Positions 1-64,000 of a DNA stretch of 64,000 nt are shown here, piece by piece. The stretch comes from Anaerolineaceae bacterium (GTDB taxonomy: Bacteria > Chloroflexota > Anaerolineae > Anaerolineales > Anaerolineaceae). Numbering within the stretch: position 1 is the stretch's first letter; each line of letters starts with the position of its first letter. Where the stretch lies: NCBI GenBank assembly GCA_016841365.1, contig JAENZI010000005.1, positions 124,001 through 188,000 on the forward strand, written 5' to 3'. Both the position numbers and the translations under genes were made by a program. The notes under the pieces are model-generated. The model was given only the letters and a program-made list of their open reading frames with translations, had not been told where the DNA came from and searched no databases.

Positions 1-125
1 GTGAGGCGACGCAATACGGAATCGCAGCGGGTGCCGCCACAGTGATGACAGAGGGTACTGAGCTGAGTAACAAGACAGATACCGATAACCTATTTGCGAA
101 AATTGCTGATAGCGATATGAAGTAA
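1..125 (+). CDS. PfkB-family sugar kinase, C-terminal end (partial)
   Basis: Only the last 40 codons are present, read in the frame that starts at base 3 and ends at TAA 123-125. The translated tail contains YGIAAGAATVMTEGTELS, which matches the C-terminal segment of PfkB-type kinases (1-phosphofructokinase and tagatose-6-phosphate kinase group), where a Gly/Ala-rich helix after the catalytic GAGD region is followed by a conserved Gly-Thr. The ATP site and catalytic Asp lie outside the window, so substrate cannot be judged. It is convergent with the minus-strand DUF5320 gene. Confidence 0.6.
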   Translation, partial: EATQYGIAAGAATVMTEGTELSNKTDTDNLFAKIADSDMK

Positions 126-205
126 CCCCCATCCTATGTGAGTTGATTTTTTCCAGTATTAAACAAAATGACCCAGCAATCAATGTCCATTTCCGGGTCT
201 TATTT

Positions 206-463
206 CTATTTTTCTTCCAAATCTGACAATCTCTGGTTGATCGCCTCTAACTGGCTTGTCAACCGCTGCTTTTCAGAATCAAGTTGTGTCTTTTCATCCA
301 CGTTTGCTTGACCCCACCAAGCGAAACCAGGTCCCCAACCTCGAAAGCCACGTCCGAAGCCCAAAAAACCTCGTCCCCCTCGCGCTGCGCCTCCTCCGCA
401 CGGTCCTAAACCTCGCCCTGTCGGGCCAGTGCTACGTGGACCAGTCCCATCATATCCAGGCAT
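206..463 (-). CDS. DUF5320 family small Gly-rich protein
   Basis: An 85-residue protein that opens with MPGYDGTGPRSTGPTGRGLG, the typical start of DUF5320 proteins, which are small Gly-rich proteins often encoded beside NifX/NifB-like proteins and Mrp/MinD-type ATPases in anaerobes. The middle is Gly/Arg/Phe-rich and the last 30 residues form a short coiled-coil helix (KQRLTSQLEAINQRLSDLEE). A strong ribosome-binding site, AGGAGGTG, precedes the ATG. It follows the PadR gene on the same strand after 46 bases, so the two are probably cotranscribed. No enzymatic motif is visible and the biochemical role is unknown. Confidence 0.75.
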   Translation of the reverse strand: MPGYDGTGPRSTGPTGRGLGPCGGGAARGGRGFLGFGRGFRGWGPGFAWWGQANVDEKTQLDSEKQRLTSQLEAINQRLSDLEEK

Positions 464-509
464 TTTTCCACCTCCTTTCTAAAGTTTTATATATCTATTA
501 TTTGATTTA

Positions 510-947
510 TTACGCCTGCTCTTCGATAAGATCTAAAATTTTCCTAATTCTTTCAGCCGTTTCAATCAATGACAAAGATGCACGCTGTAGTGAAGCTTTG
601 CCGCTATCTGTCAATTTATAAACCCGTCTCGGTGGTCCATGCGTTTCTTTAGTATCCCAGTCGGACTCTACCAGACCAACCTCTTCATATTCACGTAGAA
701 TTCGGTAAATCACGCTCGGATTGATTGTCCCTAAACCAATCGATTCTAGTTTCTCAAGTAATGCATAACCATGTAGGTTATCATCCTGTAAGAACGCTAA
801 AAGCGCTGGCTCTACCAGTCGGACATCCATCAGCGAGTATTCTCCCATCCAGCGCATTCCCCTTCCTCTACCCCTACCACGAGGCTGTCCTCTTCCCCTG
901 CCCCGGCCAAATCCACCGCCCAAATCAGAATCTTGTTCGTTATACAT
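510..947 (-). CDS. PadR family transcriptional regulator with Gly/Arg-rich N-terminus
   Basis: A 145-residue PadR-type winged-helix regulator. The DNA-binding domain spans about residues 45-125 and shows the PadR signature: LLAFLQDDNLHGYALLEKL, then a tyrosine-containing recognition region (NPSVIYRILREYEEVGLV) and a wing (PPRRVYKLTDSGKASL). The C-terminal helix is short, as in the subfamily-1 proteins that dimerise through one helix. Unusually, residues 10-31 form an Arg-Gly repeat track, which may add nonspecific nucleic-acid contact. It is divergent from the NifX/MinD operon, with the DUF5320 gene downstream, so it probably regulates both directions and itself. Tandem octamers overlap its own predicted -10 box. 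Confidence 0.88.
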   Translation of the reverse strand: MYNEQDSDLGGGFGRGRGRGQPRGRGRGRGMRWMGEYSLMDVRLVEPALLAFLQDDNLHGYALLEKLESIGLGTINPSVIYRILREYEEVGLVESDWDTKETHGPPRRVYKLTDSGKASLQRASLSLIETAERIRKILDLIEEQA

Positions 948-965
948 TTGTTTCTCCTTGTGCCT

Positions 966-981
966 ATATACTAATATACTA
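966..981. promoter_or_regulatory. Tandem 8-bp repeat, candidate PadR operator
   Basis: ATATACTA occurs twice head to tail with no gap. A related GATATACT lies at 1014-1021. The repeat covers the -10 box and part of the spacer of the predicted PadR promoter, where an autorepressor would bind. Assigning it to this PadR protein is inference from position. Confidence 0.45.
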
Positions 982-996
982 TTTGCATTATGTCAA
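968..996 (-). promoter_or_regulatory. Sigma-70-type promoter of the PadR-DUF5320 operon
   Basis: On the minus strand a perfect -35 TTGACA (996-991) is followed by a 17-base spacer and -10 TAGTAT (973-968, four of six consensus bases). The transcript would begin about 15 bases before the PadR ATG, leaving a short leader with the AAGGAG ribosome-binding site. Confidence 0.6.
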
Positions 997-1010
997 TAGA
1001 CGGATATAAT
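983..1010 (+). promoter_or_regulatory. Candidate promoter of the NifX/MinD operon
   Basis: A perfect -10 TATAAT (1005-1010) lies 16 bases after a weak -35 TTGCAT (983-988). It faces away from, and physically overlaps, the PadR promoter, so one regulator could control both. AAGGAGAC precedes the ATG at 1054. Confidence 0.45.
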
Positions 1011-1053
1011 TATGATATACTCTCAAAACAACAATAACTACTAAGGAGACAGT

Positions 1054-1395
1054 ATGATATTGATGATTTCAAGCCAGGGCGATACCCTGCAAAGCGAACC
1101 CAGCCTCAGGTTTGGAAGGGCACCATATTTTATTGAGTTCAATTTGGAAGATGATTCCTGGAAAGCGCATGAAAATCCTGCTGTTTCTGAAGCGGGAGGC
1201 GCAGGTGTGGCAGCCTCACAATTTTTAATTGATAAGAAGGCATCTGCTGCTTTGAGTGGCAGGTTCGGCCCTAATGCCCATTACGCACTAACGCACGCAA
1301 ATATTCGCATGGTCACATTCGATGGAGATTATCGTTCTGTGCAGTCTGTGATTGATGCTTATAAAGACGAAAAATTACAAGAGGCTAAGCATTAA
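1054..1395 (+). CDS. NifX/NifB-like dinitrogenase iron-molybdenum cofactor family protein
   Basis: A 113-residue single-domain protein of the NifX/NifB C-terminal family (RNase H-like fold that holds metal-sulfur clusters). It shows the family layout: an early strand MILMISSQGDTL, the LRFGRAPYFIEFNL strand with the conserved Phe-Gly-Arg-Ala, an ENP turn, the GGAGVAASQFLID helix and the LSGRFGPNA strand. It is the first gene of an operon with two Fe-S MinD ATPases (2-base spacing) and a MIP18-like protein. The same combination occurs in the orange-protein (ORP) complex of Desulfovibrio, so this could be the cluster-binding partner. It is probably not nitrogenase-related, as no nif structural genes are in the window. 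Confidence 0.85.
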   Translation: MILMISSQGDTLQSEPSLRFGRAPYFIEFNLEDDSWKAHENPAVSEAGGAGVAASQFLIDKKASAALSGRFGPNAHYALTHANIRMVTFDGDYRSVQSVIDAYKDEKLQEAKH

Positions 1396-1397
1396 AC

Positions 1398-2267
1398 ATG
1401 ACGCCCATAAAAATTGCTGTTGCCAGCGGCAAAGGCGGGACAGGCAAAACGATGGTCGCCACCAGTCTGGCGTCTGTTCTCGTTTCAGAACACAGGGTTC
1501 AACTGATTGACTGTGATGTGGAAGCGCCGAATGCGCATCTTTTTTTGAAGCCAAGCATCAATTGGTCATCACCAGCCGTGATCATGATCCCTGAAATCAA
1601 CGAGGAACGCTGCACAGCTTGCGGAAAATGCGTGGAAGTGTGTGAGTTTCATGCCCTGGCCCAAATCGGGACGCGCATCCTTGTCTTCCCTCAACTTTGT
1701 CATGGATGCGGCACCTGTTCCCTTTATTGTCCTGAGGATGCGATATCAGAAATTCCCCACCAAATCGGTGAAATGAGCCGAGGTTTAACAACAAATGGTG
1801 TTGATTTTTTAATGGGTGAGTTAACCATCAGTGAACCCATGGCTACCCCCATCATCCGCCAGCTAAAAGGCTTAGTCAACGAGAAAGGCGAGATCATTAT
1901 TTTCGATTCCCCTCCAGGCGCATCTTGTGCCGTCGTGGCAACTGTCCATGATGCAGATTATGTTTTACTGGTAACTGAACCAACGCCCTTTGGGTTACAC
2001 GACCTCAAACAAATGATCGGTGTCTTAAAAGCTACCGGCACCCCGGGCGGCGTGATCATCAATCGGGATGGGATTGGCAATCAACAGCTTGAATCATTTT
2101 TAGAGGGTACGCCCTATCCGATATTGATGAAAATTCCTTACGATAGCGAGATTGCGCTTGGGCTTGCCAGCGGCAACGTTCTGACAGATTTTATACCGCA
2201 ATATCAGTCTGAATTCCAATCTTTACATCGCCGTATCCTCGAACATTATGCAAAGGTAAGCGCTTAA
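1398..2267 (+). CDS. MinD-superfamily P-loop ATPase with ferredoxin insert (first copy)
   Basis: A 289-residue cytoplasmic ATPase of the Mrp/MinD/NBP35 class. The deviant Walker A, GKGGTGKT, sits at residues 11-18. Two [4Fe-4S] motifs are inserted at residues 72-82 (CTACGKCVEVC) and 101-111 (CHGCGTCSLYC). The switch region IIFDSPPGASC follows near residue 175. Such proteins are thought to move or assemble Fe-S or metal clusters in an ATP-dependent way. The gene sits 2 bases after the NifX-like gene and 2 bases before a second, divergent copy; family members usually come in such pairs and may form a heterodimer. The exact client is unknown. Confidence 0.9.
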   Translation: MTPIKIAVASGKGGTGKTMVATSLASVLVSEHRVQLIDCDVEAPNAHLFLKPSINWSSPAVIMIPEINEERCTACGKCVEVCEFHALAQIGTRILVFPQLCHGCGTCSLYCPEDAISEIPHQIGEMSRGLTTNGVDFLMGELTISEPMATPIIRQLKGLVNEKGEIIIFDSPPGASCAVVATVHDADYVLLVTEPTPFGLHDLKQMIGVLKATGTPGGVIINRDGIGNQQLESFLEGTPYPILMKIPYDSEIALGLASGNVLTDFIPQYQSEFQSLHRRILEHYAKVSA

Positions 2268-2269
2268 TC

Positions 2270-3199
2270 ATGTTAAAGAGAGCCAACCCCATTAAACAAT
2301 GTGTCATCTTGAGCGGTAAGGGAGGCACAGGGAAAACCAGTATTTGTGCAGGCTTAATCGATATCTCTTCAAAACACGTTGAGGGTGTCTATGTGGATGC
2401 AGATGTTGACGCTGCAAACCTTGCCTTGGTCATGGATGCCGTTCAACAGGAGATTCACCGGTTTACAGGCAGCAAATTGGCATTTATCGAACCCGAAAAA
2501 TGTATCAATTGCGGATTTTGTTATGATGTTTGTCGATATCATGCCATCAAAGAGCCCACTGATGATCAACCAACGCACCAGGTAATCGATCTATTATGCG
2601 ATGGCTGTGGTGCTTGTGTGTATGGATGTCCAACAACAGCGATTCATATGGAGGCTCAGGAAGAAGGAGAATGGTATTACTCAACTTCGTCTTTTGGCGA
2701 TTTATTCCATGCAGAATTATTCCCGGCAGCTGAAAACACTGGGAAATTGGTTACAATGGTCAAACAAAACGCCAAATTATTTGCCGAAGAACACCAAAAA
2801 TCCTTGATGCTCGTCGACGGTCCACCTGGCATCGGATGCCCGGTGATTTCTGCAAGTGCCGGGGCAAATCTTGCACTGGTCGTGACGGAGCCCAGCGTTG
2901 CAGGGATTCATGATCTAAACCGAATTCTCCAAACTCTAAAGCATTTCGACATCCCAACATTAATTTGTATCAACAAATCAGATCTTTATCCAGAAGGCAC
3001 CGCTCAAATCAAAGCGCTTGCCCAATCCGAAAATTTAGAAGTGTGCGGTGAAATCCCATTTGATGATGATATTCCAAAAGCAATGATCGCAGCGCAACCA
3101 ATCACACAATATTCTCCTAATTCAGCTTCATCAAGAACCATCGAGCAAATTTGGAATGTGATTTATGAAAAGTTATTCCACCAGGATGGAAAGGTATGA
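2270..3199 (+). CDS. MinD-superfamily P-loop ATPase with ferredoxin insert (second copy)
   Basis: A 309-residue partner of the preceding ATPase, clearly homologous but diverged. Deviant Walker A GKGGTGKT is at residues 16-23, the ferredoxin insert has CINCGFCYDVC at 78-88 and CDGCGACVYGC at 110-120, and the switch motif LVDGPPGIGC is near residue 182. The insert is followed by a longer segment than in the first copy (about residues 125-165), which may bind a different partner. The stop codon overlaps the ATG of the MIP18-like gene by four bases, so the two are translationally coupled. Role: presumed ATP-dependent cluster handling with the NifX-like protein. Confidence 0.9.
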   Translation: MLKRANPIKQCVILSGKGGTGKTSICAGLIDISSKHVEGVYVDADVDAANLALVMDAVQQEIHRFTGSKLAFIEPEKCINCGFCYDVCRYHAIKEPTDDQPTHQVIDLLCDGCGACVYGCPTTAIHMEAQEEGEWYYSTSSFGDLFHAELFPAAENTGKLVTMVKQNAKLFAEEHQKSLMLVDGPPGIGCPVISASAGANLALVVTEPSVAGIHDLNRILQTLKHFDIPTLICINKSDLYPEGTAQIKALAQSENLEVCGEIPFDDDIPKAMIAAQPITQYSPNSASSRTIEQIWNVIYEKLFHQDGKV

Positions 3200-3513
3200 A
3201 CGAATCTAAGGATATTCGCGAAAGCGTGATCAACGCTTTACAAAACGTTATGGATCCTGAAACAGGTGCCGATGTTGTGCGGATGGGTTTGATTCTGGAT
3301 CTCGAAATTGACCAGAATGGCACAGCATCGTATATTTTTAGGCCCTCCTCACCGCTATGCCCAATTGCACTACCCCTTGTGCTCGAAATCATTGAGGCTG
3401 TAAAAAATGTGGTTGGCGTGACAGATCAAAATGTAACTGTCATAGATTATGTGGGAGCGGATGAATTAAATAAAATTTTGGCTTCGATGCCGCTTTCGAA
3501 AAACGAGGCATGA
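3196..3513 (+). CDS. MIP18/DUF59-type metal-sulfur cluster assembly protein
   Basis: A 105-residue single-domain protein of the MIP18 (SufT/PaaD-like, DUF59) family. It has the N-terminal helix ESVINALQNVMDPETGADVV followed by the MGLILDLEI strand, and keeps a Cys in SSPLCPIALPLV, the position that is a cluster-transfer Cys in many family members. The 4-base ATGA overlap with the second Fe-S ATPase indicates coupled expression. In other bacteria this domain is paired with, or fused to, Mrp-type Fe-S carriers, which fits an operon devoted to Fe-S or mixed-metal cluster maturation. Confidence 0.85.
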   Translation: MNESKDIRESVINALQNVMDPETGADVVRMGLILDLEIDQNGTASYIFRPSSPLCPIALPLVLEIIEAVKNVVGVTDQNVTVIDYVGADELNKILASMPLSKNEA

Positions 3514-3617
3514 AATCTTATTTTAGACTCATTGACAGTATTGAAATGATTACTACTCAATTAATGATACAATTTAGGTAACACATATTTGCGTCTAAAT
3601 ATTTACAAGGAGGACAT

Positions 3618-4331
3618 ATGCCAGAAGTTCCAGCCGGATGTGCAACACCATCGCCTGGTCCAATCATCTCCGAAGATGAACAACCAGAACCAACTCAAAC
3701 CCAAGTAAAAAAGGAGGTACCTATGGTACAAGCTCGCGTTGGTAAACCCGCACCAGATTTTGAATTGACAGCTTTTATTGGTGAGGGGTTTAAGAACGTC
3801 AGATTATCAGATTATAAGGGGAAATGGATTGTTGTCTGTTTCTATCCAGGCGATTTCACCTTTGTCTGACCGACCGAACTAACAGCGGTCGCTGTTAAAT
3901 ATGATGAACTCCAGAAAATGGGTGTAGAAGTATTAGCAATCAGCACCAACAGCCACTTCGCCCATAAAATCTGGCAAGAAGTTGAATTATCCAAAATGGT
4001 AGAGGGTGGGGTACCCTACCCACTACTTTCAGATGCGGGTGGTCGCGTCGGTGAGGTTTATGGCGTATATGATGAAAATAGCGGCGTTGATATTCGCGGC
4101 CGTTTCATCATCGATCCGGACTTTGTCATTCGTGCCTCAGAAATCCTGACAGCAGAAGTCGGACGCAATGTGTCCGAGCTGATCCGTCAGGTGCAGGCCT
4201 TCCAGCATGTCGTCAAAACAGGAGAGGTCACACCCTCCGGTTGGCGTCCAGGCAAGAAAACCCTCAAACCGGGTCCTGCTTTGGCTGGCAAAGTTTGGAA
4301 AGAATGGAAGCCTGAAGAGGCTTTCGAGTAA
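3618..4331 (+). CDS. Peroxiredoxin, predicted selenoprotein (TGA at 3867-3869 read as Sec)
   Basis: The gene encodes an AhpC/Prx1-type peroxiredoxin of 237 residues if the in-frame TGA at codon 84 is read as selenocysteine. The motif around it is [13 protein letters not shown], where other peroxiredoxins have Cys as the peroxidatic residue, and the frame continues without a break to TAA 4329-4331. A SECIS-like hairpin starts 11 bases after the TGA. The usual resolving Cys in GEVCPAGW is Thr here (GEVTPSGW). Two starts have strong ribosome-binding sites: ATG 3618 (AAGGAGG) and ATG 3723 (AAGGAGG); the longer form adds 35 residues with a Cys at position 8. Role: peroxide reduction in the cytoplasm. 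The sel genes are not in the window. Confidence 0.88.
3881..3896 (+). promoter_or_regulatory. Bacterial SECIS element of the peroxiredoxin gene
   Basis: AACAGC-GGTC-GCTGTT forms a perfect 6-bp stem with a four-base loop GGUC. Exactly 11 bases separate it from the TGA (3870-3880). In the E. coli fdhF SECIS the minimal stem-loop bound by SelB also lies 11 bases after the UGA and has GGUCU in the apical loop, so both geometry and loop agree. The hairpin lies inside the coding sequence, as expected for bacteria. Confidence 0.85.
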
Positions 4332-4358
4332 ATTAGTAATTCAAGACGCAAATATTAA

Positions 4359-4401
4359 AAGGTCTGGCGACCATCGCCAGACCTTGATCTTTTAAAAGAT
4401 C
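4359..4401. terminator. Bidirectional terminator between the peroxiredoxin gene and manA
   Basis: A 12-bp perfect stem (AAGGTCTGGCGA with its complement, loop CCA) at 4359-4385 is followed directly by the 16-base palindrome GATCTTTTAAAAGATC. The two genes converge here. T and A tracts on both sides suit either strand. Confidence 0.75.
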
Positions 4402-4426
4402 AGCCCCCCAATATTCCCTTTTATTC

Positions 4427-5416
4427 TTAAAGGACGAAAGACCGCAATAAAACAGCATCCTGTGTGGCTTTTACACTGTATTCCCCCAACGTTGCTGGCA
4501 GTAAAACAAATTGTACAGCCGACATCGGCTCACCTGCAATCTCTGCGGTGCCTGAAAGGACACCCCATATTTCAAAAGTTGTGCCGTTGCACACACCTGC
4601 ACTTTCGGTCGAACTTTTCATGTAATAGCGATCGGTCGTAAAATAGCTGTTCTGACACAACCGCTCCCGGCGCAACCCCGAGGTTTCTTCAAGGACTTTT
4701 GGCGGATGCAAAACGCTTCTAACCTGATGAAAATTAATCACATCCAGCGCCCGCGACTGGTGCAGTTCACGCGGATTGCCGTCATCACCCAAACGGTTCC
4801 AATCAAAAACACGGTAAGTTGTGTTCGAGTTTTGCTGAATTTCAACCAATAATGCCCCCTCCAAAATAGCATGGAGTGTACCGGAAGGCACACAAATGTG
4901 ATCCCCACGCTGGATATTGATCTTATGAAGGTGTGTTTCCAATTCTCCCGCATCGATCGAGTTTCGAAACTCATCCGGTGTTATCCTATTTGAAAGCCCG
5001 TACACAATGGAGGCATCCGGTTTTGCATCCAGCACAACCCACATCTCAGTCTTTCCGAGCTCATTTCCCTCATAGGCCTGTGCGTAGGCGTCATCCGGGT
5101 GCACCTGCACAGATAACCGCTTTTCGGCATCCAAAATCTTGACCAGCAGCGGAAATTTGTTCCTTTCTAACGCCCACTGGTTTTTTGTGCCCACCAGGGA
5201 TGTGCCTAAAAGGTTCAACACCTCCTGTAAGCTTTTCCCGGCTAATGGACCGTTAATCACATGCGTCATGCCATCTTCGTGGCTTGAGATCTCCCAGCTT
5301 TCTGCAACCGGGCCAGTTTCGGGCAGTGTCCGGCCATATTTCATCAGGTTACGCCCGCCCCAAATGTAATCTTTCAGAACCGGCTCAAAGAACATCGGAT
5401 AAATATTGCTCATCAT
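4427..5416 (-). CDS. manA: Mannose-6-phosphate isomerase, class I
   Basis: A cupin-fold zinc enzyme that interconverts mannose 6-phosphate and fructose 6-phosphate. Visible class I motifs are the N-terminal MFFEPVLKDYIWGG, the metal-site segment VQVHPDDAYA with its His, EMWVVLDA, and the C-terminal catalytic-loop region LLVEIQQNSNTTYRVFDWNR. At about 329 residues it is the short bacterial form. The start is taken as the first of two tandem ATGs (5416 or 5413) directly behind AAGAGGA; an upstream in-frame TTG at 5437 lacks such a site. It lies alone, convergent with the peroxiredoxin gene, and about 65 bases after the ABC ATPase gene on the same strand. It may feed mannosylated cell-surface material or mannose catabolism. 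Confidence 0.93.
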   Translation of the reverse strand: MMSNIYPMFFEPVLKDYIWGGRNLMKYGRTLPETGPVAESWEISSHEDGMTHVINGPLAGKSLQEVLNLLGTSLVGTKNQWALERNKFPLLVKILDAEKRLSVQVHPDDAYAQAYEGNELGKTEMWVVLDAKPDASIVYGLSNRITPDEFRNSIDAGELETHLHKINIQRGDHICVPSGTLHAILEGALLVEIQQNSNTTYRVFDWNRLGDDGNPRELHQSRALDVINFHQVRSVLHPPKVLEETSGLRRERLCQNSYFTTDRYYMKSSTESAGVCNGTTFEIWGVLSGTAEIAGEPMSAVQFVLLPATLGEYSVKATQDAVLLRSFVL

Positions 5417-5483
5417 TCCTCTTTTTTTACACGACAATCCCCCTCATTTTACCAGAACAACCTTATCAGATTTATAGATCAGA

Positions 5484-6818
5484 TCAAACCCGTCCATTGA
5501 TGACCAAAGCATCAGGCCAACGTTGGAGGGCATTCGGGAGCAGGGATGATCGTACAACGACAAAAGCCGTTTTAAAATCCTGCCGGTCGATCAAATCGAC
5601 ACCTTCCATCAGGCCTTCTCCCCTCAAAAACTCCAGTGGCCCCAATTCGTCGATGATCAAAAGATCGCAATCTCTAATTTCACCCAACTGGTCATTTGCC
5701 CAATCTAAAACATCTGGGTTAAAAGTCCACCTTGGCGTCGAAATGTCTCCCGAATCATCCTGGCGTAATTTCGCAAGCTGCTTTTCTTCACCGGTCTTGA
5801 GATTTCTGACGCTTATCCCGGTTTTATGTTGTCCCTCAAATATTCCAGGTGCGAGAATGCCATCGACAGACATCCCCCGTGATCTTGCCTGGTTCACCAA
5901 TCTTGAACACCAGCTTGTCTTGCCTGCTCCGCTCATGCCTGTCACTAGAATGAGTTGAGGTTGTTTATGGCGCTTTTCGAACACCTCCCAAAGAAGGCTG
6001 CCTTCTTTTTCCATGGATTGGGGGTCAACCGTTTCTGGACGGCGGGGGACAACAGCTCGCGGTTTTCCCAGTCCCCTGATCGTTTCATAGATAACCTCTG
6101 TGCGGACCCCATAAACTGTTGATAATAATGCTTCGGTCAATACTTCGTCTGGCGGGCCGTAAGCCGTCACCCAGCCGTTGTTTAACAATAAAACCCGATC
6201 TGCCGTTGCCAATGCATCGTTTGGTGAATGCGAAGTGATGATAAAGGATAAACCCCTGTGGCTTAATTGCTGAATGATTTCCAATATTCGATATTGATTA
6301 CTTAAATCCAGATGGGCAGAAGGCTCATCCATTAATAAAATCTGGCAATTTTGGGCTAATCCACGAGCGATTAAGGTAAGCTGCCGTTCTCCGCCGCTAA
6401 TTTCAGTATAAGGACGGCCTTTGAGCTCCAACAAGCCGACCTGTTCTAAGGCGTTTTGGATAATTTCATAATCAACTCTGGAGGGAGACTCCAGCCATCC
6501 CAAATGAGGTGCTCTTCCCATCATCACCATCTCTTCGACAGTATATGCAAAGGATGGGACATGCATTTGCGGGATCATTCCAATGAGCCTGGCGCGTTCA
6601 GCCGCCTCAAATTCAGCCAAGGGTTTTTCTGCCAAGTAAACTTCTCCAGAATCAGGTTGCAGCAACCCAGCCAGGCAGGATAACAACGTCGATTTACCGC
6701 CGCCATTTGGCCCTAATACATATAAAATTTCGCCAGCCTTAACCTCAAGGGACACATCATGTAAGATGGTCTTCCCCTGAATATAAGCAAAACTGAGATG
6801 ATCAGCTCTCACTTCCAT
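5484..6818 (-). CDS. ABC transporter ATPase (FecE/BtuD type) fused to a C-terminal NTPase domain
   Basis: A two-part protein of about 444 residues. Residues 1-255 are a FecE/BtuD-type ABC ATPase: Walker A GPNGGGKST (36-44), Q-loop, signature SGGERQ, Walker B ILLMDEPSAHLDL and the switch His in ITSHSPND. After a linker, residues from about 290 form a second P-loop domain with its own Walker A GMSGAGKT and Walker B LLIIDELGPLEF, resembling the THEP1/NTPase_1 nucleoside-triphosphatase family. Importer ATPases of this class normally end near residue 260, so the fusion is unusual. The start ATG 6818 lies 2 bases after the permease stop; a GTG at 6827 is the alternative. The role of the extra NTPase is unknown. 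Confidence 0.85.
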   Translation of the reverse strand: MEVRADHLSFAYIQGKTILHDVSLEVKAGEILYVLGPNGGGKSTLLSCLAGLLQPDSGEVYLAEKPLAEFEAAERARLIGMIPQMHVPSFAYTVEEMVMMGRAPHLGWLESPSRVDYEIIQNALEQVGLLELKGRPYTEISGGERQLTLIARGLAQNCQILLMDEPSAHLDLSNQYRILEIIQQLSHRGLSFIITSHSPNDALATADRVLLLNNGWVTAYGPPDEVLTEALLSTVYGVRTEVIYETIRGLGKPRAVVPRRPETVDPQSMEKEGSLLWEVFEKRHKQPQLILVTGMSGAGKTSWCSRLVNQARSRGMSVDGILAPGIFEGQHKTGISVRNLKTGEEKQLAKLRQDDSGDISTPRWTFNPDVLDWANDQLGEIRDCDLLIIDELGPLEFLRGEGLMEGVDLIDRQDFKTAFVVVRSSLLPNALQRWPDALVINGRV

Positions 6819-6820
6819 AC

Positions 6821-7846
6821 TCACCACCCTGTTTGCTTACGACGTAAAAGAACAATAAAAATGGGTACACCAATCAGACCTGTCAACACCCCCAGAGGGA
6901 TTTCCCCTGGGAGCAGTGTACGCGCGATATTGTCAATCAGAAGCAAAAAAATGCCGCCGAGGTTGACGGAAACCGGTAGTAAGTATTTATGATCTGGTCC
7001 GACCAATAAACGTCCAGCATGAGGGATGACCAAGCCAACCCAGCCAATCACACCGCTGACTGATACAGCCGACGCGGTCATCAGCGTTGAGATAATGATG
7101 ATAATCAGCTTCAGTTGAGTCGGATTCATCCCCAATGATTGCGCCTCTACTTCTCCCAAAGAAAGAACATTTAACCGCCAGCGAACCAGCCACAATAAAA
7201 TCAATCCGCTCACGGTAATCACCGCAAGCAGTCCGATCTTCTCCCAGGTGATGCTGGCAAGCGAGCCCAACAGCCAGAATGTAATCGCAGGCAGTGTGTC
7301 CAATGGGTCTGCCACGTATTTAATTAACGCTGTTAGTGATGAGAATAAAGAACCAATCAGGATACCCATCAACGTAAGCACCAATAAGGGTGTTGTTTTA
7401 TATAGCCTGCTGCCCCCAAATGCAAGTGACACCGCAGCCAAACCAAACAAGAAAGCCGAAAACTGTATCTGCCACCCAGTCCCCATCAACAATAATGCCA
7501 GTGCAGCACCAAATCCTGCCCCCGAGGTCACACCAAGGATGTTGGAATCAACCAGGGGATTCTTAAAAATCGCCTGAAAGGCTGTCCCGGTTCCGCCAAA
7601 GCTGGCGCCAATCAACAACGCTGCTAAAATGCGCGGCAGACGCACCAATAAGATCAAACGGCGTGATACTTCAGGGATTTCGACGGCGAGTCTTGGAAAT
7701 ATTGGCGATAATAAAACACGCAATACTTCGCCAGGCGTAATCGGATACCGCCCCAGTGTGAGCGAAACCAGGAAAAGACCAGCCGATAAGACAATTAATA
7801 ACCCAAGGATTGCCCTCTTTGATGAAATTAAGCGCTGCTTAATCAT
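6821..7846 (-). CDS. FecCD-family ABC transporter permease
   Basis: An integral membrane permease of the FecCD/BtuC family, about 341 residues, that would form a homodimeric channel for siderophore, haem, corrinoid or metal-complex import. Family marks include LRLPRILAALLIGASFGGTG, NPLVDSNILGVTSGAGFGAA and the cytoplasmic ATPase-coupling region SLGEVEAQSLGM, followed by VSGVIGWVGLVIPHAGRLLV. About ten hydrophobic segments are apparent. The chosen start, ATG 7846, overlaps the stop of the binding-protein gene (ATGATTAA), giving tight translational coupling; longer in-frame starts would run far into that gene. It is the second gene of a binding protein-permease-ATPase operon. Confidence 0.92.
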   Translation of the reverse strand: MIKQRLISSKRAILGLLIVLSAGLFLVSLTLGRYPITPGEVLRVLLSPIFPRLAVEIPEVSRRLILLVRLPRILAALLIGASFGGTGTAFQAIFKNPLVDSNILGVTSGAGFGAALALLLMGTGWQIQFSAFLFGLAAVSLAFGGSRLYKTTPLLVLTLMGILIGSLFSSLTALIKYVADPLDTLPAITFWLLGSLASITWEKIGLLAVITVSGLILLWLVRWRLNVLSLGEVEAQSLGMNPTQLKLIIIIISTLMTASAVSVSGVIGWVGLVIPHAGRLLVGPDHKYLLPVSVNLGGIFLLLIDNIARTLLPGEIPLGVLTGLIGVPIFIVLLRRKQTGW

Positions 7847-9290
7847 ATTCACAAACGATGTCCAGTTCTTCTTGTGTGATCTGATAATCATAGAATGTGC
7901 TGTAGAAATATTCTGCTTCCTGCTCACAAGCCAATTCGATCAGGTTTGGGTGGAGCAGCTCACTCAACCACACGATGCCCAATACTGAATCTGGCGCAGG
8001 CGTGTCCCAGGGAGCAACAAGTTTGGGCATTTGGTAAACCCGTCCCTCTTGAACAGCATCCAGGATCTGCCACGCTTCGCTTTCTATGATTGCTTCCACA
8101 CTGGCGCCGCCATATGGCGGAACGATGATGACATCAGGATCCCAGATCGCAATTTGCTCCAGGTTGACATCGTTCCAATAACCCTGCAACTCGCCGCTGG
8201 CGGAAATTCCGCCTGCATATTCAATGATCCGGCTTTGATACATCTCGCCGCTGGCAACGCGCAAGGGCTGTGTGCCCGTAAACAAGACACGAGGTCGTTC
8301 ATCTTCTGGGATTATTGATGTTTTCGCCTCAATTTCATCAATGATATTCTCATAATAGGCTATCCAGGCGGATGCTTGCGCTGAAGTATTCGGTCCAAAC
8401 AACTCACCTGTTTTGGCGACCGCTTCTTTCAAGCTTTCAGGTGTCTCGGCGTCGTAAAGAAAGATTTGAATTCCTAACTCCTGCGCAGTGTCCAGCCAGG
8501 CAGTCCGCGCACTGGTTAAGATCAATTCCGGATCCAAGGCAGCAGCTTGCTCAATACTGAAATCCTCCTGAGAAAAATAATCATCCCCCATAATATCAGG
8601 GAATCTGGGGTCGATCTTTTCCATCACTGAAGCACCTAATGGATCACGCGCACCAAGGTAGGAAGCTGAGACCAGTCGATCTGCCGCGCCAACGCTGTAA
8701 ACAAACGCTGTCGATGGGCCATAGGCTGAGATCACACGCCGTAGCGGCGGATTGATTAACCGATCCGTTTCGGTCTGATCAATGACCGCATATTGCGGAC
8801 CCATCAGCTCGCCATTTTCAAACAATAATTCTTGTCCATCCAGGGATACCGAAAAATCCACAAACGCTTCTACATCTTCGTTTTGCGTTTGAGGAATCAT
8901 AGCTGCACCATACATAAAGAATGCATGCAAAGTCGGCCGAAATTCTAATTTTTCCATAGCAGATGGCCACCTCTTTACCAGCAGATCTTCTCCATCATCG
9001 ACAAATACAGGCGATTCACCATCAAAAAACGAATCATACAGCTGCGACACTGCTGGTTTGAGCTGCTCATCCGCCCTGATTGTAAAACGAACCTCCTCAG
9101 CCGTTTCTGCCCTTTCTTCATCAGTCGCATCTTCTAAAGGTGCATCAACATTTTGCGCGGGATTTGTTGGATCCATTCCATCTGAAGTTGAAGATTGATA
9201 ATCGGTCGGATAGAGTTGATTAGTGCAACTTGTTAATAGTAAGATTGTAATTATTGATAATATGACTATACGAAATTTTTTTATATTCAT
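7839..9290 (-). CDS. Substrate-binding lipoprotein of the FecCD-type importer
   Basis: A secreted lipoprotein with signal ITILLLTSC, whose Cys would be lipidated. The C-terminal part (from about residue 175) is a class III periplasmic-binding (BtuF/TroA-like) domain, with VISAYGPSTAFVYSVGAADRLV, DFSIEQAAALDPELILTS and VAPWDTPAPDSVLGIVWL. Before it lies an extra segment of about 130 residues starting RFTIRADEQLKPAVSQL, which resembles the opening of a second extracellular solute-binding domain (ModA/PstS-like). That makes the protein about 150 residues longer than usual. ATG 9290 (or 9293) follows GAGGAG. Ligand unknown; haem, corrinoid or chelated metal are the options. Confidence 0.85.
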   Translation of the reverse strand: MNIKKFRIVILSIITILLLTSCTNQLYPTDYQSSTSDGMDPTNPAQNVDAPLEDATDEERAETAEEVRFTIRADEQLKPAVSQLYDSFFDGESPVFVDDGEDLLVKRWPSAMEKLEFRPTLHAFFMYGAAMIPQTQNEDVEAFVDFSVSLDGQELLFENGELMGPQYAVIDQTETDRLINPPLRRVISAYGPSTAFVYSVGAADRLVSASYLGARDPLGASVMEKIDPRFPDIMGDDYFSQEDFSIEQAAALDPELILTSARTAWLDTAQELGIQIFLYDAETPESLKEAVAKTGELFGPNTSAQASAWIAYYENIIDEIEAKTSIIPEDERPRVLFTGTQPLRVASGEMYQSRIIEYAGGISASGELQGYWNDVNLEQIAIWDPDVIIVPPYGGASVEAIIESEAWQILDAVQEGRVYQMPKLVAPWDTPAPDSVLGIVWLSELLHPNLIELACEQEAEYFYSTFYDYQITQEELDIVCEYD

Positions 9291-9312
9291 CATACTCCTC
9301 ATTGTTTCGGTG

Positions 9313-9849
9313 TTATTGACGATCATCTTTCCACCCTTTTTCGGCTACCACCAGCCATTCGATTGCTGATTCGAGCTGACCAATGATAAAGCCGATTGTC
9401 AGCATCTCAAGCTTTGAACCCACATACGCCTTTTCTAACTGAAATTTCTCGATTTGGTCAATGCAGACCTTCCGCTGATTTGCAAAGATAGGCGCTACAG
9501 GCAGGTTGAGAATGTCGGCGATGTATAATCGGCTTAAAAACATAATCCTCAGGCGGTGTACGCTTGTTGGCGGATTGGGATCGAATAACCAGTTCAGCAA
9601 ATCATCCTCGCCTGACTCTGTGATGGTGTAAATGATGCGCGGCGGTGCCCCTTCAGTTTCAATTTGCATTCCAGTGATGAGCGAGCTTTCCTCCAACCGT
9701 TTTAGAACCGCATAGAGCTGACTGGTACTCATCGTCCAGATCCTCCCAAGATGGGCTTGGGAATTGAATTTATCCAGCAATTCATAGCCATGGGCAGGTT
9801 TTGCTTTAATTAAGCCTAAGATCACCTGATCCGGGACAGGACGTTTCAT
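9313..9849 (-). CDS. PadR family transcriptional regulator (long type)
   Basis: A 178-residue PadR regulator of the longer type with a helical C-terminal dimerisation domain. The winged helix covers residues 1-90: DQVILGLIKAKPAHGYELLDKF, STSQLYAVLKRLEESSLI and a wing with PPRIIYTITESGEDDLL. The C-terminal part (95-178) is helical and ends KGWKDDRQ. It is the first gene of the importer operon, 22 bases upstream of the binding protein, so it probably senses the imported compound or represses its own operon. Its ATG is only about six bases from a TAGAAT -10-like box, which suggests a leaderless or nearly leaderless message. Confidence 0.88.
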   Translation of the reverse strand: MKRPVPDQVILGLIKAKPAHGYELLDKFNSQAHLGRIWTMSTSQLYAVLKRLEESSLITGMQIETEGAPPRIIYTITESGEDDLLNWLFDPNPPTSVHRLRIMFLSRLYIADILNLPVAPIFANQRKVCIDQIEKFQLEKAYVGSKLEMLTIGFIIGQLESAIEWLVVAEKGWKDDRQ

Positions 9850-9853
9850 ATGC

Positions 9854-9872
9854 CTATTCTATCATGGAATAG
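9854..9872 (-). promoter_or_regulatory. Inverted repeat at the PadR/importer promoter, candidate operator
   Basis: CTATTC-N7-GAATAG is a perfect 6-bp inverted repeat ending 5 bases upstream of the PadR start codon. On the minus strand its second arm overlaps a -10-like TAGAAT. Position and symmetry suit a homodimeric autorepressor; no -35 consensus is obvious. Confidence 0.45.
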
Positions 9873-9932
9873 CACTTAAAAATAGGATTTCTTTCCCACT
9901 TATTAAATCATTTATCGGATGCTGTTACAAAA

Positions 9933-10466
9933 TCAGGGACAATCAGGCAGGCAGTCTTTAACTTCGGCAAGGTGTTGTTCTAAGGCGTCCCAATAAATAC
10001 CAGCGTTCTCAGTGCGATAAGCTGCTCCACGATATGCCCCCCATCTCGAAAACACACCGATATAATAAACCTCGTTCAGGTAGCTGATCAAATCTTCTTT
10101 AGCGGGTTCCAGGCAGGCTGGAACTGGAACGGCTTCAGCTTTGTTTCGATAAGTCCGTAATTCACTCAAATCAGCGCTGAGAAGCATATCACTCCGGAGA
10201 ATTCTTTTTGTATCCCCGTAATATGTATTCGCAATCCTCTCAAAGCGGCGATAGCTTGTACGAGAGCAATCCGACGGATCGGGCATTTTTAGTGGCAACG
10301 CGTTGTAAACCACCCAGCTTACCAGGGCAATCACCAATAAAGCAAATACGATCCTGGTTTCAGAGAATGGCGTCACCCTGGGATCATATTTGAATTCTGT
10401 GCCGCAATTCTGGCAGCGTCGATCTCCGTTATCAGCAAGCTTATTGCATACTTCACAGCGTTTCAT
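9933..10466 (-). CDS. Zinc-ribbon membrane-anchored protein of unknown function
   Basis: A 177-residue protein I do not recognise beyond its parts. It begins with a zinc ribbon (CEVCNKLADNGDRRCQNCG, residues 4-22), then a single transmembrane helix around residues 38-55 (FALLVIALVSWVVYNAL). The remaining extracytoplasmic region of about 120 residues holds four Cys (DCSR, PACLEP, and DCLPDC at the end) that could form disulfides, and is probably helical. The ribbon would face the cytoplasm. It is alone on its strand, with 446 gene-free bases upstream, and no ribosome-binding site stands out before the ATG. Confidence 0.6.
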   Translation of the reverse strand: MKRCEVCNKLADNGDRRCQNCGTEFKYDPRVTPFSETRIVFALLVIALVSWVVYNALPLKMPDPSDCSRTSYRRFERIANTYYGDTKRILRSDMLLSADLSELRTYRNKAEAVPVPACLEPAKEDLISYLNEVYYIGVFSRWGAYRGAAYRTENAGIYWDALEQHLAEVKDCLPDCP

Positions 10467-10561
10467 ACTTATTCCATAAACCTTTGATTTTAGCCACGAA
10501 CTCTAATTCTACCTTAGCGAGGGCTAAACTCCAACGCTCTTAAAAGGAGAGAAAATTACGC

Positions 10562-10590
10562 AAAATTCGTGATTTTACTACACGAATTTT
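10562..10590. repeat. AT-rich inverted repeat (possible terminator)
   Basis: AAAATTCGTG and CACGAATTTT form a perfect 10-bp stem around a nine-base loop, with T-rich sequence following on the plus strand. It lies between the zinc-ribbon gene start and the small-RNA promoter. It could end transcripts coming from the S9 peptidase side or simply insulate the two units. Confidence 0.4.
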
Positions 10591-10618
10591 TATAAAAATT
10601 ATTTTTGCACAATTACCC

Positions 10619-10647
10619 TTGACAGTCCCATACCATTAATGTAGAAT
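10619..10647 (+). promoter_or_regulatory. Strong sigma-70-type promoter of a predicted small RNA
   Basis: A perfect -35 TTGACA (10619-10624), a 17-base spacer and -10 TAGAAT (10642-10647, five of six). It is one of the best matches to the consensus in the window, yet no plus-strand open reading frame follows before the minus-strand peptidase gene. A transcript would start near 10654. Confidence 0.65.
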
Positions 10648-10653
10648 TTATTT

Positions 10654-10742
10654 GAGTGAAATAATATTCATTCCTATCTCCTACAACCACTAGTAAATTG
10701 TAGGGAATCCAGGGAAAGCCCGTTGCAGCGGGCTTTTCGCTT
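10654..10742 (+). ncRNA. Predicted orphan small RNA, about 90 nt
   Basis: Between the promoter at 10619-10647 and a terminator at 10715-10740 lies a segment with a second hairpin: CCTACAA (10680-10686) pairs perfectly with TTGTAGG (10698-10704) around an 11-base loop. No ribosome-binding site with a start codon and useful reading frame is present. Promoter, structured body and terminator in about 125 bases make a compact noncoding-RNA unit. I do not recognise its family; it is too short for 6S RNA, tmRNA or RNase P, and lacks signal-recognition-particle features. Ends are estimates. Confidence 0.5.
10715..10740 (+). terminator. Rho-independent terminator of the predicted small RNA
   Basis: AAAGCCCG-TTGCAG-CGGGCTTT is a perfect 8-bp stem with a six-base loop, followed by TCGCTTTAAT. 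There is no plus-strand coding sequence upstream that it could serve. Confidence 0.65.
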
Positions 10743-10913
10743 TAATGGGTAAACCTCCGAAATCGGCATCGAACACCGTTGCAATTAGCCGATTACTATA
10801 AGAAATAGTCTCCAGGTTTTGCGTATGTCTTATTCTCTTAATGCCAGTGAAGGCTTGTGATTAACAAGCCTACACTAGTTATCATAATAGATTTTCCTTG
10901 ACCGTACTTTTGT
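10743..10913. other. Gene-free stretch with two inverted repeats
   Basis: No open reading frame is supported here. AATCGGC (10761-10767) is complementary to GCCGATT (10788-10794). AGGCTTGT (10851-10858) pairs with ACAAGCCT (10864-10871) around GATTA, with flanking GTG/CAC extending the stem. The second hairpin lies 38 bases after the S9 peptidase stop codon on the minus strand and may end that transcript, although no T tract follows it. Confidence 0.4.
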
Positions 10914-12926
10914 TTACTTTAGATACCGTTCAAACCAATCCAGAATACCTTCCAGCCGCACAATGCGGCGGTCGGTTCGACCAGTGCGTGAGACGCCATG
11001 AGGTGAATCGGGGAACATCAGAAATTCCGTATCCACACCCAGGTTTTTAAGTGCCACATACACCTGTTCGCTCTGCTCGATAGCGCAGCGTAAATCCTGC
11101 ATGCTGTGTATCACCAACGTCGGTGTCTTTGCACTGCCAATATGCTTCATCGGTGAACATTCCCAAAGGACTTCGATGTTTTCATAGGGCGCTTTGTCGT
11201 CAAAGATCGACTGGAAGCTCCAGTTGAAGTCGCTTGAGCCCCACATGCTGATCAAATTACTCACACAACGTTGAGAAACTGCGGCTTTGAACCGGTCGGT
11301 ATGCCCAATGATCCAGGCTGTCATATACCCGCCATAACTCCCGCCAGTCACACCCATATTTTCCGGGTCAATGTAGGGTTTTTGTTCCATGATATCTGCC
11401 CACACCATCAAATCTTCATAATCGACGGTACCCCATTTACCATAGAAAATAGATTTTGTATGTTCCTCACCATAACCCTGCCCGCCACGCGGGTTGCAAA
11501 AATAAACAACGTATCCTTGCGCCGCAAGGTAATAAAACTCGTGCATGAAAAAGAACCCATATTGTGCCTGAGGTCCACCGTGAATTTCCATGATCGACGG
11601 ATATTTTTGTTTTGGATCAAAATTTGGCGGCTGTAATATCCAACCCTGCAGGTCATTCCCGTCAGAGCCTTTAACCCACACCTCTTCAAGCGTTCCCAGG
11701 TCTATCTGGTCGAGCAGTTCCCGGTTGAGTGAAGTCAGAACCTTTTGTTGTCCCTCGGCTATGTCCATCATAGCAACCTGGCAGGGATCTGTCATAGTCC
11801 CATGGATGTATGCCAGCCTTTGGGTGGACGAATCAAAGCCGAATCCGCTAACCACCCCATCAAACTGAAGGATGGTTTCCAGATCATTGCCAGAGAGATC
11901 AACTTTATGCAGGCTTGTGCGTCCATGCCGGCCCACCTGGAAGTAAAGTTCATTACCATCAGCAGACCAGACCGGGGCGCTGGTAATGACAGAGCCGACA
12001 TCATTGATCACCCCACCCCCCACATTGAAGTCAAATGATGATGTCAATGAGTGCGCTTTTTCTGAGGCATCCAGATCAACAACCCATAACGCTGTGTTCT
12101 TATAATCCTTATTGATGCCCTCAACACCAAAATAAGCGATGCGTTTCCCATCCGGTGAAAAACTCGCTTTACCCTTAGGTCCTACAGGGGATTCAACTTT
12201 GCTCTCTTCTTTTTTGTTGATATCAAATACCAATAAATCTATTAGGTCTGGGTTTAAATCAGGTTGGTTGCTTCGGTTTGAAAAGAAAGCAATCCTGCTG
12301 CCATCTGGTGACCATACCGGTCCCGTTTCATCATGCACTTCAGAATCGGTCAATTGCTCTTGTTTACCGTTATCGACCTCAACCATCCACAGGTGATAGC
12401 GTTCTCTTGGAAGATAGCCATAACCATCCAGCTTGAAAAAGACCCTGTTATCCACACGTCGTGCAACCCGGCCTAATTCTTTTTTCTTTTCGTCTTGCTT
12501 GATTTCAATATCCTCAGAGTCATGCTTGCGGAACTGGAATACGATTCTTTCACTATCAGGCGACCAATCGAATTGCCCAAAATCACCCTTTAAATCCGTC
12601 AATGGCCGCGCCTCACCGCCGAAGGATGGCAGCAAGAAAAGTTGCAGTTGTTTTTCATCCTGCCGATTGGACATAAACGCGATCCACTTTCCATCTGGGG
12701 ACCATTTAGGATCGGTATTACTGTGTTTTCCAAACGTCAGTTGCTGAGGTTGGCCGCCCCCTGCTGGCACAATCCAAAGATGGATAAATTTTTTCTCCGT
12801 GTCTTTATCCACAGACTGTACAGCGTACAAAATACGCTCTCCATCAGGTGAGATCTGGCAGGCGTTGATCACTTCAATTTCATACAGATCTTCCGCCCTG
12901 ATCGCTCGCTTTTCGTTGAGACTCAT
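10914..12926 (-). CDS. S9-family serine peptidase (acylaminoacyl/prolyl oligopeptidase type)
   Basis: A 670-residue peptidase with no signal peptide, so presumably cytoplasmic. Residues 1-400 are a beta-propeller of TolB-like repeats, seen as recurring WSPDG segments (DPKWSPDGKWIAF, PVWSPDGSRIAFF, ASFSPDGKRIAYF). From about 420 follows the alpha/beta-hydrolase domain, with HGGPQ forming the oxyanion region, nucleophile Ser near 530 in GGSYGGYM, Asp near 611 (HSMQDLRC) and His near 643 (SPHGVSR). The family removes acylated or ordinary N-terminal residues from peptides. GAGAGGAAA precedes the ATG. It is a single-gene unit, divergent from the DUF4380-like gene. Confidence 0.93.
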   Translation of the reverse strand: MSLNEKRAIRAEDLYEIEVINACQISPDGERILYAVQSVDKDTEKKFIHLWIVPAGGGQPQQLTFGKHSNTDPKWSPDGKWIAFMSNRQDEKQLQLFLLPSFGGEARPLTDLKGDFGQFDWSPDSERIVFQFRKHDSEDIEIKQDEKKKELGRVARRVDNRVFFKLDGYGYLPRERYHLWMVEVDNGKQEQLTDSEVHDETGPVWSPDGSRIAFFSNRSNQPDLNPDLIDLLVFDINKKEESKVESPVGPKGKASFSPDGKRIAYFGVEGINKDYKNTALWVVDLDASEKAHSLTSSFDFNVGGGVINDVGSVITSAPVWSADGNELYFQVGRHGRTSLHKVDLSGNDLETILQFDGVVSGFGFDSSTQRLAYIHGTMTDPCQVAMMDIAEGQQKVLTSLNRELLDQIDLGTLEEVWVKGSDGNDLQGWILQPPNFDPKQKYPSIMEIHGGPQAQYGFFFMHEFYYLAAQGYVVYFCNPRGGQGYGEEHTKSIFYGKWGTVDYEDLMVWADIMEQKPYIDPENMGVTGGSYGGYMTAWIIGHTDRFKAAVSQRCVSNLISMWGSSDFNWSFQSIFDDKAPYENIEVLWECSPMKHIGSAKTPTLVIHSMQDLRCAIEQSEQVYVALKNLGVDTEFLMFPDSPHGVSRTGRTDRRIVRLEGILDWFERYLK

Positions 12927-13031
12927 GATTTCCTCTCTTGATGTGTGTTTTGGCCAAAATTAGTACATTCAGACTGAATTATAATGCTATATAATCAATT
13001 AAATTGGATTGCCAAATGAAAGAGGGAACAT

Positions 13032-13928
13032 ATGGAAAATGTCAGCTACGGCGGATGGGATAATTGCTACCGCTTATCAAATGAGGAAGTAGAGTTGATC
13101 GTCACCGGTGATGTCGGACCGAGAATTATCCGGTTTGGTTTCATTGGACAGGAGAACATGTTTAAGGAATTCCCTGAACAACTGGGCATCACAGAGTCTA
13201 AAAAATGGCTCAGCTTCGGTGGGCATCGCTTGTGGCATGCGCCCGAATCGGTCACACGCACTTATTATCCTGACCTGGACCCTGTCCTTGTTCAAGAAAT
13301 TGAAAATGGTCTGCTGGTCACCCAGCAACCCGAACCCACGACAGGCATTCAAAAACAAATCGAGATCAAAATTTCAACCGATGAACCTGAAATCAAATTG
13401 ACCCACACGTTGATCAACCACAACCTGTGGCCTATCGAAACAGCCGCATGGGCAATTTCAGTCATGGCTCCAGGTGGTACAGCCATCCTCCCCTTGCCGC
13501 CAAGAGGACCGCACCCCAATTTTATCCTTCCCACATCCACATTATCGCTTTGGCCCTACACCGACCTCAGTGACCCGCGCTGGAAATTTGGAAAACGTTA
13601 TTTAATGCTGAAACAAGACCCACAAATCAAATACGCTCAAAAGATCGGCATATTTGCGACAGATGGCTGGGCAGCCTACGCCAACAAGGGATGCCTGTTC
13701 GTGAAACAAGTCCCGATCCAATTCGATGGGATTTATCCTGACTTTGGGGCTAATTTTGAGGTTTACACCGACGGAGACATTTTAGAAGTGGAAAGCCTTG
13801 GTCCTTACGAGTCAATCCCACCCAAGGGGAAAATTGACCACCAGGAACACTGGTCCTTGTTTAAGAATGTGCCTGCACCTCAAGATGAAGCCGATATTCT
13901 GGACCACATCGTGCCACTGGTTGACTGA
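13032..13928 (+). CDS. DUF4380-like protein with galactose-mutarotase-type fold
   Basis: A 298-residue all-beta protein resembling DUF4380, a group related to aldose-1-epimerase-like sugar-binding folds. Supporting segments are the opening GGWDNCYRLSNEEVELIVTG, VGPRIIRFGF, FGGHRLWHAPES and the repeated strands around THTLINHNLWPIETAAWA. No signal peptide is present. Substrate and activity are unknown; neighbours (S9 peptidase, ftsZ cluster) give no hint. AGAGGGAAC precedes ATG 13032, and a strong terminator follows 18 bases after the stop codon, so it is monocistronic. Confidence 0.7.
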   Translation: MENVSYGGWDNCYRLSNEEVELIVTGDVGPRIIRFGFIGQENMFKEFPEQLGITESKKWLSFGGHRLWHAPESVTRTYYPDLDPVLVQEIENGLLVTQQPEPTTGIQKQIEIKISTDEPEIKLTHTLINHNLWPIETAAWAISVMAPGGTAILPLPPRGPHPNFILPTSTLSLWPYTDLSDPRWKFGKRYLMLKQDPQIKYAQKIGIFATDGWAAYANKGCLFVKQVPIQFDGIYPDFGANFEVYTDGDILEVESLGPYESIPPKGKIDHQEHWSLFKNVPAPQDEADILDHIVPLVD

Positions 13929-13946
13929 GGAATTACCAAATAAAAC

Positions 13947-13977
13947 AAAAAAAGCCGTGAGATGTCACGGCTTTTTT
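13947..13977. terminator. Terminator between the DUF4380-like gene and the ftsZ cluster
   Basis: AAAAGCCGTGA-GATG-TCACGGCTTTT forms an 11-bp stem with A and T tracts on the two sides, so it can work in both directions between converging genes. Confidence 0.85.
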
Positions 13978-13993
13978 CTTTATTGATTGAGAT

Positions 13994-14218
13994 TTAAATC
14001 AATTGTAGGATCCAGATCACCCTGCCCAACACAATGCCCATAATAAACCCCATGATTGCCCATAAGATGATCAGAACGGTAAAAAAACCTGCTTTTGAGT
14101 GAATAACATCCGTAAACCAACGCATAAACTTGCTCAAGGGGCCCTCCTCCTGCATAAACCAGATCAATATATCCCAAAATTTAATTTCAAAATCCTGTGT
14201 CATTTTGTGAATGGTCAT
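13994..14218 (-). CDS. Small membrane protein downstream of ftsZ
   Basis: A 74-residue protein with one or two hydrophobic stretches in its C-terminal half (FFTVLIILWAIMGFIMGIVLG, residues about 45-65) and an amphipathic N-terminal half. It is the third gene of the minus-strand series ftsZ, 72-residue protein, this gene, 8 bases after the previous stop codon, with AGGAAAG before the ATG. I do not recognise a family. Membrane location and gene order allow a guess of a divisome-associated role, but nothing in the sequence proves it. Confidence 0.55.
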   Translation of the reverse strand: MTIHKMTQDFEIKFWDILIWFMQEEGPLSKFMRWFTDVIHSKAGFFTVLIILWAIMGFIMGIVLGRVIWILQLI

Positions 14219-14226
14219 CTTCTTTC

Positions 14227-14442
14227 CTATCGACTCATTGATGTTTTGATGATTTTCCCATCTTCAGTAGCGACCACACGCACTGCCTGTTGAATTGTCT
14301 TTCCGTCCGGTGTGCGCCCGCTGTCAGAGAACACCAACAAGTAATCATTCCCTTGCTTTGAGACCTTTGGTTTCTTGTCCTTCAAAGGTGGAAATTTTCG
14401 GTAAATTTCTCTGCAAACTTTGTCGAGTGCTTTTTTCTCCAT
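14227..14442 (-). CDS. Small conserved-looking protein downstream of ftsZ
   Basis: A basic protein of 71 residues (KKALDKVCREIYRKFPPLKD, then a beta-hairpin-like region YLLVFSDSGRTPDGKTIQQAVRVV). ATG 14442 is chosen because GAGG lies 5 bases before it and the longer in-frame start would sit inside ftsZ. The ftsZ stop and this start are almost adjacent, so expression is coupled to ftsZ. No family recognised; the compact fold with an Arg-Thr-Pro-Asp-Gly turn could be nucleic-acid binding, which is only a guess. Confidence 0.6.
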   Translation of the reverse strand: MEKKALDKVCREIYRKFPPLKDKKPKVSKQGNDYLLVFSDSGRTPDGKTIQQAVRVVATEDGKIIKTSMSR

Positions 14443-14443
14443 G

Positions 14444-15646
14444 TTATCCTCGAATTCGTTTTCTGAGGAAGGCGGGAACATCCAGATCAGCCGCAGTCAT
14501 TGGTGCTTGATGTTCTGAAAATGAATAAGCCCGTTGATCATGACGATCCGGTTCCATTCGTTTGTTGACGACTGGCTCGGGCATTCGGTTTTTGCGTTGT
14601 TTCGCTTCCTCTGCCTCAATTTCTACGATATATTTCTCAGCACCAGGAATGACCTGCTCGATTGGCAGTGCACCTAAACCCGTGACAATTAAAATCACCT
14701 GTGCCCGGTGTGCAAGTTTTGGATCGTTGATCACACCAGGGATGATCTCTGCATCAGGCCCTGCTTCATCATGCAAATGCGTTAATGTTGCGGCCACCTC
14801 TGCAAATGTCAGGTCTTCACCACCGCTGAAATTAGCAATAATTCCGGTGGCAGTATTCAGGCTGATCTCATCCAGAAGGGGATGATGGAGCGCTTGGTCC
14901 AGCGCCTTCATCGCTTTATCTTCACCTTCACCCGTTCCAATCGACATCAACGCGCCGCCGCCCAATTTCATCACATGCCGGATGTGGGCGAAATCAACAT
15001 TGATCAGTCCTGTTTCAGTCAACAATTCAGAAATACCGCTCACACCCTGGCGCAAAACATCATCTGCCAGTCTGAAAGCCATTTCAAGGGGCAAATCACG
15101 CGGGGCGACCTCTAAAAGCCGGTCATTCGGAACGGTGATCATCGTATCTGTGAATTTTCGCAGCTTTTGCAGGCCGATTGCCGCATTCTTCTGCCGTCTT
15201 CCCATCTCAAAAGAGAAAGGCGTGGTCACCACTGCAATCGTTAGTGCGCCAACAGCCTTTGAAACCCTGGCTGCGACTGGGATAGATCCTGTCCCCGTAC
15301 CGCCGCCCATTCCTGCTGTCAGGAACACCATATCCGCCCCTTCCAGGGCGTCTGCCAGCATCTGAACACTTTCTTCTGCAGCCTTTTCCCCAACTGCAGG
15401 GATGCCGCCTGCACCTAAACCACGTGTCGACCTCGGGCCTAACTGCAATTTGACATCCGCTAAAGAGCTGTTTAACGCCTGTTTGTCGGTATTGCAGGCA
15501 ATAAATTCAACACCCTGCATCCCGTATTCGATCATCCGGTTAACAGCATTACAACCACCCCCGCCCATCCCAACGACTTTTATATTCGGCATAGTTTCCT
15601 TGGCTGGGGTTAGGTCTGTATATTCTGATTCTGATAGATAATCCAT
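14444..15646 (-). CDS. ftsZ: Cell division protein FtsZ
   Basis: A tubulin-like GTPase of about 400 residues that forms the division ring. The core has the glycine-rich nucleotide motifs GMGGGGCNAVNRMI and the tubulin signature GGGTGTGS, the T7-loop region NVDFAHIRHVM, and the C-terminal tail DLDVPAFLRKRIR, the partner-binding peptide that closes after a charged linker. In the T7 loop the usual Asp-Phe-Ala-Asp is DFAHI, with His in place of the second Asp. ATG 15646 follows GAGGTGA; an upstream ATG at 15694 would overlap the next gene. It is not accompanied by ftsA or the dcw cluster; two small genes follow. Confidence 0.95.
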   Translation of the reverse strand: MDYLSESEYTDLTPAKETMPNIKVVGMGGGGCNAVNRMIEYGMQGVEFIACNTDKQALNSSLADVKLQLGPRSTRGLGAGGIPAVGEKAAEESVQMLADALEGADMVFLTAGMGGGTGTGSIPVAARVSKAVGALTIAVVTTPFSFEMGRRQKNAAIGLQKLRKFTDTMITVPNDRLLEVAPRDLPLEMAFRLADDVLRQGVSGISELLTETGLINVDFAHIRHVMKLGGGALMSIGTGEGEDKAMKALDQALHHPLLDEISLNTATGIIANFSGGEDLTFAEVAATLTHLHDEAGPDAEIIPGVINDPKLAHRAQVILIVTGLGALPIEQVIPGAEKYIVEIEAEEAKQRKNRMPEPVVNKRMEPDRHDQRAYSFSEHQAPMTAADLDVPAFLRKRIRG

Positions 15647-15668
15647 TGAGTCACCTCGACATTCTATA

Positions 15669-16937
15669 TCATATGCTTTGAATAAGGGTTGCAATTTCTA
15701 TTCCGGATTCCGGTAATACCTCGACCTGGCAGCCATTTGACCGTAGCTCTTTGAGCTTTTCTTCTGGAAATAACATCGAGTCGGGATATACACTTACTTT
15801 ATGGGCTAATTTTGCTTCCTCTAAAGAAAACCCCACGGTTGGGTGTGTATGTTTTATGAATGGACGCACTTTATTGAGTACCACATCTGAAACACCGGAC
15901 TGATGCGATGGCAAAAGTAAGTAATGCGTAAATAACTTCTCTTTTCCACTATTCGTAAATCCCTTTTCTTTGTGATCTTGACCGCCACTCAATATTTCTT
16001 TTAAGTACTTGGGCGAGAAGTTTTCGCCAACAACAAAACGTAATGTTTCCAGACTGAATGCGCATAATTGTACAGAATCTCCAAATTCCAGTGCTGTTCC
16101 ATCCAATTCGTCCAATTGGTCATCCTGCTTGGTGCAAGACTGGTATATCTGGGATATCACCTCATTTGTCAAGTAGCGGTCAGATTCTTGATATTGTCCG
16201 CCAGTCTGCCCTGCGTCAAGGATCATCACAGGCAGTTTTTCACCGATGGTTCGCTGGGCAATGGCTTGCACCCATTCAAAATGATGAAATCCCATCTGAT
16301 CTTCATGCCCTTCAGGTGTGCTGTAAGGCAACGAGCTTGCCCACCGTTCCGGTCCGCCCTTTCCCCATGAAAGAGGCTTATTAAACGTGTACCCATAACT
16401 GGAAAGGATCAGACGATCCAAAATTTCTTCCATTCGGCGCCGTCTGAGGCCTGTTAGCACCAACTCAACGAAGGCTGTGTCCCAATAATCTCCACCAGGC
16501 TGCATTGGCGGCAAGGCTGGTTTCATACCGATACGTCCCGCATATGTCGCCAGAGGGATGAAACGATCTAAGAAATGATCAACAAGGTTTTCATATTGCC
16601 AGCCAGAAATCGGCCAAGCCGACTTCATATTAGGCCGATCCCCGAATATGACCCTTTTTACCCCGCGTTTGGCGTAAACATCCAGCAGAAAGGCTAAATT
16701 ATTAAAATTTCGTGCCAATGGCAGCTCAGACGTGAAGTGGATGATCGGTTCTAAAGAATGGTCCTCAGCGTTTAAAAATACGTCTTCAGGCAATGCACGA
16801 TCGTAAGCACCTTTAACGATTACCGCCGACCCACCAAGCTGACTGATGGCGCTGTACCATTCCTCCAAATGTTTGCCGATAAAATACCGGGGGTTTGTGA
16901 AGTATGTAAAACCAATATTCTGTTTGATATTATTCAT
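15669..16937 (-). CDS. Barrel-type hydrolase-like protein of unknown function
   Basis: A 422-residue soluble protein I cannot place in a family with certainty. Alternating strands and helices through residues 1-330 look like a TIM barrel: GFTYFTNPRYFIGKHLEEWY, GGSAVIVKG, VKRVIFGDRPN, RIGMKPALPPM, LPVMILDAG. Aromatic-rich loops and conserved-looking acids (LDAGQTGG, HFEW) suggest a carbohydrate-active enzyme, but no catalytic pair is obvious. The C-terminal 80 residues (SVYPDSMLFPEEKL, GCQVEVLPESGIEI) look like a small separate domain. AGAGGGC precedes the ATG. The gene lies 23 bases upstream of ftsZ on the same strand, so the two could share a transcript. Confidence 0.5.
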   Translation of the reverse strand: MNNIKQNIGFTYFTNPRYFIGKHLEEWYSAISQLGGSAVIVKGAYDRALPEDVFLNAEDHSLEPIIHFTSELPLARNFNNLAFLLDVYAKRGVKRVIFGDRPNMKSAWPISGWQYENLVDHFLDRFIPLATYAGRIGMKPALPPMQPGGDYWDTAFVELVLTGLRRRRMEEILDRLILSSYGYTFNKPLSWGKGGPERWASSLPYSTPEGHEDQMGFHHFEWVQAIAQRTIGEKLPVMILDAGQTGGQYQESDRYLTNEVISQIYQSCTKQDDQLDELDGTALEFGDSVQLCAFSLETLRFVVGENFSPKYLKEILSGGQDHKEKGFTNSGKEKLFTHYLLLPSHQSGVSDVVLNKVRPFIKHTHPTVGFSLEEAKLAHKVSVYPDSMLFPEEKLKELRSNGCQVEVLPESGIEIATLIQSI

Positions 16938-17017
16938 CTTTAGCCCTCTTTAGATGCCATTTTGAATCTGCTCATATCTGTGCAAGGGTCGTGCCAACTT
17001 AATTAATAAATAAATGC

Positions 17018-17032
17018 TATAATTCGCCTGTT
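17018..17032 (+). promoter_or_regulatory. Extended -10 promoter giving a leaderless message
   Basis: TGC-TATAAT (the hexamer at 17018-17023) is an extended -10 element only nine bases from the ATG at 17033. Transcription would start at or within two or three bases of the start codon, and no ribosome-binding site is present. There is no good -35 box. The layout matches those of ftsY and scpA in this window. Confidence 0.6.
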
Positions 17033-17989
17033 ATGATATTAATCACCGGTGGCACCGGATTTATCGGTAATCATCTAATCAGGCATCTCTCAGCCGAAGG
17101 GCGTGCCATTAAACTACTGATTCGTCCCTCAAAACAATCTCCCAAACTTCCTAAAGGGCTTCCATTAGAGGTCGCAGTCACCAGCCTGAGTGACCCGAAA
17201 GGTCTGCGCGCTGCCCTGAAGGATGTGGATGTGATCTATCACCTTGCCAGTGCTGAAAATCTTGGTCGAAAAGCACAGCTCACAAAGGTGGACATCCAAG
17301 GAACAGAAGCCTTAGCCCGTGCAGCAGCCCAGGCAAATATCAAACGTTTTATCTACTTGAGTCATCTGGGGGCTGAGCGTGCATCTGCCTATCCCCTGCT
17401 TAAAGCCAAAGCCATCGCAGAACATCACATCAAATCCTCTGGTATTCCATACACAATATTCAGGTCAGCAGTGGCATATGGCGAAAACGACCACTTCACC
17501 AACGGGCTTGCGTTTTTGTTGAAAATTTCGCCTTATTTTGTCATGCTCCCAGAACATGGGATGTCACTGATGCAGCCGATTTGGGTAGAAGACCTGGCGA
17601 CAATCTTAACCTGGTCACTGGATATGCCAGAAACCGCTAATGAAACGATTGAACTCGGTGGACCAGAATACATCAGTTTTCGCCAGATGTGTGAGATGAT
17701 TATTGAGAAATTGAGGATCAAACGTTCATTTGTCAACGTTAAACCGGTCATCCTCAACTACTTTACCGAAGTTCTTGAAATACTCTTCCCCAACTTCCCC
17801 ACATCTGTTTTCTGGCTGGATTACATAGCCACAAACCGCACCACTAATCTTGATGGTCTACCCACGAAATTCAACCTCCTCCCTGCCAGAATGGGACAAC
17901 GGCTGGGATACCTTGAGAACAAAAAATACCGTGTGAATGTCATGCGGATGATTCTTCAAAGAAAGCGAACAATAACAAGATGGGATTAA
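17033..17989 (+). CDS. NAD(P)-dependent epimerase/dehydratase-like protein (atypical SDR, NDUFA9-like)
   Basis: A 318-residue Rossmann-fold protein of the atypical short-chain dehydrogenase group. The nucleotide-binding motif GGTGFIGNHL (residues 6-15) fits NADP-binding NmrA/NDUFA9-type proteins. The catalytic Tyr-Lys pair of classical members is not retained in the usual place: YPLLKAKAIAEHHIKSSG has Tyr and Lys four residues apart (YPLLK), not the usual YxxxK with preceding Ser. Family roles include quinone-linked or lipid-related redox functions, but none can be assigned. The start ATG is directly behind a -10 box, so its message is probably leaderless. Its end overlaps the GH57 gene by 10 bases. 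Confidence 0.85.
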   Translation: MILITGGTGFIGNHLIRHLSAEGRAIKLLIRPSKQSPKLPKGLPLEVAVTSLSDPKGLRAALKDVDVIYHLASAENLGRKAQLTKVDIQGTEALARAAAQANIKRFIYLSHLGAERASAYPLLKAKAIAEHHIKSSGIPYTIFRSAVAYGENDHFTNGLAFLLKISPYFVMLPEHGMSLMQPIWVEDLATILTWSLDMPETANETIELGGPEYISFRQMCEMIIEKLRIKRSFVNVKPVILNYFTEVLEILFPNFPTSVFWLDYIATNRTTNLDGLPTKFNLLPARMGQRLGYLENKKYRVNVMRMILQRKRTITRWD

Positions 17990-19434
17990 ATGCTGTCTGT
18001 GTCCATGGACACTTCTATCAACCCCCAAGAGAAGATCCCCTTTCCGGGTTGATCCCGGATGAAATTGGCGCCAAACCATACCGAAATTGGAATGAGCGCA
18101 TTCATTATGAATGTTATCAACCTAACGCCATCGCTGGAAATTTCGAAAAGATCAGTTTCAACATCGGCCCCACCCTGTTTAAGTGGATCAAAGAATATGA
18201 CAACGCCACCTATCACGCGATTATCGAACAGGAACGCAATAATTTAAATAAATTTGGCGTTGGCAACGGCATGGCACAAGCCTACAATCACGTGATTTTG
18301 CCGCTGGCAAACAAACGGGACAAAGTCACACAGATCAAATGGGGCATTGCCGATTTCGAATATCGCTTTGGTCATAAACCCTTAGGAATGTGGCTCCCTG
18401 AAACGGCTGTTGACCTCGAAACCCTGGCTTATTTAGCGGACAACGACATCAAATTCACAATGCTCGCACCGTGGCAGATCGAGGATTCAAACGCCATCAG
18501 CCACGACAGACCCTATTTGGTTGAGCTGCCAGGCAACCGTGAACCGATGATTGTGTTCATTTACAACCAGCATCTCAGCACATCGGTCAGCTTTGAGTCT
18601 ATTGCTACACGAAATGCCGATGTTTTTGTTGACCAATGGATTACGCCTGTCTTTCAACATTCACAAAACACCACAGACCGGATGGCTCTGATCGCCTCTG
18701 ATGGTGAGCTTTATGGGCATCACAAAGCTTTTCGCGATAAATTCCTTTCTCATGTATTAAATGGTGCCCTTCACCAGCGGGAATTTGAGATCACCTACCC
18801 TGGTTTGTGGCTGCAAGATCATCAACCCAGCCAATATATCAAAATATCAGAATATACCTCCTGGAGCTGCCATCATGGAATTATGCGCTGGATGGGCGAA
18901 TGTAGTTGCACCCCGCATGCAGCCTGGAAGGCACCTCTTCGCTGGGGACTGGAAAGACTCGCAGAAGAATTAGATCACCAGTACCAAGCATTTATCGGCC
19001 AATTTACGCGTCGAAAGTGGCAGCTTAGAAATGATTACATCCACGTCTTCTTAGGTGAAATGGACCTCAAATCACTATTGAGCCGTTACATCGATCAAAC
19101 CCTGACCGATGAAGAGACTCAAAAAATCAGCCTGATGCTGGCTGCACAATATGAAAGACAAAGAATATTTACCTCGTGCGGATGGTTTTTTGACAACTTC
19201 CACCGGATTGAACCGCAAAACAACATCGCCTATGCAGCCCAAGCAGTATGGCTGACAAAAAAGGTCACTGGTAAAGATCTGAAACCAAAAGCCATTGCCC
19301 TGTTGAAAAAAGTAAAAGATCCCCACACAGGTTTACGCGGCGACACTGTCTTTGCGGAGCGTTACCTCAGAACAGAAGATTTTACGGACGACAATAACGC
19401 TTACTTCAACGCATCAAGTAATTTTTCCAGCTGA
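17980..19434 (+). CDS. Glycoside hydrolase family 57 protein with DUF3536-type region
   Basis: A 484-residue cytoplasmic enzyme. The N-terminal domain opens with AVCVHGHFYQPPREDPLSG, the GH57 region I His motif (HxHxxQP-like), and FGHKPLGMWLPETAVDLETL is the region with the catalytic Glu. MALIASDGELYGHH holds the likely catalytic Asp region. From about residue 290 follows a helical part of DUF3536 type. GH57 enzymes act on alpha-1,4- or 1,6-glucans (amylase, branching enzyme), so a glycogen role is likely. The start overlaps the previous gene by 10 bases. Its 3' end overlaps the convergent GH13-like gene by 34 bases. Confidence 0.85.
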   Translation: MGLNAVCVHGHFYQPPREDPLSGLIPDEIGAKPYRNWNERIHYECYQPNAIAGNFEKISFNIGPTLFKWIKEYDNATYHAIIEQERNNLNKFGVGNGMAQAYNHVILPLANKRDKVTQIKWGIADFEYRFGHKPLGMWLPETAVDLETLAYLADNDIKFTMLAPWQIEDSNAISHDRPYLVELPGNREPMIVFIYNQHLSTSVSFESIATRNADVFVDQWITPVFQHSQNTTDRMALIASDGELYGHHKAFRDKFLSHVLNGALHQREFEITYPGLWLQDHQPSQYIKISEYTSWSCHHGIMRWMGECSCTPHAAWKAPLRWGLERLAEELDHQYQAFIGQFTRRKWQLRNDYIHVFLGEMDLKSLLSRYIDQTLTDEETQKISLMLAAQYERQRIFTSCGWFFDNFHRIEPQNNIAYAAQAVWLTKKVTGKDLKPKAIALLKKVKDPHTGLRGDTVFAERYLRTEDFTDDNNAYFNASSNFSS

Positions 19435-22400
19435 AATTCTGATTCCTTTTCTGCTGCTAAGATCGTCTCGATTAATTCGTAAGCATCAAACAAAGTTTCT
19501 ACGTCTTCGGTCAGGCTCTTTTCGGGGTCAGCGATCAACCTCAGCAGCCCAATCACAAGCATCCACCACATCATTGACTCGAATGCTTCTTTGTTGAACC
19601 ATAATTTGCCTCGATAACGGTTGACACCAAGAAAAGTTCTGATCTCTTCATCAGCCAGCCACGTTTCGAACATCGAACGCGGGGTTTGATCAGAGATCCC
19701 AGTGACCCAATTTTGTTGGCCCACCAGCAGCTTAAGAATGGTTACACCGCTATAGGCTTGCTGCCCGTCAAATCCCAATTCTTCCAACGTTTGCTGCACG
19801 AGCCTTGAAATCCCCCATTCATCCAACCAGCTGCGTGAGATTTCAGCAAATTGGGCCTCATCCGTGATGACTCTGCCTACGAGGCGCAAATCATTCCACA
19901 GCACCAAGACATGCCAGATGAAGGGATAATTGCCAAGGTTTTTCTGAACAAATGCTAAAATATCTTCATACTTTGTTGATCCGGGGAAAGGATAACTTTC
20001 TTCAAAAACCAGTAACCTCAAAATAGCTTCCAAGCCGCGCTGTTCTTCACGCAAAATTGGCTCGATATCTTTATTTGCATTAACAAATCCTCTGACCGCC
20101 TCAATAAGCCGGCGGTATTTTTCTGCATGGATATTGAACCTATCTCGATCAATTCTCTTTCCAGGCACTTTCAATCGGGCTTGATAAATTGCTTTCAATC
20201 CATCCGGATTAATTAAATCCCGCAGTGGAGTCAGGATAGGCGCAAGCATGAGGTCTTTTAACGCCGCATCAATACTTGGAACGCCGCGTCCGTTGAGATA
20301 AGCATTTAATTGCGAATATTGATGGTGTTCATTATCAGCAACTACCCTGAAATCCATAAAGACATGGCAAGTATATGCATTGAGCTGGAAATATAACCCC
20401 TTATCCCTGATCTCGTGGATCGGTCGGATAAATTCTAATCCCGAGGTGGTGTCTTTGTATAATACAAATTGTTCATCGCCGCCGTTCAAACCCAGACCAT
20501 CAAAAAGCGATTTCTGTTCCAGGGAACCTGTTTCCTTATTCAATGTACTGGCAGAGGTATTAATCCAGCCTGATGTCGCGCCATACCGGTTGTGGTATAT
20601 CACCAACGCTCTCCGCCCCTGAACACCATTTGAATAGGCAAACACATCCTCATTGACCTGGTTCTCACTGGTGAAGAAGTCATAAATCAAGAAATTTCGC
20701 ACACCAGAAAAAAGATCCCTGCGTTTCATAAGCGGGAAGATCTGTTGTTGATGGCGCTGAATGAGATACATATCGGGTTCTTCATCCCAATAAGGGCGGA
20801 AGTATTCCATGCCGTATTTTTCAGCAAAACCCTGGATCTGCCCATGCCCAAACATCGGCAATCCGGGCATCGTTACCATTAATGTACAAATGCCAAAATA
20901 CTTATCCCCTTTACCGAATTGCTCAACAGCAGTTTTTTCATCCGGGTTGTTCATAAAGTTGACATAGCGTTTAAGGATCTGCGGGTCAAATTCCAGCGTG
21001 TTCTTAATCACCAGGCGATATTTTTGGTTATCCTCATTGCGCAACATGTTCATAAACGCGCTGTTGTATACGCGGTGCATCCCCAAAGTGCGTACAAAAT
21101 ATCCCTCCATCATCCAGAACGCCTCTGCCAGCAGTAGCGTATCTGGCACTTCTTCTGCCACCCGATTGACCACTTCACGCCAAAACTCAGTCGGGAAGGC
21201 TTTGTCGAATTCTTCTTTGGTTAGCCCATATTCTGCACGGCTTGCAATGTCGCCCCCTGTCCCGGGTTGCGGGAACCAGAGACGCTGGTAATGCTTTTTC
21301 GCCAATGTCATTGCAGCGTCAAACCGAATAATCGGGAATTTGCGCGCAACATGCAAGATCGTTTGGATGACAGCCTCACGAACCTCAGAGTTAAGGTAGT
21401 TTAACTGGGCAGTGTCGTTCCAGGGCATGCTTGTGCCGTCATTACCATGATAGATATAGCGGGTGTTTCCAGAATACTTTTCCACATGCTTAAAAACCAC
21501 TGCTGCATCCGTGCGGTCATAATAATGGTCCTCTATCATAATACTGACATGGTCTGCTGGGCTGAGATCGGGTCCAGAAAAACGATAAGCCGGGAACGGA
21601 CTGTAGGGTAAAGACAAAAACCAATCCGGATGTTCAACCACCCAATCCGAATCGATCCCCATGTGATTCGGGACCATATCGCTCGCCAGGCGAATGCCGC
21701 GCTGCCAGGCTTTATCTTTAAGCCTTTGGTAAGCGCCTTCGCCGCCCAATCGCCCAGCAATTTGATAATTCTTCAAAGAGTAGGCAGAGGCAACAGCTTC
21801 CGGGTTTCCACAAAGTTGTTTGATCCTTTTAGACGCCTCGCTTCTTTCCCAAAGGCCGATCAACCAGAGTCCGTTAAATCCCCAACTGGCCAGTTTATCC
21901 AGTTCCTCATCTGGGATTTGATCGAGATGGGTAATTTCACGGTCATAAACCTCTGATAATTGATAGAGCCACACATAAGCATTCTTGGCAAGCATAACTG
22001 TCCGCGGCATCCATTCGCTATCTGGACTGAAATTTTCTTCTTCCCCCGCAAATTGGTAACTGGGAACATGTGCCTCCCCCGCTCCTGCAAAGACGGCCTT
22101 CGTCTCCTCCCTGATCAGATCAATTGAATTCAACAACCGATAGAGATACTCACCAAGCAATACGCCCCATTTACGGCGGATATACTCAAGCTGCCCGACA
22201 AGCGAATAAGGCTCTTCGATCGCTGGGCTGCGCAGCATCGTGATCAAGTCCTGGTCATCAGGTCCAAAATGCGGCTGATCTTTAAAGAATTGCCCCACCT
22301 CCTGCATCATCTGCCGGTAAATTGTGGTTTGAGTGAGTGATGTGTCGTCGAATAATTCTGAAAACCCAGAAACTGCCGGGTTGCGATTCGTAACCCACAA

Positions 22401-22847
22401 CATGATCATCTCTTCCAGCACAATTTGCTTATGCGGGATGCCATTGGTCTCACCAGCAAGATAGTCTGTGATGCTGATTTCTCCCTGATAAACCGCCAGT
22501 GGAGGGAACTCTTCAGTAAACCGGTTGAATACAACCTCCAGCTTTTCTTCAGGGAAATTTAATGCCAGCGTTTCATACGCTTTTTTAATAATTTCATTGT
22601 CGATTGAGCGCCGATAAAGAGAAACAACCATGTGCAAAATTTCATCGATCAAACCGATAGCGTTGATATCACCAGCACGTACAGCTTGTTCAGGGTAATT
22701 CACCAGGTCGCGTTTTTGGTTGATCTTTTGCGCAAATTGACGCGCAGCCAAAAAATTCGTAAAGACAACGTTTCCATCATATCGAAACAAAGATTGATCA
22801 AAATCAAATTTTTCTCTGGATAATCGGGAAACATGGAATTCGAACAT
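19401..22847 (-). CDS. Large GH13-like alpha-amylase family protein
   Basis: A protein of 1148 residues, much longer than ordinary amylases. The first 300 residues are helical and unrecognised. A GH13 barrel follows, with SDMVPNHMG (region I), the nucleophile Asp near 509 in IRFDAAM and the acid/base Glu near 573 in LLLAEAFW. The third Asp near 635 lies in NNPDE, where the family usually has NHD, so the His is missing. The last 350 residues are helical. ATG 22847 follows AGGAGAGAG; longer starts would run into the thiolase gene. It is convergent with the GH57 gene, so the two may act together on glycogen or a similar glucan. Confidence 0.85.
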   Translation of the reverse strand: MFEFHVSRLSREKFDFDQSLFRYDGNVVFTNFLAARQFAQKINQKRDLVNYPEQAVRAGDINAIGLIDEILHMVVSLYRRSIDNEIIKKAYETLALNFPEEKLEVVFNRFTEEFPPLAVYQGEISITDYLAGETNGIPHKQIVLEEMIMLWVTNRNPAVSGFSELFDDTSLTQTTIYRQMMQEVGQFFKDQPHFGPDDQDLITMLRSPAIEEPYSLVGQLEYIRRKWGVLLGEYLYRLLNSIDLIREETKAVFAGAGEAHVPSYQFAGEEENFSPDSEWMPRTVMLAKNAYVWLYQLSEVYDREITHLDQIPDEELDKLASWGFNGLWLIGLWERSEASKRIKQLCGNPEAVASAYSLKNYQIAGRLGGEGAYQRLKDKAWQRGIRLASDMVPNHMGIDSDWVVEHPDWFLSLPYSPFPAYRFSGPDLSPADHVSIMIEDHYYDRTDAAVVFKHVEKYSGNTRYIYHGNDGTSMPWNDTAQLNYLNSEVREAVIQTILHVARKFPIIRFDAAMTLAKKHYQRLWFPQPGTGGDIASRAEYGLTKEEFDKAFPTEFWREVVNRVAEEVPDTLLLAEAFWMMEGYFVRTLGMHRVYNSAFMNMLRNEDNQKYRLVIKNTLEFDPQILKRYVNFMNNPDEKTAVEQFGKGDKYFGICTLMVTMPGLPMFGHGQIQGFAEKYGMEYFRPYWDEEPDMYLIQRHQQQIFPLMKRRDLFSGVRNFLIYDFFTSENQVNEDVFAYSNGVQGRRALVIYHNRYGATSGWINTSASTLNKETGSLEQKSLFDGLGLNGGDEQFVLYKDTTSGLEFIRPIHEIRDKGLYFQLNAYTCHVFMDFRVVADNEHHQYSQLNAYLNGRGVPSIDAALKDLMLAPILTPLRDLINPDGLKAIYQARLKVPGKRIDRDRFNIHAEKYRRLIEAVRGFVNANKDIEPILREEQRGLEAILRLLVFEESYPFPGSTKYEDILAFVQKNLGNYPFIWHVLVLWNDLRLVGRVITDEAQFAEISRSWLDEWGISRLVQQTLEELGFDGQQAYSGVTILKLLVGQQNWVTGISDQTPRSMFETWLADEEIRTFLGVNRYRGKLWFNKEAFESMMWWMLVIGLLRLIADPEKSLTEDVETLFDAYELIETILAAEKESEFQLEKLLDALK

Positions 22848-22910
22848 GGCGCTCTCTCCTCTGCGACTGTAGAATGCTTCAATTATACTCGCGCTATCTC
22901 GTAAAAAATA

Positions 22911-22936
22911 AAAAAACCACCTCTCGGTGGCTTTTT
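22911..22936 (-). terminator. Terminator of the thiolase gene
   Basis: On the minus strand AGCCACC-GAGA-GGTGGTT is a 7-bp stem with a tetraloop, followed by a run of T (TTTTT), within 30 bases of the thiolase stop codon. Confidence 0.8.
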
Positions 22937-22941
22937 CTGGT

Positions 22942-24096
22942 TCAACTTTCTCGCTTAAGAATGTGGGTGACGATATTTGACCCGCTGCCGCCAATATTTT
23001 GCGCCATGCCAAACTCTGGATGGCGAACCTGCGTCTCTCCAGCCTCACCACGTAGCTGCTGCACAACTTCTACGATCTGATACATCCCAGTAGCCCCTAC
23101 CGGATGTCCACGTGCCTTTAAACCGCCTCTGGTGGCAACAGGGATCCTTCCCCCAACTTTGATCTCGCCCTCTTTTGCCAGCGCTGGGCCTTTTCCGGGT
23201 TCTGCAAAGCCATTGGCTTCGAGCGATAAGGCCGCCATGATCGTAAACGCATCATGATACTCAAATACATCGATATCATCAGCGGAAATACCCGCTTGGG
23301 CATAAGCCTGCTTCGACGATCGTTCCACTGCAGAAAGCCATAAAGGGTTGACCCTATCGTGAATGGCTATCGTGTCTGTGGCTGCTGCTGATCCCGCAAC
23401 CAAAATTTTAATTACGCTGGGTGCTAATCTTTCAGCTGGCACGAGCACGACGGCTGCTGCCCCATCCCCGATTGGCGAAGCATCCATCAAGTTGATCGGG
23501 TCACAGATCATCGGCGAATTGATAAAACGGCTTTCGGTAATTGGTTTGCGAAAGCGTGCATAAGGATTGTGGACTGCATTGGCATGGGCGTTGATAGAAA
23601 ACTCGGCAAAGTCGATGCCTTGCCATCCGTATTCATGCATGTACCGTTTCATGATCAACGCATTCAGGCTGACAAAAGACACGCCCTGATCCACTTCCCA
23701 ATCCGCATCTGCGGCAGTCGCAAGGGCTGCTGTGATCTCATTACTCGGTGAATCAGTCATTTTTTCAACGCCAACCACCAGCGAAACATCCACATCACCA
23801 GAGGCGACAGCCAGATAACCCGCTCGAAATGCTGCAGCACCAGAACTGCATGCCGATTCGATTTTCACAGCATCGGTGAACCTCTGACCGACCCAATCTG
23901 CCACCAGGCTCCCGAGTTGAGCTTGGGCATTCGCAACGCCCGACATCATGTTCCCTACATAAACGCTGTCAACCTGTTCAACCTGTGCTTCCATCATCGC
24001 TGCCAGGGCTGCCTCACCGGCTAATTCCCGCAGAGATTTACCCCAATGTTCATCAACCTTTGTTTGGCCTATTCCAATAACTGCAACATCTCGCAT
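22942..24096 (-). CDS. Thiolase-family protein (SCP-x/acetyl-CoA acetyltransferase-like)
   Basis: A 384-residue thiolase-fold enzyme of the SCP-x-like branch found in archaea and Chloroflexota. The active Cys is in KIESACSSGAAAFRAG, and the C-terminal catalytic region has TRGGLKARGHPVGATGMYQI and NIGGSGSNIVT, where the thiolase Cys of the second motif is replaced by Gly-Ser as is common in this branch. In archaea these proteins usually sit beside a DUF35 OB-fold partner and HMG-CoA synthase; neither is present here, and a terminator follows directly. Acyl-CoA condensation or cleavage is likely, substrate unknown. Confidence 0.88.
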   Translation of the reverse strand: MRDVAVIGIGQTKVDEHWGKSLRELAGEAALAAMMEAQVEQVDSVYVGNMMSGVANAQAQLGSLVADWVGQRFTDAVKIESACSSGAAAFRAGYLAVASGDVDVSLVVGVEKMTDSPSNEITAALATAADADWEVDQGVSFVSLNALIMKRYMHEYGWQGIDFAEFSINAHANAVHNPYARFRKPITESRFINSPMICDPINLMDASPIGDGAAAVVLVPAERLAPSVIKILVAGSAAATDTIAIHDRVNPLWLSAVERSSKQAYAQAGISADDIDVFEYHDAFTIMAALSLEANGFAEPGKGPALAKEGEIKVGGRIPVATRGGLKARGHPVGATGMYQIVEVVQQLRGEAGETQVRHPEFGMAQNIGGSGSNIVTHILKRES

Positions 24097-24243
24097 GAAA
24101 AAAGGGTCCTTTCATCTTGATCTATTTGATTATATCGGAATAATCTCTCAAGACCTATCAGATTTCTACTGACAACAGGCGTTTGTTCATAATATCGATT
24201 AAAATTGATCAAGACCTGTAAAAAATCTTATTGGAGATCACCT

Positions 24244-24894
24244 ATGAACGTTTTTGATATTTCACTTCCGATTGATGCCAACATACCGGTCTGGCCAGGT
24301 GACCCAACGGTCATCCTCAGACAGGTTTCATCCATTGACAGAGGCGATGATGCAAATGTCAGCCAGATTAAAATGAGCGTGCATACCGGCACCCACATCG
24401 ATGCACCTAAACATTTCATCAACAATGGCAAAACCATCGGTCAGATTCCGCTTCAAAAACTGATCGGTGATGTCCTTGTCGTTTCCATTGATGATGAGGT
24501 CGAAGTCATTTCTGAAGAGGTGCTGCAAAATCATCCCCAGCGCAGCTCATTTTATAAAACCTCAAAGATCCTGTTCAAAACTCGTAATTCAGCTTATTGG
24601 CGCGCATCACAAACTACCTTCCGTGAGGATTATGTCGGCATAGATGCATCTGGCGCAGCTTTTGTAGCGCAGTTTGATCTGGATCTGATCGGAATTGACT
24701 ATTTATCCATCGCACCTTTTAACGACACGACCGAACCGCACCTCATTCTTTTAGCAAAGGAAATTGTGCTCTTGGAAGGGATTGACCTTTCAAACGTTGA
24801 ACCAGGCACCTACCAGTTATTTTGTCTGCCTCTCAACATCCTGACCAGCGAAGGCGCACCTGCCCGGGCGATATTGGTAAACAAAGACAGTTGA
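24244..24894 (+). CDS. Cyclase-family (kynurenine formamidase-like) metal hydrolase
   Basis: A 216-residue protein of the cyclase/formamidase fold. The metal-binding motif HTGTHIDAPKHF (residues about 49-60) and the opening DISLPIDANIPVWPGDP are characteristic; the active site binds zinc or manganese through these His and Asp residues. Members hydrolyse N-formylkynurenine, isatin or other amides and lactones, so the substrate cannot be read from the sequence. ATG 24244 is chosen as TTGGAG lies 8 bases upstream and the alignment starts there; the ATT-rich extension from 24205 is unlikely coding. It is monocistronic, divergent from the thiolase gene. Confidence 0.85.
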   Translation: MNVFDISLPIDANIPVWPGDPTVILRQVSSIDRGDDANVSQIKMSVHTGTHIDAPKHFINNGKTIGQIPLQKLIGDVLVVSIDDEVEVISEEVLQNHPQRSSFYKTSKILFKTRNSAYWRASQTTFREDYVGIDASGAAFVAQFDLDLIGIDYLSIAPFNDTTEPHLILLAKEIVLLEGIDLSNVEPGTYQLFCLPLNILTSEGAPARAILVNKDS

Positions 24895-25005
24895 TTTGTA
24901 TTTACCAATTCAATCTTTACAGAGACACGGTTCAAGCATGGAACAATTCTTAGGGGATTTTCGTCTTAATCATGAGGAACACTCAAGAGTACTTTAGGAG
25001 AAAAA

Positions 25006-26370
25006 ATGAAAACGAAAACTATTCTGATGATTTTAGTCACATCGTTATTGATTGCTGCTTGCAGTCCGGCGATTGAAACCCCGATCATTGAACCTACCGA
25101 AGAAGAAGTTGTGGCAACGACTGAACCTGAACCAACCGAAGAACAGGAGGAACAGGAAATGAAAGAAGGTTACATCAAAAGCAGCCAGGAGCGAGAAACC
25201 TCACCTTACATTGATGCGGGGCTTGTCCAGTCACTGGCAAACGAAAACACCAAGTTTGCCCTTGCATTTTATGAATACATCAAGGGAAAAGACGGTAACA
25301 TCATCTTTTCACCACTTAGCCTTTCACTTGCCCTGAGTATGACCATGGCAGGTGCAGAAACCTTTACAGAACAAGCCATGCTCGATGGCCTGCAGTTGTC
25401 GCTGACCGAGGAAGAAGTCCACCAGGCGTTCAATGCACTCTTACTGCAGATAGAAGATTCCCAAAATGTGACAACAGATTTTCCTGAAGGCAGCTACTTC
25501 CAAATGAACATCGCCAATTCCATTTGGGGGCAGGCCGGTTACGCCTTCGAAGAAGATTACTTGGACACCTTAGCGCGTTTCTACGGCGCAGGGATCTTCA
25601 GCGTCAACTTTCAGGAAAATCCTGAGGCTGCACGAGAAGCCATCAACCAATGGGTCGAAGAAGAAACCGAAGAAAAAATTCAAGACCTGATCCCCGAGGG
25701 AGCAATCGATACATTAACTCGGTTAGTGCTGGCCAACGCCATTTACTTCAATGGTTCCTGGCTGCATCCCTTTGAGACAAGCAACACCTCACAACAACCA
25801 TTCACTTTATTGGATGGCTCTGAAATCAGTGTTGACATGATGAAGCTCTTCGATGAACGATTAGCATATGCGCGAGGGGAAAATTTCCAGGCTGTTCGTC
25901 TGCCATATTTGAGCCAGGATTTTGCGATGAATATCTTACTGCCTGATGAAAATGCTTATTCAGGTTTTGAAACAGGCTTAACCTCTGAGACACTTTCTGA
26001 GATTCAGAAAAACATGATGGTCGAACGTGTAGACCTGCAAATGCCAAAATTTGATTTTGAGACAACTGTCAATGGCAATGACCCACTCAGCCAACTTGGC
26101 ATGTCAGAAGCATTCGATCCTCAAATCGCAGACTTTTCAGGTATCAATCACAGCGATGACCTTTATATAACAGATGTGCTGCATAAGGCAACCATTACCG
26201 TTGATGAAGCCGGCACAGAAGCCGCTGCAGCCACAGCCGTGATTGTGGGCATCACCTCAATCGAACCAGGCGAACCGATATCGCTTGTGATTGACCGTCC
26301 CTTCCTCTTCACGATTGAACATGTCCCTACAGGTACGATCCTGTTCATGGGGCGGGGCCTGCAACCCTAA
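25006..26370 (+). CDS. Secreted serpin-family protease inhibitor (lipoprotein)
   Basis: A 454-residue serpin with lipoprotein signal (LVTSLLIAACS, Cys at 20), then an acidic Glu/Thr/Pro linker to about residue 65. The serpin core includes NIIFSPLSLSLALSMTMAGA and LANAIYFNGSWLHPF. The reactive-centre hinge GTEAAAATAVIVGITS shows the small-residue run (P12-P9 all Ala) needed for loop insertion, so it should be inhibitory. By counting from the hinge, P1 falls at or next to the Thr of GITS, which would suit an elastase- or subtilisin-like target rather than a trypsin. FLFTIEHVPTGTILFMGR is the conserved closing strand. AGGAGA precedes the ATG. Confidence 0.95.
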   Translation: MKTKTILMILVTSLLIAACSPAIETPIIEPTEEEVVATTEPEPTEEQEEQEMKEGYIKSSQERETSPYIDAGLVQSLANENTKFALAFYEYIKGKDGNIIFSPLSLSLALSMTMAGAETFTEQAMLDGLQLSLTEEEVHQAFNALLLQIEDSQNVTTDFPEGSYFQMNIANSIWGQAGYAFEEDYLDTLARFYGAGIFSVNFQENPEAAREAINQWVEEETEEKIQDLIPEGAIDTLTRLVLANAIYFNGSWLHPFETSNTSQQPFTLLDGSEISVDMMKLFDERLAYARGENFQAVRLPYLSQDFAMNILLPDENAYSGFETGLTSETLSEIQKNMMVERVDLQMPKFDFETTVNGNDPLSQLGMSEAFDPQIADFSGINHSDDLYITDVLHKATITVDEAGTEAAAATAVIVGITSIEPGEPISLVIDRPFLFTIEHVPTGTILFMGRGLQP

Positions 26371-26397
26371 TACAAATCTTCAAACGTAACGAAACTT

Positions 26398-26435
26398 ACT
26401 GCCCCAACATTGACAATAGTGTTGGGGCAGTTTTA
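26398..26435 (+). terminator. Terminator of the serpin gene
   Basis: ACTGCCCCAACA and TGTTGGGGCAGT form a perfect 12-bp stem around a ten-base loop, followed by TTTTAAT. Confidence 0.85.
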
Positions 26436-26574
26436 ATAAGTAGGATAATACTTCACACAGATGCTGAATCAATTGATCGAGCCCATTACCAAGAACGAGA
26501 ATATAGTACAATTTTCATTATTCAAATTTGATTTTTGCACCGACAACAATAACCTTTTAAGCGGAACGGGAAAC

Positions 26575-27015
26575 ATGTCAAACGATCTCTATCAAGCAAA
26601 CGAATCACTGCTCCAATCCTACCGGCAGATCTTTATCTCCTTTGAATCATTCTTGTTGGCTGTTGGTGCGATTGTCGTCAATGAGAATAAGTGGTTTGTG
26701 TGCCTGATCGCAGCGATTGGCATTCTTTCCATCTGGTGGCTGTGGTACAGGATTGTGCGATCGAGGCATCTGATTGTCGATTTTCACAAATTCAACCTCT
26801 CAAGGTTTATGCCTCCGGAAAATAAATCAGAGGATGCTTACGTCCATGACAAAGGGTTGCGAAAACGTGTAAATCATGATTTTGAAGATCAGGATCCTCA
26901 AAAAAGAAAAATCCAAAACAGTTTTCGGGGAACCCGAATAAAAATTGACCTGATCATGCCGATCTTGATCACCTTTGTGTGGGTCATTTTAGCTGGTTAT
27001 GCATTCATAAAATAA
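26575..27015 (+). CDS. Small membrane protein, possibly RipA-like
   Basis: A 146-residue protein with three hydrophobic segments: SFLLAVGAIVV and FVCLIAAIGILSIWWLWY in the first half, and LIMPILITFVWVILAGYAF at the very end. A charged cytoplasmic region of about 65 residues (rich in Lys, Asp, Arg) sits between them. The layout of two N-terminal helices, a soluble loop and a C-terminal helix resembles RipA-type octameric membrane proteins, a weak resemblance only. ATG 26575 is taken because it follows GGAACGGGAAAC and begins the membrane-protein-like sequence; the earlier in-frame ATG at 26461 would add a low-complexity leader. A terminator follows. Confidence 0.6.
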   Translation: MSNDLYQANESLLQSYRQIFISFESFLLAVGAIVVNENKWFVCLIAAIGILSIWWLWYRIVRSRHLIVDFHKFNLSRFMPPENKSEDAYVHDKGLRKRVNHDFEDQDPQKRKIQNSFRGTRIKIDLIMPILITFVWVILAGYAFIK

Positions 27016-27103
27016 GAACTGTAGATTGCAGTCACAAAACCCCTTATTGTAGAAGTATATCGCTGATCTTTCTGGTGAATTATCATCATTTGATTAAATC
27101 AAT

Positions 27104-27154
27104 CAGGTCAGAAACAGGATTTGCCTAAAAACCTGTCATCTGACCTGCTTTTTT
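27104..27154 (+). terminator. Nested-stem terminator after the small membrane protein
   Basis: CAGGTCAGA (27104-27112) pairs with TCTGACCTG (27139-27147), enclosing a smaller ACAGG/CCTGT stem, and is followed by CTTTTTT. Confidence 0.8.
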
Positions 27155-27179
27155 GACACTATTCAATTGTTAGTAAATA

Positions 27180-27971
27180 TTATGTAACAATTTCTGGCAT
27201 CGTGATCAGATGATACGCCAAGGTTTCCATGTCTCTGGCTTTGGTTGATGTACCCAGTTCATCCAAAATCTCTTGAAAATGGCTGCGGATGATCGGGCTT
27301 TCAGGAATGTAAGAGAACAGATCCACCTCGCCTGAGAGAATGTCGCTCAAACCCATCTTTTTATAAAGTTCACTGACCAATCCGTAGCTCCATTGTTCAG
27401 AAATTTTGAGTTCGTCAGCGAGGTCTCGCCGGCCAAGGCTGAAAATTATTGCCATGCGGGCAACATCCGCTTCGTGATCGGTAAACCCGGGCAATTTTTT
27501 CCGTCCATCCAATATTAATCGGTTTTCGGGAAGGGAAAATCTCAAATCGTTCGCCATTTTCAATACTCCTGGCGTGAGTACACATTCCCCTTCATAGGCA
27601 AAGGTGATCATCCAGCTTAAGGAGAAACCTACTTCTTGCTTGAGCACGTATCCGACAATCTGATCCGAATCTAAATGCCGGATGATGCGCGGGTTAGGAT
27701 TGACGCCTGTCAGCAGAATTTTTGTTGACCGTTTTGTGTCTGTCAGGTTTTGACAGATTTCGCCAACAGAAAAATCCTCCCCAAAAAGATCGACATCCAG
27801 GATCAGAACATCTAAAGACTGAAAAGAGCCATTCAGAAATTCACATAATTCGATTTGGTTTGAAAACTCGCCCATCAACCGTGTGCGCCAGTCGCGCACC
27901 ATTAACAACGCCATCCAGTGACGTGAAAACACATCATCTTCAAGGATTCCGACAAGGATATCTTTTTGCAT
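27180..27971 (-). CDS. Response regulator with REC domain and LuxR-like helix-turn-helix
   Basis: A 263-residue regulator. The receiver domain (1-130) keeps the acidic triad, Glu11-Asp12-Asp13 and phosphoacceptor Asp59 in LILDVD, the Thr of ILLTG and the Lys of YVLKQE. The output domain (about 160-215, FTDHEADVARMA, RRDLADELKISEQWSYGLV, KKMGL) is LuxR-like in its spacing but weaker than standard members. A C-terminal extension of 50 residues is unassigned. It sits 14 bases after mscL on the same strand, with no ribosome-binding site of note. No histidine kinase is nearby, so its sensor must be elsewhere. A link to osmotic response is suggested only by the neighbour. Confidence 0.75.
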   Translation of the reverse strand: MQKDILVGILEDDVFSRHWMALLMVRDWRTRLMGEFSNQIELCEFLNGSFQSLDVLILDVDLFGEDFSVGEICQNLTDTKRSTKILLTGVNPNPRIIRHLDSDQIVGYVLKQEVGFSLSWMITFAYEGECVLTPGVLKMANDLRFSLPENRLILDGRKKLPGFTDHEADVARMAIIFSLGRRDLADELKISEQWSYGLVSELYKKMGLSDILSGEVDLFSYIPESPIIRSHFQEILDELGTSTKARDMETLAYHLITMPEIVT

Positions 27972-27985
27972 AAGTTATTTGGTTA

Positions 27986-28462
27986 TTAACCCTCGCCAAG
28001 CTGTGAGGTGCAGAAGGGACAGCGTATGGCCTCAAGCGGGATTGCTTTTTTGCAGAACGGGCAATCCTTTTCTGTAGGTTCTTCCACCGTTTCTTCTTCC
28101 TTTTTCGCTTTTGCTTGCAGCGCATTGATGCCCTTTACAATAAAGAACACTCCTAAAGCGAGCAGCAAGAAGCTGATCAGATCTGTAATGAATTGACCAT
28201 AATTAAATGTCACTGCCCCCATTTCACGAGCCATTTCGAGTGTTGCGCCGTCCGGAAGGGTTTCAGAACCCTGTTTGAGAACTATGAACAGATCTTGAAA
28301 ATCAACATCCCCAAACAAAAGCCCCAGAGGCGGCATCAGCAAATTGTTAACGACTGAATTGACGATTGCGCTGAAGGCAGCACCAATGATGACGCCGACA
28401 GCAAGATCAATTACGTTCCCGCGCATGATGAAATCTTTAAATTCCTGAAATAGTTTTTTCAT
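27986..28462 (-). CDS. mscL: Large-conductance mechanosensitive channel with C-terminal zinc ribbon
   Basis: A 158-residue MscL. The first helix FKDFIMRGNVIDLAVGVIIGAAFSAIV and the NVIDLAVGVIIG constriction sequence are typical, the periplasmic loop follows, and the second helix is FITDLISFLLLALGVFFIVKGIN. After the usual C-terminal helical bundle segment the chain continues with CPFCKKAIPLEAIRCPFC, a double CPxC zinc ribbon not found in E. coli MscL, so the cytoplasmic end may bind zinc or a partner. ATG 28462 follows GGGAGAA. The channel opens under membrane tension to release solutes during osmotic downshock. Cotranscribed with the response-regulator gene. Confidence 0.92.
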   Translation of the reverse strand: MKKLFQEFKDFIMRGNVIDLAVGVIIGAAFSAIVNSVVNNLLMPPLGLLFGDVDFQDLFIVLKQGSETLPDGATLEMAREMGAVTFNYGQFITDLISFLLLALGVFFIVKGINALQAKAKKEEETVEEPTEKDCPFCKKAIPLEAIRCPFCTSQLGEG

Positions 28463-28591
28463 ATCCAATTCTCCCTTTACTGAAAATATAAACGACGGTA
28501 ACACAATTATGATTATAATATGTTTACCATATCGATTATAATCAATTTAGCAAATCACAATTGGTTTACCGGCCAGCAAGGAGAGGATTAT

Positions 28592-29560
28592 ATGAAACAT
28601 GTTGCAGTACTGACCAGTGGCGGTGATGCACCCGGTATGAATGCTGCCATCCGCGCAGTCGTCCGGTGCGGCGTAGCAAAAGGTTGGGGAATGTACGGTG
28701 TTCGTAATGGTTACGCCGGTTTGATCTCAGGCAACATCCGAGAAATGAGTACTCGAGATGTGGGCGGTATTATTCAGAAAGGTGGCACGATTCTTGGTTC
28801 TGCACGCAGCCAGGAATTTTACACCGATGAAGGCCGCCGAAAAGGCATTCGCACCCTGCGCCAGATGGGGATTGACACCCTTGTCGTCATCGGCGGCAAT
28901 GGCTCGCAAACCGGCTCTTACCACGTTCACAAACTCGGTTTCCCTGTGGTTGGGATTGCATCCACGATTGACAATGACCTGTATGGTTCAGAGATGACCA
29001 TTGGTGTCGATACTGCACTCAATATCGCCCTTGAGGCAATCGACCGTCTTAAAGTAACCGCGTCATCGCACCAACGTGCGTTTTTGTTAGAAGTGATGGG
29101 CCGCAAGTGCGGCTATATCGCGCTGATGGCTGGCATTGCCGGCGGCGCAGAGTACATTCTTTTGCCAGAGGTTGAAACTGATCCCGAAGAAGTTGCCGAA
29201 AGCCTGCGACTGGCATATGAACATGGTAAAGCGCATGCCATCATTGTTGTAGCTGAAGGTGCAACATACAATGCAGATGCCCTCACCCAATATTTCGAGA
29301 AGCACAAAGATCGCTTGGGCTTCAAAATAAGGGCAACGATCCTTGGTCACGTTCAGCGTGGAGGTGATCCTGGCGCTTTCGATCGCATTTTAGCAAGCCG
29401 TTTAGGCAGTGGCGCGATAGAAGCCATTGATCGCGGAGAATTTGGTGTATTGGTTGGCCTTAATAAAGGCAGTATCACCACGACACCTCTAGAAGAAGTT
29501 GTGGCAAATAAAAAAGAAATTTCGATGGAGATGGTCAAGCTCGCACAGACGCTGGATTAG
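28592..29560 (+). CDS. pfkA: 6-phosphofructokinase (ATP-type by Gly104)
   Basis: A 322-residue glycolytic enzyme that phosphorylates fructose 6-phosphate. Motifs align residue for residue with E. coli PfkA: GGDAPGMN (10-17), GGNGS (101-105) and TIDND (125-129), with catalytic Asp127. Gly104 marks the ATP-using type (pyrophosphate enzymes have Asp there), but Asp103, which helps bind Mg, is Asn here, and residue 124 is Ser instead of Gly or Lys. The phosphoryl donor is therefore less certain than usual. AAGGAGAGG precedes ATG 28592; a longer start at 28520 is unlikely. It is convergent with prfB, only 4 bases apart. Confidence 0.9.
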   Translation: MKHVAVLTSGGDAPGMNAAIRAVVRCGVAKGWGMYGVRNGYAGLISGNIREMSTRDVGGIIQKGGTILGSARSQEFYTDEGRRKGIRTLRQMGIDTLVVIGGNGSQTGSYHVHKLGFPVVGIASTIDNDLYGSEMTIGVDTALNIALEAIDRLKVTASSHQRAFLLEVMGRKCGYIALMAGIAGGAEYILLPEVETDPEEVAESLRLAYEHGKAHAIIVVAEGATYNADALTQYFEKHKDRLGFKIRATILGHVQRGGDPGAFDRILASRLGSGAIEAIDRGEFGVLVGLNKGSITTTPLEEVVANKKEISMEMVKLAQTLD

Positions 29561-29564
29561 CCGC

Positions 29565-30648
29565 TCAATTTACTTTTCTTAAGAATGCTTCAATGAATGG
29601 ATCAATATCACCATCCAGCACCGATTGGGTGTTGCCAATTTCGTGGTCAGTACGATGATCTTTGACAAGCTGATATGGGTGCAGGACATATGAACGGATT
29701 TGGGAACCCCATTCCGCTTTAGTGTACTCACCTCGTAATTCTGAAATCTTCTCGTCCTGTTCCTCTTGTTTCATCTCAAGCAAACGCGCTTTTAGCACCC
29801 GAAGCGCGTTTTCTTTGTTCTGAACCAGAGAACGCTCGTTCTGGCAGGTCACAACCATGCCTGTAGGGATGTGGGTCAACCGAACGGCTGTTGCATTCTT
29901 CTGTACATTTTGTCCGCCAGCACCGGAGGATTTGTAAACATCCAATTTGATATCTTCAGCAGGCACTTTGACTTCATCAAGGTCATCCATTTCTGGCAAG
30001 ACTTCAACCAGTGCAAAGGAGGTATGGCGTCGATGTGCTGCATCGAATGGAGAAAGCCGCACCAAACGATGGACCCCCTTTTCAGTTCTGAGGTATCCAT
30101 ACGCCAGCGGCCCAGTAACACCAATCGTCACACTTTTAATGCCCGCTTCTTCACCCACTGTTCGGTCAAGGATGTCCGTGCCGTAGTTGTGGCGCTCTGC
30201 CCAACGCAAATACATCCGCTCAAGCATGGCTGCCCAATCTTGTGAATCGGTGCCGCCTGCACCAGCGTGAATAGCCAACAAAGCATTACCCCGATCATAT
30301 TTGCCCGATAAGAGCGTTTGCAATTCTAACCGGTCAATCTGTTCTGAAATATGATCAACTTCTTTTCCAAGCTCATCTTGCATGGAATCGTCTGCAATTT
30401 CAAGCAGGTCCAGCGTGTCCTCTGTGCGTTTTCTGAGGGCTTCATAACGTTCAATCTCCCCTCTCAGCTCGGATTGCCGGATCATCACGCGTTGCGCATG
30501 TTGTTGATTATCCCAAAGATCAGGCTTTTGCGCTTCTTTTTCCAGTTTGATGAGTTCTTGTTTCTTCTCTGCTAAGTCAAAGATGCTCCTGTAAATTCAG
30601 AAGTTTTTCATAAGCCTCTCTGAGGTGATTTTTTAATTCGTCTGCCAT
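29565..30648 (-). CDS. prfB: Peptide chain release factor 2, with programmed +1 frameshift
   Basis: RF2 reads UGA and UAA and triggers peptide release. The first 23 codons (MADELKNHLREAYEKLL...) end at an in-frame TGA at 30579-30577; a +1 shift joins them to the long frame, which holds the release-factor motifs SPF (RLSPFDAAHRRH, stop-codon recognition) and GGQ (SGAGGQNVQK, peptidyl-tRNA hydrolysis). The shift site AGGAG-CAT-CTT-TGA-C matches the autoregulatory site of other prfB genes. With the shift the protein is about 360 residues, the normal length. It lies 25 bases after ftsY on the same strand and is convergent with pfkA. Confidence 0.93.
30576..30591 (-). promoter_or_regulatory. prfB programmed frameshift site
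   Basis: Reads CAGGAGCATCTTTGAC on the minus strand: an internal Shine-Dalgarno AGGAG, three bases, the slippery CTT, then TGA C. The spacing equals that of E. coli prfB. Low RF2 favours shifting, so the factor controls its own level. Confidence 0.9.
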
Positions 30649-30673
30649 TTACGACCTCCACTGACGTTTATTA

Positions 30674-31591
30674 TTAATTTTGACTTTCAATCACGCCATC
30701 CACAAATCTTACAGCGTCGAAACGTTGCATGTCATCAATACCTTCACCCAAGCCTGCATAAAGGATGGGCAATCCCAACTGTGCTTTGATCGCAAAAGCC
30801 ATACCGCCCTTTGCAGAAGAATCAAGTTTCGCCAGAATTACCCCATCGATGGCAACACTCTTCTGGAAGGACTTTGCCTGCTGCAAGGCATTTTGACCCG
30901 TTGTTGCATCCAAAACCAGCCAGGTGGCATGAGGTGCTCCTGATAGGGCTTTACCGCTGACCCGGTGCACTTTTTTGATTTCTTCCATCAAATTGTAGCG
31001 CGTATGAAGCCTGCCGGCTGTATCGACGATCACGATATCCATCTTGCGTGCAAGCGCAGCATTGATGCCGTCATACGCGGCTGCACCCGGATCCCCACCA
31101 GGTTGTCCAGCCACCATTGGCACACCTGCCCGATCAGCCCAGACTTTGAGCTGGTCAATCGCTGCCGCTCTGTAGGTATCTGCCGCGACCAGCATTACCG
31201 ACTTGCCAGCCTGCTGATATTGATACGCCAATTTCGCAGCAGAAGTTGTCTTGCCAGACCCGTTGACTCCAACCAACATAATGACGGTAGGTTTAGCAGA
31301 GTAATCCAGATCCTCATCAACCCGTAATCGGTCGACCAAGACTTCTTTTAGGACATCCACCAACTCCGTAGTATGGGTTATCCCAAGTTCGTGCACCTTT
31401 TGCTGCAAGGTCTCAATCACATCAATCGTCGTATCCACGCCGATATCTGCCTGGATTAATAACGCTTCGAGGTTTTCCCAGGTGTTCTCATCCAACTCTG
31501 AAGTGCCAAGAAAGTTAGCAATTCTGCCAAAGGTCACTTTTCGTGTTTTTTCAAGGCCTTTCAGCCACTTATTAAATACATTTTCACTCAT
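30674..31591 (-). CDS. ftsY: Signal recognition particle receptor FtsY
   Basis: A 305-residue SRP-type GTPase that docks SRP-bound ribosomes at the membrane. It has the N domain (residues 1-95) and the G domain with G1 [14 protein letters not shown], the insertion-box region [12 protein letters not shown]3 [12 protein letters not shown]4 [10 protein letters not shown] (TKxD usually, here AKLD) and closing [12 protein letters not shown]. It lacks the long acidic A domain of E. coli FtsY, as is usual outside gamma-proteobacteria. The ATG is nine bases after a TATAAT box with no ribosome-binding site, so the message is probably leaderless. Next gene is prfB. Confidence 0.94.
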
Positions 31592-31609
31592 AACGGCTCG
31601 ATTATAACA
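31592..31609 (-). promoter_or_regulatory. Extended -10 promoter of ftsY giving a leaderless message
   Basis: On the minus strand TGT-TATAAT (hexamer 31606-31601) lies nine bases before the ATG at 31591, with CGAGCCGTT between. Layout and flanks match the promoter at 17018. No -35 consensus is seen. Confidence 0.6.
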
Positions 31610-31630
31610 TTTCTATTTAATTTGATATTG

Positions 31631-32683
31631 TCAGGAATTTTTTTCGAAATCCGCAGCCAACTGACCGCATCCTGCCTGAATTTCGATCCCACGGCGCAAA
31701 CGGACCGTGCAGGGAATATTATGCGATTCTAAAATCTCACAAAAAGCCTGGGCTTGTTCGGCACTGGTTGGGTTTTGCGCAAAGCCTGATGTTGGGTTGA
31801 GCGGGATCAGGTTGACATGACAAATCATCCCGCGCAGTTTTCCAGCTAACGCTTCAGCGTCTGCCGCACTGTCATTGACACCTTGGATCAGGGCATACTC
31901 GAATGTTACTCTGCGGCTGGTCTTTTGCACATAATAACGGCAAGCCCGAATAATGTCATCAACAGGATATTTCTTGTTAACCGGGATCAGGCTTGATCGC
32001 AGATCATCATCCACCGTATGCAGACTGATGGCAAGATTATACTGGGTGCCTTCATCTGCGAACTGGATGATCTTCGGCACAATCCCGACGGTGCTGATCG
32101 TGAAACGCCGAGCACCTAAACCAAGCGCATCTGGGTGATTTAAACGATTAAGCGCTTCTAAAACTGGCTCATAATTTAAAAAAGGTTCGCCCATCCCCAT
32201 CACTACGACATTGGTTACCCGTTCATCGGTCTGCGCAAGGCGCCTTGCATAATATAACACCTGATCAATAATTTCACCGCTGGTCAGATGACGCTTAAAA
32301 CCCATCTGTCCTGTGGCACAAAATGAACAACCGACAGCACATCCCGACTGAGACGAAATACACAAGGTCCTGCGATCCTCATAATACATCAACACCGCTT
32401 CTACCGGATGTCCATCGCGCAAACGAAAAAGCGTCTTAATCGTTAAACCGTCCTCTGAAGCAATCTCACGAATCGGCTCAAGTGATTGGAAATCAAACGC
32501 GTCCGCCAACTTTGACCGCAAACCCTTGGGAAGGGTCGTAATTTCTTCTGGTGATGAGCGGAAGTGTTGATAAACAGCCACCCAAATCTGTTTAGCGCGA
32601 AATCCAGGTTCGCCTAAAAGTTTCAGGCGATCCTCAAGGTCGGTTAAGCTCAAGTCGAAGATCAATTCTTTCTTTGGGTCCAT
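31631..32683 (-). CDS. rlmN: 23S rRNA/tRNA adenine-C2 methyltransferase RlmN
   Basis: A 350-residue radical-SAM enzyme that methylates A2503 of 23S rRNA (and A37 of some tRNAs). The radical-SAM cluster motif is CAVGCSFCATG (CxxxCxxC), preceded by RRTLCISSQSG. GMGEPFLNYEPV is the SAM-binding region. The catalytic Cys near the C-terminus, VRLRRGIEIQAGCGQL, accepts the methyl group. The N-terminal helical domain LSLTDLEDRLKLLGEPGFRAKQIW binds RNA. The start overlaps the HAD phosphatase gene by 22 bases, so both are one transcript. Confidence 0.95.
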   Translation of the reverse strand: MDPKKELIFDLSLTDLEDRLKLLGEPGFRAKQIWVAVYQHFRSSPEEITTLPKGLRSKLADAFDFQSLEPIREIASEDGLTIKTLFRLRDGHPVEAVLMYYEDRRTLCISSQSGCAVGCSFCATGQMGFKRHLTSGEIIDQVLYYARRLAQTDERVTNVVVMGMGEPFLNYEPVLEALNRLNHPDALGLGARRFTISTVGIVPKIIQFADEGTQYNLAISLHTVDDDLRSSLIPVNKKYPVDDIIRACRYYVQKTSRRVTFEYALIQGVNDSAADAEALAGKLRGMICHVNLIPLNPTSGFAQNPTSAEQAQAFCEILESHNIPCTVRLRRGIEIQAGCGQLAADFEKNS

Positions 32684-33474
32684 ATGCTCATCAATTCTGT
32701 AAAATCCTGGGTGATTATCTCAGGTTTTGGGTTATACGCTAATGCTTGCTCATGAGTAGAAGCACCTGTTAAGACCAATGCTGTGTGGACACCGGCCGCA
32801 TGTGCACCAATGATATCCGTCTCCAATCGGTCACCCACAGCCAGTGTTTCCTCAGGTCGTACGCCAAGCCTTCTGAGTGCCATCTCATATAGCAATGGTT
32901 CAGGCTTGCCGATATACTTGGCTGTTCTCCCAGAGGCTATTTCCAATGCGCCGATCACAGTCCCTGAACCGGGCGTGAGTCCCTCTGGTGTGGGCAGTGT
33001 CCTGTCAGGATTCGTGCCAATAAACTCACATCCTGATTGTATCAGAAGAGAGGCGTGTTTGAGTTTTTGATAACTCAGAGATAAATCCATTGATGCGACG
33101 ACAACCTGCACATCCTTTTCATTCTCGTCCACCACATTCAGGTTGTATTGACTTAGGGTGGATTTTAGACTCGGTTGACCGACAACATATAGATTGGCAC
33201 CTTCGGGGTATTGCTCTGCCAAATAAATGCCAACTGCCTGCGCTGAATTTATAATCCCGCCTTCCGGGACCGTCACACCAAAACCTGATAATTTTTGATG
33301 ATACTCATCCACTGTGCGGGTAGCATTATTTGTCGCAAGAATATATTTAAGCCCCAGCGCTTCAATCGAGTGAAATATTCCCTTTAAATCACCTAAAGGT
33401 TGTGAATCACGCCAAAGTACGCCATCCATATCAATGATCAGTGCTTTGATGTTTTTAAGTATGTCTGCGACCAT
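32662..33474 (-). CDS. HAD-IIA family sugar phosphatase (NagD-like)
   Basis: A 270-residue haloacid dehalogenase-type phosphatase. The catalytic motif DMDGVLW (Asp nucleophile and acid) is at residues 16-22, followed by ATNNATRT (motif II). Motif IV lies in VGDRLETDIIGAHAAG, with the Mg-binding Asp residues. The large cap between them defines the IIA group, which includes NagD and p-nitrophenylphosphatases. Substrates are small phosphomonoesters and are not predictable here. GGAG precedes the ATG. It is the first gene of a transcript with rlmN, following clpP's terminator. Confidence 0.92.
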   Translation of the reverse strand: MVADILKNIKALIIDMDGVLWRDSQPLGDLKGIFHSIEALGLKYILATNNATRTVDEYHQKLSGFGVTVPEGGIINSAQAVGIYLAEQYPEGANLYVVGQPSLKSTLSQYNLNVVDENEKDVQVVVASMDLSLSYQKLKHASLLIQSGCEFIGTNPDRTLPTPEGLTPGSGTVIGALEIASGRTAKYIGKPEPLLYEMALRRLGVRPEETLAVGDRLETDIIGAHAAGVHTALVLTGASTHEQALAYNPKPEIITQDFTELMSIWTQRKN

Positions 33475-33487
33475 TTTCTGCTCCTGT

Positions 33488-33523
33488 TAAAAAATGCCGG
33501 AAGGCATTTCGCTTTCCGGCATT
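33488..33523 (-). terminator. Terminator after clpP
   Basis: On the minus strand AATGCCGGAA and TTCCGGCATT form a 10-bp stem around an 11-base loop, followed by a T run (complement of 33488-33494). Confidence 0.85.
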
Positions 33524-33544
33524 GATTTTCACTTTGTTTGCTTT

Positions 33545-34150
33545 CTATTTTTCCGGCGTTTCCAAAACCTTATCGACCAGGCCATAGTTGACGGCTTCCT
33601 GGGCACTCATATAGAAATCACGTTCCGTATCCCGGATGATGGCCTCAATATCCTGACCGGTGGCTTCTGCTAAAATTTCGTTCAGCCGTTCTTTTAAGCG
33701 CAGGATTTCCTTTGCCTGGATTTCGATATCCGATGCCTGCCCCTGTGCACCGCCCAAAGGCTGGTGCATATGGATTGTGGCATGCGGCAGAGCATAACGC
33801 TGACCTTTTGAGCCGGCAGCCAGTAACACCGTCCCAAAACTGGCAGCCACACCGACGGCAACGGTGCTGATCTTATTGGGGATCATGCGCATTGTATCGT
33901 AGATCGCCATCCCAGAATAAACCTGCCCGCCAGGAGAGTTGATATACATCTGAATTCCGCTTTCCGGGTCTTCCCGGCTGAGATAGAGCAGCTGTGCAAC
34001 AACCAGGTTTGCTACCTGATCATTGATAGCAGAACCAACAAACACAATCCGGTTCTTTAGCAGGAGTGAATAGATGTCATACGCTCGCTCTCCGCGACCC
34101 GAGGTCTCGACAACCATCGGGATGACGGAAGAAATTTGTTTATTATCCAT
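33545..34150 (-). CDS. clpP: ATP-dependent Clp protease proteolytic subunit
   Basis: A 201-residue ClpP. The catalytic Ser is in [14 protein letters not shown] (the usual sequence is AASMGA), His in HATIHMHQP and Asp in [10 protein letters not shown]. The N-terminal segment [19 protein letters not shown] is the axial-loop region and RIVFVGSAI is standard. It forms a tetradecameric chamber with ClpX or another unfoldase, neither of which is in the window. It lies 44 bases after tig on the same strand, the common bacterial order tig-clpP (clpX normally follows but is missing here). GAAGG precedes the ATG. Confidence 0.95.
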
Positions 34151-34194
34151 TATTACCTTCTTTTCTTTTTCTATTAATTATCGTTCTTGTTCAA

Positions 34195-35739
34195 TTAGTC
34201 ATCATCTTTATCAGAATCTTCAATCTCTGCTGATTCTGTTTCTTCCTCAATAAGCACTGCTTCGTCTGGGCCGTCACCTGTTTCAGCCGTATCTTCAGAT
34301 ATTTCGAGTTCCGCTTCCGCCTCTGTGACAACCGCTTCAATTTCGTCCAATTCGACTTCATCGGCAATTTCACCTTCTGTCGGCTCAGTGTCATCTTCGG
34401 GGATAGGTTGGCCTGTTGCGATCAATTTCAAACGTTCTTGCAGCTGGGAATTCATCGTTCGCTGCACACCTTCCATGCTGATCGCTCGAGAAAACTCATC
34501 TTTACCCATCTGCTTTTGCATTTCCTCAAGATTGCCGGAATAAATCACTTCCGTCATGACTTCATTGATACTTGCTTTAAGCATTTCCTGGTTGAGTTTC
34601 AATCCTTCTGCTTCAATCAGCTTATCCACGATCAGCGTTCGCTCCAAGCGTTCTCTTGCTGCAGGGCGAACTTCCTTTTCAATAAACGCCTTCTCTTCCA
34701 TGTTGCGCAGTTTAAGGTATGTTTCAAAATCCATATTCTGATTTTGCACACGAGATTTGATATCCTCAAGCACATGCTCTTCTTCGTGCTCAAGCATTTG
34801 CGGTGGGTATGTCATTTCCGCATTTTCAGTGATCACTTTGAGAAGCTCATCAAAGTAATTATTTTCGTAGCTGGTTTTATGTTCTTCTCGCAAATGTTCT
34901 TCGATCTTGGTTCGGAAGTCTTCCGGGGACTCATAGTTGCCAAGGGTTTGCACGAAATCTTCATCAAATTCGGGCAATTCCAATTCCTTTACAGATTGGA
35001 CATCAACTGTAAAAAGCGCTGTCTTCCCCTTGAAATCCTCGTCTTCGAAGCTTTTTGGATAAGTATGCTGAATCTCTTTGACATCGCCTGCTTTGACGCC
35101 CTTGAGTTTTTTTGCAAATCCGGGGAACGGCCACTCGTCTTTAGAATTATCACCCTTTTCAGGAATTACAACCTGTTGAGGTGTCTTATCGGTGATGGCT
35201 GCATCTTCACCTTCTTGCGGGTTGAGGAATTCGCCGCTCAAATTGAAGTAAACCAGGTCACCTTCTTTAGCCGCACGTTCTGCAGGGACGATTGTCGCCG
35301 AATTTCGTCGAATATTGTCGATAAATTCGTCCACCTGCTTCTCATCAAATGCTTCCAGTGCATATTCTTTTCGAATCTCGCGGTATTCTCCGAGATCGAT
35401 CTCTGGCTCTAATGGCACCTTAAACACAAGTGTGGGTGGATCGTAGCTTTCAATCGTCTCTAAGTTGCCGGGGCCTGAGGGTTCAATCTCTACCTCATCA
35501 AGCATTTTGGCGTAATCATCATCCAAAAGGATGTCAATAGCTTCCTGTAAAATTGCGCCTTCACCGTAATGATTGACAACCACCTGGTAGGGCGCTTTCC
35601 CCGGGCGAAAACCGGGAATCTTTGCATTTTTGGAAATTTTCTTAGCAGCACGCCGCTTAAATCCCTCGAATTCCTCGGGGGTGTAGGTCACGGTTAATTT
35701 TGCCTGTCGATCCTCTAAAAGCTCTTTTTCAATATTCAA
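34195..35739 (-). CDS. tig: Trigger factor with acidic C-terminal extension
   Basis: A ribosome-associated chaperone and prolyl isomerase. The ribosome-binding motif in the N-terminal domain is GFRPGKAP (residues 43-50), followed by an FKBP-like isomerase domain (about 160-245) and the helical C-terminal chaperone domain. At 514 residues it is about 70 longer than usual: residues 448-514 are an acidic Asp/Glu-rich tail that may be unstructured. The start is TTG at 35739, behind AAAGGA at eight bases. It lies 36 bases after tRNA-Leu on the same strand, under a strong promoter, and is followed by clpP. Confidence 0.94.
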   Translation of the reverse strand: MNIEKELLEDRQAKLTVTYTPEEFEGFKRRAAKKISKNAKIPGFRPGKAPYQVVVNHYGEGAILQEAIDILLDDDYAKMLDEVEIEPSGPGNLETIESYDPPTLVFKVPLEPEIDLGEYREIRKEYALEAFDEKQVDEFIDNIRRNSATIVPAERAAKEGDLVYFNLSGEFLNPQEGEDAAITDKTPQQVVIPEKGDNSKDEWPFPGFAKKLKGVKAGDVKEIQHTYPKSFEDEDFKGKTALFTVDVQSVKELELPEFDEDFVQTLGNYESPEDFRTKIEEHLREEHKTSYENNYFDELLKVITENAEMTYPPQMLEHEEEHVLEDIKSRVQNQNMDFETYLKLRNMEEKAFIEKEVRPAARERLERTLIVDKLIEAEGLKLNQEMLKASINEVMTEVIYSGNLEEMQKQMGKDEFSRAISMEGVQRTMNSQLQERLKLIATGQPIPEDDTEPTEGEIADEVELDEIEAVVTEAEAELEISEDTAETGDGPDEAVLIEEETESAEIEDSDKDDD

Positions 35740-35775
35740 TGTAAAGTCCTTTAAAATAAAAATTTTTAATTACTG

Positions 35776-35857
35776 TGGGGAAGGAGAGGGTCGAACTCTC
35801 ACGCGTTGCCGCACGTGATCCTAAGTCACGCCTGTCTGCCAATTCCAGCACTTCCCC
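35776..35857 (-). tRNA. tRNA-Leu (UAG anticodon)
   Basis: An 82-base tRNA. The acceptor stem GGGGAAG pairs with CTTCCCC, discriminator A. The anticodon stem CGTGA/TCACG encloses CTTAGGA, giving anticodon UAG, and a long variable arm (GTGCGGCAACGCG) identifies a class II leucine tRNA. T-loop GTTCGAC is present. CCA is not encoded. It is transcribed toward tig. Confidence 0.95.
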
Positions 35858-35873
35858 GATGAATTGCTCAGGA

Positions 35874-35902
35874 ATTATACGCGAGAGGATTTTTATCGTC
35901 AA
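35874..35902 (-). promoter_or_regulatory. Strong sigma-70-type promoter of tRNA-Leu (and possibly tig-clpP)
   Basis: Minus strand -35 TTGACG (35902-35897), 17-base spacer, -10 TATAAT (35879-35874). Ten bases separate the -10 from the tRNA 5' end. There is no terminator between the tRNA and tig, so the tRNA may be processed from a longer message. Confidence 0.75.
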
Positions 35903-35991
35903 TAATAGGATGATATTAAAGTATAAGAAATGCGTTAATGGTCGAGTATAATAACCTTTCTAAAATTATAATTCAAGATTAAGGAGAATGT

Positions 35992-36414
35992 GTGAGCCAA
36001 ATCATCAAAACGTCCACTCCCGGAAAAGAACGAGCACGTCTCAGTAAAGCGATTGTAATCACCATCCGGGAGTTCATGCGCCAGCAAAAACCAGACCAAT
36101 CCACAAACGACATGATCGCCTTCATCATCCTCGCGCTGAAAGAGATTGCTGAAGGGATCAATGTTACGGTTGCCGCATGGGAAAAACGTGATTATTGGGT
36201 TAAAGCAGACAAGTATCGCATGGAATGGCGTTGGACGGGAGAAACTGCCAGCCAATTACAGGAGAAATTTGAGCAAAAAGATTGGCAGGGAATCCCGGGC
36301 ATTCTAATCGATATCATGGGACATTTCAGCGATATTAAAGTTAGCGACAAACATCGGATGGGCAAACCCTGGCATGGGGCACATAAAAAATTCATGCAGG
36401 AATTCAAAAAATAA
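35992..36414 (+). CDS. Hypothetical protein (140 residues)
   Basis: A basic soluble protein with no family I recognise. The first half is helical and includes MIAFIILALKEIAEGINVTV; the second half has several Trp and Lys residues (KRDYWVKADKYRMEWRW) and a C-terminal DKHRMGKPWHGAHKKFMQEFKK. The GTG start follows AAGGAGAAT at the right distance. The gene stands alone between the tRNA-Leu promoter region and the dehydrogenase operon. The charge pattern allows nucleic-acid or membrane-surface binding, which is a guess. A TATAAT at 35947-35952 could be its promoter. Confidence 0.65.
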   Translation: MSQIIKTSTPGKERARLSKAIVITIREFMRQQKPDQSTNDMIAFIILALKEIAEGINVTVAAWEKRDYWVKADKYRMEWRWTGETASQLQEKFEQKDWQGIPGILIDIMGHFSDIKVSDKHRMGKPWHGAHKKFMQEFKK

Positions 36415-36590
36415 TCTCCGAAAAAATCAGGAAATTTGTTAGGCGCGTCAACTTACATCTGTTAACTTTCCTGCGCATTTATCAATGGTAAGATATTGAT
36501 ATTGATCAGCGGTTTCAAAAAAAATAACAGGGTGTAACGCCAGAAAATAAGCCCGCCTCACCAATATTATTAAAGGGACATCTTTCACTT

Positions 36591-38705
36591 ATGCCGCACA
36601 ACCGAATCACACAGCATCCGATACTTGAAATTCCTGAAAAACAAACAATCGAGTTCTATTGGCAAAACCAACCCTTACAAGCTAAGCAAGGTGAAACCAT
36701 TGCTTCTGCATTGATTGCCAATGGCATCAACATCTTTGGTCACCACCCCAAGGATGATTCCCCGTTAGGATTATTCTGCGCGAACGGTCAATGTTCACAA
36801 TGCCTGGTGCTGGTGAATGGGAAACCTGTGAAATCCTGCATGACAACAGTTACTCCCGGGATTTCCGTCATGCCGGCAGACGGCTTACCAGATATTTCTG
36901 GGTTACCTGACTCAGAATCAAGTGTTTACCAAGAAGGGATAAAAGAAATCATAGAAATTCCGGTCCTGATCATAGGTGGCGGTCCAGCAGGGCTTTCAGC
37001 AGCCATTGAATTAGGGAAACTCGGCGTTGATGTCTTGTTAGTTGATGATAAATCGCAGCTTGGGGGCAAACTCGTCCTCCAAACACATCGATTTTTTGGC
37101 TCAACGAAGGCAGTTTATGCCGGCACCCGTGGGATTGATATTGCCGTTAAACTTTCTGAGCAAATCAAGAGCATGGCCACGGTTGACGTGTGGTTAGAAA
37201 CGACCGCTGTCGGCATTTTCGAAGAAAAAACCGTCGGGCTTTGGCGGGCAACGGACAATCAATATATACTGATTAAGCCGGAGGTTTTACTGGTTGCAAC
37301 AGGTGCTCGCGAACGCAGCCTGCCCTTTAAAGGAAATACACTGCCAGGTATCTATGGCGCCGGCGCATTTCAGACGCTTGCTAACCGTGACCTGGTCAAG
37401 CCAGCCACGAACCTGTTCATCGTTGGCGGCGGGAATGTCGGATTAATAGCAGGTTATCATGCACTCCAGGCTGGGATCAATGTCGTCGCACTGGTCGAAG
37501 CCCTGCCTGAGTGTGGCGGATACAGAGTTCATCGTGACAAGCTGGCACGTTTCAACGTACCCATCCTCACATCCCAGACAATCCTTGAAGCCAAAGGGAA
37601 GGATCATGTCCAGAGTGTGGTCATTGCGCAGGTTGACGACACCTTCAAACCTATTCAAGGCACCGAACAAGAAATTCAATGTGATTGTGTCTTAATTGCT
37701 GTCGGTCTCAATCCTGTTGATGAGTTTTTCCATAAAGCTAAAGAAGTTGGCCTGACAGTATTTGCAGCAGGAGACGCAGCAGAAATTGCCGAAGCCTCCG
37801 CAGCAATGTTTGCAGGCAAAATCAAAGCTAATGAGATTGCTCAAGTCTTGAACTTGGATGTCCCTGAAGTCCCTGAACAATGGCGTAAATTTGAGACGAT
37901 CCTGAAATCAAAGCCGGGTGAAGTTCAACCAATTAAACAGCAAGAAATTCATGGCGATGTTTTCCCGGTGACACACTGCCGGCAGGAAATCCCTTGTGAT
38001 CCTTGTTCTTCAATTTGCCCGCAAGGACTAATCCAGATCGATCCGGAAAATATTCGCGCACTGCCAGAATTTTGCACATTTGACGGCAAAAATTGCATCG
38101 GCTGTGAACGATGTGTTGCTATCTGTCCGGGATTAGCCGTCACATTGGTTGATTTCCGGAAGGATGCCCAACATCCCACAGTATCCATCCCGCTTGAATT
38201 TTCTAAAGAATACATCCATGTTGGCGACATCGTCCCGGTTACGGATATCGATGGCCAGGTGCTCGGAAAATACCCAGTGGTCAGTATGCGGACTCTGCGC
38301 CAATTTTCAAGCACACTGATTGTAAGGGTTCAGGTGCCGGCAGCGATTGCAACCGACATTTCAGGCATCCAACTCGTTGCGGGTTGGGACCGCCCAGCAT
38401 CGGAGGATGAAAAATACCTTGAGCAAACGGACCAAGAAACGATTATTTGCCGTTGCGAACATGTCACAGCAGACGAAATCCGTGCCTTAATTCGTGAAGG
38501 TGTCAGGGATATCAACCAGATCAAAGCCGAAACCAAAGCGACAATGGGGTCCTGCGGCGGAAAGACTTGCCTCACACTCATCAAAAAGATCTTCAGAGAA
38601 GAAGGCATCCCCCTTGAAACAGTGACTGATCCCACTCAAAGACCGGTATTTGTTGAAATGCCATTGGAAACCTTAGCCAAGAACCAACAGGAGGATGTGG
38701 AATAG
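36591..38705 (+). CDS. Iron-sulfur/FAD dehydrogenase alpha subunit (sarcosine/proline/opine oxidase-like)
   Basis: A 704-residue multidomain oxidoreductase subunit. The order is: an N-terminal [2Fe-2S] domain (FCANGQCSQCLVLVNG, residues about 60-85), an FAD-binding domain (VLIIGGGPAGLSAAIELG, about 123), a second dinucleotide-binding region (NLFIVGGGNVGLIAG), a ferredoxin-like domain with CDPCSSICP and CIGCERCVAICP, and a C-terminal BFD-type [2Fe-2S] domain CRCEHVTADEI...GSCGGKTC. This set is typical of alpha subunits of dye-linked proline, hydroxyproline or opine dehydrogenases, and of HcnA/HcnB-type proteins. Together with the next gene it should oxidise an amino acid or N-methylated amine and pass electrons onward. 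Substrate unknown. Confidence 0.88.
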   Translation: MPHNRITQHPILEIPEKQTIEFYWQNQPLQAKQGETIASALIANGINIFGHHPKDDSPLGLFCANGQCSQCLVLVNGKPVKSCMTTVTPGISVMPADGLPDISGLPDSESSVYQEGIKEIIEIPVLIIGGGPAGLSAAIELGKLGVDVLLVDDKSQLGGKLVLQTHRFFGSTKAVYAGTRGIDIAVKLSEQIKSMATVDVWLETTAVGIFEEKTVGLWRATDNQYILIKPEVLLVATGARERSLPFKGNTLPGIYGAGAFQTLANRDLVKPATNLFIVGGGNVGLIAGYHALQAGINVVALVEALPECGGYRVHRDKLARFNVPILTSQTILEAKGKDHVQSVVIAQVDDTFKPIQGTEQEIQCDCVLIAVGLNPVDEFFHKAKEVGLTVFAAGDAAEIAEASAAMFAGKIKANEIAQVLNLDVPEVPEQWRKFETILKSKPGEVQPIKQQEIHGDVFPVTHCRQEIPCDPCSSICPQGLIQIDPENIRALPEFCTFDGKNCIGCERCVAICPGLAVTLVDFRKDAQHPTVSIPLEFSKEYIHVGDIVPVTDIDGQVLGKYPVVSMRTLRQFSSTLIVRVQVPAAIATDISGIQLVAGWDRPASEDEKYLEQTDQETIICRCEHVTADEIRALIREGVRDINQIKAETKATMGSCGGKTCLTLIKKIFREEGIPLETVTDPTQRPVFVEMPLETLAKNQQEDVE

Positions 38706-38709
38706 TCCT

Positions 38710-39876
38710 ATGAACGACTCATCACAAAACACCTTCGATTGCATTATCATTGGCGCAGGCTCAATTGGCACTCCTGCAGCATTTTACATAGCAAAATCTG
38801 GATTAAAAGTACTGGTTATTGATCGTTATCCAAGCGTTGGCCAGGCTTCTAACAAACATGCTATCGGCGGCATACGTGCTACACACTCTGACCCAGCCAA
38901 AATTCACCTGGGTAATCGCAGCTTGAAGGTCTTCTCGACATGGGAAACAGAATTTGGCGACGATATTGAGTGGCAGGAAGGTGGCTATTCCTATGTTGCT
39001 TACGATCAAGAAAACGCAGCACTGCTAAAAGCGCTGATCCTTGAACAACAACAGCATAATTTGGAAATCTCCTGGCTTGACGCGCCTGATCTGCTGAAGA
39101 TCATCCCCAAACTGAACCCTCAAGACCTGCTCGGCGGCACATTTTCACCTGAGGATGGCAGTGCTTCACCCCTAAAGTCAGCTTTCGCGTTTCATAAACG
39201 TGCAGCAGAGGCTGACGCAGTTTTTAACTTCAATGAAACCGTCGTGGATTTCATCAGTGAAGGTAGCCGAATCAAGGGCGTGGTCACAGACAAAGGAAAA
39301 TATTACTCTCAATGGGTGATCAACGCTGCTGGCGGATGGGCAAAACCGCTCTCAAAAAAAATCGGACTGGATGTGCCTGTCGAACCCGATTCACATGAGG
39401 CAGCCATCACTGAACCGGTGGCACGCATCTTCTATCCCATGATTGTAGACATGCGTAAACGTCCCGGGTCAGCTAATTTTTACTTCTATCAACACCCTAC
39501 CGGGAAAATCATCTTTTGCATGACGCCTGACCCACCCATCCTGGGAACACACACCATCGCGTCCAGCGACTTTTTATCCAAAGCATCGCGCCGGTTGATC
39601 GAGATCATGCCAGTTTTGCGGCATATACGGGTCAGAAGGGTCTGGCGCGGTACCTATCCCATGACGCCCGATGGCTCACCCATCATCGGCAAGGTAAATG
39701 GCCTGGATGGGTTTATCTTAGCAGTCGGCATGTGTGGACAGGGTTTCATGTTCGGGCCTGGTGTGGGGCAACTTGTCTCTCACCTGGTGTTGAACGAACT
39801 TGACGAAGCGGATAAAATCATTTTGGATAACCTTTCATTCCACCGAAAATTCGAGTCTGAAGAGATGCTCAAATAA
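38710..39876 (+). CDS. FAD-dependent amino-acid oxidase-type beta subunit
   Basis: A 388-residue DAO-family flavoprotein, the catalytic partner of the previous gene. The FAD motif is IIIGAGSIGTPAAFYIAKSG (residues about 14-33), with GIRATHSDPAKI where the flavin attaches or stacks in relatives, and the closing GFILAVGMCGQGFMFGPGVG. It resembles sarcosine oxidase beta, HcnC and proline dehydrogenase beta subunits. ATG 38710 is chosen because AGGAGG at 38689-38694 abuts the earlier ATG 38695; the spacing to 38710 is long, so the start is uncertain and may be coupled to the upstream stop (38703-38705). Its own stop overlaps the next gene (TAATG). Confidence 0.88.
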   Translation: MNDSSQNTFDCIIIGAGSIGTPAAFYIAKSGLKVLVIDRYPSVGQASNKHAIGGIRATHSDPAKIHLGNRSLKVFSTWETEFGDDIEWQEGGYSYVAYDQENAALLKALILEQQQHNLEISWLDAPDLLKIIPKLNPQDLLGGTFSPEDGSASPLKSAFAFHKRAAEADAVFNFNETVVDFISEGSRIKGVVTDKGKYYSQWVINAAGGWAKPLSKKIGLDVPVEPDSHEAAITEPVARIFYPMIVDMRKRPGSANFYFYQHPTGKIIFCMTPDPPILGTHTIASSDFLSKASRRLIEIMPVLRHIRVRRVWRGTYPMTPDGSPIIGKVNGLDGFILAVGMCGQGFMFGPGVGQLVSHLVLNELDEADKIILDNLSFHRKFESEEMLK

Positions 39877-40481
39877 TGATTAAAGCCATCGTGTTCGATG
39901 TCGGCGGGGTGCTGCTGCGCACGGAGGACTCGTCAAGCCGCCGTTGCCTGGAAGAGAAATACCAACTTCCACAAAATTCAATCGACGAGCTTGTCTTTAA
40001 TTCAGAAGCAGCACTGGCATCCACCATAGGTCAGGCTTCACGAGAAGTTGTTTGGGCATATGTAGCAAAAACACTTGCCCTTGATGATTACGAACTGCTT
40101 GATTTCATCAAAGTTTTTTGGGCGGGTGATCGGATTGATCAGGCGCTGGTCAATTTCCTGGAAGATTGCCGCCCCAAATTCAAAACAGCGCTTCTGAGCA
40201 ATGCATGGGCAGGCACACGGAAGATCCTCGAGGAGGATTATGGCATTAAAGAAGGTAAAACAGTAGACCATATCCTGATTTCAGCTGAATGCGGCGTCGC
40301 CAAACCCGACCCTAAAATTTACCAAATTTTAGCCAACACTCTCAAGTTACCCTTCAACCAAATCCTATTCATTGACGACTTCATTGAAAACATAGAAGCA
40401 GCGCAACAATTGGGGATCCAAACCATTCATTATCAACCCGGAATGGACCTGATTAACCGGGTAAAATCATTATTAGATTGA
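39876..40481 (+). CDS. HAD-IA family hydrolase
   Basis: A 201-residue haloacid-dehalogenase-type protein. Motif I is VFDVGGVLL (residues 5-13; Asp7 is the nucleophile, but the second Asp of DxD is Gly), motif II ALLSNAW, motif III a Lys in GVAKPDPKIY and motif IV LFIDDFIENIEAA. The missing second Asp in motif I occurs in the YihX/alpha-D-glucose-1-phosphatase-like branch, whose members keep phosphatase or phosphotransferase activity. It overlaps the previous gene by one base (TAATG), so it belongs to the dehydrogenase operon, perhaps for damage or side-product control. Confidence 0.87.
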   Translation: MIKAIVFDVGGVLLRTEDSSSRRCLEEKYQLPQNSIDELVFNSEAALASTIGQASREVVWAYVAKTLALDDYELLDFIKVFWAGDRIDQALVNFLEDCRPKFKTALLSNAWAGTRKILEEDYGIKEGKTVDHILISAECGVAKPDPKIYQILANTLKLPFNQILFIDDFIENIEAAQQLGIQTIHYQPGMDLINRVKSLLD

Positions 40482-40509
40482 TTGAAACACGAATTAAAGA
40501 AGTCGCCTA

Positions 40510-42705
40510 ATGCAATTTGAACAATTCTTAGAAAAATTACCCAAAAATTATACGGCATTAGATCTTGAACTGATCGAAAAAGCCTATCGTTTTGCTGAAA
40601 AAGCCCACGATGGGCAAACGCTGCCCAGCGGATTGCCTTACATTACTCATTGTGCCGCGGTGGCAATCATCCTGGCTGAACTCTCCGTGCCGCCCGAATT
40701 GATCATCGCAGGCCTTTTGCATGATGTTATTGAAGACACTGAAATTACGTTAGAGGATGTTCGCAAAGAATTTAACGGAGAAGTATCTAGCCTGGTTGAT
40801 GGGGTCACAAAATTAACCCATCTTCCAAACCTTTTGCGAGGGGACCAGAATCTAAAGGCAAAAACACCAACGGCAGGGACAACCGCCCATCGGAAGGTGC
40901 GAGAAGAAGAGATTTCTGAAGCACTCCGCAAAACCTTCTTAGCGATGAGTGACGACATCCGGGTGGTTCTTGTCAAACTGGCAGACCGTCTCCACAGCAT
41001 GCGGACGCTGTCTTACCTCCCTGAAGAGATGCAAAAACGCATCTCCCAGGAAACCCTCGATATCTTTGCCCCTTTAGCGAACCGGCTTGGTATTTGGCAA
41101 ATCAAATGGGAACTGCAAGATCTTGCCTTCAGGTATGTCGCCCCTGAAGATTACAAAGACATCGCGAAAAAATTAGCTGACAGGCGCGCCGATCGAGAAG
41201 AGCAAATCCAACAGATCATCAATCGTCTAAAAGAGGTACTCGAACAAGAGGGAATCAAAACAAAAATTTCAGGCCGCCCTAAACACATCTACTCCATCTA
41301 TCAAAAGATGAAGCGCAAAGAGATGCCATTTGAAATGTTGATGGATTTGCGCGGTGTACGCTTGATCGTTGAGGATGTAGCTGCCTGTTATAAAGCCTTA
41401 GGGATTGTGCACATGAAATGGCGGCCGATCCCTGGCGAATTCGATGATTATATCGCCGCAAAAAAAGAGAACAACTACCAGTCACTGCACACAGCAGTCA
41501 TCTTTGATGATGGCAAGCCGCTCGAAGTGCAAATCCGGACGGAAGAAATGCACGAAAATGCCGAATACGGTATTGCAGCGCACTGGCACTACAAGGAAAA
41601 ATCAAGCAATATTAAAGAATCCTATCAGCAAAAAATAAGCTGGCTGCGCAGTCTCTTCACCTGGCAGCAGGATGAAGACGATGCAGATGATCTCATCGAC
41701 GGATGGAAGTCAGATGTCTTCAAAGACAGAGTGTATGTCCTGACCCCACAGGGAGACATAATCGACTTGCCAGCCGGATCCACCCCGATTGACTTTGCTT
41801 ACCATGTACACACTGAAATTGGTCACCGCTGCAGGGGTGCAAAAGTAAACGGCAAGCTTGTGTCTTTAGACCATGTCCTTGAAACAGGAAATCAGGTGGA
41901 AATCCTGACGGCAAAACGCGGCGGTCCATCCAGAGACTGGTTAAACACCAACCTCGGTTTGGTTCGGACAAGCCGAGCGCGTTCAAAAATAAAACAATGG
42001 TTTAAAAGACAGGACCGAGAGTCTAACCTGGCGCAGGGTAAAGCCATCCTTGAAAAAGAATTTAAGCGTTTGGGTATCAAGAGCATCGACTTCGATGATT
42101 TTTTACCCGAGCTTGGTGTTAAAACCGTTGATGATCTATATGTCGCCATTGGCTGCGGCGATATCGGTGTGGGCAGGGTGATCAACAAAATCGGTGAGAT
42201 GGAAGAAGAACTAGAAACAGAACCGAAGTTTGATCTTGTTCAGGCGCCCACAGAGGTTGTGCCAAGTGAAACCGTCAAAGTGATGGGTCTTAAAGGTATC
42301 GCCACCACTATGGCAAAATGCTGCAACCCCATGCCAGGTGATGAGATCATTGGCTACATCACCAGAGGTCGCGGGGCAACCATTCATCGGCAGGACTGCC
42401 CGAATATCCTCAGAGTCTCAGAAAAGGAACGCCTGGTTAAGGTCTCTTGGGGGCAGCCTGGGAAGACATTTACAGTCCCCGTTCAAATCAAAGCCTATGA
42501 TCGCCAGGGGTTAATGTCCGATATTTCTAATATCATCACCGATGAAAATGTCAATTTAATCGACATGAGCATGAAAATGAATCAACACCTGGCGGATATT
42601 AAGCTGGTGCTTGGTGTTAAGGGTATATCTCAACTTTCTCGCATTCTGACAAGGTTAGAGAGCCTGCCAAATGTTTTTGAGGCAAAGCGCCAACGACCAG
42701 GGTAA
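40510..42705 (+). CDS. rel: Bifunctional (p)ppGpp synthetase/hydrolase (RelA/SpoT homolog)
   Basis: A 731-residue Rel enzyme that makes and degrades the alarmone (p)ppGpp. The hydrolase HD domain retains YITHCAAVA and HDVIEDT, so hydrolysis should be active. The synthetase domain has DLRGVRLIVED and DYIAAKKENNYQSLHTAV, the GTP/GDP-binding signature. The regulatory half includes TGS (DRVYVLTPQGDIIDLPAGSTPIDFAY), a zinc-finger region (KCCNPMPGDEI) and a C-terminal ACT domain (YDRQGLMSDISNII). The gene starts 28 bases after the HAD gene, with no clear ribosome-binding site, so it may be read on the same transcript. Confidence 0.95.
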   Translation: MQFEQFLEKLPKNYTALDLELIEKAYRFAEKAHDGQTLPSGLPYITHCAAVAIILAELSVPPELIIAGLLHDVIEDTEITLEDVRKEFNGEVSSLVDGVTKLTHLPNLLRGDQNLKAKTPTAGTTAHRKVREEEISEALRKTFLAMSDDIRVVLVKLADRLHSMRTLSYLPEEMQKRISQETLDIFAPLANRLGIWQIKWELQDLAFRYVAPEDYKDIAKKLADRRADREEQIQQIINRLKEVLEQEGIKTKISGRPKHIYSIYQKMKRKEMPFEMLMDLRGVRLIVEDVAACYKALGIVHMKWRPIPGEFDDYIAAKKENNYQSLHTAVIFDDGKPLEVQIRTEEMHENAEYGIAAHWHYKEKSSNIKESYQQKISWLRSLFTWQQDEDDADDLIDGWKSDVFKDRVYVLTPQGDIIDLPAGSTPIDFAYHVHTEIGHRCRGAKVNGKLVSLDHVLETGNQVEILTAKRGGPSRDWLNTNLGLVRTSRARSKIKQWFKRQDRESNLAQGKAILEKEFKRLGIKSIDFDDFLPELGVKTVDDLYVAIGCGDIGVGRVINKIGEMEEELETEPKFDLVQAPTEVVPSETVKVMGLKGIATTMAKCCNPMPGDEIIGYITRGRGATIHRQDCPNILRVSEKERLVKVSWGQPGKTFTVPVQIKAYDRQGLMSDISNIITDENVNLIDMSMKMNQHLADIKLVLGVKGISQLSRILTRLESLPNVFEAKRQRPG

Positions 42706-42722
42706 ATGGGTGGTATTATCAG

Positions 42723-42739
42723 GTCAAATTAAATTTGAC
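42723..42739. repeat. Perfect palindrome upstream of the acidic-protein gene, candidate operator
   Basis: GTCAAATT-A-AATTTGAC is an 8-bp inverted repeat with a single central base. It lies 7 bases before the -35 box of the next promoter and 18 bases after the rel stop codon. With no T tract it is unlikely to be a terminator; an operator for a dimeric regulator fits better. Confidence 0.5.
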
Positions 42740-42746
42740 AAAAACC

Positions 42747-42775
42747 TTTACTATTTAAACCACATAGTGTAAAAT
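42747..42775 (+). promoter_or_regulatory. Promoter of the acidic DUF1540-like gene
   Basis: -35 TTTACT (42747-42752), 17-base spacer, -10 TAAAAT (42770-42775), each with one or two departures from consensus. Confidence 0.5.
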
Positions 42776-42817
42776 CGCTTGCGAATAACCTACAAGTGTT
42801 TTTGTTTAGGAGAAATT

Positions 42818-43081
42818 ATGCCCCGAATACATTGCCATTATCTTGATTGCCTCTTCCTTGATGGTAAATATTGCAGTGCAGCAGCCATTGAACTAGATCC
42901 AGATACTGGCTGCAAAACCTATCAGCCCAGCGATGATATTGAAATCAAAGATTGGGATGAACCAGAAGACATCGACGATTGGGATGACATTGAAGAGGAT
43001 GAAGAGGAAGAAGATCTCTGGATAGACGAAGATGAGGACCTTTTAGATCTCGACCTTGACGATGCGGATGATGATTTCTAA
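42818..43081 (+). CDS. Small DUF1540-like protein with highly acidic tail
   Basis: An 87-residue protein in two parts. The first 33 residues hold a Cys cluster (IHCHYLDC, GKYCSAAAIE, TGCKTY) similar to DUF1540, a small metal-binding or disulfide domain. The rest is almost all Asp and Glu with regularly placed Trp, Ile and Leu (about residues 38-87). ATG 42818 follows AGGAG. The acidic tail could mimic DNA or bind basic partners such as ribosomal proteins, but no data in the sequence decides this. It has its own promoter and a palindrome just upstream. Confidence 0.65.
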   Translation: MPRIHCHYLDCLFLDGKYCSAAAIELDPDTGCKTYQPSDDIEIKDWDEPEDIDDWDDIEEDEEEEDLWIDEDEDLLDLDLDDADDDF

Positions 43082-43168
43082 TCACGCATAACGTTAAGTT
43101 TAGACCTGAGAATTTTCGTTCCGTTTTTTTTATCATAATAATTGGAGGGATTTGTCGCTCTCCAGATC

Positions 43169-43191
43169 AGAGGCTCGCGCAGCCTCTTTTT
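43169..43191 (+). terminator. Terminator after the acidic-protein gene
   Basis: AGAGGCT-CGCGC-AGCCTCT, a perfect 7-bp stem, followed by TTTTG. Confidence 0.85.
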
Positions 43192-43282
43192 GTTCCCATA
43201 AAACCGTTCGCTGAATTTTGGTCAACATTGAGTATAATTCAATCAGAATTTAATTAAAACAAAAGTGTAAGGAGGATCAGAA

Positions 43283-43804
43283 ATGCCGCAACTCGAACAC
43301 TCCCCATACAAATCGATTAATGTTTATATCGAACGTGACTTCTTAGAAGGGTTCCTTGAATCAATTCTACAAGGTTTTAATGAACTCCCTAAAGAAGATC
43401 AACTGATGTTCGTAAAAGCCTTTAAACAACATGTCACAATATTGGGATTTCGTAACCCATTACGAGCACCTTTGCGCCTGCAAATCAACGCTTATGCGAC
43501 GGCTTTTGAAGAGAATGATGAGGTTGTACCCTTTACGCTGACAACATGGGCAAAAATGAAGTCAGAATTAGCAGAAAATGTCAATAATTGGCTCGATTCT
43601 GAAGGATGGAAAGATCTTGCCCTTGAGAGAGAATATGAAGAATCACAAGGTTTTTCTGGAGAATGGCCTGAAGCGTTGACATTTGATGCAATTGCCAAAA
43701 AATTTGAAGAAGCGCATCCAAAATTTGATTTTTCACAGGACGAATTGATCTTGATGGTCATCTGGGTGTCAGGGAAACTTCCACCTGAGCAATCTGTTAT
43801 ATAA
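43283..43804 (+). CDS. Hypothetical protein (173 residues)
   Basis: A soluble acidic protein with no recognised family. It is mostly helical, with an opening YKSINVYIERDFLEGFLESIL and a middle part FGFRNPLRAPLRLQINAYAT-like strand region; the end KFDFSQDELILMVIWVSGKL may form a helix-turn-helix-sized unit. AAGGAGGATC precedes the ATG, a strong ribosome-binding site. A TATAAT at 43231-43236, within TTGAGTATAAT, may be its promoter. It lies 41 bases upstream of asp23, so these could be cotranscribed. Confidence 0.65.
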   Translation: MPQLEHSPYKSINVYIERDFLEGFLESILQGFNELPKEDQLMFVKAFKQHVTILGFRNPLRAPLRLQINAYATAFEENDEVVPFTLTTWAKMKSELAENVNNWLDSEGWKDLALEREYEESQGFSGEWPEALTFDAIAKKFEEAHPKFDFSQDELILMVIWVSGKLPPEQSVI

Positions 43805-43845
43805 TACACCTAAGTGACATCAATTAATCAATCGCTGGAGCATTT

Positions 43846-44193
43846 ATGACCACTTACCCGACAGAAAATGATATCGGAAAAACAACTGTTTCGCCTGAAG
43901 TCCTGGATAAAATCGCACGTCTGACAGCCTTGAGTGTGCAGGGCGTCAGCAGGATGGCAAATGTTCAAAGCGGACTGCAAAAAATTGCAGGTGATAATAA
44001 TGGCGGTGTCAGAATTGACATCAGGGATGACCAGGTCTTTGTTGAGATTTATGTCATAATGGTCAGTGATATCAACGTAAGGGATGTAGCGCGTGAAATT
44101 CAATCCCGAATTTCACGTGCGATTTCAGAGATGGTCGGCATGGATGTCGGCGGTGTCAATGTCCACATAATGGATATTGACTTCAACGTATAA
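43846..44193 (+). CDS. Asp23/Gls24 family envelope stress protein
   Basis: A 115-residue Asp23-domain protein. The typical pattern is present: VLDKIARLTALSVQGVSRMA near the start, GVRIDIRDDQVFVEIYVIM in the centre and VGGVNVHIMDIDF at the end. In Firmicutes Asp23 is a membrane-associated alkaline-stress protein. Here it precedes nusB by 26 bases, a conserved order in many Gram-positive and Chloroflexota genomes. It is probably cytoplasmic. Confidence 0.92.
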   Translation: MTTYPTENDIGKTTVSPEVLDKIARLTALSVQGVSRMANVQSGLQKIAGDNNGGVRIDIRDDQVFVEIYVIMVSDINVRDVAREIQSRISRAISEMVGMDVGGVNVHIMDIDFNV

Positions 44194-44219
44194 CTTACCC
44201 TGAAAAAGAAAACAATTAC

Positions 44220-44678
44220 ATGAAATCACGCACAAAAGCCCGCAGCATTGCTTTACAGGTACTTTACGAGGTTGATATTAGCGGGCATAAACCCGGAACG
44301 GTCTTGGCTGAGCGTTTTGTGCAATTAAAAATGGACGACTCCCTGAAAAAATTTATCAGTCAAATTGTTTCAGGTGTCACTGAATACAAAAACAACCTGG
44401 ATGAATTTATCGCTGATTTCGCCCCGGATTGGCCATTGGATCAGGTGGCTTTTATCGACTTGAATTTAATCCGGATTGCATTGTGGGAAATTGCCGTGGA
44501 TAAAAAGACCCCCGTAAAGGTTGCCATCAATGAGGCGGTTGAATTAGCCAAACGCTATGGCTCTGAGGGTTCTGCACGTTTTGTCAATGGTGTCTTGGGC
44601 GGTTTTATCGAAAACTTGAATGAAATCCAGCTCAGTATGGAGATCGTACAGGAAGATGACGACAAAACTCAGGAATAA
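44220..44678 (+). CDS. nusB: Transcription antitermination factor NusB
   Basis: A 152-residue all-helical RNA-binding protein that, with NusE, binds boxA of rRNA leaders and prevents early termination. Typical marks are the start KSRTKARSIALQVLYEVDIS with the Arg-rich first helix, and VAINEAVELAKRYGSEGSARFVNGVLGG, the conserved C-terminal signature. It follows asp23 and overlaps the lipoprotein gene by 23 bases, so its expression is coupled to that gene. About 10 residues longer at the C-terminus than E. coli NusB. Confidence 0.95.
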   Translation: MKSRTKARSIALQVLYEVDISGHKPGTVLAERFVQLKMDDSLKKFISQIVSGVTEYKNNLDEFIADFAPDWPLDQVAFIDLNLIRIALWEIAVDKKTPVKVAINEAVELAKRYGSEGSARFVNGVLGGFIENLNEIQLSMEIVQEDDDKTQE

Positions 44679-47124
44679 GCAGACTAATCCACACCTAAAA
44701 TCCACAGCCTTGCTGTTATTTGTCATCTCATCCATCCTTGCTGGTTGTCATTTCCCAACCGGTAATGCGATCCAAACCTCTTCAAATCAAATCGAAAATT
44801 ATGCTACCGCCCCCGTTAATGTGAACTTCACGGCCATACTACCTTCAGAATTGGCCAGGGGTGAAAAACTCTTTCTTGAAGTGGTTGATGAAGTGACAGG
44901 ACTGCCTTATAACAACCAAACTTACCAGCTCGAGTCCGAAACGGATCTCGAATATAACGCTAAGTTCTCCGTTCCTGCAGGAACAGTTATCAAATACCGC
45001 TATGTAAAAAATGGCAAAGAACCCGCCGCTGAGATCAACTCTCGAACTCAAACCATACGCTATCGCATGTTCTTTGCCAACACCAGTAGTGATGTGAAAG
45101 ACATCATCCTCGGCTGGGAGGGGGAACAACCCCAGGTTGATACAGGGAAATTAGAAGGAGTTGTGCAGGATCGCGATACCCGCCTGCCAATTCCGGATGT
45201 TCTTATCAGCGCTGGGGGGCAAATGACCTTCTCTGATGCGAATGGTCATTTTGCTCTTGAGGGTGTGCCTGTAGGATTGAATAATGTTGTTTTTTACAGC
45301 ATGACCGGTCAATATGGCACCTTCCAACAAGGGGCTCAAATTGCACAGGCACAAACAACGCTGGCAAATGTCAGTCTGAAACCGATGAAACCCATAACTG
45401 TCATATTAAGGGTTACAGCACCCGCAGAGCCGCTCGGTGCGCCCATCTATCTTGCCGGGAACTTAACCCAGCTCGGGAATACCTTCACGGATTTAACCGG
45501 GGGCATGAGCGTCAACCCCAAGAAAATGCCCCAGTTGACGCCAGCGGATGATAGCACTTATAGCTTGCAGCTTCACCTATATGCCCAAAGCGACCTGCGG
45601 TTCAAGTTCACCCTGGGTGATGGCTATTGGAATGCAGAGCAAAACCAGATGGGCGGCGTCAAAATCAGGCAGATTGTCCTGCCTAACACCGATATCACTC
45701 TCGATTTGACGATTGCCTCCTGGCGGACATCTGGCTTGGAACCTGTAACATTCGAGTTGACCTTCCCACCTGGCTCAGTGGCACCAGGTGAAAAATTCAT
45801 TCAGTTTAAAACAACAGACTGGACCGAACCAATCCCGTTGTGGCCTTTAGGTAACGATGAGTATCTTTACATCCTTTACGCGCCTTTTAAGAAATCAGAA
45901 ACGGTCTCTTTCAGGTTCTGCCGTAATGGCGACTGTCAAAACGCAACGAGTGCGGCAACATCCTCTGCAGAGAACACCTTCACCCCCTCCGATTCCCAGC
46001 AAACAATATCCTTATCCGTCGATGCCTGGGAAAATTGGGGAACCACAATCGATAGGGCAACCCTTACGCAAGCAGCCTATCCGCCTTATCATCTAAATTA
46101 CGCAACCATGATTGAACTTTCTTCCTACGTCAATGAGTTTTGGGAAGTTTACACACCGGAAAGCTTAGCCGCGATTGAATCAATGGGAGGATCTGCAGTC
46201 ATATTCTCTCCGCTCTGGTATCTGCAGCCAGCTTCACCATTGATCTTTCCCGAATTAGGGATCACCCCATTCTATTCAACCCTCAATGCAATGATCAACC
46301 AGGCTTCTGCCCTTGGGTTGGAAACAGGACTCTACCCGCAGCTCGGCACTCAGGGAAAAGTCATGGAAATGTGGCTAACAGACACACATTCTGATTATTG
46401 GTGGGAAATTTGGTTCGAGTCGTATCAGGATTTCCTCCTTAACTATGCGAAAACTGCAGAAATTAATAAAGCAGATCAATTGATTATTGGCGGCAAAGCA
46501 GTCCTACCCACCTTCTCGGGCGGCATCACACCGGATGGTCAAGAGACAAACATCCCCATAACAAACGATAATCGTTGGACCGCGTTGATTGAGGAAATCA
46601 GGAACGTTTACAGCGGAAACCTTGTTTGGGCAACAAATGTTCATCTAAATCGAGATCCGCTGCCAGAATTTATTTATGAATTTGACGGGATTTACATCAG
46701 TGTTGACAGCCCTCTGGCCGAGGGCATTGACCCTGCATTTGAGGAAATTGGCGCCAATTTTTCTGCTGTGATCGATAATCACATCTACGAAGCTTACCGC
46801 AGCACAGGTTTGCCGATCACCCTGGCACTGGCATACCCCTCCATAGATGGCGCCGCTCGTGGATGTGGATTGATTGACGAATCTTGTTATAACGACGGCA
46901 TCTTTGACCTTGATGAAATTTCCACACAACCCATTGATCTTGAAGAACAAGCGCTCATTTACAGTGCCGTTCTTCCGGTGATTGCTAGCAGACCGTGGAT
47001 CACCAGTACATCAATACGCGGGTACAACGCCGCAGTCACCAATCAAGACGGCACATCCTCCATTGCCGGAAAGCCTGCAGCCGATATCATCAGTCCCTGG
47101 TTTCAAGAAATTAATCCGGAATAA
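44656..47124 (+). CDS. Multidomain lipoprotein with carbohydrate-binding and barrel domains
   Basis: An 822-residue surface lipoprotein. The signal ends in SSILAGC. Domains by eye: a beta domain (to about residue 155), a carboxypeptidase-regulatory-like domain (GKLEGVVQDRDTRLPIPDVLIS...ANGHFALEGVP), a CBM20-like starch-binding domain (APIYLAGNLTQLG, FKFTLGDGYW), a second similar domain (about 370-460), then a barrel domain with IESMGGSAVIFSPLW and ASALGLETGLYPQLG, which resembles glycosidases. No catalytic pair is certain. ATG 44656 behind AGGAAG overlaps nusB by 23 bases. The presence of a starch-type binding domain suggests polysaccharide capture; the link to nusB is only position. Confidence 0.75.
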   Translation: MTTKLRNKQTNPHLKSTALLLFVISSILAGCHFPTGNAIQTSSNQIENYATAPVNVNFTAILPSELARGEKLFLEVVDEVTGLPYNNQTYQLESETDLEYNAKFSVPAGTVIKYRYVKNGKEPAAEINSRTQTIRYRMFFANTSSDVKDIILGWEGEQPQVDTGKLEGVVQDRDTRLPIPDVLISAGGQMTFSDANGHFALEGVPVGLNNVVFYSMTGQYGTFQQGAQIAQAQTTLANVSLKPMKPITVILRVTAPAEPLGAPIYLAGNLTQLGNTFTDLTGGMSVNPKKMPQLTPADDSTYSLQLHLYAQSDLRFKFTLGDGYWNAEQNQMGGVKIRQIVLPNTDITLDLTIASWRTSGLEPVTFELTFPPGSVAPGEKFIQFKTTDWTEPIPLWPLGNDEYLYILYAPFKKSETVSFRFCRNGDCQNATSAATSSAENTFTPSDSQQTISLSVDAWENWGTTIDRATLTQAAYPPYHLNYATMIELSSYVNEFWEVYTPESLAAIESMGGSAVIFSPLWYLQPASPLIFPELGITPFYSTLNAMINQASALGLETGLYPQLGTQGKVMEMWLTDTHSDYWWEIWFESYQDFLLNYAKTAEINKADQLIIGGKAVLPTFSGGITPDGQETNIPITNDNRWTALIEEIRNVYSGNLVWATNVHLNRDPLPEFIYEFDGIYISVDSPLAEGIDPAFEEIGANFSAVIDNHIYEAYRSTGLPITLALAYPSIDGAARGCGLIDESCYNDGIFDLDEISTQPIDLEEQALIYSAVLPVIASRPWITSTSIRGYNAAVTNQDGTSSIAGKPAADIISPWFQEINPE

Positions 47125-47175
47125 TTAATTTGCTATACGAAAAACTCACTATTAACAAAGGCGGTAGTCTCGAAT

Positions 47176-48726
47176 ATGGCACAAAATCTTTCTCATTGGC
47201 TTGAAACCCTTGGGATCGTCCATCAAGGGCCGGTTTTCCACAACCTCAGTCGGTCTGAGCTGGTTGCTGAGGCAATTCGGAATGGTGAGGGTACACTAAC
47301 CCATCAAGGCGCCCTGGGCGTGATCACCACCCCCTATACGGGCAGATCTCCCGATGATAAGTTCATCGTTGACTACCCCGATCAAACCAATTTATGGTGG
47401 GGTGATGTTAACCGTCGAATGCCGAAAGAATCCTTTCAATCCCTGCAGAACAGGATTAGCGCTTATTTGAGCAACCGTCCCCTGTATATTGTGGATTGCT
47501 TTATCGGCGCCGACCCGGATTACCGTTTAGCGATCCGTGTGGTCACTGAATATGCCTGGCAAGCGCTCTTTTCTCAGAACCTTTTTATCTACACGGGCCA
47601 AGCGCATTCCTCAGAACCAGACATTATCATTTTGGCTGCATTAGGGTTTAACACCCACCCCGAGATTGATCATGTCAAATCAAAAGCTGCTATTGCGATC
47701 GACCTTAGGGAGAAGACGGTTCTGATCGCTGCCGCAAAATATGCTGGTGAAATAAAAAAATCAGCCTTTACGGTGATGAATGCCATTCTGCCAGAATCAA
47801 ATGTGCTGCCGATGCATTGCTCGGCGAATGTAGGCGAAAAAGGCGATGTTGCCCTCTACTTCGGGCTGTCTGGTACTGGCAAAACAACGCTTTCCTCAAC
47901 GCCTGACCGCAAATTGATTGGCGATGACGAACATGGTTGGGGCGATAATGGCGTTTTCAATTTTGAAGGCGGTTGTTATGCCAAGACCATCCGGTTAAAC
48001 CCCGAACATGAACCCGTCATCTGGCAAGCGGCGAACCAATACGGTACGGTCCTTGAAAATGTCTACATCAATCCTGAGAATGGCGAACCAGATTTTGATG
48101 ATGCTCGGCTTACTGAAAACACGCGTGCCGCCTATCCGCTCTCTCGTGTTGATAACATCATCCCTGAGAGCATGGCGGGGCACCCTTCAAACATTTTCTT
48201 CCTGACGGCAGATGCATTTGGCGTCATGCCCCCCATCGCAAAGCTTGAACGCGATCAAGCCAGTTACTACTTTCTTTCTGGTTATACATCAAAAGTCGCC
48301 GGAACAGAGCGCGGTCTAAGCCAAATGCCCAAAGCCACATTCTCAACCTGTTTTGGTGAACCCTTCCTGCCGCTCACACCCGATATCTACGCCCGCTTGC
48401 TCAAACAAAAGATCGAGAAACATAATTGCAATATCTGGCTGGTGAACACAGGCTGGACAGGCGGTGGATTCAACACTGGCAAACGAATGCACCTCCCCCA
48501 TACGCGCCGCATGATCAACTGGATTCTCACTGGAGAACACGAAAACGCACAGTATCATACTGACCCTATCTTCGAGATTGCAGTTCCGAATGAAATTTCG
48601 GGTATCCCTACAGAATTACTTAATCCAGAACGAACCTGGCAGGACGCATCAGAATTTACAAAAGTTGCCAACGCACTAAAAGACGATTTTACGGAGAACT
48701 TTAAAAAATTCGAGCGATTTCTCTAA
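47176..48726 (+). CDS. pckA: Phosphoenolpyruvate carboxykinase (ATP)
   Basis: A 516-residue PEPCK of the ATP-using class, converting oxaloacetate and ATP to PEP, CO2 and ADP. The ATP-binding loop is GLSGTGKTTLS (kinase-1 motif), with the Mg site LIGDDEHGWG and IFFLTADAFGVMPPI among the signatures, and NTGWTGG near the C-terminus. AAAGGCGG precedes the ATG. Direction in this organism could be gluconeogenic or, in fermenters, anaplerotic. It is separated from murA by 17 bases and may share a transcript. Confidence 0.96.
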   Translation: MAQNLSHWLETLGIVHQGPVFHNLSRSELVAEAIRNGEGTLTHQGALGVITTPYTGRSPDDKFIVDYPDQTNLWWGDVNRRMPKESFQSLQNRISAYLSNRPLYIVDCFIGADPDYRLAIRVVTEYAWQALFSQNLFIYTGQAHSSEPDIIILAALGFNTHPEIDHVKSKAAIAIDLREKTVLIAAAKYAGEIKKSAFTVMNAILPESNVLPMHCSANVGEKGDVALYFGLSGTGKTTLSSTPDRKLIGDDEHGWGDNGVFNFEGGCYAKTIRLNPEHEPVIWQAANQYGTVLENVYINPENGEPDFDDARLTENTRAAYPLSRVDNIIPESMAGHPSNIFFLTADAFGVMPPIAKLERDQASYYFLSGYTSKVAGTERGLSQMPKATFSTCFGEPFLPLTPDIYARLLKQKIEKHNCNIWLVNTGWTGGGFNTGKRMHLPHTRRMINWILTGEHENAQYHTDPIFEIAVPNEISGIPTELLNPERTWQDASEFTKVANALKDDFTENFKKFERFL

Positions 48727-48743
48727 CAGGAACAGGAGTGATT

Positions 48744-50027
48744 ATGGAAAAATTAATTATCAAAGGAGGGATCCCGCTTCACGGTGAGCTCATCCCCTCT
48801 GGAAATAAAAACGCTGCCCTGCCCATGCTGGCAGCCTGCTTGCTCACACCTGAACCCGTCGTGCTGCATAACATGCCTGACATCCTCGATGTCAAAGCCA
48901 TGATTCGCCTGATGCAAAGCCTGAATGTCAAAGTGGAGTGGGTCAACAAATCCTCTCTCAGGTTGGATGCCAGTGATATCCGCCCTGCAGATCTTGATCC
49001 ATCCCTATGCCGCCAAATTCGCGCTTCAATTCTTTTAGCCGGGCCATTGGTCAGTCGTGTCGGGGAACTCTTTTTGCCGCCACCCGGAGGTGATGTCATT
49101 GGCAGGCGCCGGGTTGATACGCACATCCTTGCGCTTAAACAATTAGGAGTCAAAACCCAATACATTGAAAATCAATTTCAACTGTCCACAAAAGGTCTAG
49201 TTGGCGCAGAAATCCTGCTCGACGAGGCATCCGTCACCGCGACTGAGAATGCGATCATGGCATGTGTATTAGCCAAAGGCAAATCGACGATCAAAAATGC
49301 TGCCAGCGAACCTCATATCCAGAATTTATGCCACTTCCTGAATGTTCTTGGTGCGAATATTGAGAATATCGGCTCCAATACCTTGGTGATCAACGGTGTT
49401 GATAGCCTGCACGGCGGAGAATTCTCTATCGGTCCGGATTACCTTGAGGTTGTCAGCTACATCGGCGCTGCGGTTGTCACAGGTGGATCAATTCGCATCA
49501 AAAACGCCGGCGTTGAGCACCTGGACATGATCAACCTCGTAATGCGGCGCCTTGGTGTTAATTGGGAGACGAATGGTGATGATATCATTGTTCCCGAAGA
49601 ACAACAGCTCGAGATTGAACCGGATTTGGGTAATGCAATTCCAGAGATATCTGTAATGCCCTGGCCAGCATTCCCAACCGACTTGATGAGCATTGCCATT
49701 GTGATTGCCACGCAGTCTAAGGGCAGCATCCTCTTTCATGATTGGATGTACCCCTCCAGGATGTTCTTCACCGACAAATTGGTCGGGATGGGCGCACAAA
49801 TTGTCCTGTGTGATCCCCACCGCTGTATTGTCATGGGTCCCACACGGCTCAATGCTGAACATCTTGAAAGCCCAGATATCCGCGCCGGTATGGCGCTGTT
49901 GCTGGCCGCTCTTTCCGCCAAAGGCGAAAGCGTTATCCGAAATATCAGCCAAATTGATCGGGGGTATCAGCGTGTTGACGAAAAACTAAAAGCATTAGGT
50001 GCTGAAATTCAGCGCCTTCCCGCATAA
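48744..50027 (+). CDS. murA: UDP-N-acetylglucosamine enolpyruvyl transferase, Asp-type
   Basis: A 427-residue MurA, first committed enzyme of peptidoglycan synthesis. Lys22-Asn23 in SGNKNAALPM and the Arg-rich site GGDVIGRRRVD match the family. The catalytic loop that reads GGCAIGARPVD in E. coli has Asp117 here in place of Cys115. Asp at this position is the natural form in mycobacteria and chlamydiae and makes the enzyme insensitive to fosfomycin. ATG 48744 follows AGGAG; a GTG at 48738 is possible but overlaps that site. A strong bidirectional terminator follows. Confidence 0.95.
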   Translation: MEKLIIKGGIPLHGELIPSGNKNAALPMLAACLLTPEPVVLHNMPDILDVKAMIRLMQSLNVKVEWVNKSSLRLDASDIRPADLDPSLCRQIRASILLAGPLVSRVGELFLPPPGGDVIGRRRVDTHILALKQLGVKTQYIENQFQLSTKGLVGAEILLDEASVTATENAIMACVLAKGKSTIKNAASEPHIQNLCHFLNVLGANIENIGSNTLVINGVDSLHGGEFSIGPDYLEVVSYIGAAVVTGGSIRIKNAGVEHLDMINLVMRRLGVNWETNGDDIIVPEEQQLEIEPDLGNAIPEISVMPWPAFPTDLMSIAIVIATQSKGSILFHDWMYPSRMFFTDKLVGMGAQIVLCDPHRCIVMGPTRLNAEHLESPDIRAGMALLLAALSAKGESVIRNISQIDRGYQRVDEKLKALGAEIQRLPA

Positions 50028-50059
50028 ACATGCTTTGTTAGTGATCTATAACAGAATCT

Positions 50060-50087
50060 AAAAAAGGCGCCAAACGGCGCCTTTTTT
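50060..50087. terminator. Bidirectional terminator between murA and trxA
   Basis: AAAAAAGGCGCC-AAAC-GGCGCCTTTTTT, a perfect 12-bp stem with a tetraloop and A and T runs in both directions, between converging genes. Confidence 0.9.
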
Positions 50088-50104
50088 ATCTTATTTTTTG
50101 ATGA

Positions 50105-50458
50105 TCAGTTTGCTTGCTGTTCTTTCGTCAATTCAAGGAATTGTTCGATGACTTCTCGCAGCATCGGTTCAGGCAGTGCCCCAACCTGGCGGTTGATGAT
50201 CTTGCCTTTATACAGCAGCAACATTGTAGGAATGCCTTGAACACCATATTTCATCGCCCATTCGGCATGCTCATCGGTGTTCACTTTGGCAACAATCACC
50301 TCACCCGCATATTCATGGGCGATTTTGTCTAAAATCGGGGCGACCATTTTACAAGGTCCGCACCAGGGGGCCCAAAAGTCAACGATAACTGGAAGGGATG
50401 ATTCCAACACGGTCTTTTCAAAGGCCTGATCTGTAACTTGGATTGGTTCATTAATCAT
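50105..50458 (-). CDS. trxA: Thioredoxin
   Basis: A 117-residue thioredoxin with the standard active site WAPWCGPCKM (WCGPC), the conserved Pro of GIPTMLLLYKGK and the buried Asp of VDFWAPWCG. It reduces protein disulfides and could regenerate the selenocysteine peroxiredoxin of this genome, though nothing links them in the window. The gene is alone on its strand, with AGGAG before the ATG. No thioredoxin reductase is nearby. Confidence 0.95.
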   Translation of the reverse strand: MINEPIQVTDQAFEKTVLESSLPVIVDFWAPWCGPCKMVAPILDKIAHEYAGEVIVAKVNTDEHAEWAMKYGVQGIPTMLLLYKGKIINRQVGALPEPMLREVIEQFLELTKEQQAN

Positions 50459-50568
50459 ATTTTTCTCCTAATCTTGATTTCTTCAAAGCAGTATATGATG
50501 AGTATGCGTTAGCTTTGTTAATATTTCGTATGAATTAAGACAATAATTATATATTTTGTATAATACCC

Positions 50569-50967
50569 TTAAAATAAACCACCAGATGCGAATAAAATCT
50601 GAAGCTTTTCTAAAAGTGGCAGCCCCAGGATAAGAACACCTATCACGACAGCCGAACCAGCTGCAATCAAAACAGCGGCAGCGCCTACATCCTTCCCTGC
50701 TTTAGCTAGCGGATGCAATTCAGGGCTTGCCAGATCAACCACAATTTCAAGGGCGGTATTGAGAAATTCAGCCGTCCAAACCATCGCGATGATTAACACC
50801 AGTACAGCCCACTCCAGCAATGATATGCTCAACCAGATGGATAACACGATGGTTGTCACAGTGGCAACTGCGTGGATCCACGCATTCTGCTGCGTCCGAA
50901 TAACGTGCCACCAACCAATTACAGCGTTCTTGACGCTCTTCCATCTTGAGTGGAAAAAATTTGTCAC
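50569..50967 (-). CDS. Diacylglycerol/undecaprenol kinase family membrane protein (DgkA type)
   Basis: A 132-residue membrane protein with three or four helices of the prokaryotic diacylglycerol kinase family. The signature is EFLNTALEIVVDLASPELHPLAKAGKDVGAAAVLIAA, which holds the catalytic Glu and the Asn/Glu metal-binding site of this family; in Gram-positive-like bacteria the substrate is usually undecaprenol. About 10 residues longer than E. coli DgkA. It lies 102 bases upstream of the trxA start on the same strand and 91 bases after the degV-type gene. Confidence 0.93.
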   Translation of the reverse strand: MTNFFHSRWKSVKNAVIGWWHVIRTQQNAWIHAVATVTTIVLSIWLSISLLEWAVLVLIIAMVWTAEFLNTALEIVVDLASPELHPLAKAGKDVGAAAVLIAAGSAVVIGVLILGLPLLEKLQILFASGGLF

Positions 50968-51058
50968 AAAACAATCTCCCTGATTATTTTTTGTTTGTGT
51001 CCATCAGGCTCATAAAATCAATATCTATTAAATCTACCCGATTTTACACAATGCGGCT

Positions 51059-51892
51059 TCATTCTTTGATATAAGCAATGCCTAATGGCTTTGGTCCGGA
51101 ATGTACCGCTAAAGCACATCCTACTTCATAGACGGCTATTTCAATAGACCTGCCTAAATCAGAAATTCCCTGTTCTAAAAAAGCCACTTCATCATCACAG
51201 TCATAGTGTGTGATATAAATTCTATTGATATTGGATGAATTTACTTCCTGTTTGAAGTAATTCAATAGCGTTTTAACAGCATTCATGCGGGATCCCCTAA
51301 CTTTCTTCAAAATCCCGAGGTTTCCATCCGGTTGAACATTCAAAAAGGGTCGGATCTTTAAAATACTTGAGACGATGTGTGTGATCGAAGAACACCTGCC
51401 CCCATGATAAAGATAGTCAAGTGTATCCAGAATGAAAATCCCCCGAGATCGCTCTATCAGGTTACGAATTTTCAATCCCAGCTCCTCTAAACCCATGCCC
51501 GCATTGTGCCATTTTGCCGCCTGTACAACGATTTGGCCATATCCGGTTGAAAAACTGAGTGAATCGATCGCATCAATGTGCGTTGCCCCCATCTCGTCAA
51601 TGGCTAATTTTGCGTTTCTGAATGTTGAAGAAAGCTGACTGGAGACCCCGATATAAATCATGGGGTCGCTCCGGTTAAAAAATTTTATAAAATCACCGGG
51701 AGATGGTGCAGAAGTTGTGGGATAAACACCTTTTCTGGATACTTCAACAAACATTCTCCCTGCATCGATGTCTCTTCCATCCCGGTAAACTTTCCCATCA
51801 ACCTGGATGTACATGGGTATCGTTTCAATTTGAAGTTCATCACAAACTTCTTCTGGGATGTCTGCAGTAGAGTCCGTCAGTATCTGAATCAT
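51059..51892 (-). CDS. DegV-family fatty-acid-binding protein (FakB type)
   Basis: A 277-residue EDD-fold protein. The opening IQILTDSTADIPEEV and the ligand-site segments TTSAPSPGDFIKFF and GVSSQLSSTFRNA identify the DegV/FakB family, which binds fatty acids and passes them to a FakA kinase in Firmicutes. The FakA kinase is not in the window. The C-terminal VHSGPKPLGIAY is the conserved family end. It may work with the adjacent DgkA-type lipid kinase only by position. The start ATG at 51892 has no strong ribosome-binding site. Confidence 0.92.
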   Translation of the reverse strand: MIQILTDSTADIPEEVCDELQIETIPMYIQVDGKVYRDGRDIDAGRMFVEVSRKGVYPTTSAPSPGDFIKFFNRSDPMIYIGVSSQLSSTFRNAKLAIDEMGATHIDAIDSLSFSTGYGQIVVQAAKWHNAGMGLEELGLKIRNLIERSRGIFILDTLDYLYHGGRCSSITHIVSSILKIRPFLNVQPDGNLGILKKVRGSRMNAVKTLLNYFKQEVNSSNINRIYITHYDCDDEVAFLEQGISDLGRSIEIAVYEVGCALAVHSGPKPLGIAYIKE

Positions 51893-52060
51893 ATGGTTTC
51901 TTTATCGTCTCTGCATCTGATAAACTTTGACTGATTATACCAATAATTTTGTTTTATTCTTGATGAATAAATTTAGTGATTCTTCACAATTGGGGTATAA
52001 TCTTTAGTCGCTGATCAGATATAATTTTTATGATAATTAACCGATATTCGAGGCATGTCA

Positions 52061-53638
52061 ATGGTTTTAGTTGAAATTCAATTAGATGAAGCATACTGGA
52101 AGACGCTGGAAATTAATCAGCAGGACATTGAGTATTTATACACTTACCTGTTGGAAACAGAGAAACCACTCCCATCAGAGCAATTAGCGGGAGCATTAAT
52201 CAAAGAGCGTATTCGCAAGGAAAAAGAATCCTTAGCACGTAAACAGCAAAAAAATGGTGAGATCTACTTGCCAAAAATGGAATTCTCAAAAGGCGATAAG
52301 GTTCAATTCCCTGCATTAAACTGGCTCAGTGGTGAGGTTTCAGATGTCCGCCAGGGCAATAACCCTGAACTTCCTGAGTTAAAGGTTATGACGGTTGCCC
52401 TAGAAAATGGGAAAAGCCGCCAATTTGCGATGAATCTGATAGACCATCCCTTGAACGAGGTTAAAACAATAACCGGCGAAGAGGGTGACAACAGCGAAAT
52501 CACCATTATCGAGCAATTCGGTGATGAAATTACGGTCAAACTCGAAGAACAGCTTGATCAGAACAAAGACATTGTGCGCATCGGAGATAAATGGTTTCCG
52601 AAATCCTTATTAATTGAATTCAACGTCGGACATCTCAATCTTGCAGAAGCCGTTCTGGATATGCACGCAGGCGGTCCTTTGACCGTAGATGCGCTTTTAG
52701 ACCAAATTGAAATTGATTCAGATGACCCTGAAGAGCTTGTGCGTTTTTCACTCAACGTGGCACTCGAACAAGACCCGCGTTTTGATGAAGTAGGCCCCAG
52801 CGGCGAAGTTCAATGGTACCTTAACCGATTAGAGCCAGAATTTGTTCGCGAAAAACCCGTCCAGCTGGTCTTTCAACCCGTCGAGTACGATCGCGAAGTG
52901 ATGACCGAGGACATGTTAAAAGCCGAACAGCGCATTGATGATGAACATATTGAATTAGATCCTGAATATCAGCGCAAGATGCCTGGCAAAGAAGTCTCTA
53001 TCGTCCTTAATTATCCCCACTGGCGCGTTGGGAGCATCCCACTCACGCCATACACAAAAGCATTCTTTCCAACGGCGCTTGAATCGCCCCGCGTGAAGTT
53101 TAAATTCATTGACCCACAAGGTGAAGAGATTTCAGCCTGGGTCGTTCGCCCCTACAACTATGTTTATGGTCTGCGTGAATGGTATGAAGAGATGGAACTG
53201 ATGCCCGGCAGCATGATCAAAATCAAACCCGGGAAAGAACCGGGCGAAATCTACATTCAACCCGAGAAAAAACGCTCGAACCGAGAGTGGATCAGAACCT
53301 TGTTGATTGGTGCCGACGGTGGAATTGTATTTGCAATGCTAAAACAAACCATCACTGCGGACTACAACGAACGTATGGCTGTGGCTATCCCAACAACTGA
53401 CGGCTTGGATGAATTGTGGCAGAAGCGAGCCAATAACCCTCGCCCATTAAATCAGGATATCGTCAACACGATGAGAGAATTGGCAAAGCTAAACCCCCAG
53501 GGTCATGTGCACGCCATGGAGTTATATGCCGCACTAAACTGCATCCGCCGCTGCCCGCCAGGCGTGGTTTTCAGCAAACTTGCTTCAGACCCTGAGTTTT
53601 CTTCTGTTGGGGATCTTTATTTCAGACTTAGCGAGTAA
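52061..53638 (+). CDS. Unrecognised 525-residue protein, first of a pair
   Basis: I recognise no family. The protein is charged and soluble: an N-terminal helical part (VEIQLDEAYWKTLEINQQDIEYLY...), a beta-rich region from about 80 with a Lys/Gly-type barrel look (FSKGDKVQFPALNWLSGEVSDV), a middle rich in acidic residues, and a C-terminal region (about 400-525) with GADGGIVFAMLKQTITADYNERM. ATG 52061 is preferred because CGAGG lies seven bases upstream; the ATG at 52055 is too close. TATAAT at 51993-51998 may be its promoter. It is followed 21 bases later by an equally unknown winged-helix-like gene. Confidence 0.7.
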   Translation: MVLVEIQLDEAYWKTLEINQQDIEYLYTYLLETEKPLPSEQLAGALIKERIRKEKESLARKQQKNGEIYLPKMEFSKGDKVQFPALNWLSGEVSDVRQGNNPELPELKVMTVALENGKSRQFAMNLIDHPLNEVKTITGEEGDNSEITIIEQFGDEITVKLEEQLDQNKDIVRIGDKWFPKSLLIEFNVGHLNLAEAVLDMHAGGPLTVDALLDQIEIDSDDPEELVRFSLNVALEQDPRFDEVGPSGEVQWYLNRLEPEFVREKPVQLVFQPVEYDREVMTEDMLKAEQRIDDEHIELDPEYQRKMPGKEVSIVLNYPHWRVGSIPLTPYTKAFFPTALESPRVKFKFIDPQGEEISAWVVRPYNYVYGLREWYEEMELMPGSMIKIKPGKEPGEIYIQPEKKRSNREWIRTLLIGADGGIVFAMLKQTITADYNERMAVAIPTTDGLDELWQKRANNPRPLNQDIVNTMRELAKLNPQGHVHAMELYAALNCIRRCPPGVVFSKLASDPEFSSVGDLYFRLSE

Positions 53639-53659
53639 TCATAAGGGAGAAGGATTTTA

Positions 53660-54091
53660 ATGGAGTCGAAGCGCAGCAGCTTGATCAAACCCAAACTCAC
53701 AACACCCTTCAAAATCGATTTTGATTGGTGGAAAAAACATGACCGCGATTGGCGTGTTTATTTGCGGAGTTTTTTGTGTGAGGAACACCAGGCATTGTTC
53801 GAAAATTCTGACAATGATGAAGTGATCGATTGGGTCGATCCAAATACAGCTGAAGTCACCCAGGTAGATGGATTGCTGCACGTCTTGATCACCCATTGCG
53901 CTAAACAAGAAGGTTTTCTAAGTGAGAGGATGGCATTAGTCGACTCGGTGTTTAGAGTGCTGTTATCAAACGGTAACAAACCGATGGACGCGCAAGAGCT
54001 TGGCGAAATATTGAACCGCCCGCCATCCACCATTCTCAGAACATTATCCGGGATCAGGGTCTATAAGGGAATTCGTCCAGTATTAGATTAA
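53660..54091 (+). CDS. Unrecognised winged-helix-like protein, second of the pair
   Basis: A 143-residue protein. The first 85 residues include DWWKKHDRDWRVYLRSFLCEEHQAL and are followed by a C-terminal winged-helix-like region (MDAQELGEILNRPPSTILRTLSGIRVYKGIRPVLD), in which PPSTILRTLSG would be the recognition helix. No family was recognised. It is preceded by AAGGGAGAAGG and sits 21 bases after the 525-residue gene, so the two are almost certainly one operon. The tRNA-Arg gene follows. A regulatory or nucleic-acid-linked role is plausible but unproven. Confidence 0.65.
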   Translation: MESKRSSLIKPKLTTPFKIDFDWWKKHDRDWRVYLRSFLCEEHQALFENSDNDEVIDWVDPNTAEVTQVDGLLHVLITHCAKQEGFLSERMALVDSVFRVLLSNGNKPMDAQELGEILNRPPSTILRTLSGIRVYKGIRPVLD

Positions 54092-54096
54092 TCGAG

Positions 54097-54102
54097 TATA
54101 AT
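54097..54102 (+). promoter_or_regulatory. -10 box of tRNA-Arg
   Basis: TATAAT preceded by CGAG lies 15 bases before the tRNA 5' end. No -35 box in the right place matches consensus. The same (T/C)CGAGTATAAT-like string recurs at 35942 and, with TATACT, at 54844. Confidence 0.5.
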
Positions 54103-54117
54103 GTAGAACCTTAAAAT

Positions 54118-54191
54118 GCCCCTGTAGCTCAATTGGACAGAGCACTGGACTTCTAATCCAACGGTTACAGGTTCGAGTCCTGTCAGGGGCG
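54118..54191 (+). tRNA. tRNA-Arg (UCU anticodon)
   Basis: A 74-base tRNA. Acceptor GCCCCTG pairs with CAGGGGC, D-stem GCTC/GAGC, T-arm with GGTTCGAGTCC. The anticodon loop CTTCTAA gives UCU. The top pair of the anticodon stem is C27 with A43, a mismatch, while the other four pairs hold. CCA is not encoded. Discriminator base is G. Confidence 0.93.
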
Positions 54192-54305
54192 CTATTCCAA
54201 ATTCTCTCTCAACTTCATTCAATTTTCTAAAAAAAGAAACTCCCGGGTCTAAACCCTTTTTAGGTATAATATTTTTAGATTACAAACTAAAGAAAGGATC
54301 ATCCA

Positions 54306-54674
54306 ATGAAATTCATCTTACGTTGGTTAATTACAGCGATTTCACTTTACGTCGCCGTGCTCGTTGTCCCCGGGATTTCGGTTGAAAGTGATGCCTGGGT
54401 TGCGTTTGCGGTGATGGCAATCATCCTTGGCCTGGTCAATGCAGTTGTCCGCCCCATTCTCAAGTTTCTCTCCTGTGGTTTCATCATCATCACCTTGGGG
54501 TTGTTCGTTTTCGTGATCAATGCAGCAACCTTCTTACTGGCCTCCAACATCGCTCAGAATTGGTTTGGCGTTGGCTTTTATGTCGACAATTTCTGGTCGG
54601 CGTTGTTTGGTTCCATCATTGTCAGCATTGTGTCTATCATCCTTTCAAACATCCTGATTGAAGATAGAGATTAG
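54306..54674 (+). CDS. Phage-holin-family (YvlD-type) membrane protein
   Basis: A 122-residue protein with four hydrophobic segments, of the phage_holin_4_2/YvlD family. The opening MKFILRWLITAISLYVAVLV, the segment AIILGLVNAVVRPILKFLS and the closing GSIIVSIVSIILSNILI are typical. Chromosomal members are usually not phage-derived and may act in envelope stress. AAAGAAAGG precedes the ATG. A TATAAT at 54263-54268 could be its promoter. Downstream lies a 305-base gap with a terminator and the rpsF promoter. Confidence 0.9.
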   Translation: MKFILRWLITAISLYVAVLVVPGISVESDAWVAFAVMAIILGLVNAVVRPILKFLSCGFIIITLGLFVFVINAATFLLASNIAQNWFGVGFYVDNFWSALFGSIIVSIVSIILSNILIEDRD

Positions 54675-54745
54675 GAAAGCAAAAAAACATTAATCAATAT
54701 TTGCCGTCATTTTAGGCATTCGTTTTCTATAGTATTTAACGAACC

Positions 54746-54790
54746 AGCAGGTGCTCAATCAATAATCACTGATTGCAATGCCTGCTTTTT
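54746..54790 (+). terminator. Terminator after the holin-like gene
   Basis: AGCAGG (54746-54751) pairs with CCTGCT (54781-54786) and an inner CAATCA/TGATTG stem, followed by TTTTTCG. This occupies the only longer gap after the tRNA-Arg region (54675-54979); the rest of that gap holds the rpsF promoter and leader. Confidence 0.65.
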
Positions 54791-54825
54791 CGTTTATTTT
54801 ATTCAGACCCAATCACCACCCCCGC

Positions 54826-54854
54826 TTGCAAAGGTCAATAAAGTCGAGTATACT
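54826..54854 (+). promoter_or_regulatory. Promoter of rpsF-ssb-rpsR
   Basis: -35 TTGCAA (54826-54831), 17-base spacer, -10 TATACT (54849-54854). The leader to rpsF is about 120 bases, long enough for an autoregulatory site such as those bound by S6-S18, though no clear structure was identified. Confidence 0.55.
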
Positions 54855-54979
54855 TTGACGCTGTGTTGAAAATCGATAAGCAACACGCAAAAAGAAGCCA
54901 AATTTAATACCGGTTTCTTTCCACTGCCCAGCTATCCACGATAGTCAAGAGCAGCAAACCCAAGGAAAGGAGATACCTG

Positions 54980-55267
54980 ATGCGACAGTATGAATTAATA
55001 TTAATTGTCCAACCCGATTTGGATGAAGAAGCCACGGCTGGCGTCCTTGATCGTGTTAAAAACATGATCACCGACAATGGCGGAGAAATCGTCAAGACTG
55101 AGGTTTGGGGATCAAAATCCCTCGCTTATGAAATCCGTGATTTCCGGGAAGGCTATTATGTGTACATGGATGTAGCATTTAAGCCCGAGTTTGGAACCGA
55201 ACTCAAGCAGAGCCTGCGTTATCTTGAACCCATCATCCGCTACATGTTGACCAAAAAAGAAGACTAA
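54980..55267 (+). CDS. rpsF: 30S ribosomal protein S6
   Basis: A 95-residue S6 with the ferredoxin-like fold: MRQYELILIVQPDLDEEA at the start, the conserved IVKTEVWGSKSLAYEIRDF in the centre and YYVYMDVAF strand. AAGGAG precedes the ATG at the right distance. It is the first gene of an operon with ssb and rpsR, the order known from many bacteria. S6 binds S18 in the small-subunit platform. Confidence 0.97.
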   Translation: MRQYELILIVQPDLDEEATAGVLDRVKNMITDNGGEIVKTEVWGSKSLAYEIRDFREGYYVYMDVAFKPEFGTELKQSLRYLEPIIRYMLTKKED

Positions 55268-55297
55268 CAACAAACATTCACTGAAAGTGAGCAAATC

Positions 55298-55687
55298 ATG
55301 GCTCGTGGATTGAACAAAGTAATGGTGATCGGTCACCTTGGCAGAGATCCTGAAATGCGCTTTACACCCAGCGGAAAATCGGTATCGAATTTTTCTGTTG
55401 CCTGTTCCCGCTCGTGGAAAAGCTCTGATGGTGAAAGACACTCGGAGACCGAATGGTTTAATGTCGTCGCCTGGGGTAGTTTGGCAGAAATTGCAAAGCA
55501 ATACCTGCATAAAGGCAGCCTTGTGTATGTTGAGGGCCGCTTACAATCCCGTTCGTGGCAGGATGATGAAGGAAATCAGCATAAAACCATCGAAATTGTT
55601 GCCCGCGATATCCTTTTGCTCAACGATAGTGAAAATAACAAAAACGAAATTAACGATTTAGAAGATACAGAAACATATCCCTTCTAA
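55298..55687 (+). CDS. ssb: Single-stranded DNA-binding protein
   Basis: A 129-residue SSB with one OB fold. It has GLNKVMVIGHLGRDPEMRF at the start, SVACSRSWKSSDGERHSETEWFNVVAWG in the centre and a short tail. The acidic tip that recruits partner proteins is DLEDTETYPF, ending Pro-Phe as in E. coli. The linker is short (about 20 residues instead of 50-60). Located between rpsF and rpsR as usual. Confidence 0.97.
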   Translation: MARGLNKVMVIGHLGRDPEMRFTPSGKSVSNFSVACSRSWKSSDGERHSETEWFNVVAWGSLAEIAKQYLHKGSLVYVEGRLQSRSWQDDEGNQHKTIEIVARDILLLNDSENNKNEINDLEDTETYPF

Positions 55688-55717
55688 AGCAATTTTTGAA
55701 GATTTAGGAGACAAACA

Positions 55718-55954
55718 ATGAGTAATTATCAAGGAAATCGATATTATTCGCGGTCAAAAGTCTGCCAATTTTGCACAGACAAGAACATCAAAATTGACTA
55801 CAAAGATGTCAATTTACTGCGCCGCTATATCGATGAAACCGGAAAAATTCGTCCTCGACGACAAACAGGAACCTGTGCAAAACATCAACGTGCTGTTGCC
55901 AAAGCAATTAAAAACGCACGGCATATCGCACTTTTACCCTTTGTTGGTGACTAA
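55718..55954 (+). CDS. rpsR: 30S ribosomal protein S18, zinc-binding type
   Basis: A 78-residue S18. The body [25 protein letters not shown] is the conserved core. CQFC near residue 16 and TCAKHQ near 53 keep the Cys/His pattern of the zinc-binding (C+) form of S18. TTAGGAGAC precedes the ATG. rplI, which often follows rpsR, is not here; a parvulin gene follows instead. Confidence 0.97.
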
Positions 55955-55990
55955 CCAATCCAGAACTGATGAAAATACAGGTCAATCCAT

Positions 55991-57394
55991 ATGGCAAAAA
56001 ATGAACCGATTAAGAAAACAAAAAAACACTTAGCCCGTCAGCAGCGAGAAGCACGCCAAACTCGGATAATCCTCACAATAACAGCGGTGATTGGAGCAAT
56101 CATTCTGGCGCTGGTAGGTTACGGATTAGTTGACAGCCTGATCGTAAAGCCAAGGACACCTGTGGCAAGGGTTGGTGAAGAAACCATCCGGGTTAATGAC
56201 TTCCAGCCGCAGGTGCAATACACACGCATCCAGATGCTCAACCAGGCCTATCAATACTACAACTATGCCCTGCAATTTGGTGAATATGGTCAGAGCTTCT
56301 TGGACACATCCCAAAACATTGCATCTCAGTTGATGCAGCCAGATATCGTTAGCCGTGATGTACTGGATCAGATGATCGAGGACATCCTCATCCGTGAAGA
56401 AGCTGCAAAACGCGGCATAACCGTCAGCGAAGAAGAAATCGACGAAAGGCTTTATTCAGCCTTTGGGTTCTTCCCCGATGGCACGCCGACTCCGACCCAG
56501 ACAGCAACCATCCTGGCAACACCGACACTCTCTGAGACGCAGTATGCGCTGATTTCACCTACCCCTTCGGCAACATCAACGGACATCCCGACAGAAACGC
56601 CGGAGGTTACAGCAACTCCTTCTGATGAGGAAGAAGTGATCCAGGAAACAGAAGAAGCTGAGGAGACACCAGAAGCAACGGCAACTGAAGCAGTGCCTCA
56701 GGAAACGGCAACACCTGCGTCATCACCGACGATCACACTGACACCCACACCGTTTACAACTGAGGTCTATGCACAAAACATTGATGAGTTCAATGATTTT
56801 TATTCAACCTACAAGTTTGACATCAATGACCTGCGAGAGATCATTGAAGCCGATATCCTCAGGGAGAAATTGGCTGAGGGGATGGGGTCTGATATCGAGC
56901 CTTTCAAGGAAGAAGTTTGGGCTCGACACATCCTTGTGGAAACCGAAAAAGAAGCACAAGTCGTCCTTGAACAGCTTGATGAAGGTGAAGACTTTGCCTC
57001 GTTAGCGGCTGGTTTTTCAACAGATGAATCGAATAAAGACTTGGGTGGCGACTTAGGCTGGTTTGACCGAAACACCATGGTCACAGAATTTTCAGACGCC
57101 GCGTTCGAGCTTGAAATTGGCGAAATTAGTGACCCTGTCGAAACCTCGTTTGGTTTTCACATCATTCAGGTATTGGGTAAGCGCGAAAGCCAAATCCTTC
57201 CCTCAGAACTTTCTCAGATAAAGCAAGAAATGTTATCTGAATGGCTGACAGAACAACGAAACGCTCGTGAAGACGTGGTTGTTTACGACGCCTGGGAAAA
57301 ATATACGCCCTCGACACCCGAAATTCCGCAGCAATTCATCCAGGAACTGTTCCTGCAAAACACGACACCTTCTTTGGAACAGCCTGCCCCATAA
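55991..57394 (+). CDS. Membrane-anchored parvulin-type peptidyl-prolyl isomerase
   Basis: A 467-residue extracytoplasmic foldase of the SurA/PrsA class. After a basic N-terminus, one transmembrane helix (about 25-47, IILTITAVIGAIILALVGYG) anchors it. Residues 60-160 are a SurA-N-like helical domain. From about 165 to 255 lies a Thr/Pro/Glu-rich low-complexity spacer. The parvulin domain (about 310-405) begins VWARHILVETEKEAQ and contains GGDLGWFDRNTMV and FGFHIIQVLGKRES, with the His of ARHIL and the conserved Phe positions. It would help fold exported proteins. The gene starts 36 bases after rpsR and is followed by a terminator. Confidence 0.9.
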   Translation: MAKNEPIKKTKKHLARQQREARQTRIILTITAVIGAIILALVGYGLVDSLIVKPRTPVARVGEETIRVNDFQPQVQYTRIQMLNQAYQYYNYALQFGEYGQSFLDTSQNIASQLMQPDIVSRDVLDQMIEDILIREEAAKRGITVSEEEIDERLYSAFGFFPDGTPTPTQTATILATPTLSETQYALISPTPSATSTDIPTETPEVTATPSDEEEVIQETEEAEETPEATATEAVPQETATPASSPTITLTPTPFTTEVYAQNIDEFNDFYSTYKFDINDLREIIEADILREKLAEGMGSDIEPFKEEVWARHILVETEKEAQVVLEQLDEGEDFASLAAGFSTDESNKDLGGDLGWFDRNTMVTEFSDAAFELEIGEISDPVETSFGFHIIQVLGKRESQILPSELSQIKQEMLSEWLTEQRNAREDVVVYDAWEKYTPSTPEIPQQFIQELFLQNTTPSLEQPAP

Positions 57395-57413
57395 AAAATC
57401 ACTATTTAGAAAC

Positions 57414-57444
57414 AAAAACGCCTTAGTCAACTAAGGCGTTTTTT
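57414..57444 (+). terminator. Terminator after the parvulin gene
   Basis: AACGCCTTAG-TCAA-CTAAGGCGTT, a 10-bp stem, followed by a T run. Confidence 0.85.
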
Positions 57445-57506
57445 CTTTAAAGTTTTGATTAAACAAATCAGATTGTAGTTGAGACTCATTCAAATGATGC
57501 CCTCGT

Positions 57507-60500
57507 TTAGCCTTCCAGAAAACTTTCGTCAACCTCTTCAAGCTTGAGGCTGATCATCTGGCTGGCTGAATCACGTCCCATCGTCACGCCATAAATCACA
57601 TCTGCTGCCTGCACGGTATTTCGGTTGTGAGTGATAATCACAAATTGTGTCTTTTTCGCCAGGTCGTGCAATAAATCAATAAAGCGTCCGACATTCGATT
57701 CGTCCAGCATTGCATCAACTTCATCGAGGATACAAAACGGCGTTGGGGACACTTTTAACAACGCAAAAACCAGCGCGACGGCTGTTAAACTGCGCTCACC
57801 GCCTGAAAGCAAAGCTAAACCCTGCTGCCGTCTCCCGGGCAAGCGAGCTTCAATATCAACGCCTCCCTCCACGGGATTGTCCTGGTCAGAAAAAACTAAT
57901 TCTGCATCACCGCCGTTAAACAACCTTGTGAAATATTCTTTGAATTCTAAATTTACGGCTTTAAAAGTTTTGATGAAATCCCGTTCCATCAATTCATCCA
58001 GGGTTTCAATCACGTCATTCAAATCTTTAGAGGCTTGTTCTAAGTCCTTGATCTGTTCTGTCAAAAACTGATGCCGTTCATTGACTTCAATAAATTCTTG
58101 TTGTGCTTCAGGATTTACCGCCCCAATCCGGCGCAGGTGACCCTTCAACCGCTTGATGTCCGATTCAATTGACTCGGACAAAGATTGCACTACAGGCAAA
58201 TCTGAAACAAGTTCATCACTTAAGGGCAGCGGTGTCGGACCATCAATGCTCTGTTCATAATCGAACGAAACCAACCCAAAGTCATCCTCAATCCGCTCAC
58301 GCAAATTATTCAACTGGTCCTCTCGACGCTCCAATTCAAGCTGTAATTGGGTGAATTGTCGTTCCGCAATAATCACTTGTTGATGGTAGTGATCCTCAAG
58401 CTTCTCCAGAGCAGTGACATTGCTCTCCAGGTCTTCGCTTGTCTCGGTCAGAGGTGAGATTTGGTCCGTTTTCATCAGTTCAATCGCCTGGTTGATTTGC
58501 GCTGCTTCTTCTTTTAGTGTTCGCTCATTTTGCTGGATTTCATCCAGGCTCGTTTCCAGTTCTGTCAACCGGGCTTGATAAGTTTTCAACCGCTCCCTTG
58601 TGTCTTCCAAGCGTTTGTGATAATCCTGATAGCGTAACCGGGCAGACTCTAACGCATTTTGTGTCACAATCCGATGTGTCTGCCAATGGTTAAGAGATTG
58701 CTGCAAATCGAAGAGCGGCAATTCCTCCAGCTTAGCTTTTATTTCTTGTTCTTGAGTAACTAATGACCCAATTTTCTCATCGATCCCCATGAGTTGGTTC
58801 CCAGTCTGAGAGATCAATTCCTGAGCCTGGCTGATATTCTCGTCAATCTCTACAAGTCGTTCATTGTGCCAATCCAATTGTTCTGTTAAGCGGGTTTGAG
58901 TATCCTGAGATTGCTGCAGTTTAAGCTGCGCTGCATGTCTCTGCGTTTCTAACTCACGACTTTTCTGCTGCATACTTCGATGATTGTCTTTAATCTGGAC
59001 GATCTCTTCTTCCAGGGCCTCTCTTTGTGCTGCCAATTCCGAAATCTGTTTGGAAAGTTTTTCCAACTCTTGTGTCATTTCGCCCTGCTGGCGTGTCCTC
59101 CCAATGCGCTTTCGTGATTCATTTTGTCCAGAGATCATCACGCCATTTGCCTGGAACACCAGCCCATTCAGGGTGACTGCTTTCTCAGTACCAGTCAGAT
59201 CTGGCTGCAGCCTTTGGGCAACGTTGCGATCTCTAACAATAATCGTGTCAGAGAATAACTGGTCAACCAGTTCGCGATATTTTCCATCTACCTCAATCAG
59301 TTCATTGGCAAAGCCAAAGACGCCATCGGATTGTTTTATTGACTTTGAATGATTCGACACGTGAACTTGGTCTGTGGAAACAAGGGCAACTCGTTCATTC
59401 TCAGCAGATTCAAGATACTCAATCACCAGATCTTTATCTTTTGATGGTACGACCAAGAGGTCTGTTAACTCCCCCAAAGCGGCGCTGATCGCCTTCTCAT
59501 ACTGCTCTTCGATGATCAGGTGCTTTGCCAAGGGTTCAATCCCTGCTGGCAGCCGCCCCTTGCGAGATCGTTCAACAAGGCTCTTTGAGCCTTCAGAATA
59601 ACCACTCAACGCGGCTTCTGCCTGCTTCAAGACATCTAATTGGGCACGCAGTTTGGCTTGCGCCGTTTCAAGCGATGACAATTTCTGATCAACCGTTTGT
59701 TTCTCGGTTTGTGCTGTGTTCAGACGTTCTGCGTCCGTTTCCAAATCAGATTGAAGCGTCTCAAACGCATGTTGCTCTTTCTGAAAGTTAGATTCATATG
59801 CTGCAAAATTTTTAACAATCTCTGACCGCTCTGCATCCAGATTTTGGATCGAGATTTCTACCTTTTGTTTTTCATTTTGCAGAGAAACAACGCGATTCTT
59901 CAACTCGTCAACCTTGGCCGTTGTTTGAACTTTCTTTGTTTCAAGCTCAAGATGGCTTTTTCGCAGCGCATCCAATTCGGTTTGAGTAGCATCCCTTGTG
60001 GATGTAATACTCACAAGGTTAGTTTCTACCTGCTCGACCTCCTGCGCTGCAGACTCATACTCCGCCAATCGTTGGTCGACTTCGGCTTTGTAATTATTCT
60101 CCTGTGAAACAAGATCATTGATTTCTTCTTGCAGGTTAGCGATGTCAATTTCAAGATGCCCTCGCTGCTGCATATTGGAGCGCTGTCTTTCGTCAATGAT
60201 GGCCAGCTCACGGGTGATCTGTTCCAGTTTGTGGTGATATTCCGATAACTCACTATGGGCAGTTTCAAGCGTCTGACGTGTTCCCTGAAGTGCTTTCCGC
60301 GCGTCTTCAACCTTCAATTCAGATTCGGCATACTTTTCCCGTAGCGTGCTCAGCCGCTTTTCCTGATCCTGGTAAGCACTACGAACATTTCGCAAGTCCT
60401 GCTGCCGCTGATGCCAGTGAAAGCCGTACCAATCGCGCAAAAGTACCTGCAAATCTGCTCTTACCCGCTCATATTCACCCCAACGTTCAGCCTGTTTGCG

Positions 60501-61121
60501 TAAACTGCGTAGACGTGGGCGGATTTCGGTCATAATATCCAAGATACGATCGAGATTCTTGCGTGTGCTCTCCAGCCTGCGCAGCGACTCTTCTTTGCGG
60601 GTGCGATACAAACCGATCCCTGCAGCCTCTTCAAACAATTTTCGCCGCTCATCGGGTTTTAGGGCGAGTGCTACATCCACAAGACCCTGCCCAATAATGG
60701 TATAAGTCCGTTCTGAAAGCCCGGTTTGCGAGAGGAGCTCAGAGATATCCTTCAAGCGCACTTTCTGCCCATTGAGCAAATATTCATTCTGTCCATCCCG
60801 ATACGCTCTGCGGGAAATGGAAACCTCAGAATAATCGATTGGCAACCAGCCGTCTTCATTGTTGAACGTAATCGTCGCAGAAGCCATACCGGCTCGTGAA
60901 CGCTGTTGAGAACCCGAAAAGATCATATCCTCGGTTCGTTTTGCCCGTAACAACGAATAGGATTGTTCCCCGAGAACCCAACGAATACTATCGGCAATAT
61001 TTGATTTTCCGGAGCCGTTTGGCCCGACAATAGCTGTTACCTGCCCCGGGAATTCAAGGCGGGTTAATGTCGCAAAGGTTTTATAGCCCTGTAATTCCAA
61101 AGATGTTAAACGATTGATCAT
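57507..61121 (-). CDS. smc: Chromosome segregation protein SMC
   Basis: A 1204-residue SMC with ATPase head halves at both ends. The N-terminal Walker A is GPNGSGKSNIADSIRWVLGEQS (residues about 33-54), followed by two long coiled-coil arms with the hinge around residues 510-690 (ALSGYSEGSKSLVERSRKG, VSTDQVHVSN, GVMISGQNESRKRIGRTRQ). The C-terminal signature is LLSGGERSLTAVALVFALL and Walker B FCILDEVDAMLDESN. It compacts and segregates the chromosome with ScpA and ScpB; scpA lies just upstream in the opposite orientation and rnc precedes smc by 3 bases on the same strand. Confidence 0.97.
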   Translation of the reverse strand: MINRLTSLELQGYKTFATLTRLEFPGQVTAIVGPNGSGKSNIADSIRWVLGEQSYSLLRAKRTEDMIFSGSQQRSRAGMASATITFNNEDGWLPIDYSEVSISRRAYRDGQNEYLLNGQKVRLKDISELLSQTGLSERTYTIIGQGLVDVALALKPDERRKLFEEAAGIGLYRTRKEESLRRLESTRKNLDRILDIMTEIRPRLRSLRKQAERWGEYERVRADLQVLLRDWYGFHWHQRQQDLRNVRSAYQDQEKRLSTLREKYAESELKVEDARKALQGTRQTLETAHSELSEYHHKLEQITRELAIIDERQRSNMQQRGHLEIDIANLQEEINDLVSQENNYKAEVDQRLAEYESAAQEVEQVETNLVSITSTRDATQTELDALRKSHLELETKKVQTTAKVDELKNRVVSLQNEKQKVEISIQNLDAERSEIVKNFAAYESNFQKEQHAFETLQSDLETDAERLNTAQTEKQTVDQKLSSLETAQAKLRAQLDVLKQAEAALSGYSEGSKSLVERSRKGRLPAGIEPLAKHLIIEEQYEKAISAALGELTDLLVVPSKDKDLVIEYLESAENERVALVSTDQVHVSNHSKSIKQSDGVFGFANELIEVDGKYRELVDQLFSDTIIVRDRNVAQRLQPDLTGTEKAVTLNGLVFQANGVMISGQNESRKRIGRTRQQGEMTQELEKLSKQISELAAQREALEEEIVQIKDNHRSMQQKSRELETQRHAAQLKLQQSQDTQTRLTEQLDWHNERLVEIDENISQAQELISQTGNQLMGIDEKIGSLVTQEQEIKAKLEELPLFDLQQSLNHWQTHRIVTQNALESARLRYQDYHKRLEDTRERLKTYQARLTELETSLDEIQQNERTLKEEAAQINQAIELMKTDQISPLTETSEDLESNVTALEKLEDHYHQQVIIAERQFTQLQLELERREDQLNNLRERIEDDFGLVSFDYEQSIDGPTPLPLSDELVSDLPVVQSLSESIESDIKRLKGHLRRIGAVNPEAQQEFIEVNERHQFLTEQIKDLEQASKDLNDVIETLDELMERDFIKTFKAVNLEFKEYFTRLFNGGDAELVFSDQDNPVEGGVDIEARLPGRRQQGLALLSGGERSLTAVALVFALLKVSPTPFCILDEVDAMLDESNVGRFIDLLHDLAKKTQFVIITHNRNTVQAADVIYGVTMGRDSASQMISLKLEEVDESFLEG

Positions 61122-61124
61122 AAT

Positions 61125-61841
61125 TTACTTACGCTCCAGAATGCCAATTTTCACCAAAGCCTCTTTTGCAGCAGCTTTTTCCGCTGTCTGTTTACTGGGT
61201 CCAACGCCGCGCCCAAATGGTTTCTTCCCAATTCTCACTTCCATCTCAAAGGTCTTTTCATGATCCGGACCCACCTCAGCGATTAAAACATACTTTGGTG
61301 ATGCAAATCCATGACCTTGTGCCCACTCCTGAAGCCGGCTTTTAGTATCATCATCCAAATGGTTTTGGAATATTTCATCAACGATGTCCTTCAATAAGGG
61401 GATCATAAAATCGTTGACTGCCGGTATTCCGCCTTGAAGGTAAAGCGCACCAATCAACGCCTCAAAGGCATCACACAACAAGGTCAGCCTCTCACGCCCG
61501 CCTGCCTGTACCTCCCCGCGGCCCAATCGCAGTGCGCGCCCCAGATCGATTTGTTTGGCGAAACTGGCTAGTTGGTCTGTGTGCACCAATGATGCTCGCA
61601 ACCGGGTTAAGTCACCTTCTGGTTTTTCGGGATAGTGGTTATACAGCCAATCAGCCACAGTAAAATCGAGAACCGCGTCACCTAAAAATTCCAGGCGTTC
61701 ATTGTCCTCAATGGCATCCTTATTCTCGTTTAAATACGAACGATGGGTTAAAGCCCGTGAAAGTAAAAAATAATTTTTGAAAGGAAGATTCAAACGTTTG
61801 GAAAACGCTTCAGGTGTTTCCGTCGTGAAGACATCATTCAT
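61125..61841 (-). CDS. rnc: Ribonuclease III
   Basis: A 238-residue RNase III. The catalytic signature ERLEFLGDAVLDF, with acidic residues for two Mg ions, is near residue 47, and LLCDAFEALIGALYLQGG carries the last metal Glu/Asp. The C-terminal part (about 160-238) is a double-stranded-RNA-binding domain with GVGPSKQTAEKAAAKEALVKIG. ATG 61841 follows AGAAGG and gives the normal length; ATG 61907 would add 22 residues of no known use. It cleaves rRNA precursors and other dsRNA. Order rnc-smc is conserved across bacteria. Confidence 0.95.
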   Translation of the reverse strand: MNDVFTTETPEAFSKRLNLPFKNYFLLSRALTHRSYLNENKDAIEDNERLEFLGDAVLDFTVADWLYNHYPEKPEGDLTRLRASLVHTDQLASFAKQIDLGRALRLGRGEVQAGGRERLTLLCDAFEALIGALYLQGGIPAVNDFMIPLLKDIVDEIFQNHLDDDTKSRLQEWAQGHGFASPKYVLIAEVGPDHEKTFEMEVRIGKKPFGRGVGPSKQTAEKAAAKEALVKIGILERK

Positions 61842-61993
61842 TGTTCTGGACCCTTCTCCAGAACTATCGATGCGCGAGCCATCTAAGATAAATAGCTTGC
61901 GCATCAACAGTTCATTTGCTCATTAAAACTGTTGTACTACAAGTATTGATTGTAACCGATAACTCAAAAAATTCAAAATTATAAATACTGTTA

Positions 61994-62022
61994 TTAACGC
62001 TACACCCCTAAGGGGGTATAAT
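61994..62022 (+). promoter_or_regulatory. Promoter of scpA with leaderless start and internal palindrome
   Basis: -35 TTAACG (61994-61999), 17-base spacer, -10 TATAAT (62017-62022); the scpA ATG at 62033 lies only ten bases further with no ribosome-binding site, so the message would be leaderless or nearly so. The spacer contains the odd palindrome CCCCTAAGGGG (62005-62015), a possible regulator site. Confidence 0.6.
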
Positions 62023-62032
62023 TTCACACGTT

Positions 62033-62806
62033 ATGGCAATTATCAACACACCCGGGTCTGATTACACGATACATACTGAGGTCTATGAGGGTCCTCTTGA
62101 CCTGCTATTGGATCTGATCACAAAAGCAGAATTAGATATTACCCGCCTTTCATTAGCCAAAGTGACAGACCAATACCTGGCTCACCTTAAAACAATCCAG
62201 CAGACATCTGCTGTTGAAGTATCCGGGTTCCTGGTTGTTGCAGCAAAATTGATCCAGATCAAATCAGAAGCACTGCTGCCCCGTCCGCCAGTACGCGAAG
62301 AGGGTGAAGAAGATCCGGCAGAAAGCCTGGCGCGTCAGCTCAAACTTTATAAGCACATCAAATATACAGCCAAATGGCTGAAAGCTCTCGAAGAAAAAGG
62401 CCTTCATACTTATATCCGACTGGCACCCCCACCCGTTATCGACACGGAAATAGATTTGCAGGGCATCACAATCCACAACTTGGTGGAATACCTCAAAAGC
62501 CTATACCGCTTTGAAGAAGATGCCGTGCCCTTAACCTCTGTCGTTACCATTCCGCGCAGGACGATCAAAAACAAAATCCAGGATATCATTCAAAACCTCC
62601 GAAAAGTTACCAACCTTTCGTACAAAAGTATGCTTCCCGATAAATATGACCGGATAGAAGCTATCGTCCTCTTTTTGGCGGTCTTAGAGCTTGTAAAGCA
62701 ACAATATGCACAAGCTGACCAGCAATCCCTTTTCGCTGACATTTTCATTTCCCCAACTGATAAGACTTTTCAAGATGATGAGATCATATTGGCATTAGAG
62801 GATTAA
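62033..62806 (+). CDS. scpA: Segregation and condensation protein A
   Basis: A 257-residue kleisin that bridges the SMC heads. Family marks are YEGPLDLLLDLITKAELDITRLS at the start and DQYLAHLKTIQQ, and the C-terminal winged helix LFLAVLELVKQQYAQADQQ, which binds the SMC head. It is divergent from rnc-smc, so both parts of the condensin come from one region; scpB is not in the window, at least not adjacent. The start codon follows a -10 box at ten bases, without a leader. Confidence 0.96.
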   Translation: MAIINTPGSDYTIHTEVYEGPLDLLLDLITKAELDITRLSLAKVTDQYLAHLKTIQQTSAVEVSGFLVVAAKLIQIKSEALLPRPPVREEGEEDPAESLARQLKLYKHIKYTAKWLKALEEKGLHTYIRLAPPPVIDTEIDLQGITIHNLVEYLKSLYRFEEDAVPLTSVVTIPRRTIKNKIQDIIQNLRKVTNLSYKSMLPDKYDRIEAIVLFLAVLELVKQQYAQADQQSLFADIFISPTDKTFQDDEIILALED

Positions 62807-62880
62807 ATCCGTTATAATTAATTTTGCATGGTGATAAAGAAAATATAAAAATAATCAGAAAATAAGCTGGAAAAGCCAAA

Positions 62881-63339
62881 ATGACAGAAGAATTCAACCA
62901 AACACAAAAAAATTCAACGGATGCTGCACAAAAACAATTGTCGAGTGTCCAAAATTCTCAAACAGGCAATAAAAAATTTATAATTATTTCCATCATCGTT
63001 CTCATCGCGATCATTGCTTTGGTCGTCGTCGCATCAATTTTCTTACTGAAACCAGAAAACAGCGATGTCACCGAACAGCTCAGAGACGTTTTTATCATTT
63101 TCATGGCTTTAGAATCGCTGATCATTGGCATTGCCCTGGTAGTGCTGATCATCCAGCTCGCTACTTTGATCAACCTGCTGCAAAACGAAATTCGGCCGAT
63201 CATCAATTCTACGAGTGAAACGGTTAACACACTCAAAGGGACTGCGAAGTTCGTGAGCAATAACCTGACAGAACCAATCATTAAAGTAAACCAGTTGGCA
63301 GCAATGATCAAGAAAGCATTCAAGTCATCAAAGCGATAA
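62881..63339 (+). CDS. Small membrane protein with two hydrophobic segments
   Basis: A 152-residue protein with an N-terminal Gln/Asn/Ser-rich segment (about 1-35), two membrane helices (FIIISIIVLIAIIALVVVASI near 38 and FIIFMALESLIIGIALVVLII near 72), and a C-terminal amphipathic region. The sequence between and after the helices, ETVNTLKGTAKFVSNNLTEPIIKVNQLAAMIK, resembles DUF948/YtxG-type proteins. The next gene is a YtxH-domain protein, the usual partner of YtxG in Bacillus, so the two may form a stress-related pair. GGAAAAG precedes the ATG. Confidence 0.75.
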   Translation: MTEEFNQTQKNSTDAAQKQLSSVQNSQTGNKKFIIISIIVLIAIIALVVVASIFLLKPENSDVTEQLRDVFIIFMALESLIIGIALVVLIIQLATLINLLQNEIRPIINSTSETVNTLKGTAKFVSNNLTEPIIKVNQLAAMIKKAFKSSKR

Positions 63340-63389
63340 ATGCAAATTGATTGATAATCTTAATTACTTAGTAAAAAAGGAGAATACCT

Positions 63390-63740
63390 ATGTCTGAAAA
63401 AAATGATTTTGGAGCATTCTTAATTGGTTTCATTGTCGGCGGTCTAACCGGAGCAGCAGTCTCGTTATTGTTTGCACCCCAAACTGGTGAAGAAACCCGC
63501 ACCTTGATCCATGACAAAGCGATTGAGCTGCGCGACCGGGCTGCAGAAACCGCAGAGGAAGCACGTCTTCAGGCTGAGAAAGCACTGCAGGATGCAAAAC
63601 ACAAGACCGAAGAATGGACAAAACTGGCTAAAGAACAGGCTGACCAACTTAAAACAAAGGGCGAAAAAACCCTCGAAGAAAGCCGCCAGAAAATTGCTGA
63701 AACAATCAAGCCCAAAAAAACTGATGTTGAAGCTGGTTAA
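63390..63740 (+). CDS. YtxH-domain protein
   Basis: A 116-residue protein. The opening FGAFLIGFIVGGLTGAAVSLLFAPQTGEETR is the typical YtxH domain: a single short membrane segment followed by the conserved APQTGEETR. The rest is a charged coiled coil rich in Lys, Glu and Ala (AAETAEEARLQAEKALQD). YtxH proteins are general-stress proteins of unknown mechanism in Firmicutes. It follows the YtxG-like gene by 50 bases, with AAAAAGGAGA before the ATG. A terminator lies 19 bases after the stop codon. Confidence 0.93.
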   Translation: MSEKNDFGAFLIGFIVGGLTGAAVSLLFAPQTGEETRTLIHDKAIELRDRAAETAEEARLQAEKALQDAKHKTEEWTKLAKEQADQLKTKGEKTLEESRQKIAETIKPKKTDVEAG

Positions 63741-63758
63741 TCACTAACCCAACAAAAC

Positions 63759-63788
63759 AGAGGCTGGCAAATTGCCGGCCTCTTTTTG
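63759..63788 (+). terminator. Terminator after the YtxH-domain gene
   Basis: AGAGGC-TGGC and GCCG-GCCTCT form a ten-pair stem (one wobble) around AAATT, followed by TTTTTG. It separates the YtxH gene from the convergent minus-strand gene that runs off the window. Confidence 0.8.
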
Positions 63789-63819
63789 TTTACCCATTAT
63801 TTCAGCATGTGTTTACAAT

Positions 63820-64000
63820 CTACTTCGCAACAGACCTGAAGGCATTTGCCACTGCATCAAGGATATCCATTGCTGTCACACTATAGGACGAGCCGACTTT
63901 TGCATGTGCAATTTCACCCGCATGGGCATGCAGCCATGCACCCAAAAATCCTGCCGAGGTGGTATCCGCACCTTGTGCCAAAAGGCCGCCAATTACGCCT
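63820..64000 (-). CDS. NAD(P)H-hydrate dehydratase (Nnr/NnrD type), C-terminal part (partial)
   Basis: The reading frame ends at the TAG complementary to 63820-63822 and runs off the window. The 59 visible residues include GVIGGLLAQGADTTSAGFLG and AWLHAHAGEIAHAKVGSSYS, which match the C-terminal YjeF/NnrD (ADP/ATP-dependent NAD(P)H-hydrate dehydratase) domain of the ribokinase-like family; the first Gly-rich run is part of the nucleotide site. The enzyme repairs hydrated NAD(P)H. Whether the N-terminal epimerase domain is fused cannot be seen. Confidence 0.8.
   Translation of the reverse strand, partial: GVIGGLLAQGADTTSAGFLGAWLHAHAGEIAHAKVGSSYSVTAMDILDAVANAFRSVAK

Follow-up and report, generated by a model that had tools for sequence, protein, structure and literature searches.

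The window analysed here is a 64,000-nt stretch of contig JAENZI010000005.1 (GCA_016841365.1, Anaerolineaceae bacterium), and all coordinates are window positions. The region 10619-10742 lies between a PadR-type regulator gene and a DUF4380-like gene, the latter recognised by a below-threshold Pfam match. The PadR gene heads an operon encoding a Peripla_BP_2 binding protein, a FecCD permease and an ABC ATPase; these family names come from tests on the window's copies. The ABC ATPase of this operon (5484-6827) is fused to a C-terminal NTPase_1 domain (PF03266), and proteins of similar sequence and about the same length are encoded at two further loci (L044 and L083). The region itself carries the following elements.

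10619-10647, plus strand: sigma-70-type promoter, TTGACA, 17-nt spacer, TAGAAT; 11/12 match to consensus.
10654-10673, plus strand: hairpin 1, GAGUGAA / loop AUAAUA / UUCAUUC; pairs in all seven species.
10680-10704, plus strand: hairpin 2, 7-bp stem CCUACAA/UUGUAGG with the 11-nt loop CCACUAGUAAA; 84% invariant columns in five species.
10705-10711, plus strand: conserved linker around AAUCCAGG; 6/7 columns invariant, unpaired in the centroid fold.
10712-10742, plus strand: intrinsic terminator GGAAAGCCCG UUGCAG CGGGCUUUUCGCUU; 94% of columns invariant, 11 pairs identical in seven species.

An earlier note, made from the letters of this DNA, had described a near-consensus promoter, a 7-bp hairpin and an 8-bp terminator stem with a following T-rich stretch, and all three were confirmed. 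The promoter, with its -35 hexamer at 10619-10624 and its -10 hexamer at 10642-10647, gave the best match in the stretch scanned. The hairpin occupies 10680-10704 as described and reads CCTACAA / CCACTAGTAAA / TTGTAGG in DNA letters. The terminator has a perfect 8-bp core, in which AAAGCCCG (10715-10722) pairs with CGGGCTTT (10729-10736), and wobble pairs lengthen the stem to about 10713-10738. Its T-tract, TTTTCGCTTT, is imperfect, which is probably why a stricter scan did not list it. The 5' hairpin GAGTGAA / TTCATTC (10654-10673) was absent from that first description. The combination of a promoter matching at least 11 of 12 consensus positions with such a terminator no more than 150 nt beyond it is unique to this site in the window, and 80 shuffled strands yielded no example. 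The unit thus has its own promoter and its own terminator, both conserved, bounding a short predicted transcript; transcription of 10654-10742 is inferred from these signals, and the predicted RNA of about 89 nt would start near 10654 and end near 10742. The statement that no coding frame is present was also upheld, as the frames overlapping the region comprise only 8-36 codons, start in or run into unconserved sequence, and include no conserved reading frame. Those on the minus strand start either in the downstream flank, which is not conserved, or in the spacer/promoter region.

The predicted RNA folds at -31 kcal/mol, compared with -17.4 kcal/mol for dinucleotide shuffles (z -4.4 for the window copy), and the fold is significant in six relatives too (z -2.8 to -5.6). 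Across the seven species, 95.4% of the cells in the three helices are paired. The sequence of hairpin 1 drifts between species while the helix is kept in 7/7, with both sides changed in 4 of its 7 pairs. Over the whole structure, the observed number of both-side changes was reached by only 2 of 500 shuffles. Hairpin 2 and the terminator hardly vary, so these helices are supported by thermodynamics and conservation, not by covariation. The hairpin 2 segment CCACTAGT is identical in 7/7 species, and the palindrome ACUAGU inside the loop CCACUAGUAAA is invariant in all of them, a constancy that exceeds any structural need.

Conservation was quantified as the fraction of invariant columns over five species, the whole comparison set being only seven sequences. 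The fraction was 0.11 in the upstream flank and 0.00 in the downstream flank. Each promoter hexamer gave 0.83 (5/6 positions) and the spacer 0.24; within the predicted RNA, hairpin 1 gave 0.40, hairpin 2 0.84, the second linker 0.86 and the terminator 0.94. The limits of conservation are therefore sharp and fall at the promoter and the terminator. The one variable position of the -10 hexamer, the third (G/C/A among species), is a position where variation is expected of a -10 element. This pattern fits an RNA gene. A chance promoter and terminator standing beside a conserved DNA element, with no gene, would have to reconcile such sharp limits and hexamer-specific promoter conservation with a fold that is significant in every species and carries compensatory changes, and we regard this explanation as barely credible. 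The region is almost certainly a real RNA gene, judged from its sequence and that of its relatives.

The genus set comprised 16 genomes of Brevefilum including the present one, 8 of them near-complete. By nucleotide search the element was found in 7 of the 8 near-complete genomes, with about 88% identity over the full length in 4 of 6 relatives and 93-95% over the 3' part in the other two. A covariance model built from the seven Brevefilum copies detected one copy in each of these genomes, the window's own included, and none in 131 other genomes searched in the family Anaerolineaceae. The remaining near-complete genome (G009) gave no match, and its PadR locus is without the element. The conservation test that the earlier note had named was passed: both stems are conserved in relatives, hairpin 2 and the terminator being near-invariant. 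The covariance search returned no Rfam family and, within the Anaerolineaceae, genus copies only, and comparison of the locus showed the element kept there in five relatives. Scanned with a sequence pattern, 84,980 species genomes yielded five records and no more, each of them a strong match to the covariance model. Public records with the RNA go under the names Brevefilum sp. or Anaerolineaceae / Chloroflexi bacterium. Weak covariance matches elsewhere in the order, outside the family (E 4e-4 to 0.08), were rejected on reading by eye, which covered the listed matches other than L029, L032 and L040: nearly all are ordinary terminator hairpins, and those at L028 and L039 are hairpins of another sort. 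A pattern match on a viral contig (L046) lies inside a large open frame on the minus strand, has no model match and was put down to chance.

Gene order was compared around each copy. In the present genome and in G012, G006, G011, G023 and G022, the RNA is divergent from the PadR gene and lies upstream of it, and the neighbourhood PadR / sRNA / DUF4380-like gene persists, interrupted by other genes in the present genome and G023. The present genome has gained a zinc-ribbon-like gene and a convergent S9 peptidase gene at the locus. The minus-strand S9 peptidase gene is followed, about 40 nt beyond its 3' end, by an inverted repeat, AGGCTTGTGATTAACAAGCCT (10850-10871), which is probably the gene's own 3' hairpin; a second ACTAGT stands beside it at 10874-10879. 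In G009, G001 and G010 (L051, L052 and L053) another inverted repeat, CTATTCCATGATAGAATAG, immediately precedes the PadR start and is likely the PadR operator of the Peripla_BP_2/FecCD/ABC operon.

In G010 the RNA is found elsewhere, within a ParB/ParA/AAA-like module on a 180-kb contig (named here by reading the sequences rather than by family search), and the PadR operon, on the main contig, is without it. The genes surrounding this copy (L080, 7050-12636 of G010 C2) are ParB- and ParA-like genes and those for a 271-aa P-loop-like protein without a Pfam match and a 739-aa protein whose first 461 aa have none; together they are perhaps a plasmid or chromid partition/replication module. A plasmid-borne origin of this copy was considered and set aside. 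The contig ends show no circular overlap, and SIS/PfkB genes near the locus in G022 are also near the G010 copy, so relocation is as likely as transfer.

These gene orders bear on whether the RNA could be a cis-acting leader or attenuator, that is, a riboswitch or terminator switch of the downstream DUF4380-like gene. In G012, G006, G011 and G022 this gene is indeed the next one on the same strand. However, a same-strand gene does not follow directly in all species. In the present genome a convergent gene, that for the S9 peptidase, comes next and the DUF4380-like gene is 2.3 kb off; in G023 a Gfo/Idh-type oxidoreductase gene intervenes; and in G010 the RNA sits between the ParA/AAA module and a large unrelated gene, facing a convergent gene. 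The RNA has no constant partner downstream, and this argues against a leader. Nor does the terminator differ between species, and no conserved alternative pairing was seen. A leader is thus very unlikely, and largely refuted already by the gene orders of G010 and the present genome.

We conclude that the locus holds a small RNA gene not catalogued before, about 90 bases long and predicted from comparative data, which occurs once per genome in the genus Brevefilum of the anaerobic Chloroflexota. The earlier note had classed it as a small RNA gene of no known family, and both points stand: the unit stands alone, is conserved and structured, has no coding function and belongs to no Rfam family. 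Its further proposal of a trans-acting or protein-binding RNA may hold in either form, except that one protein-binding version, a CsrA sponge, is excluded, the genus being without CsrA. Searches detected neither Hfq nor CsrA in any of the 16 genomes of the genus, while control genomes were positive. With no detectable Hfq in the genus, dependence of the RNA on Hfq is unlikely.

The likeliest reading is of a regulatory RNA that stands alone and works by way of its invariant loop CCACUAGUAAA. It would be transcribed from its own housekeeping-type promoter and stop at its own terminator, with hairpin 1 and the terminator stem most likely protecting its ends. The working part would most likely be hairpin 2, with its 11-nt loop, and the linker AAUCCAGG that follows. 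Loop and linker are taken as the target contacts because they carry the strongest constraint that structure alone leaves unexplained; they would engage a target RNA through antisense or loop pairing with no need of Hfq, the target most likely being an mRNA bound by antisense pairing. A small regulatory RNA whose hairpin 2 loop and linker pair with a target RNA in the absence of Hfq is the best explanation we can offer, and we put it at an even chance of being right; base pairing as the mechanism is given the same standing, poised between true and false. It counts against this explanation that no target was found. The loop complement ACTAGTGGTTGTA, allowing one mismatch, has no site elsewhere in the present genome, a result that is not informative alone since CTAG is rare, being about fourfold under-represented in the window (13 seen against 51 expected by a Markov estimate). 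A search for pairing with the starts of the PadR, BtuF-like, DUF4380, S9 and Gfo/Idh genes in six species gave no consistent site.

The loop and linker might instead be recognised by a protein of the genus, which the RNA would sequester or guide with no mRNA pairing. Near-invariance of loop and linker over a length beyond that of a typical seed favours such binding, as does the lack of a loop-complementary site elsewhere in the genome, and the AGGGA and AGGA motifs of the linker would suit a CsrA-like protein. The genus, however, has no CsrA and no Hfq, its 6S RNA is a separate gene, and a single copy with one exposed loop differs from the repeated sites of known sponge RNAs; we therefore hold protein binding to be possible but rather doubtful. 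Less probable still is a kissing homodimer, in which the self-complementary ACUAGU of the hairpin 2 loop joins two copies and the dimer is the active or stored form. The palindrome ACTAGT is invariant in 7/7 species even though CTAG is under-represented in the window, but six A/U-rich pairs are weak and the palindrome may be incidental. A broader proposal, which we likewise think improbable, though somewhat less so than the homodimer, is that this genus-wide RNA, in hosts where neither Hfq nor CsrA is detectable, works via its palindromic invariant loop (ACUAGU in CCACUAGUAAA), which would kiss a second copy or dock with a single dedicated partner. If true, this would be a control circuit, post-transcriptional or RNA-protein, of which the Chloroflexota offer no described example.

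Returning to the regulatory RNA as such, its interest lies mainly in its hosts, bacteria that lack both of the usual small-RNA helper proteins tested, Hfq and CsrA. No described small RNA from Brevefilum or Anaerolineaceae was found in the literature searched. Short, single-copy, sharply bounded and with one invariant loop, the RNA offers a clean entry to RNA regulation in Brevefilum and is a ready candidate for a new Rfam family.

Comparison with known systems began with Rfam 15, in which no family matched at the gathering score and only terminator-like chance matches appeared down to E 10. The best of these, the threonine operon leader and the rnk leader, scored 16.7 and 20.4 bits where the cut-offs are 55; their alignment is mainly to the G+C-rich terminator stem, and the Brevefilum RNA, unlike these leaders, has no downstream operon. 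6S RNA (RF00013) was rejected, as there was no gathering-score match and the 6S RNA of the genus lies elsewhere (G000:C8:15877-16050). Like 6S RNA, the Brevefilum RNA is stand-alone, structured and genus-wide, but it is half the length and has no large central bubble. A CsrA sponge of the CsrB/RsmZ type is excluded because the genus has no detectable CsrA; the RNA resembles these sponges in having two AGGGA/AGGA motifs near its 3' end, but the motifs lie outside hairpin loops and are not repeated as they are in known sponges. In all, the RNA represents a new family of small RNAs, restricted to the genus and ordinary in kind. The RsaE/RoxS-type RNAs are Hfq-independent intergenic regulatory sRNAs of Gram-positive bacteria with UCCC/CCCC seeds, and none of these families matched at the gathering score or among the sub-threshold matches to E 10. 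The Brevefilum RNA differs from them in its seed loop, CCACUAGU rather than UCCC/CCCC, and in phylum. It shares with them a length of about 90-110 nt, its own sigma-70/sigma-A-type promoter, C-rich exposed single strands, an intrinsic terminator and, as proposed here, the ability to work without Hfq.
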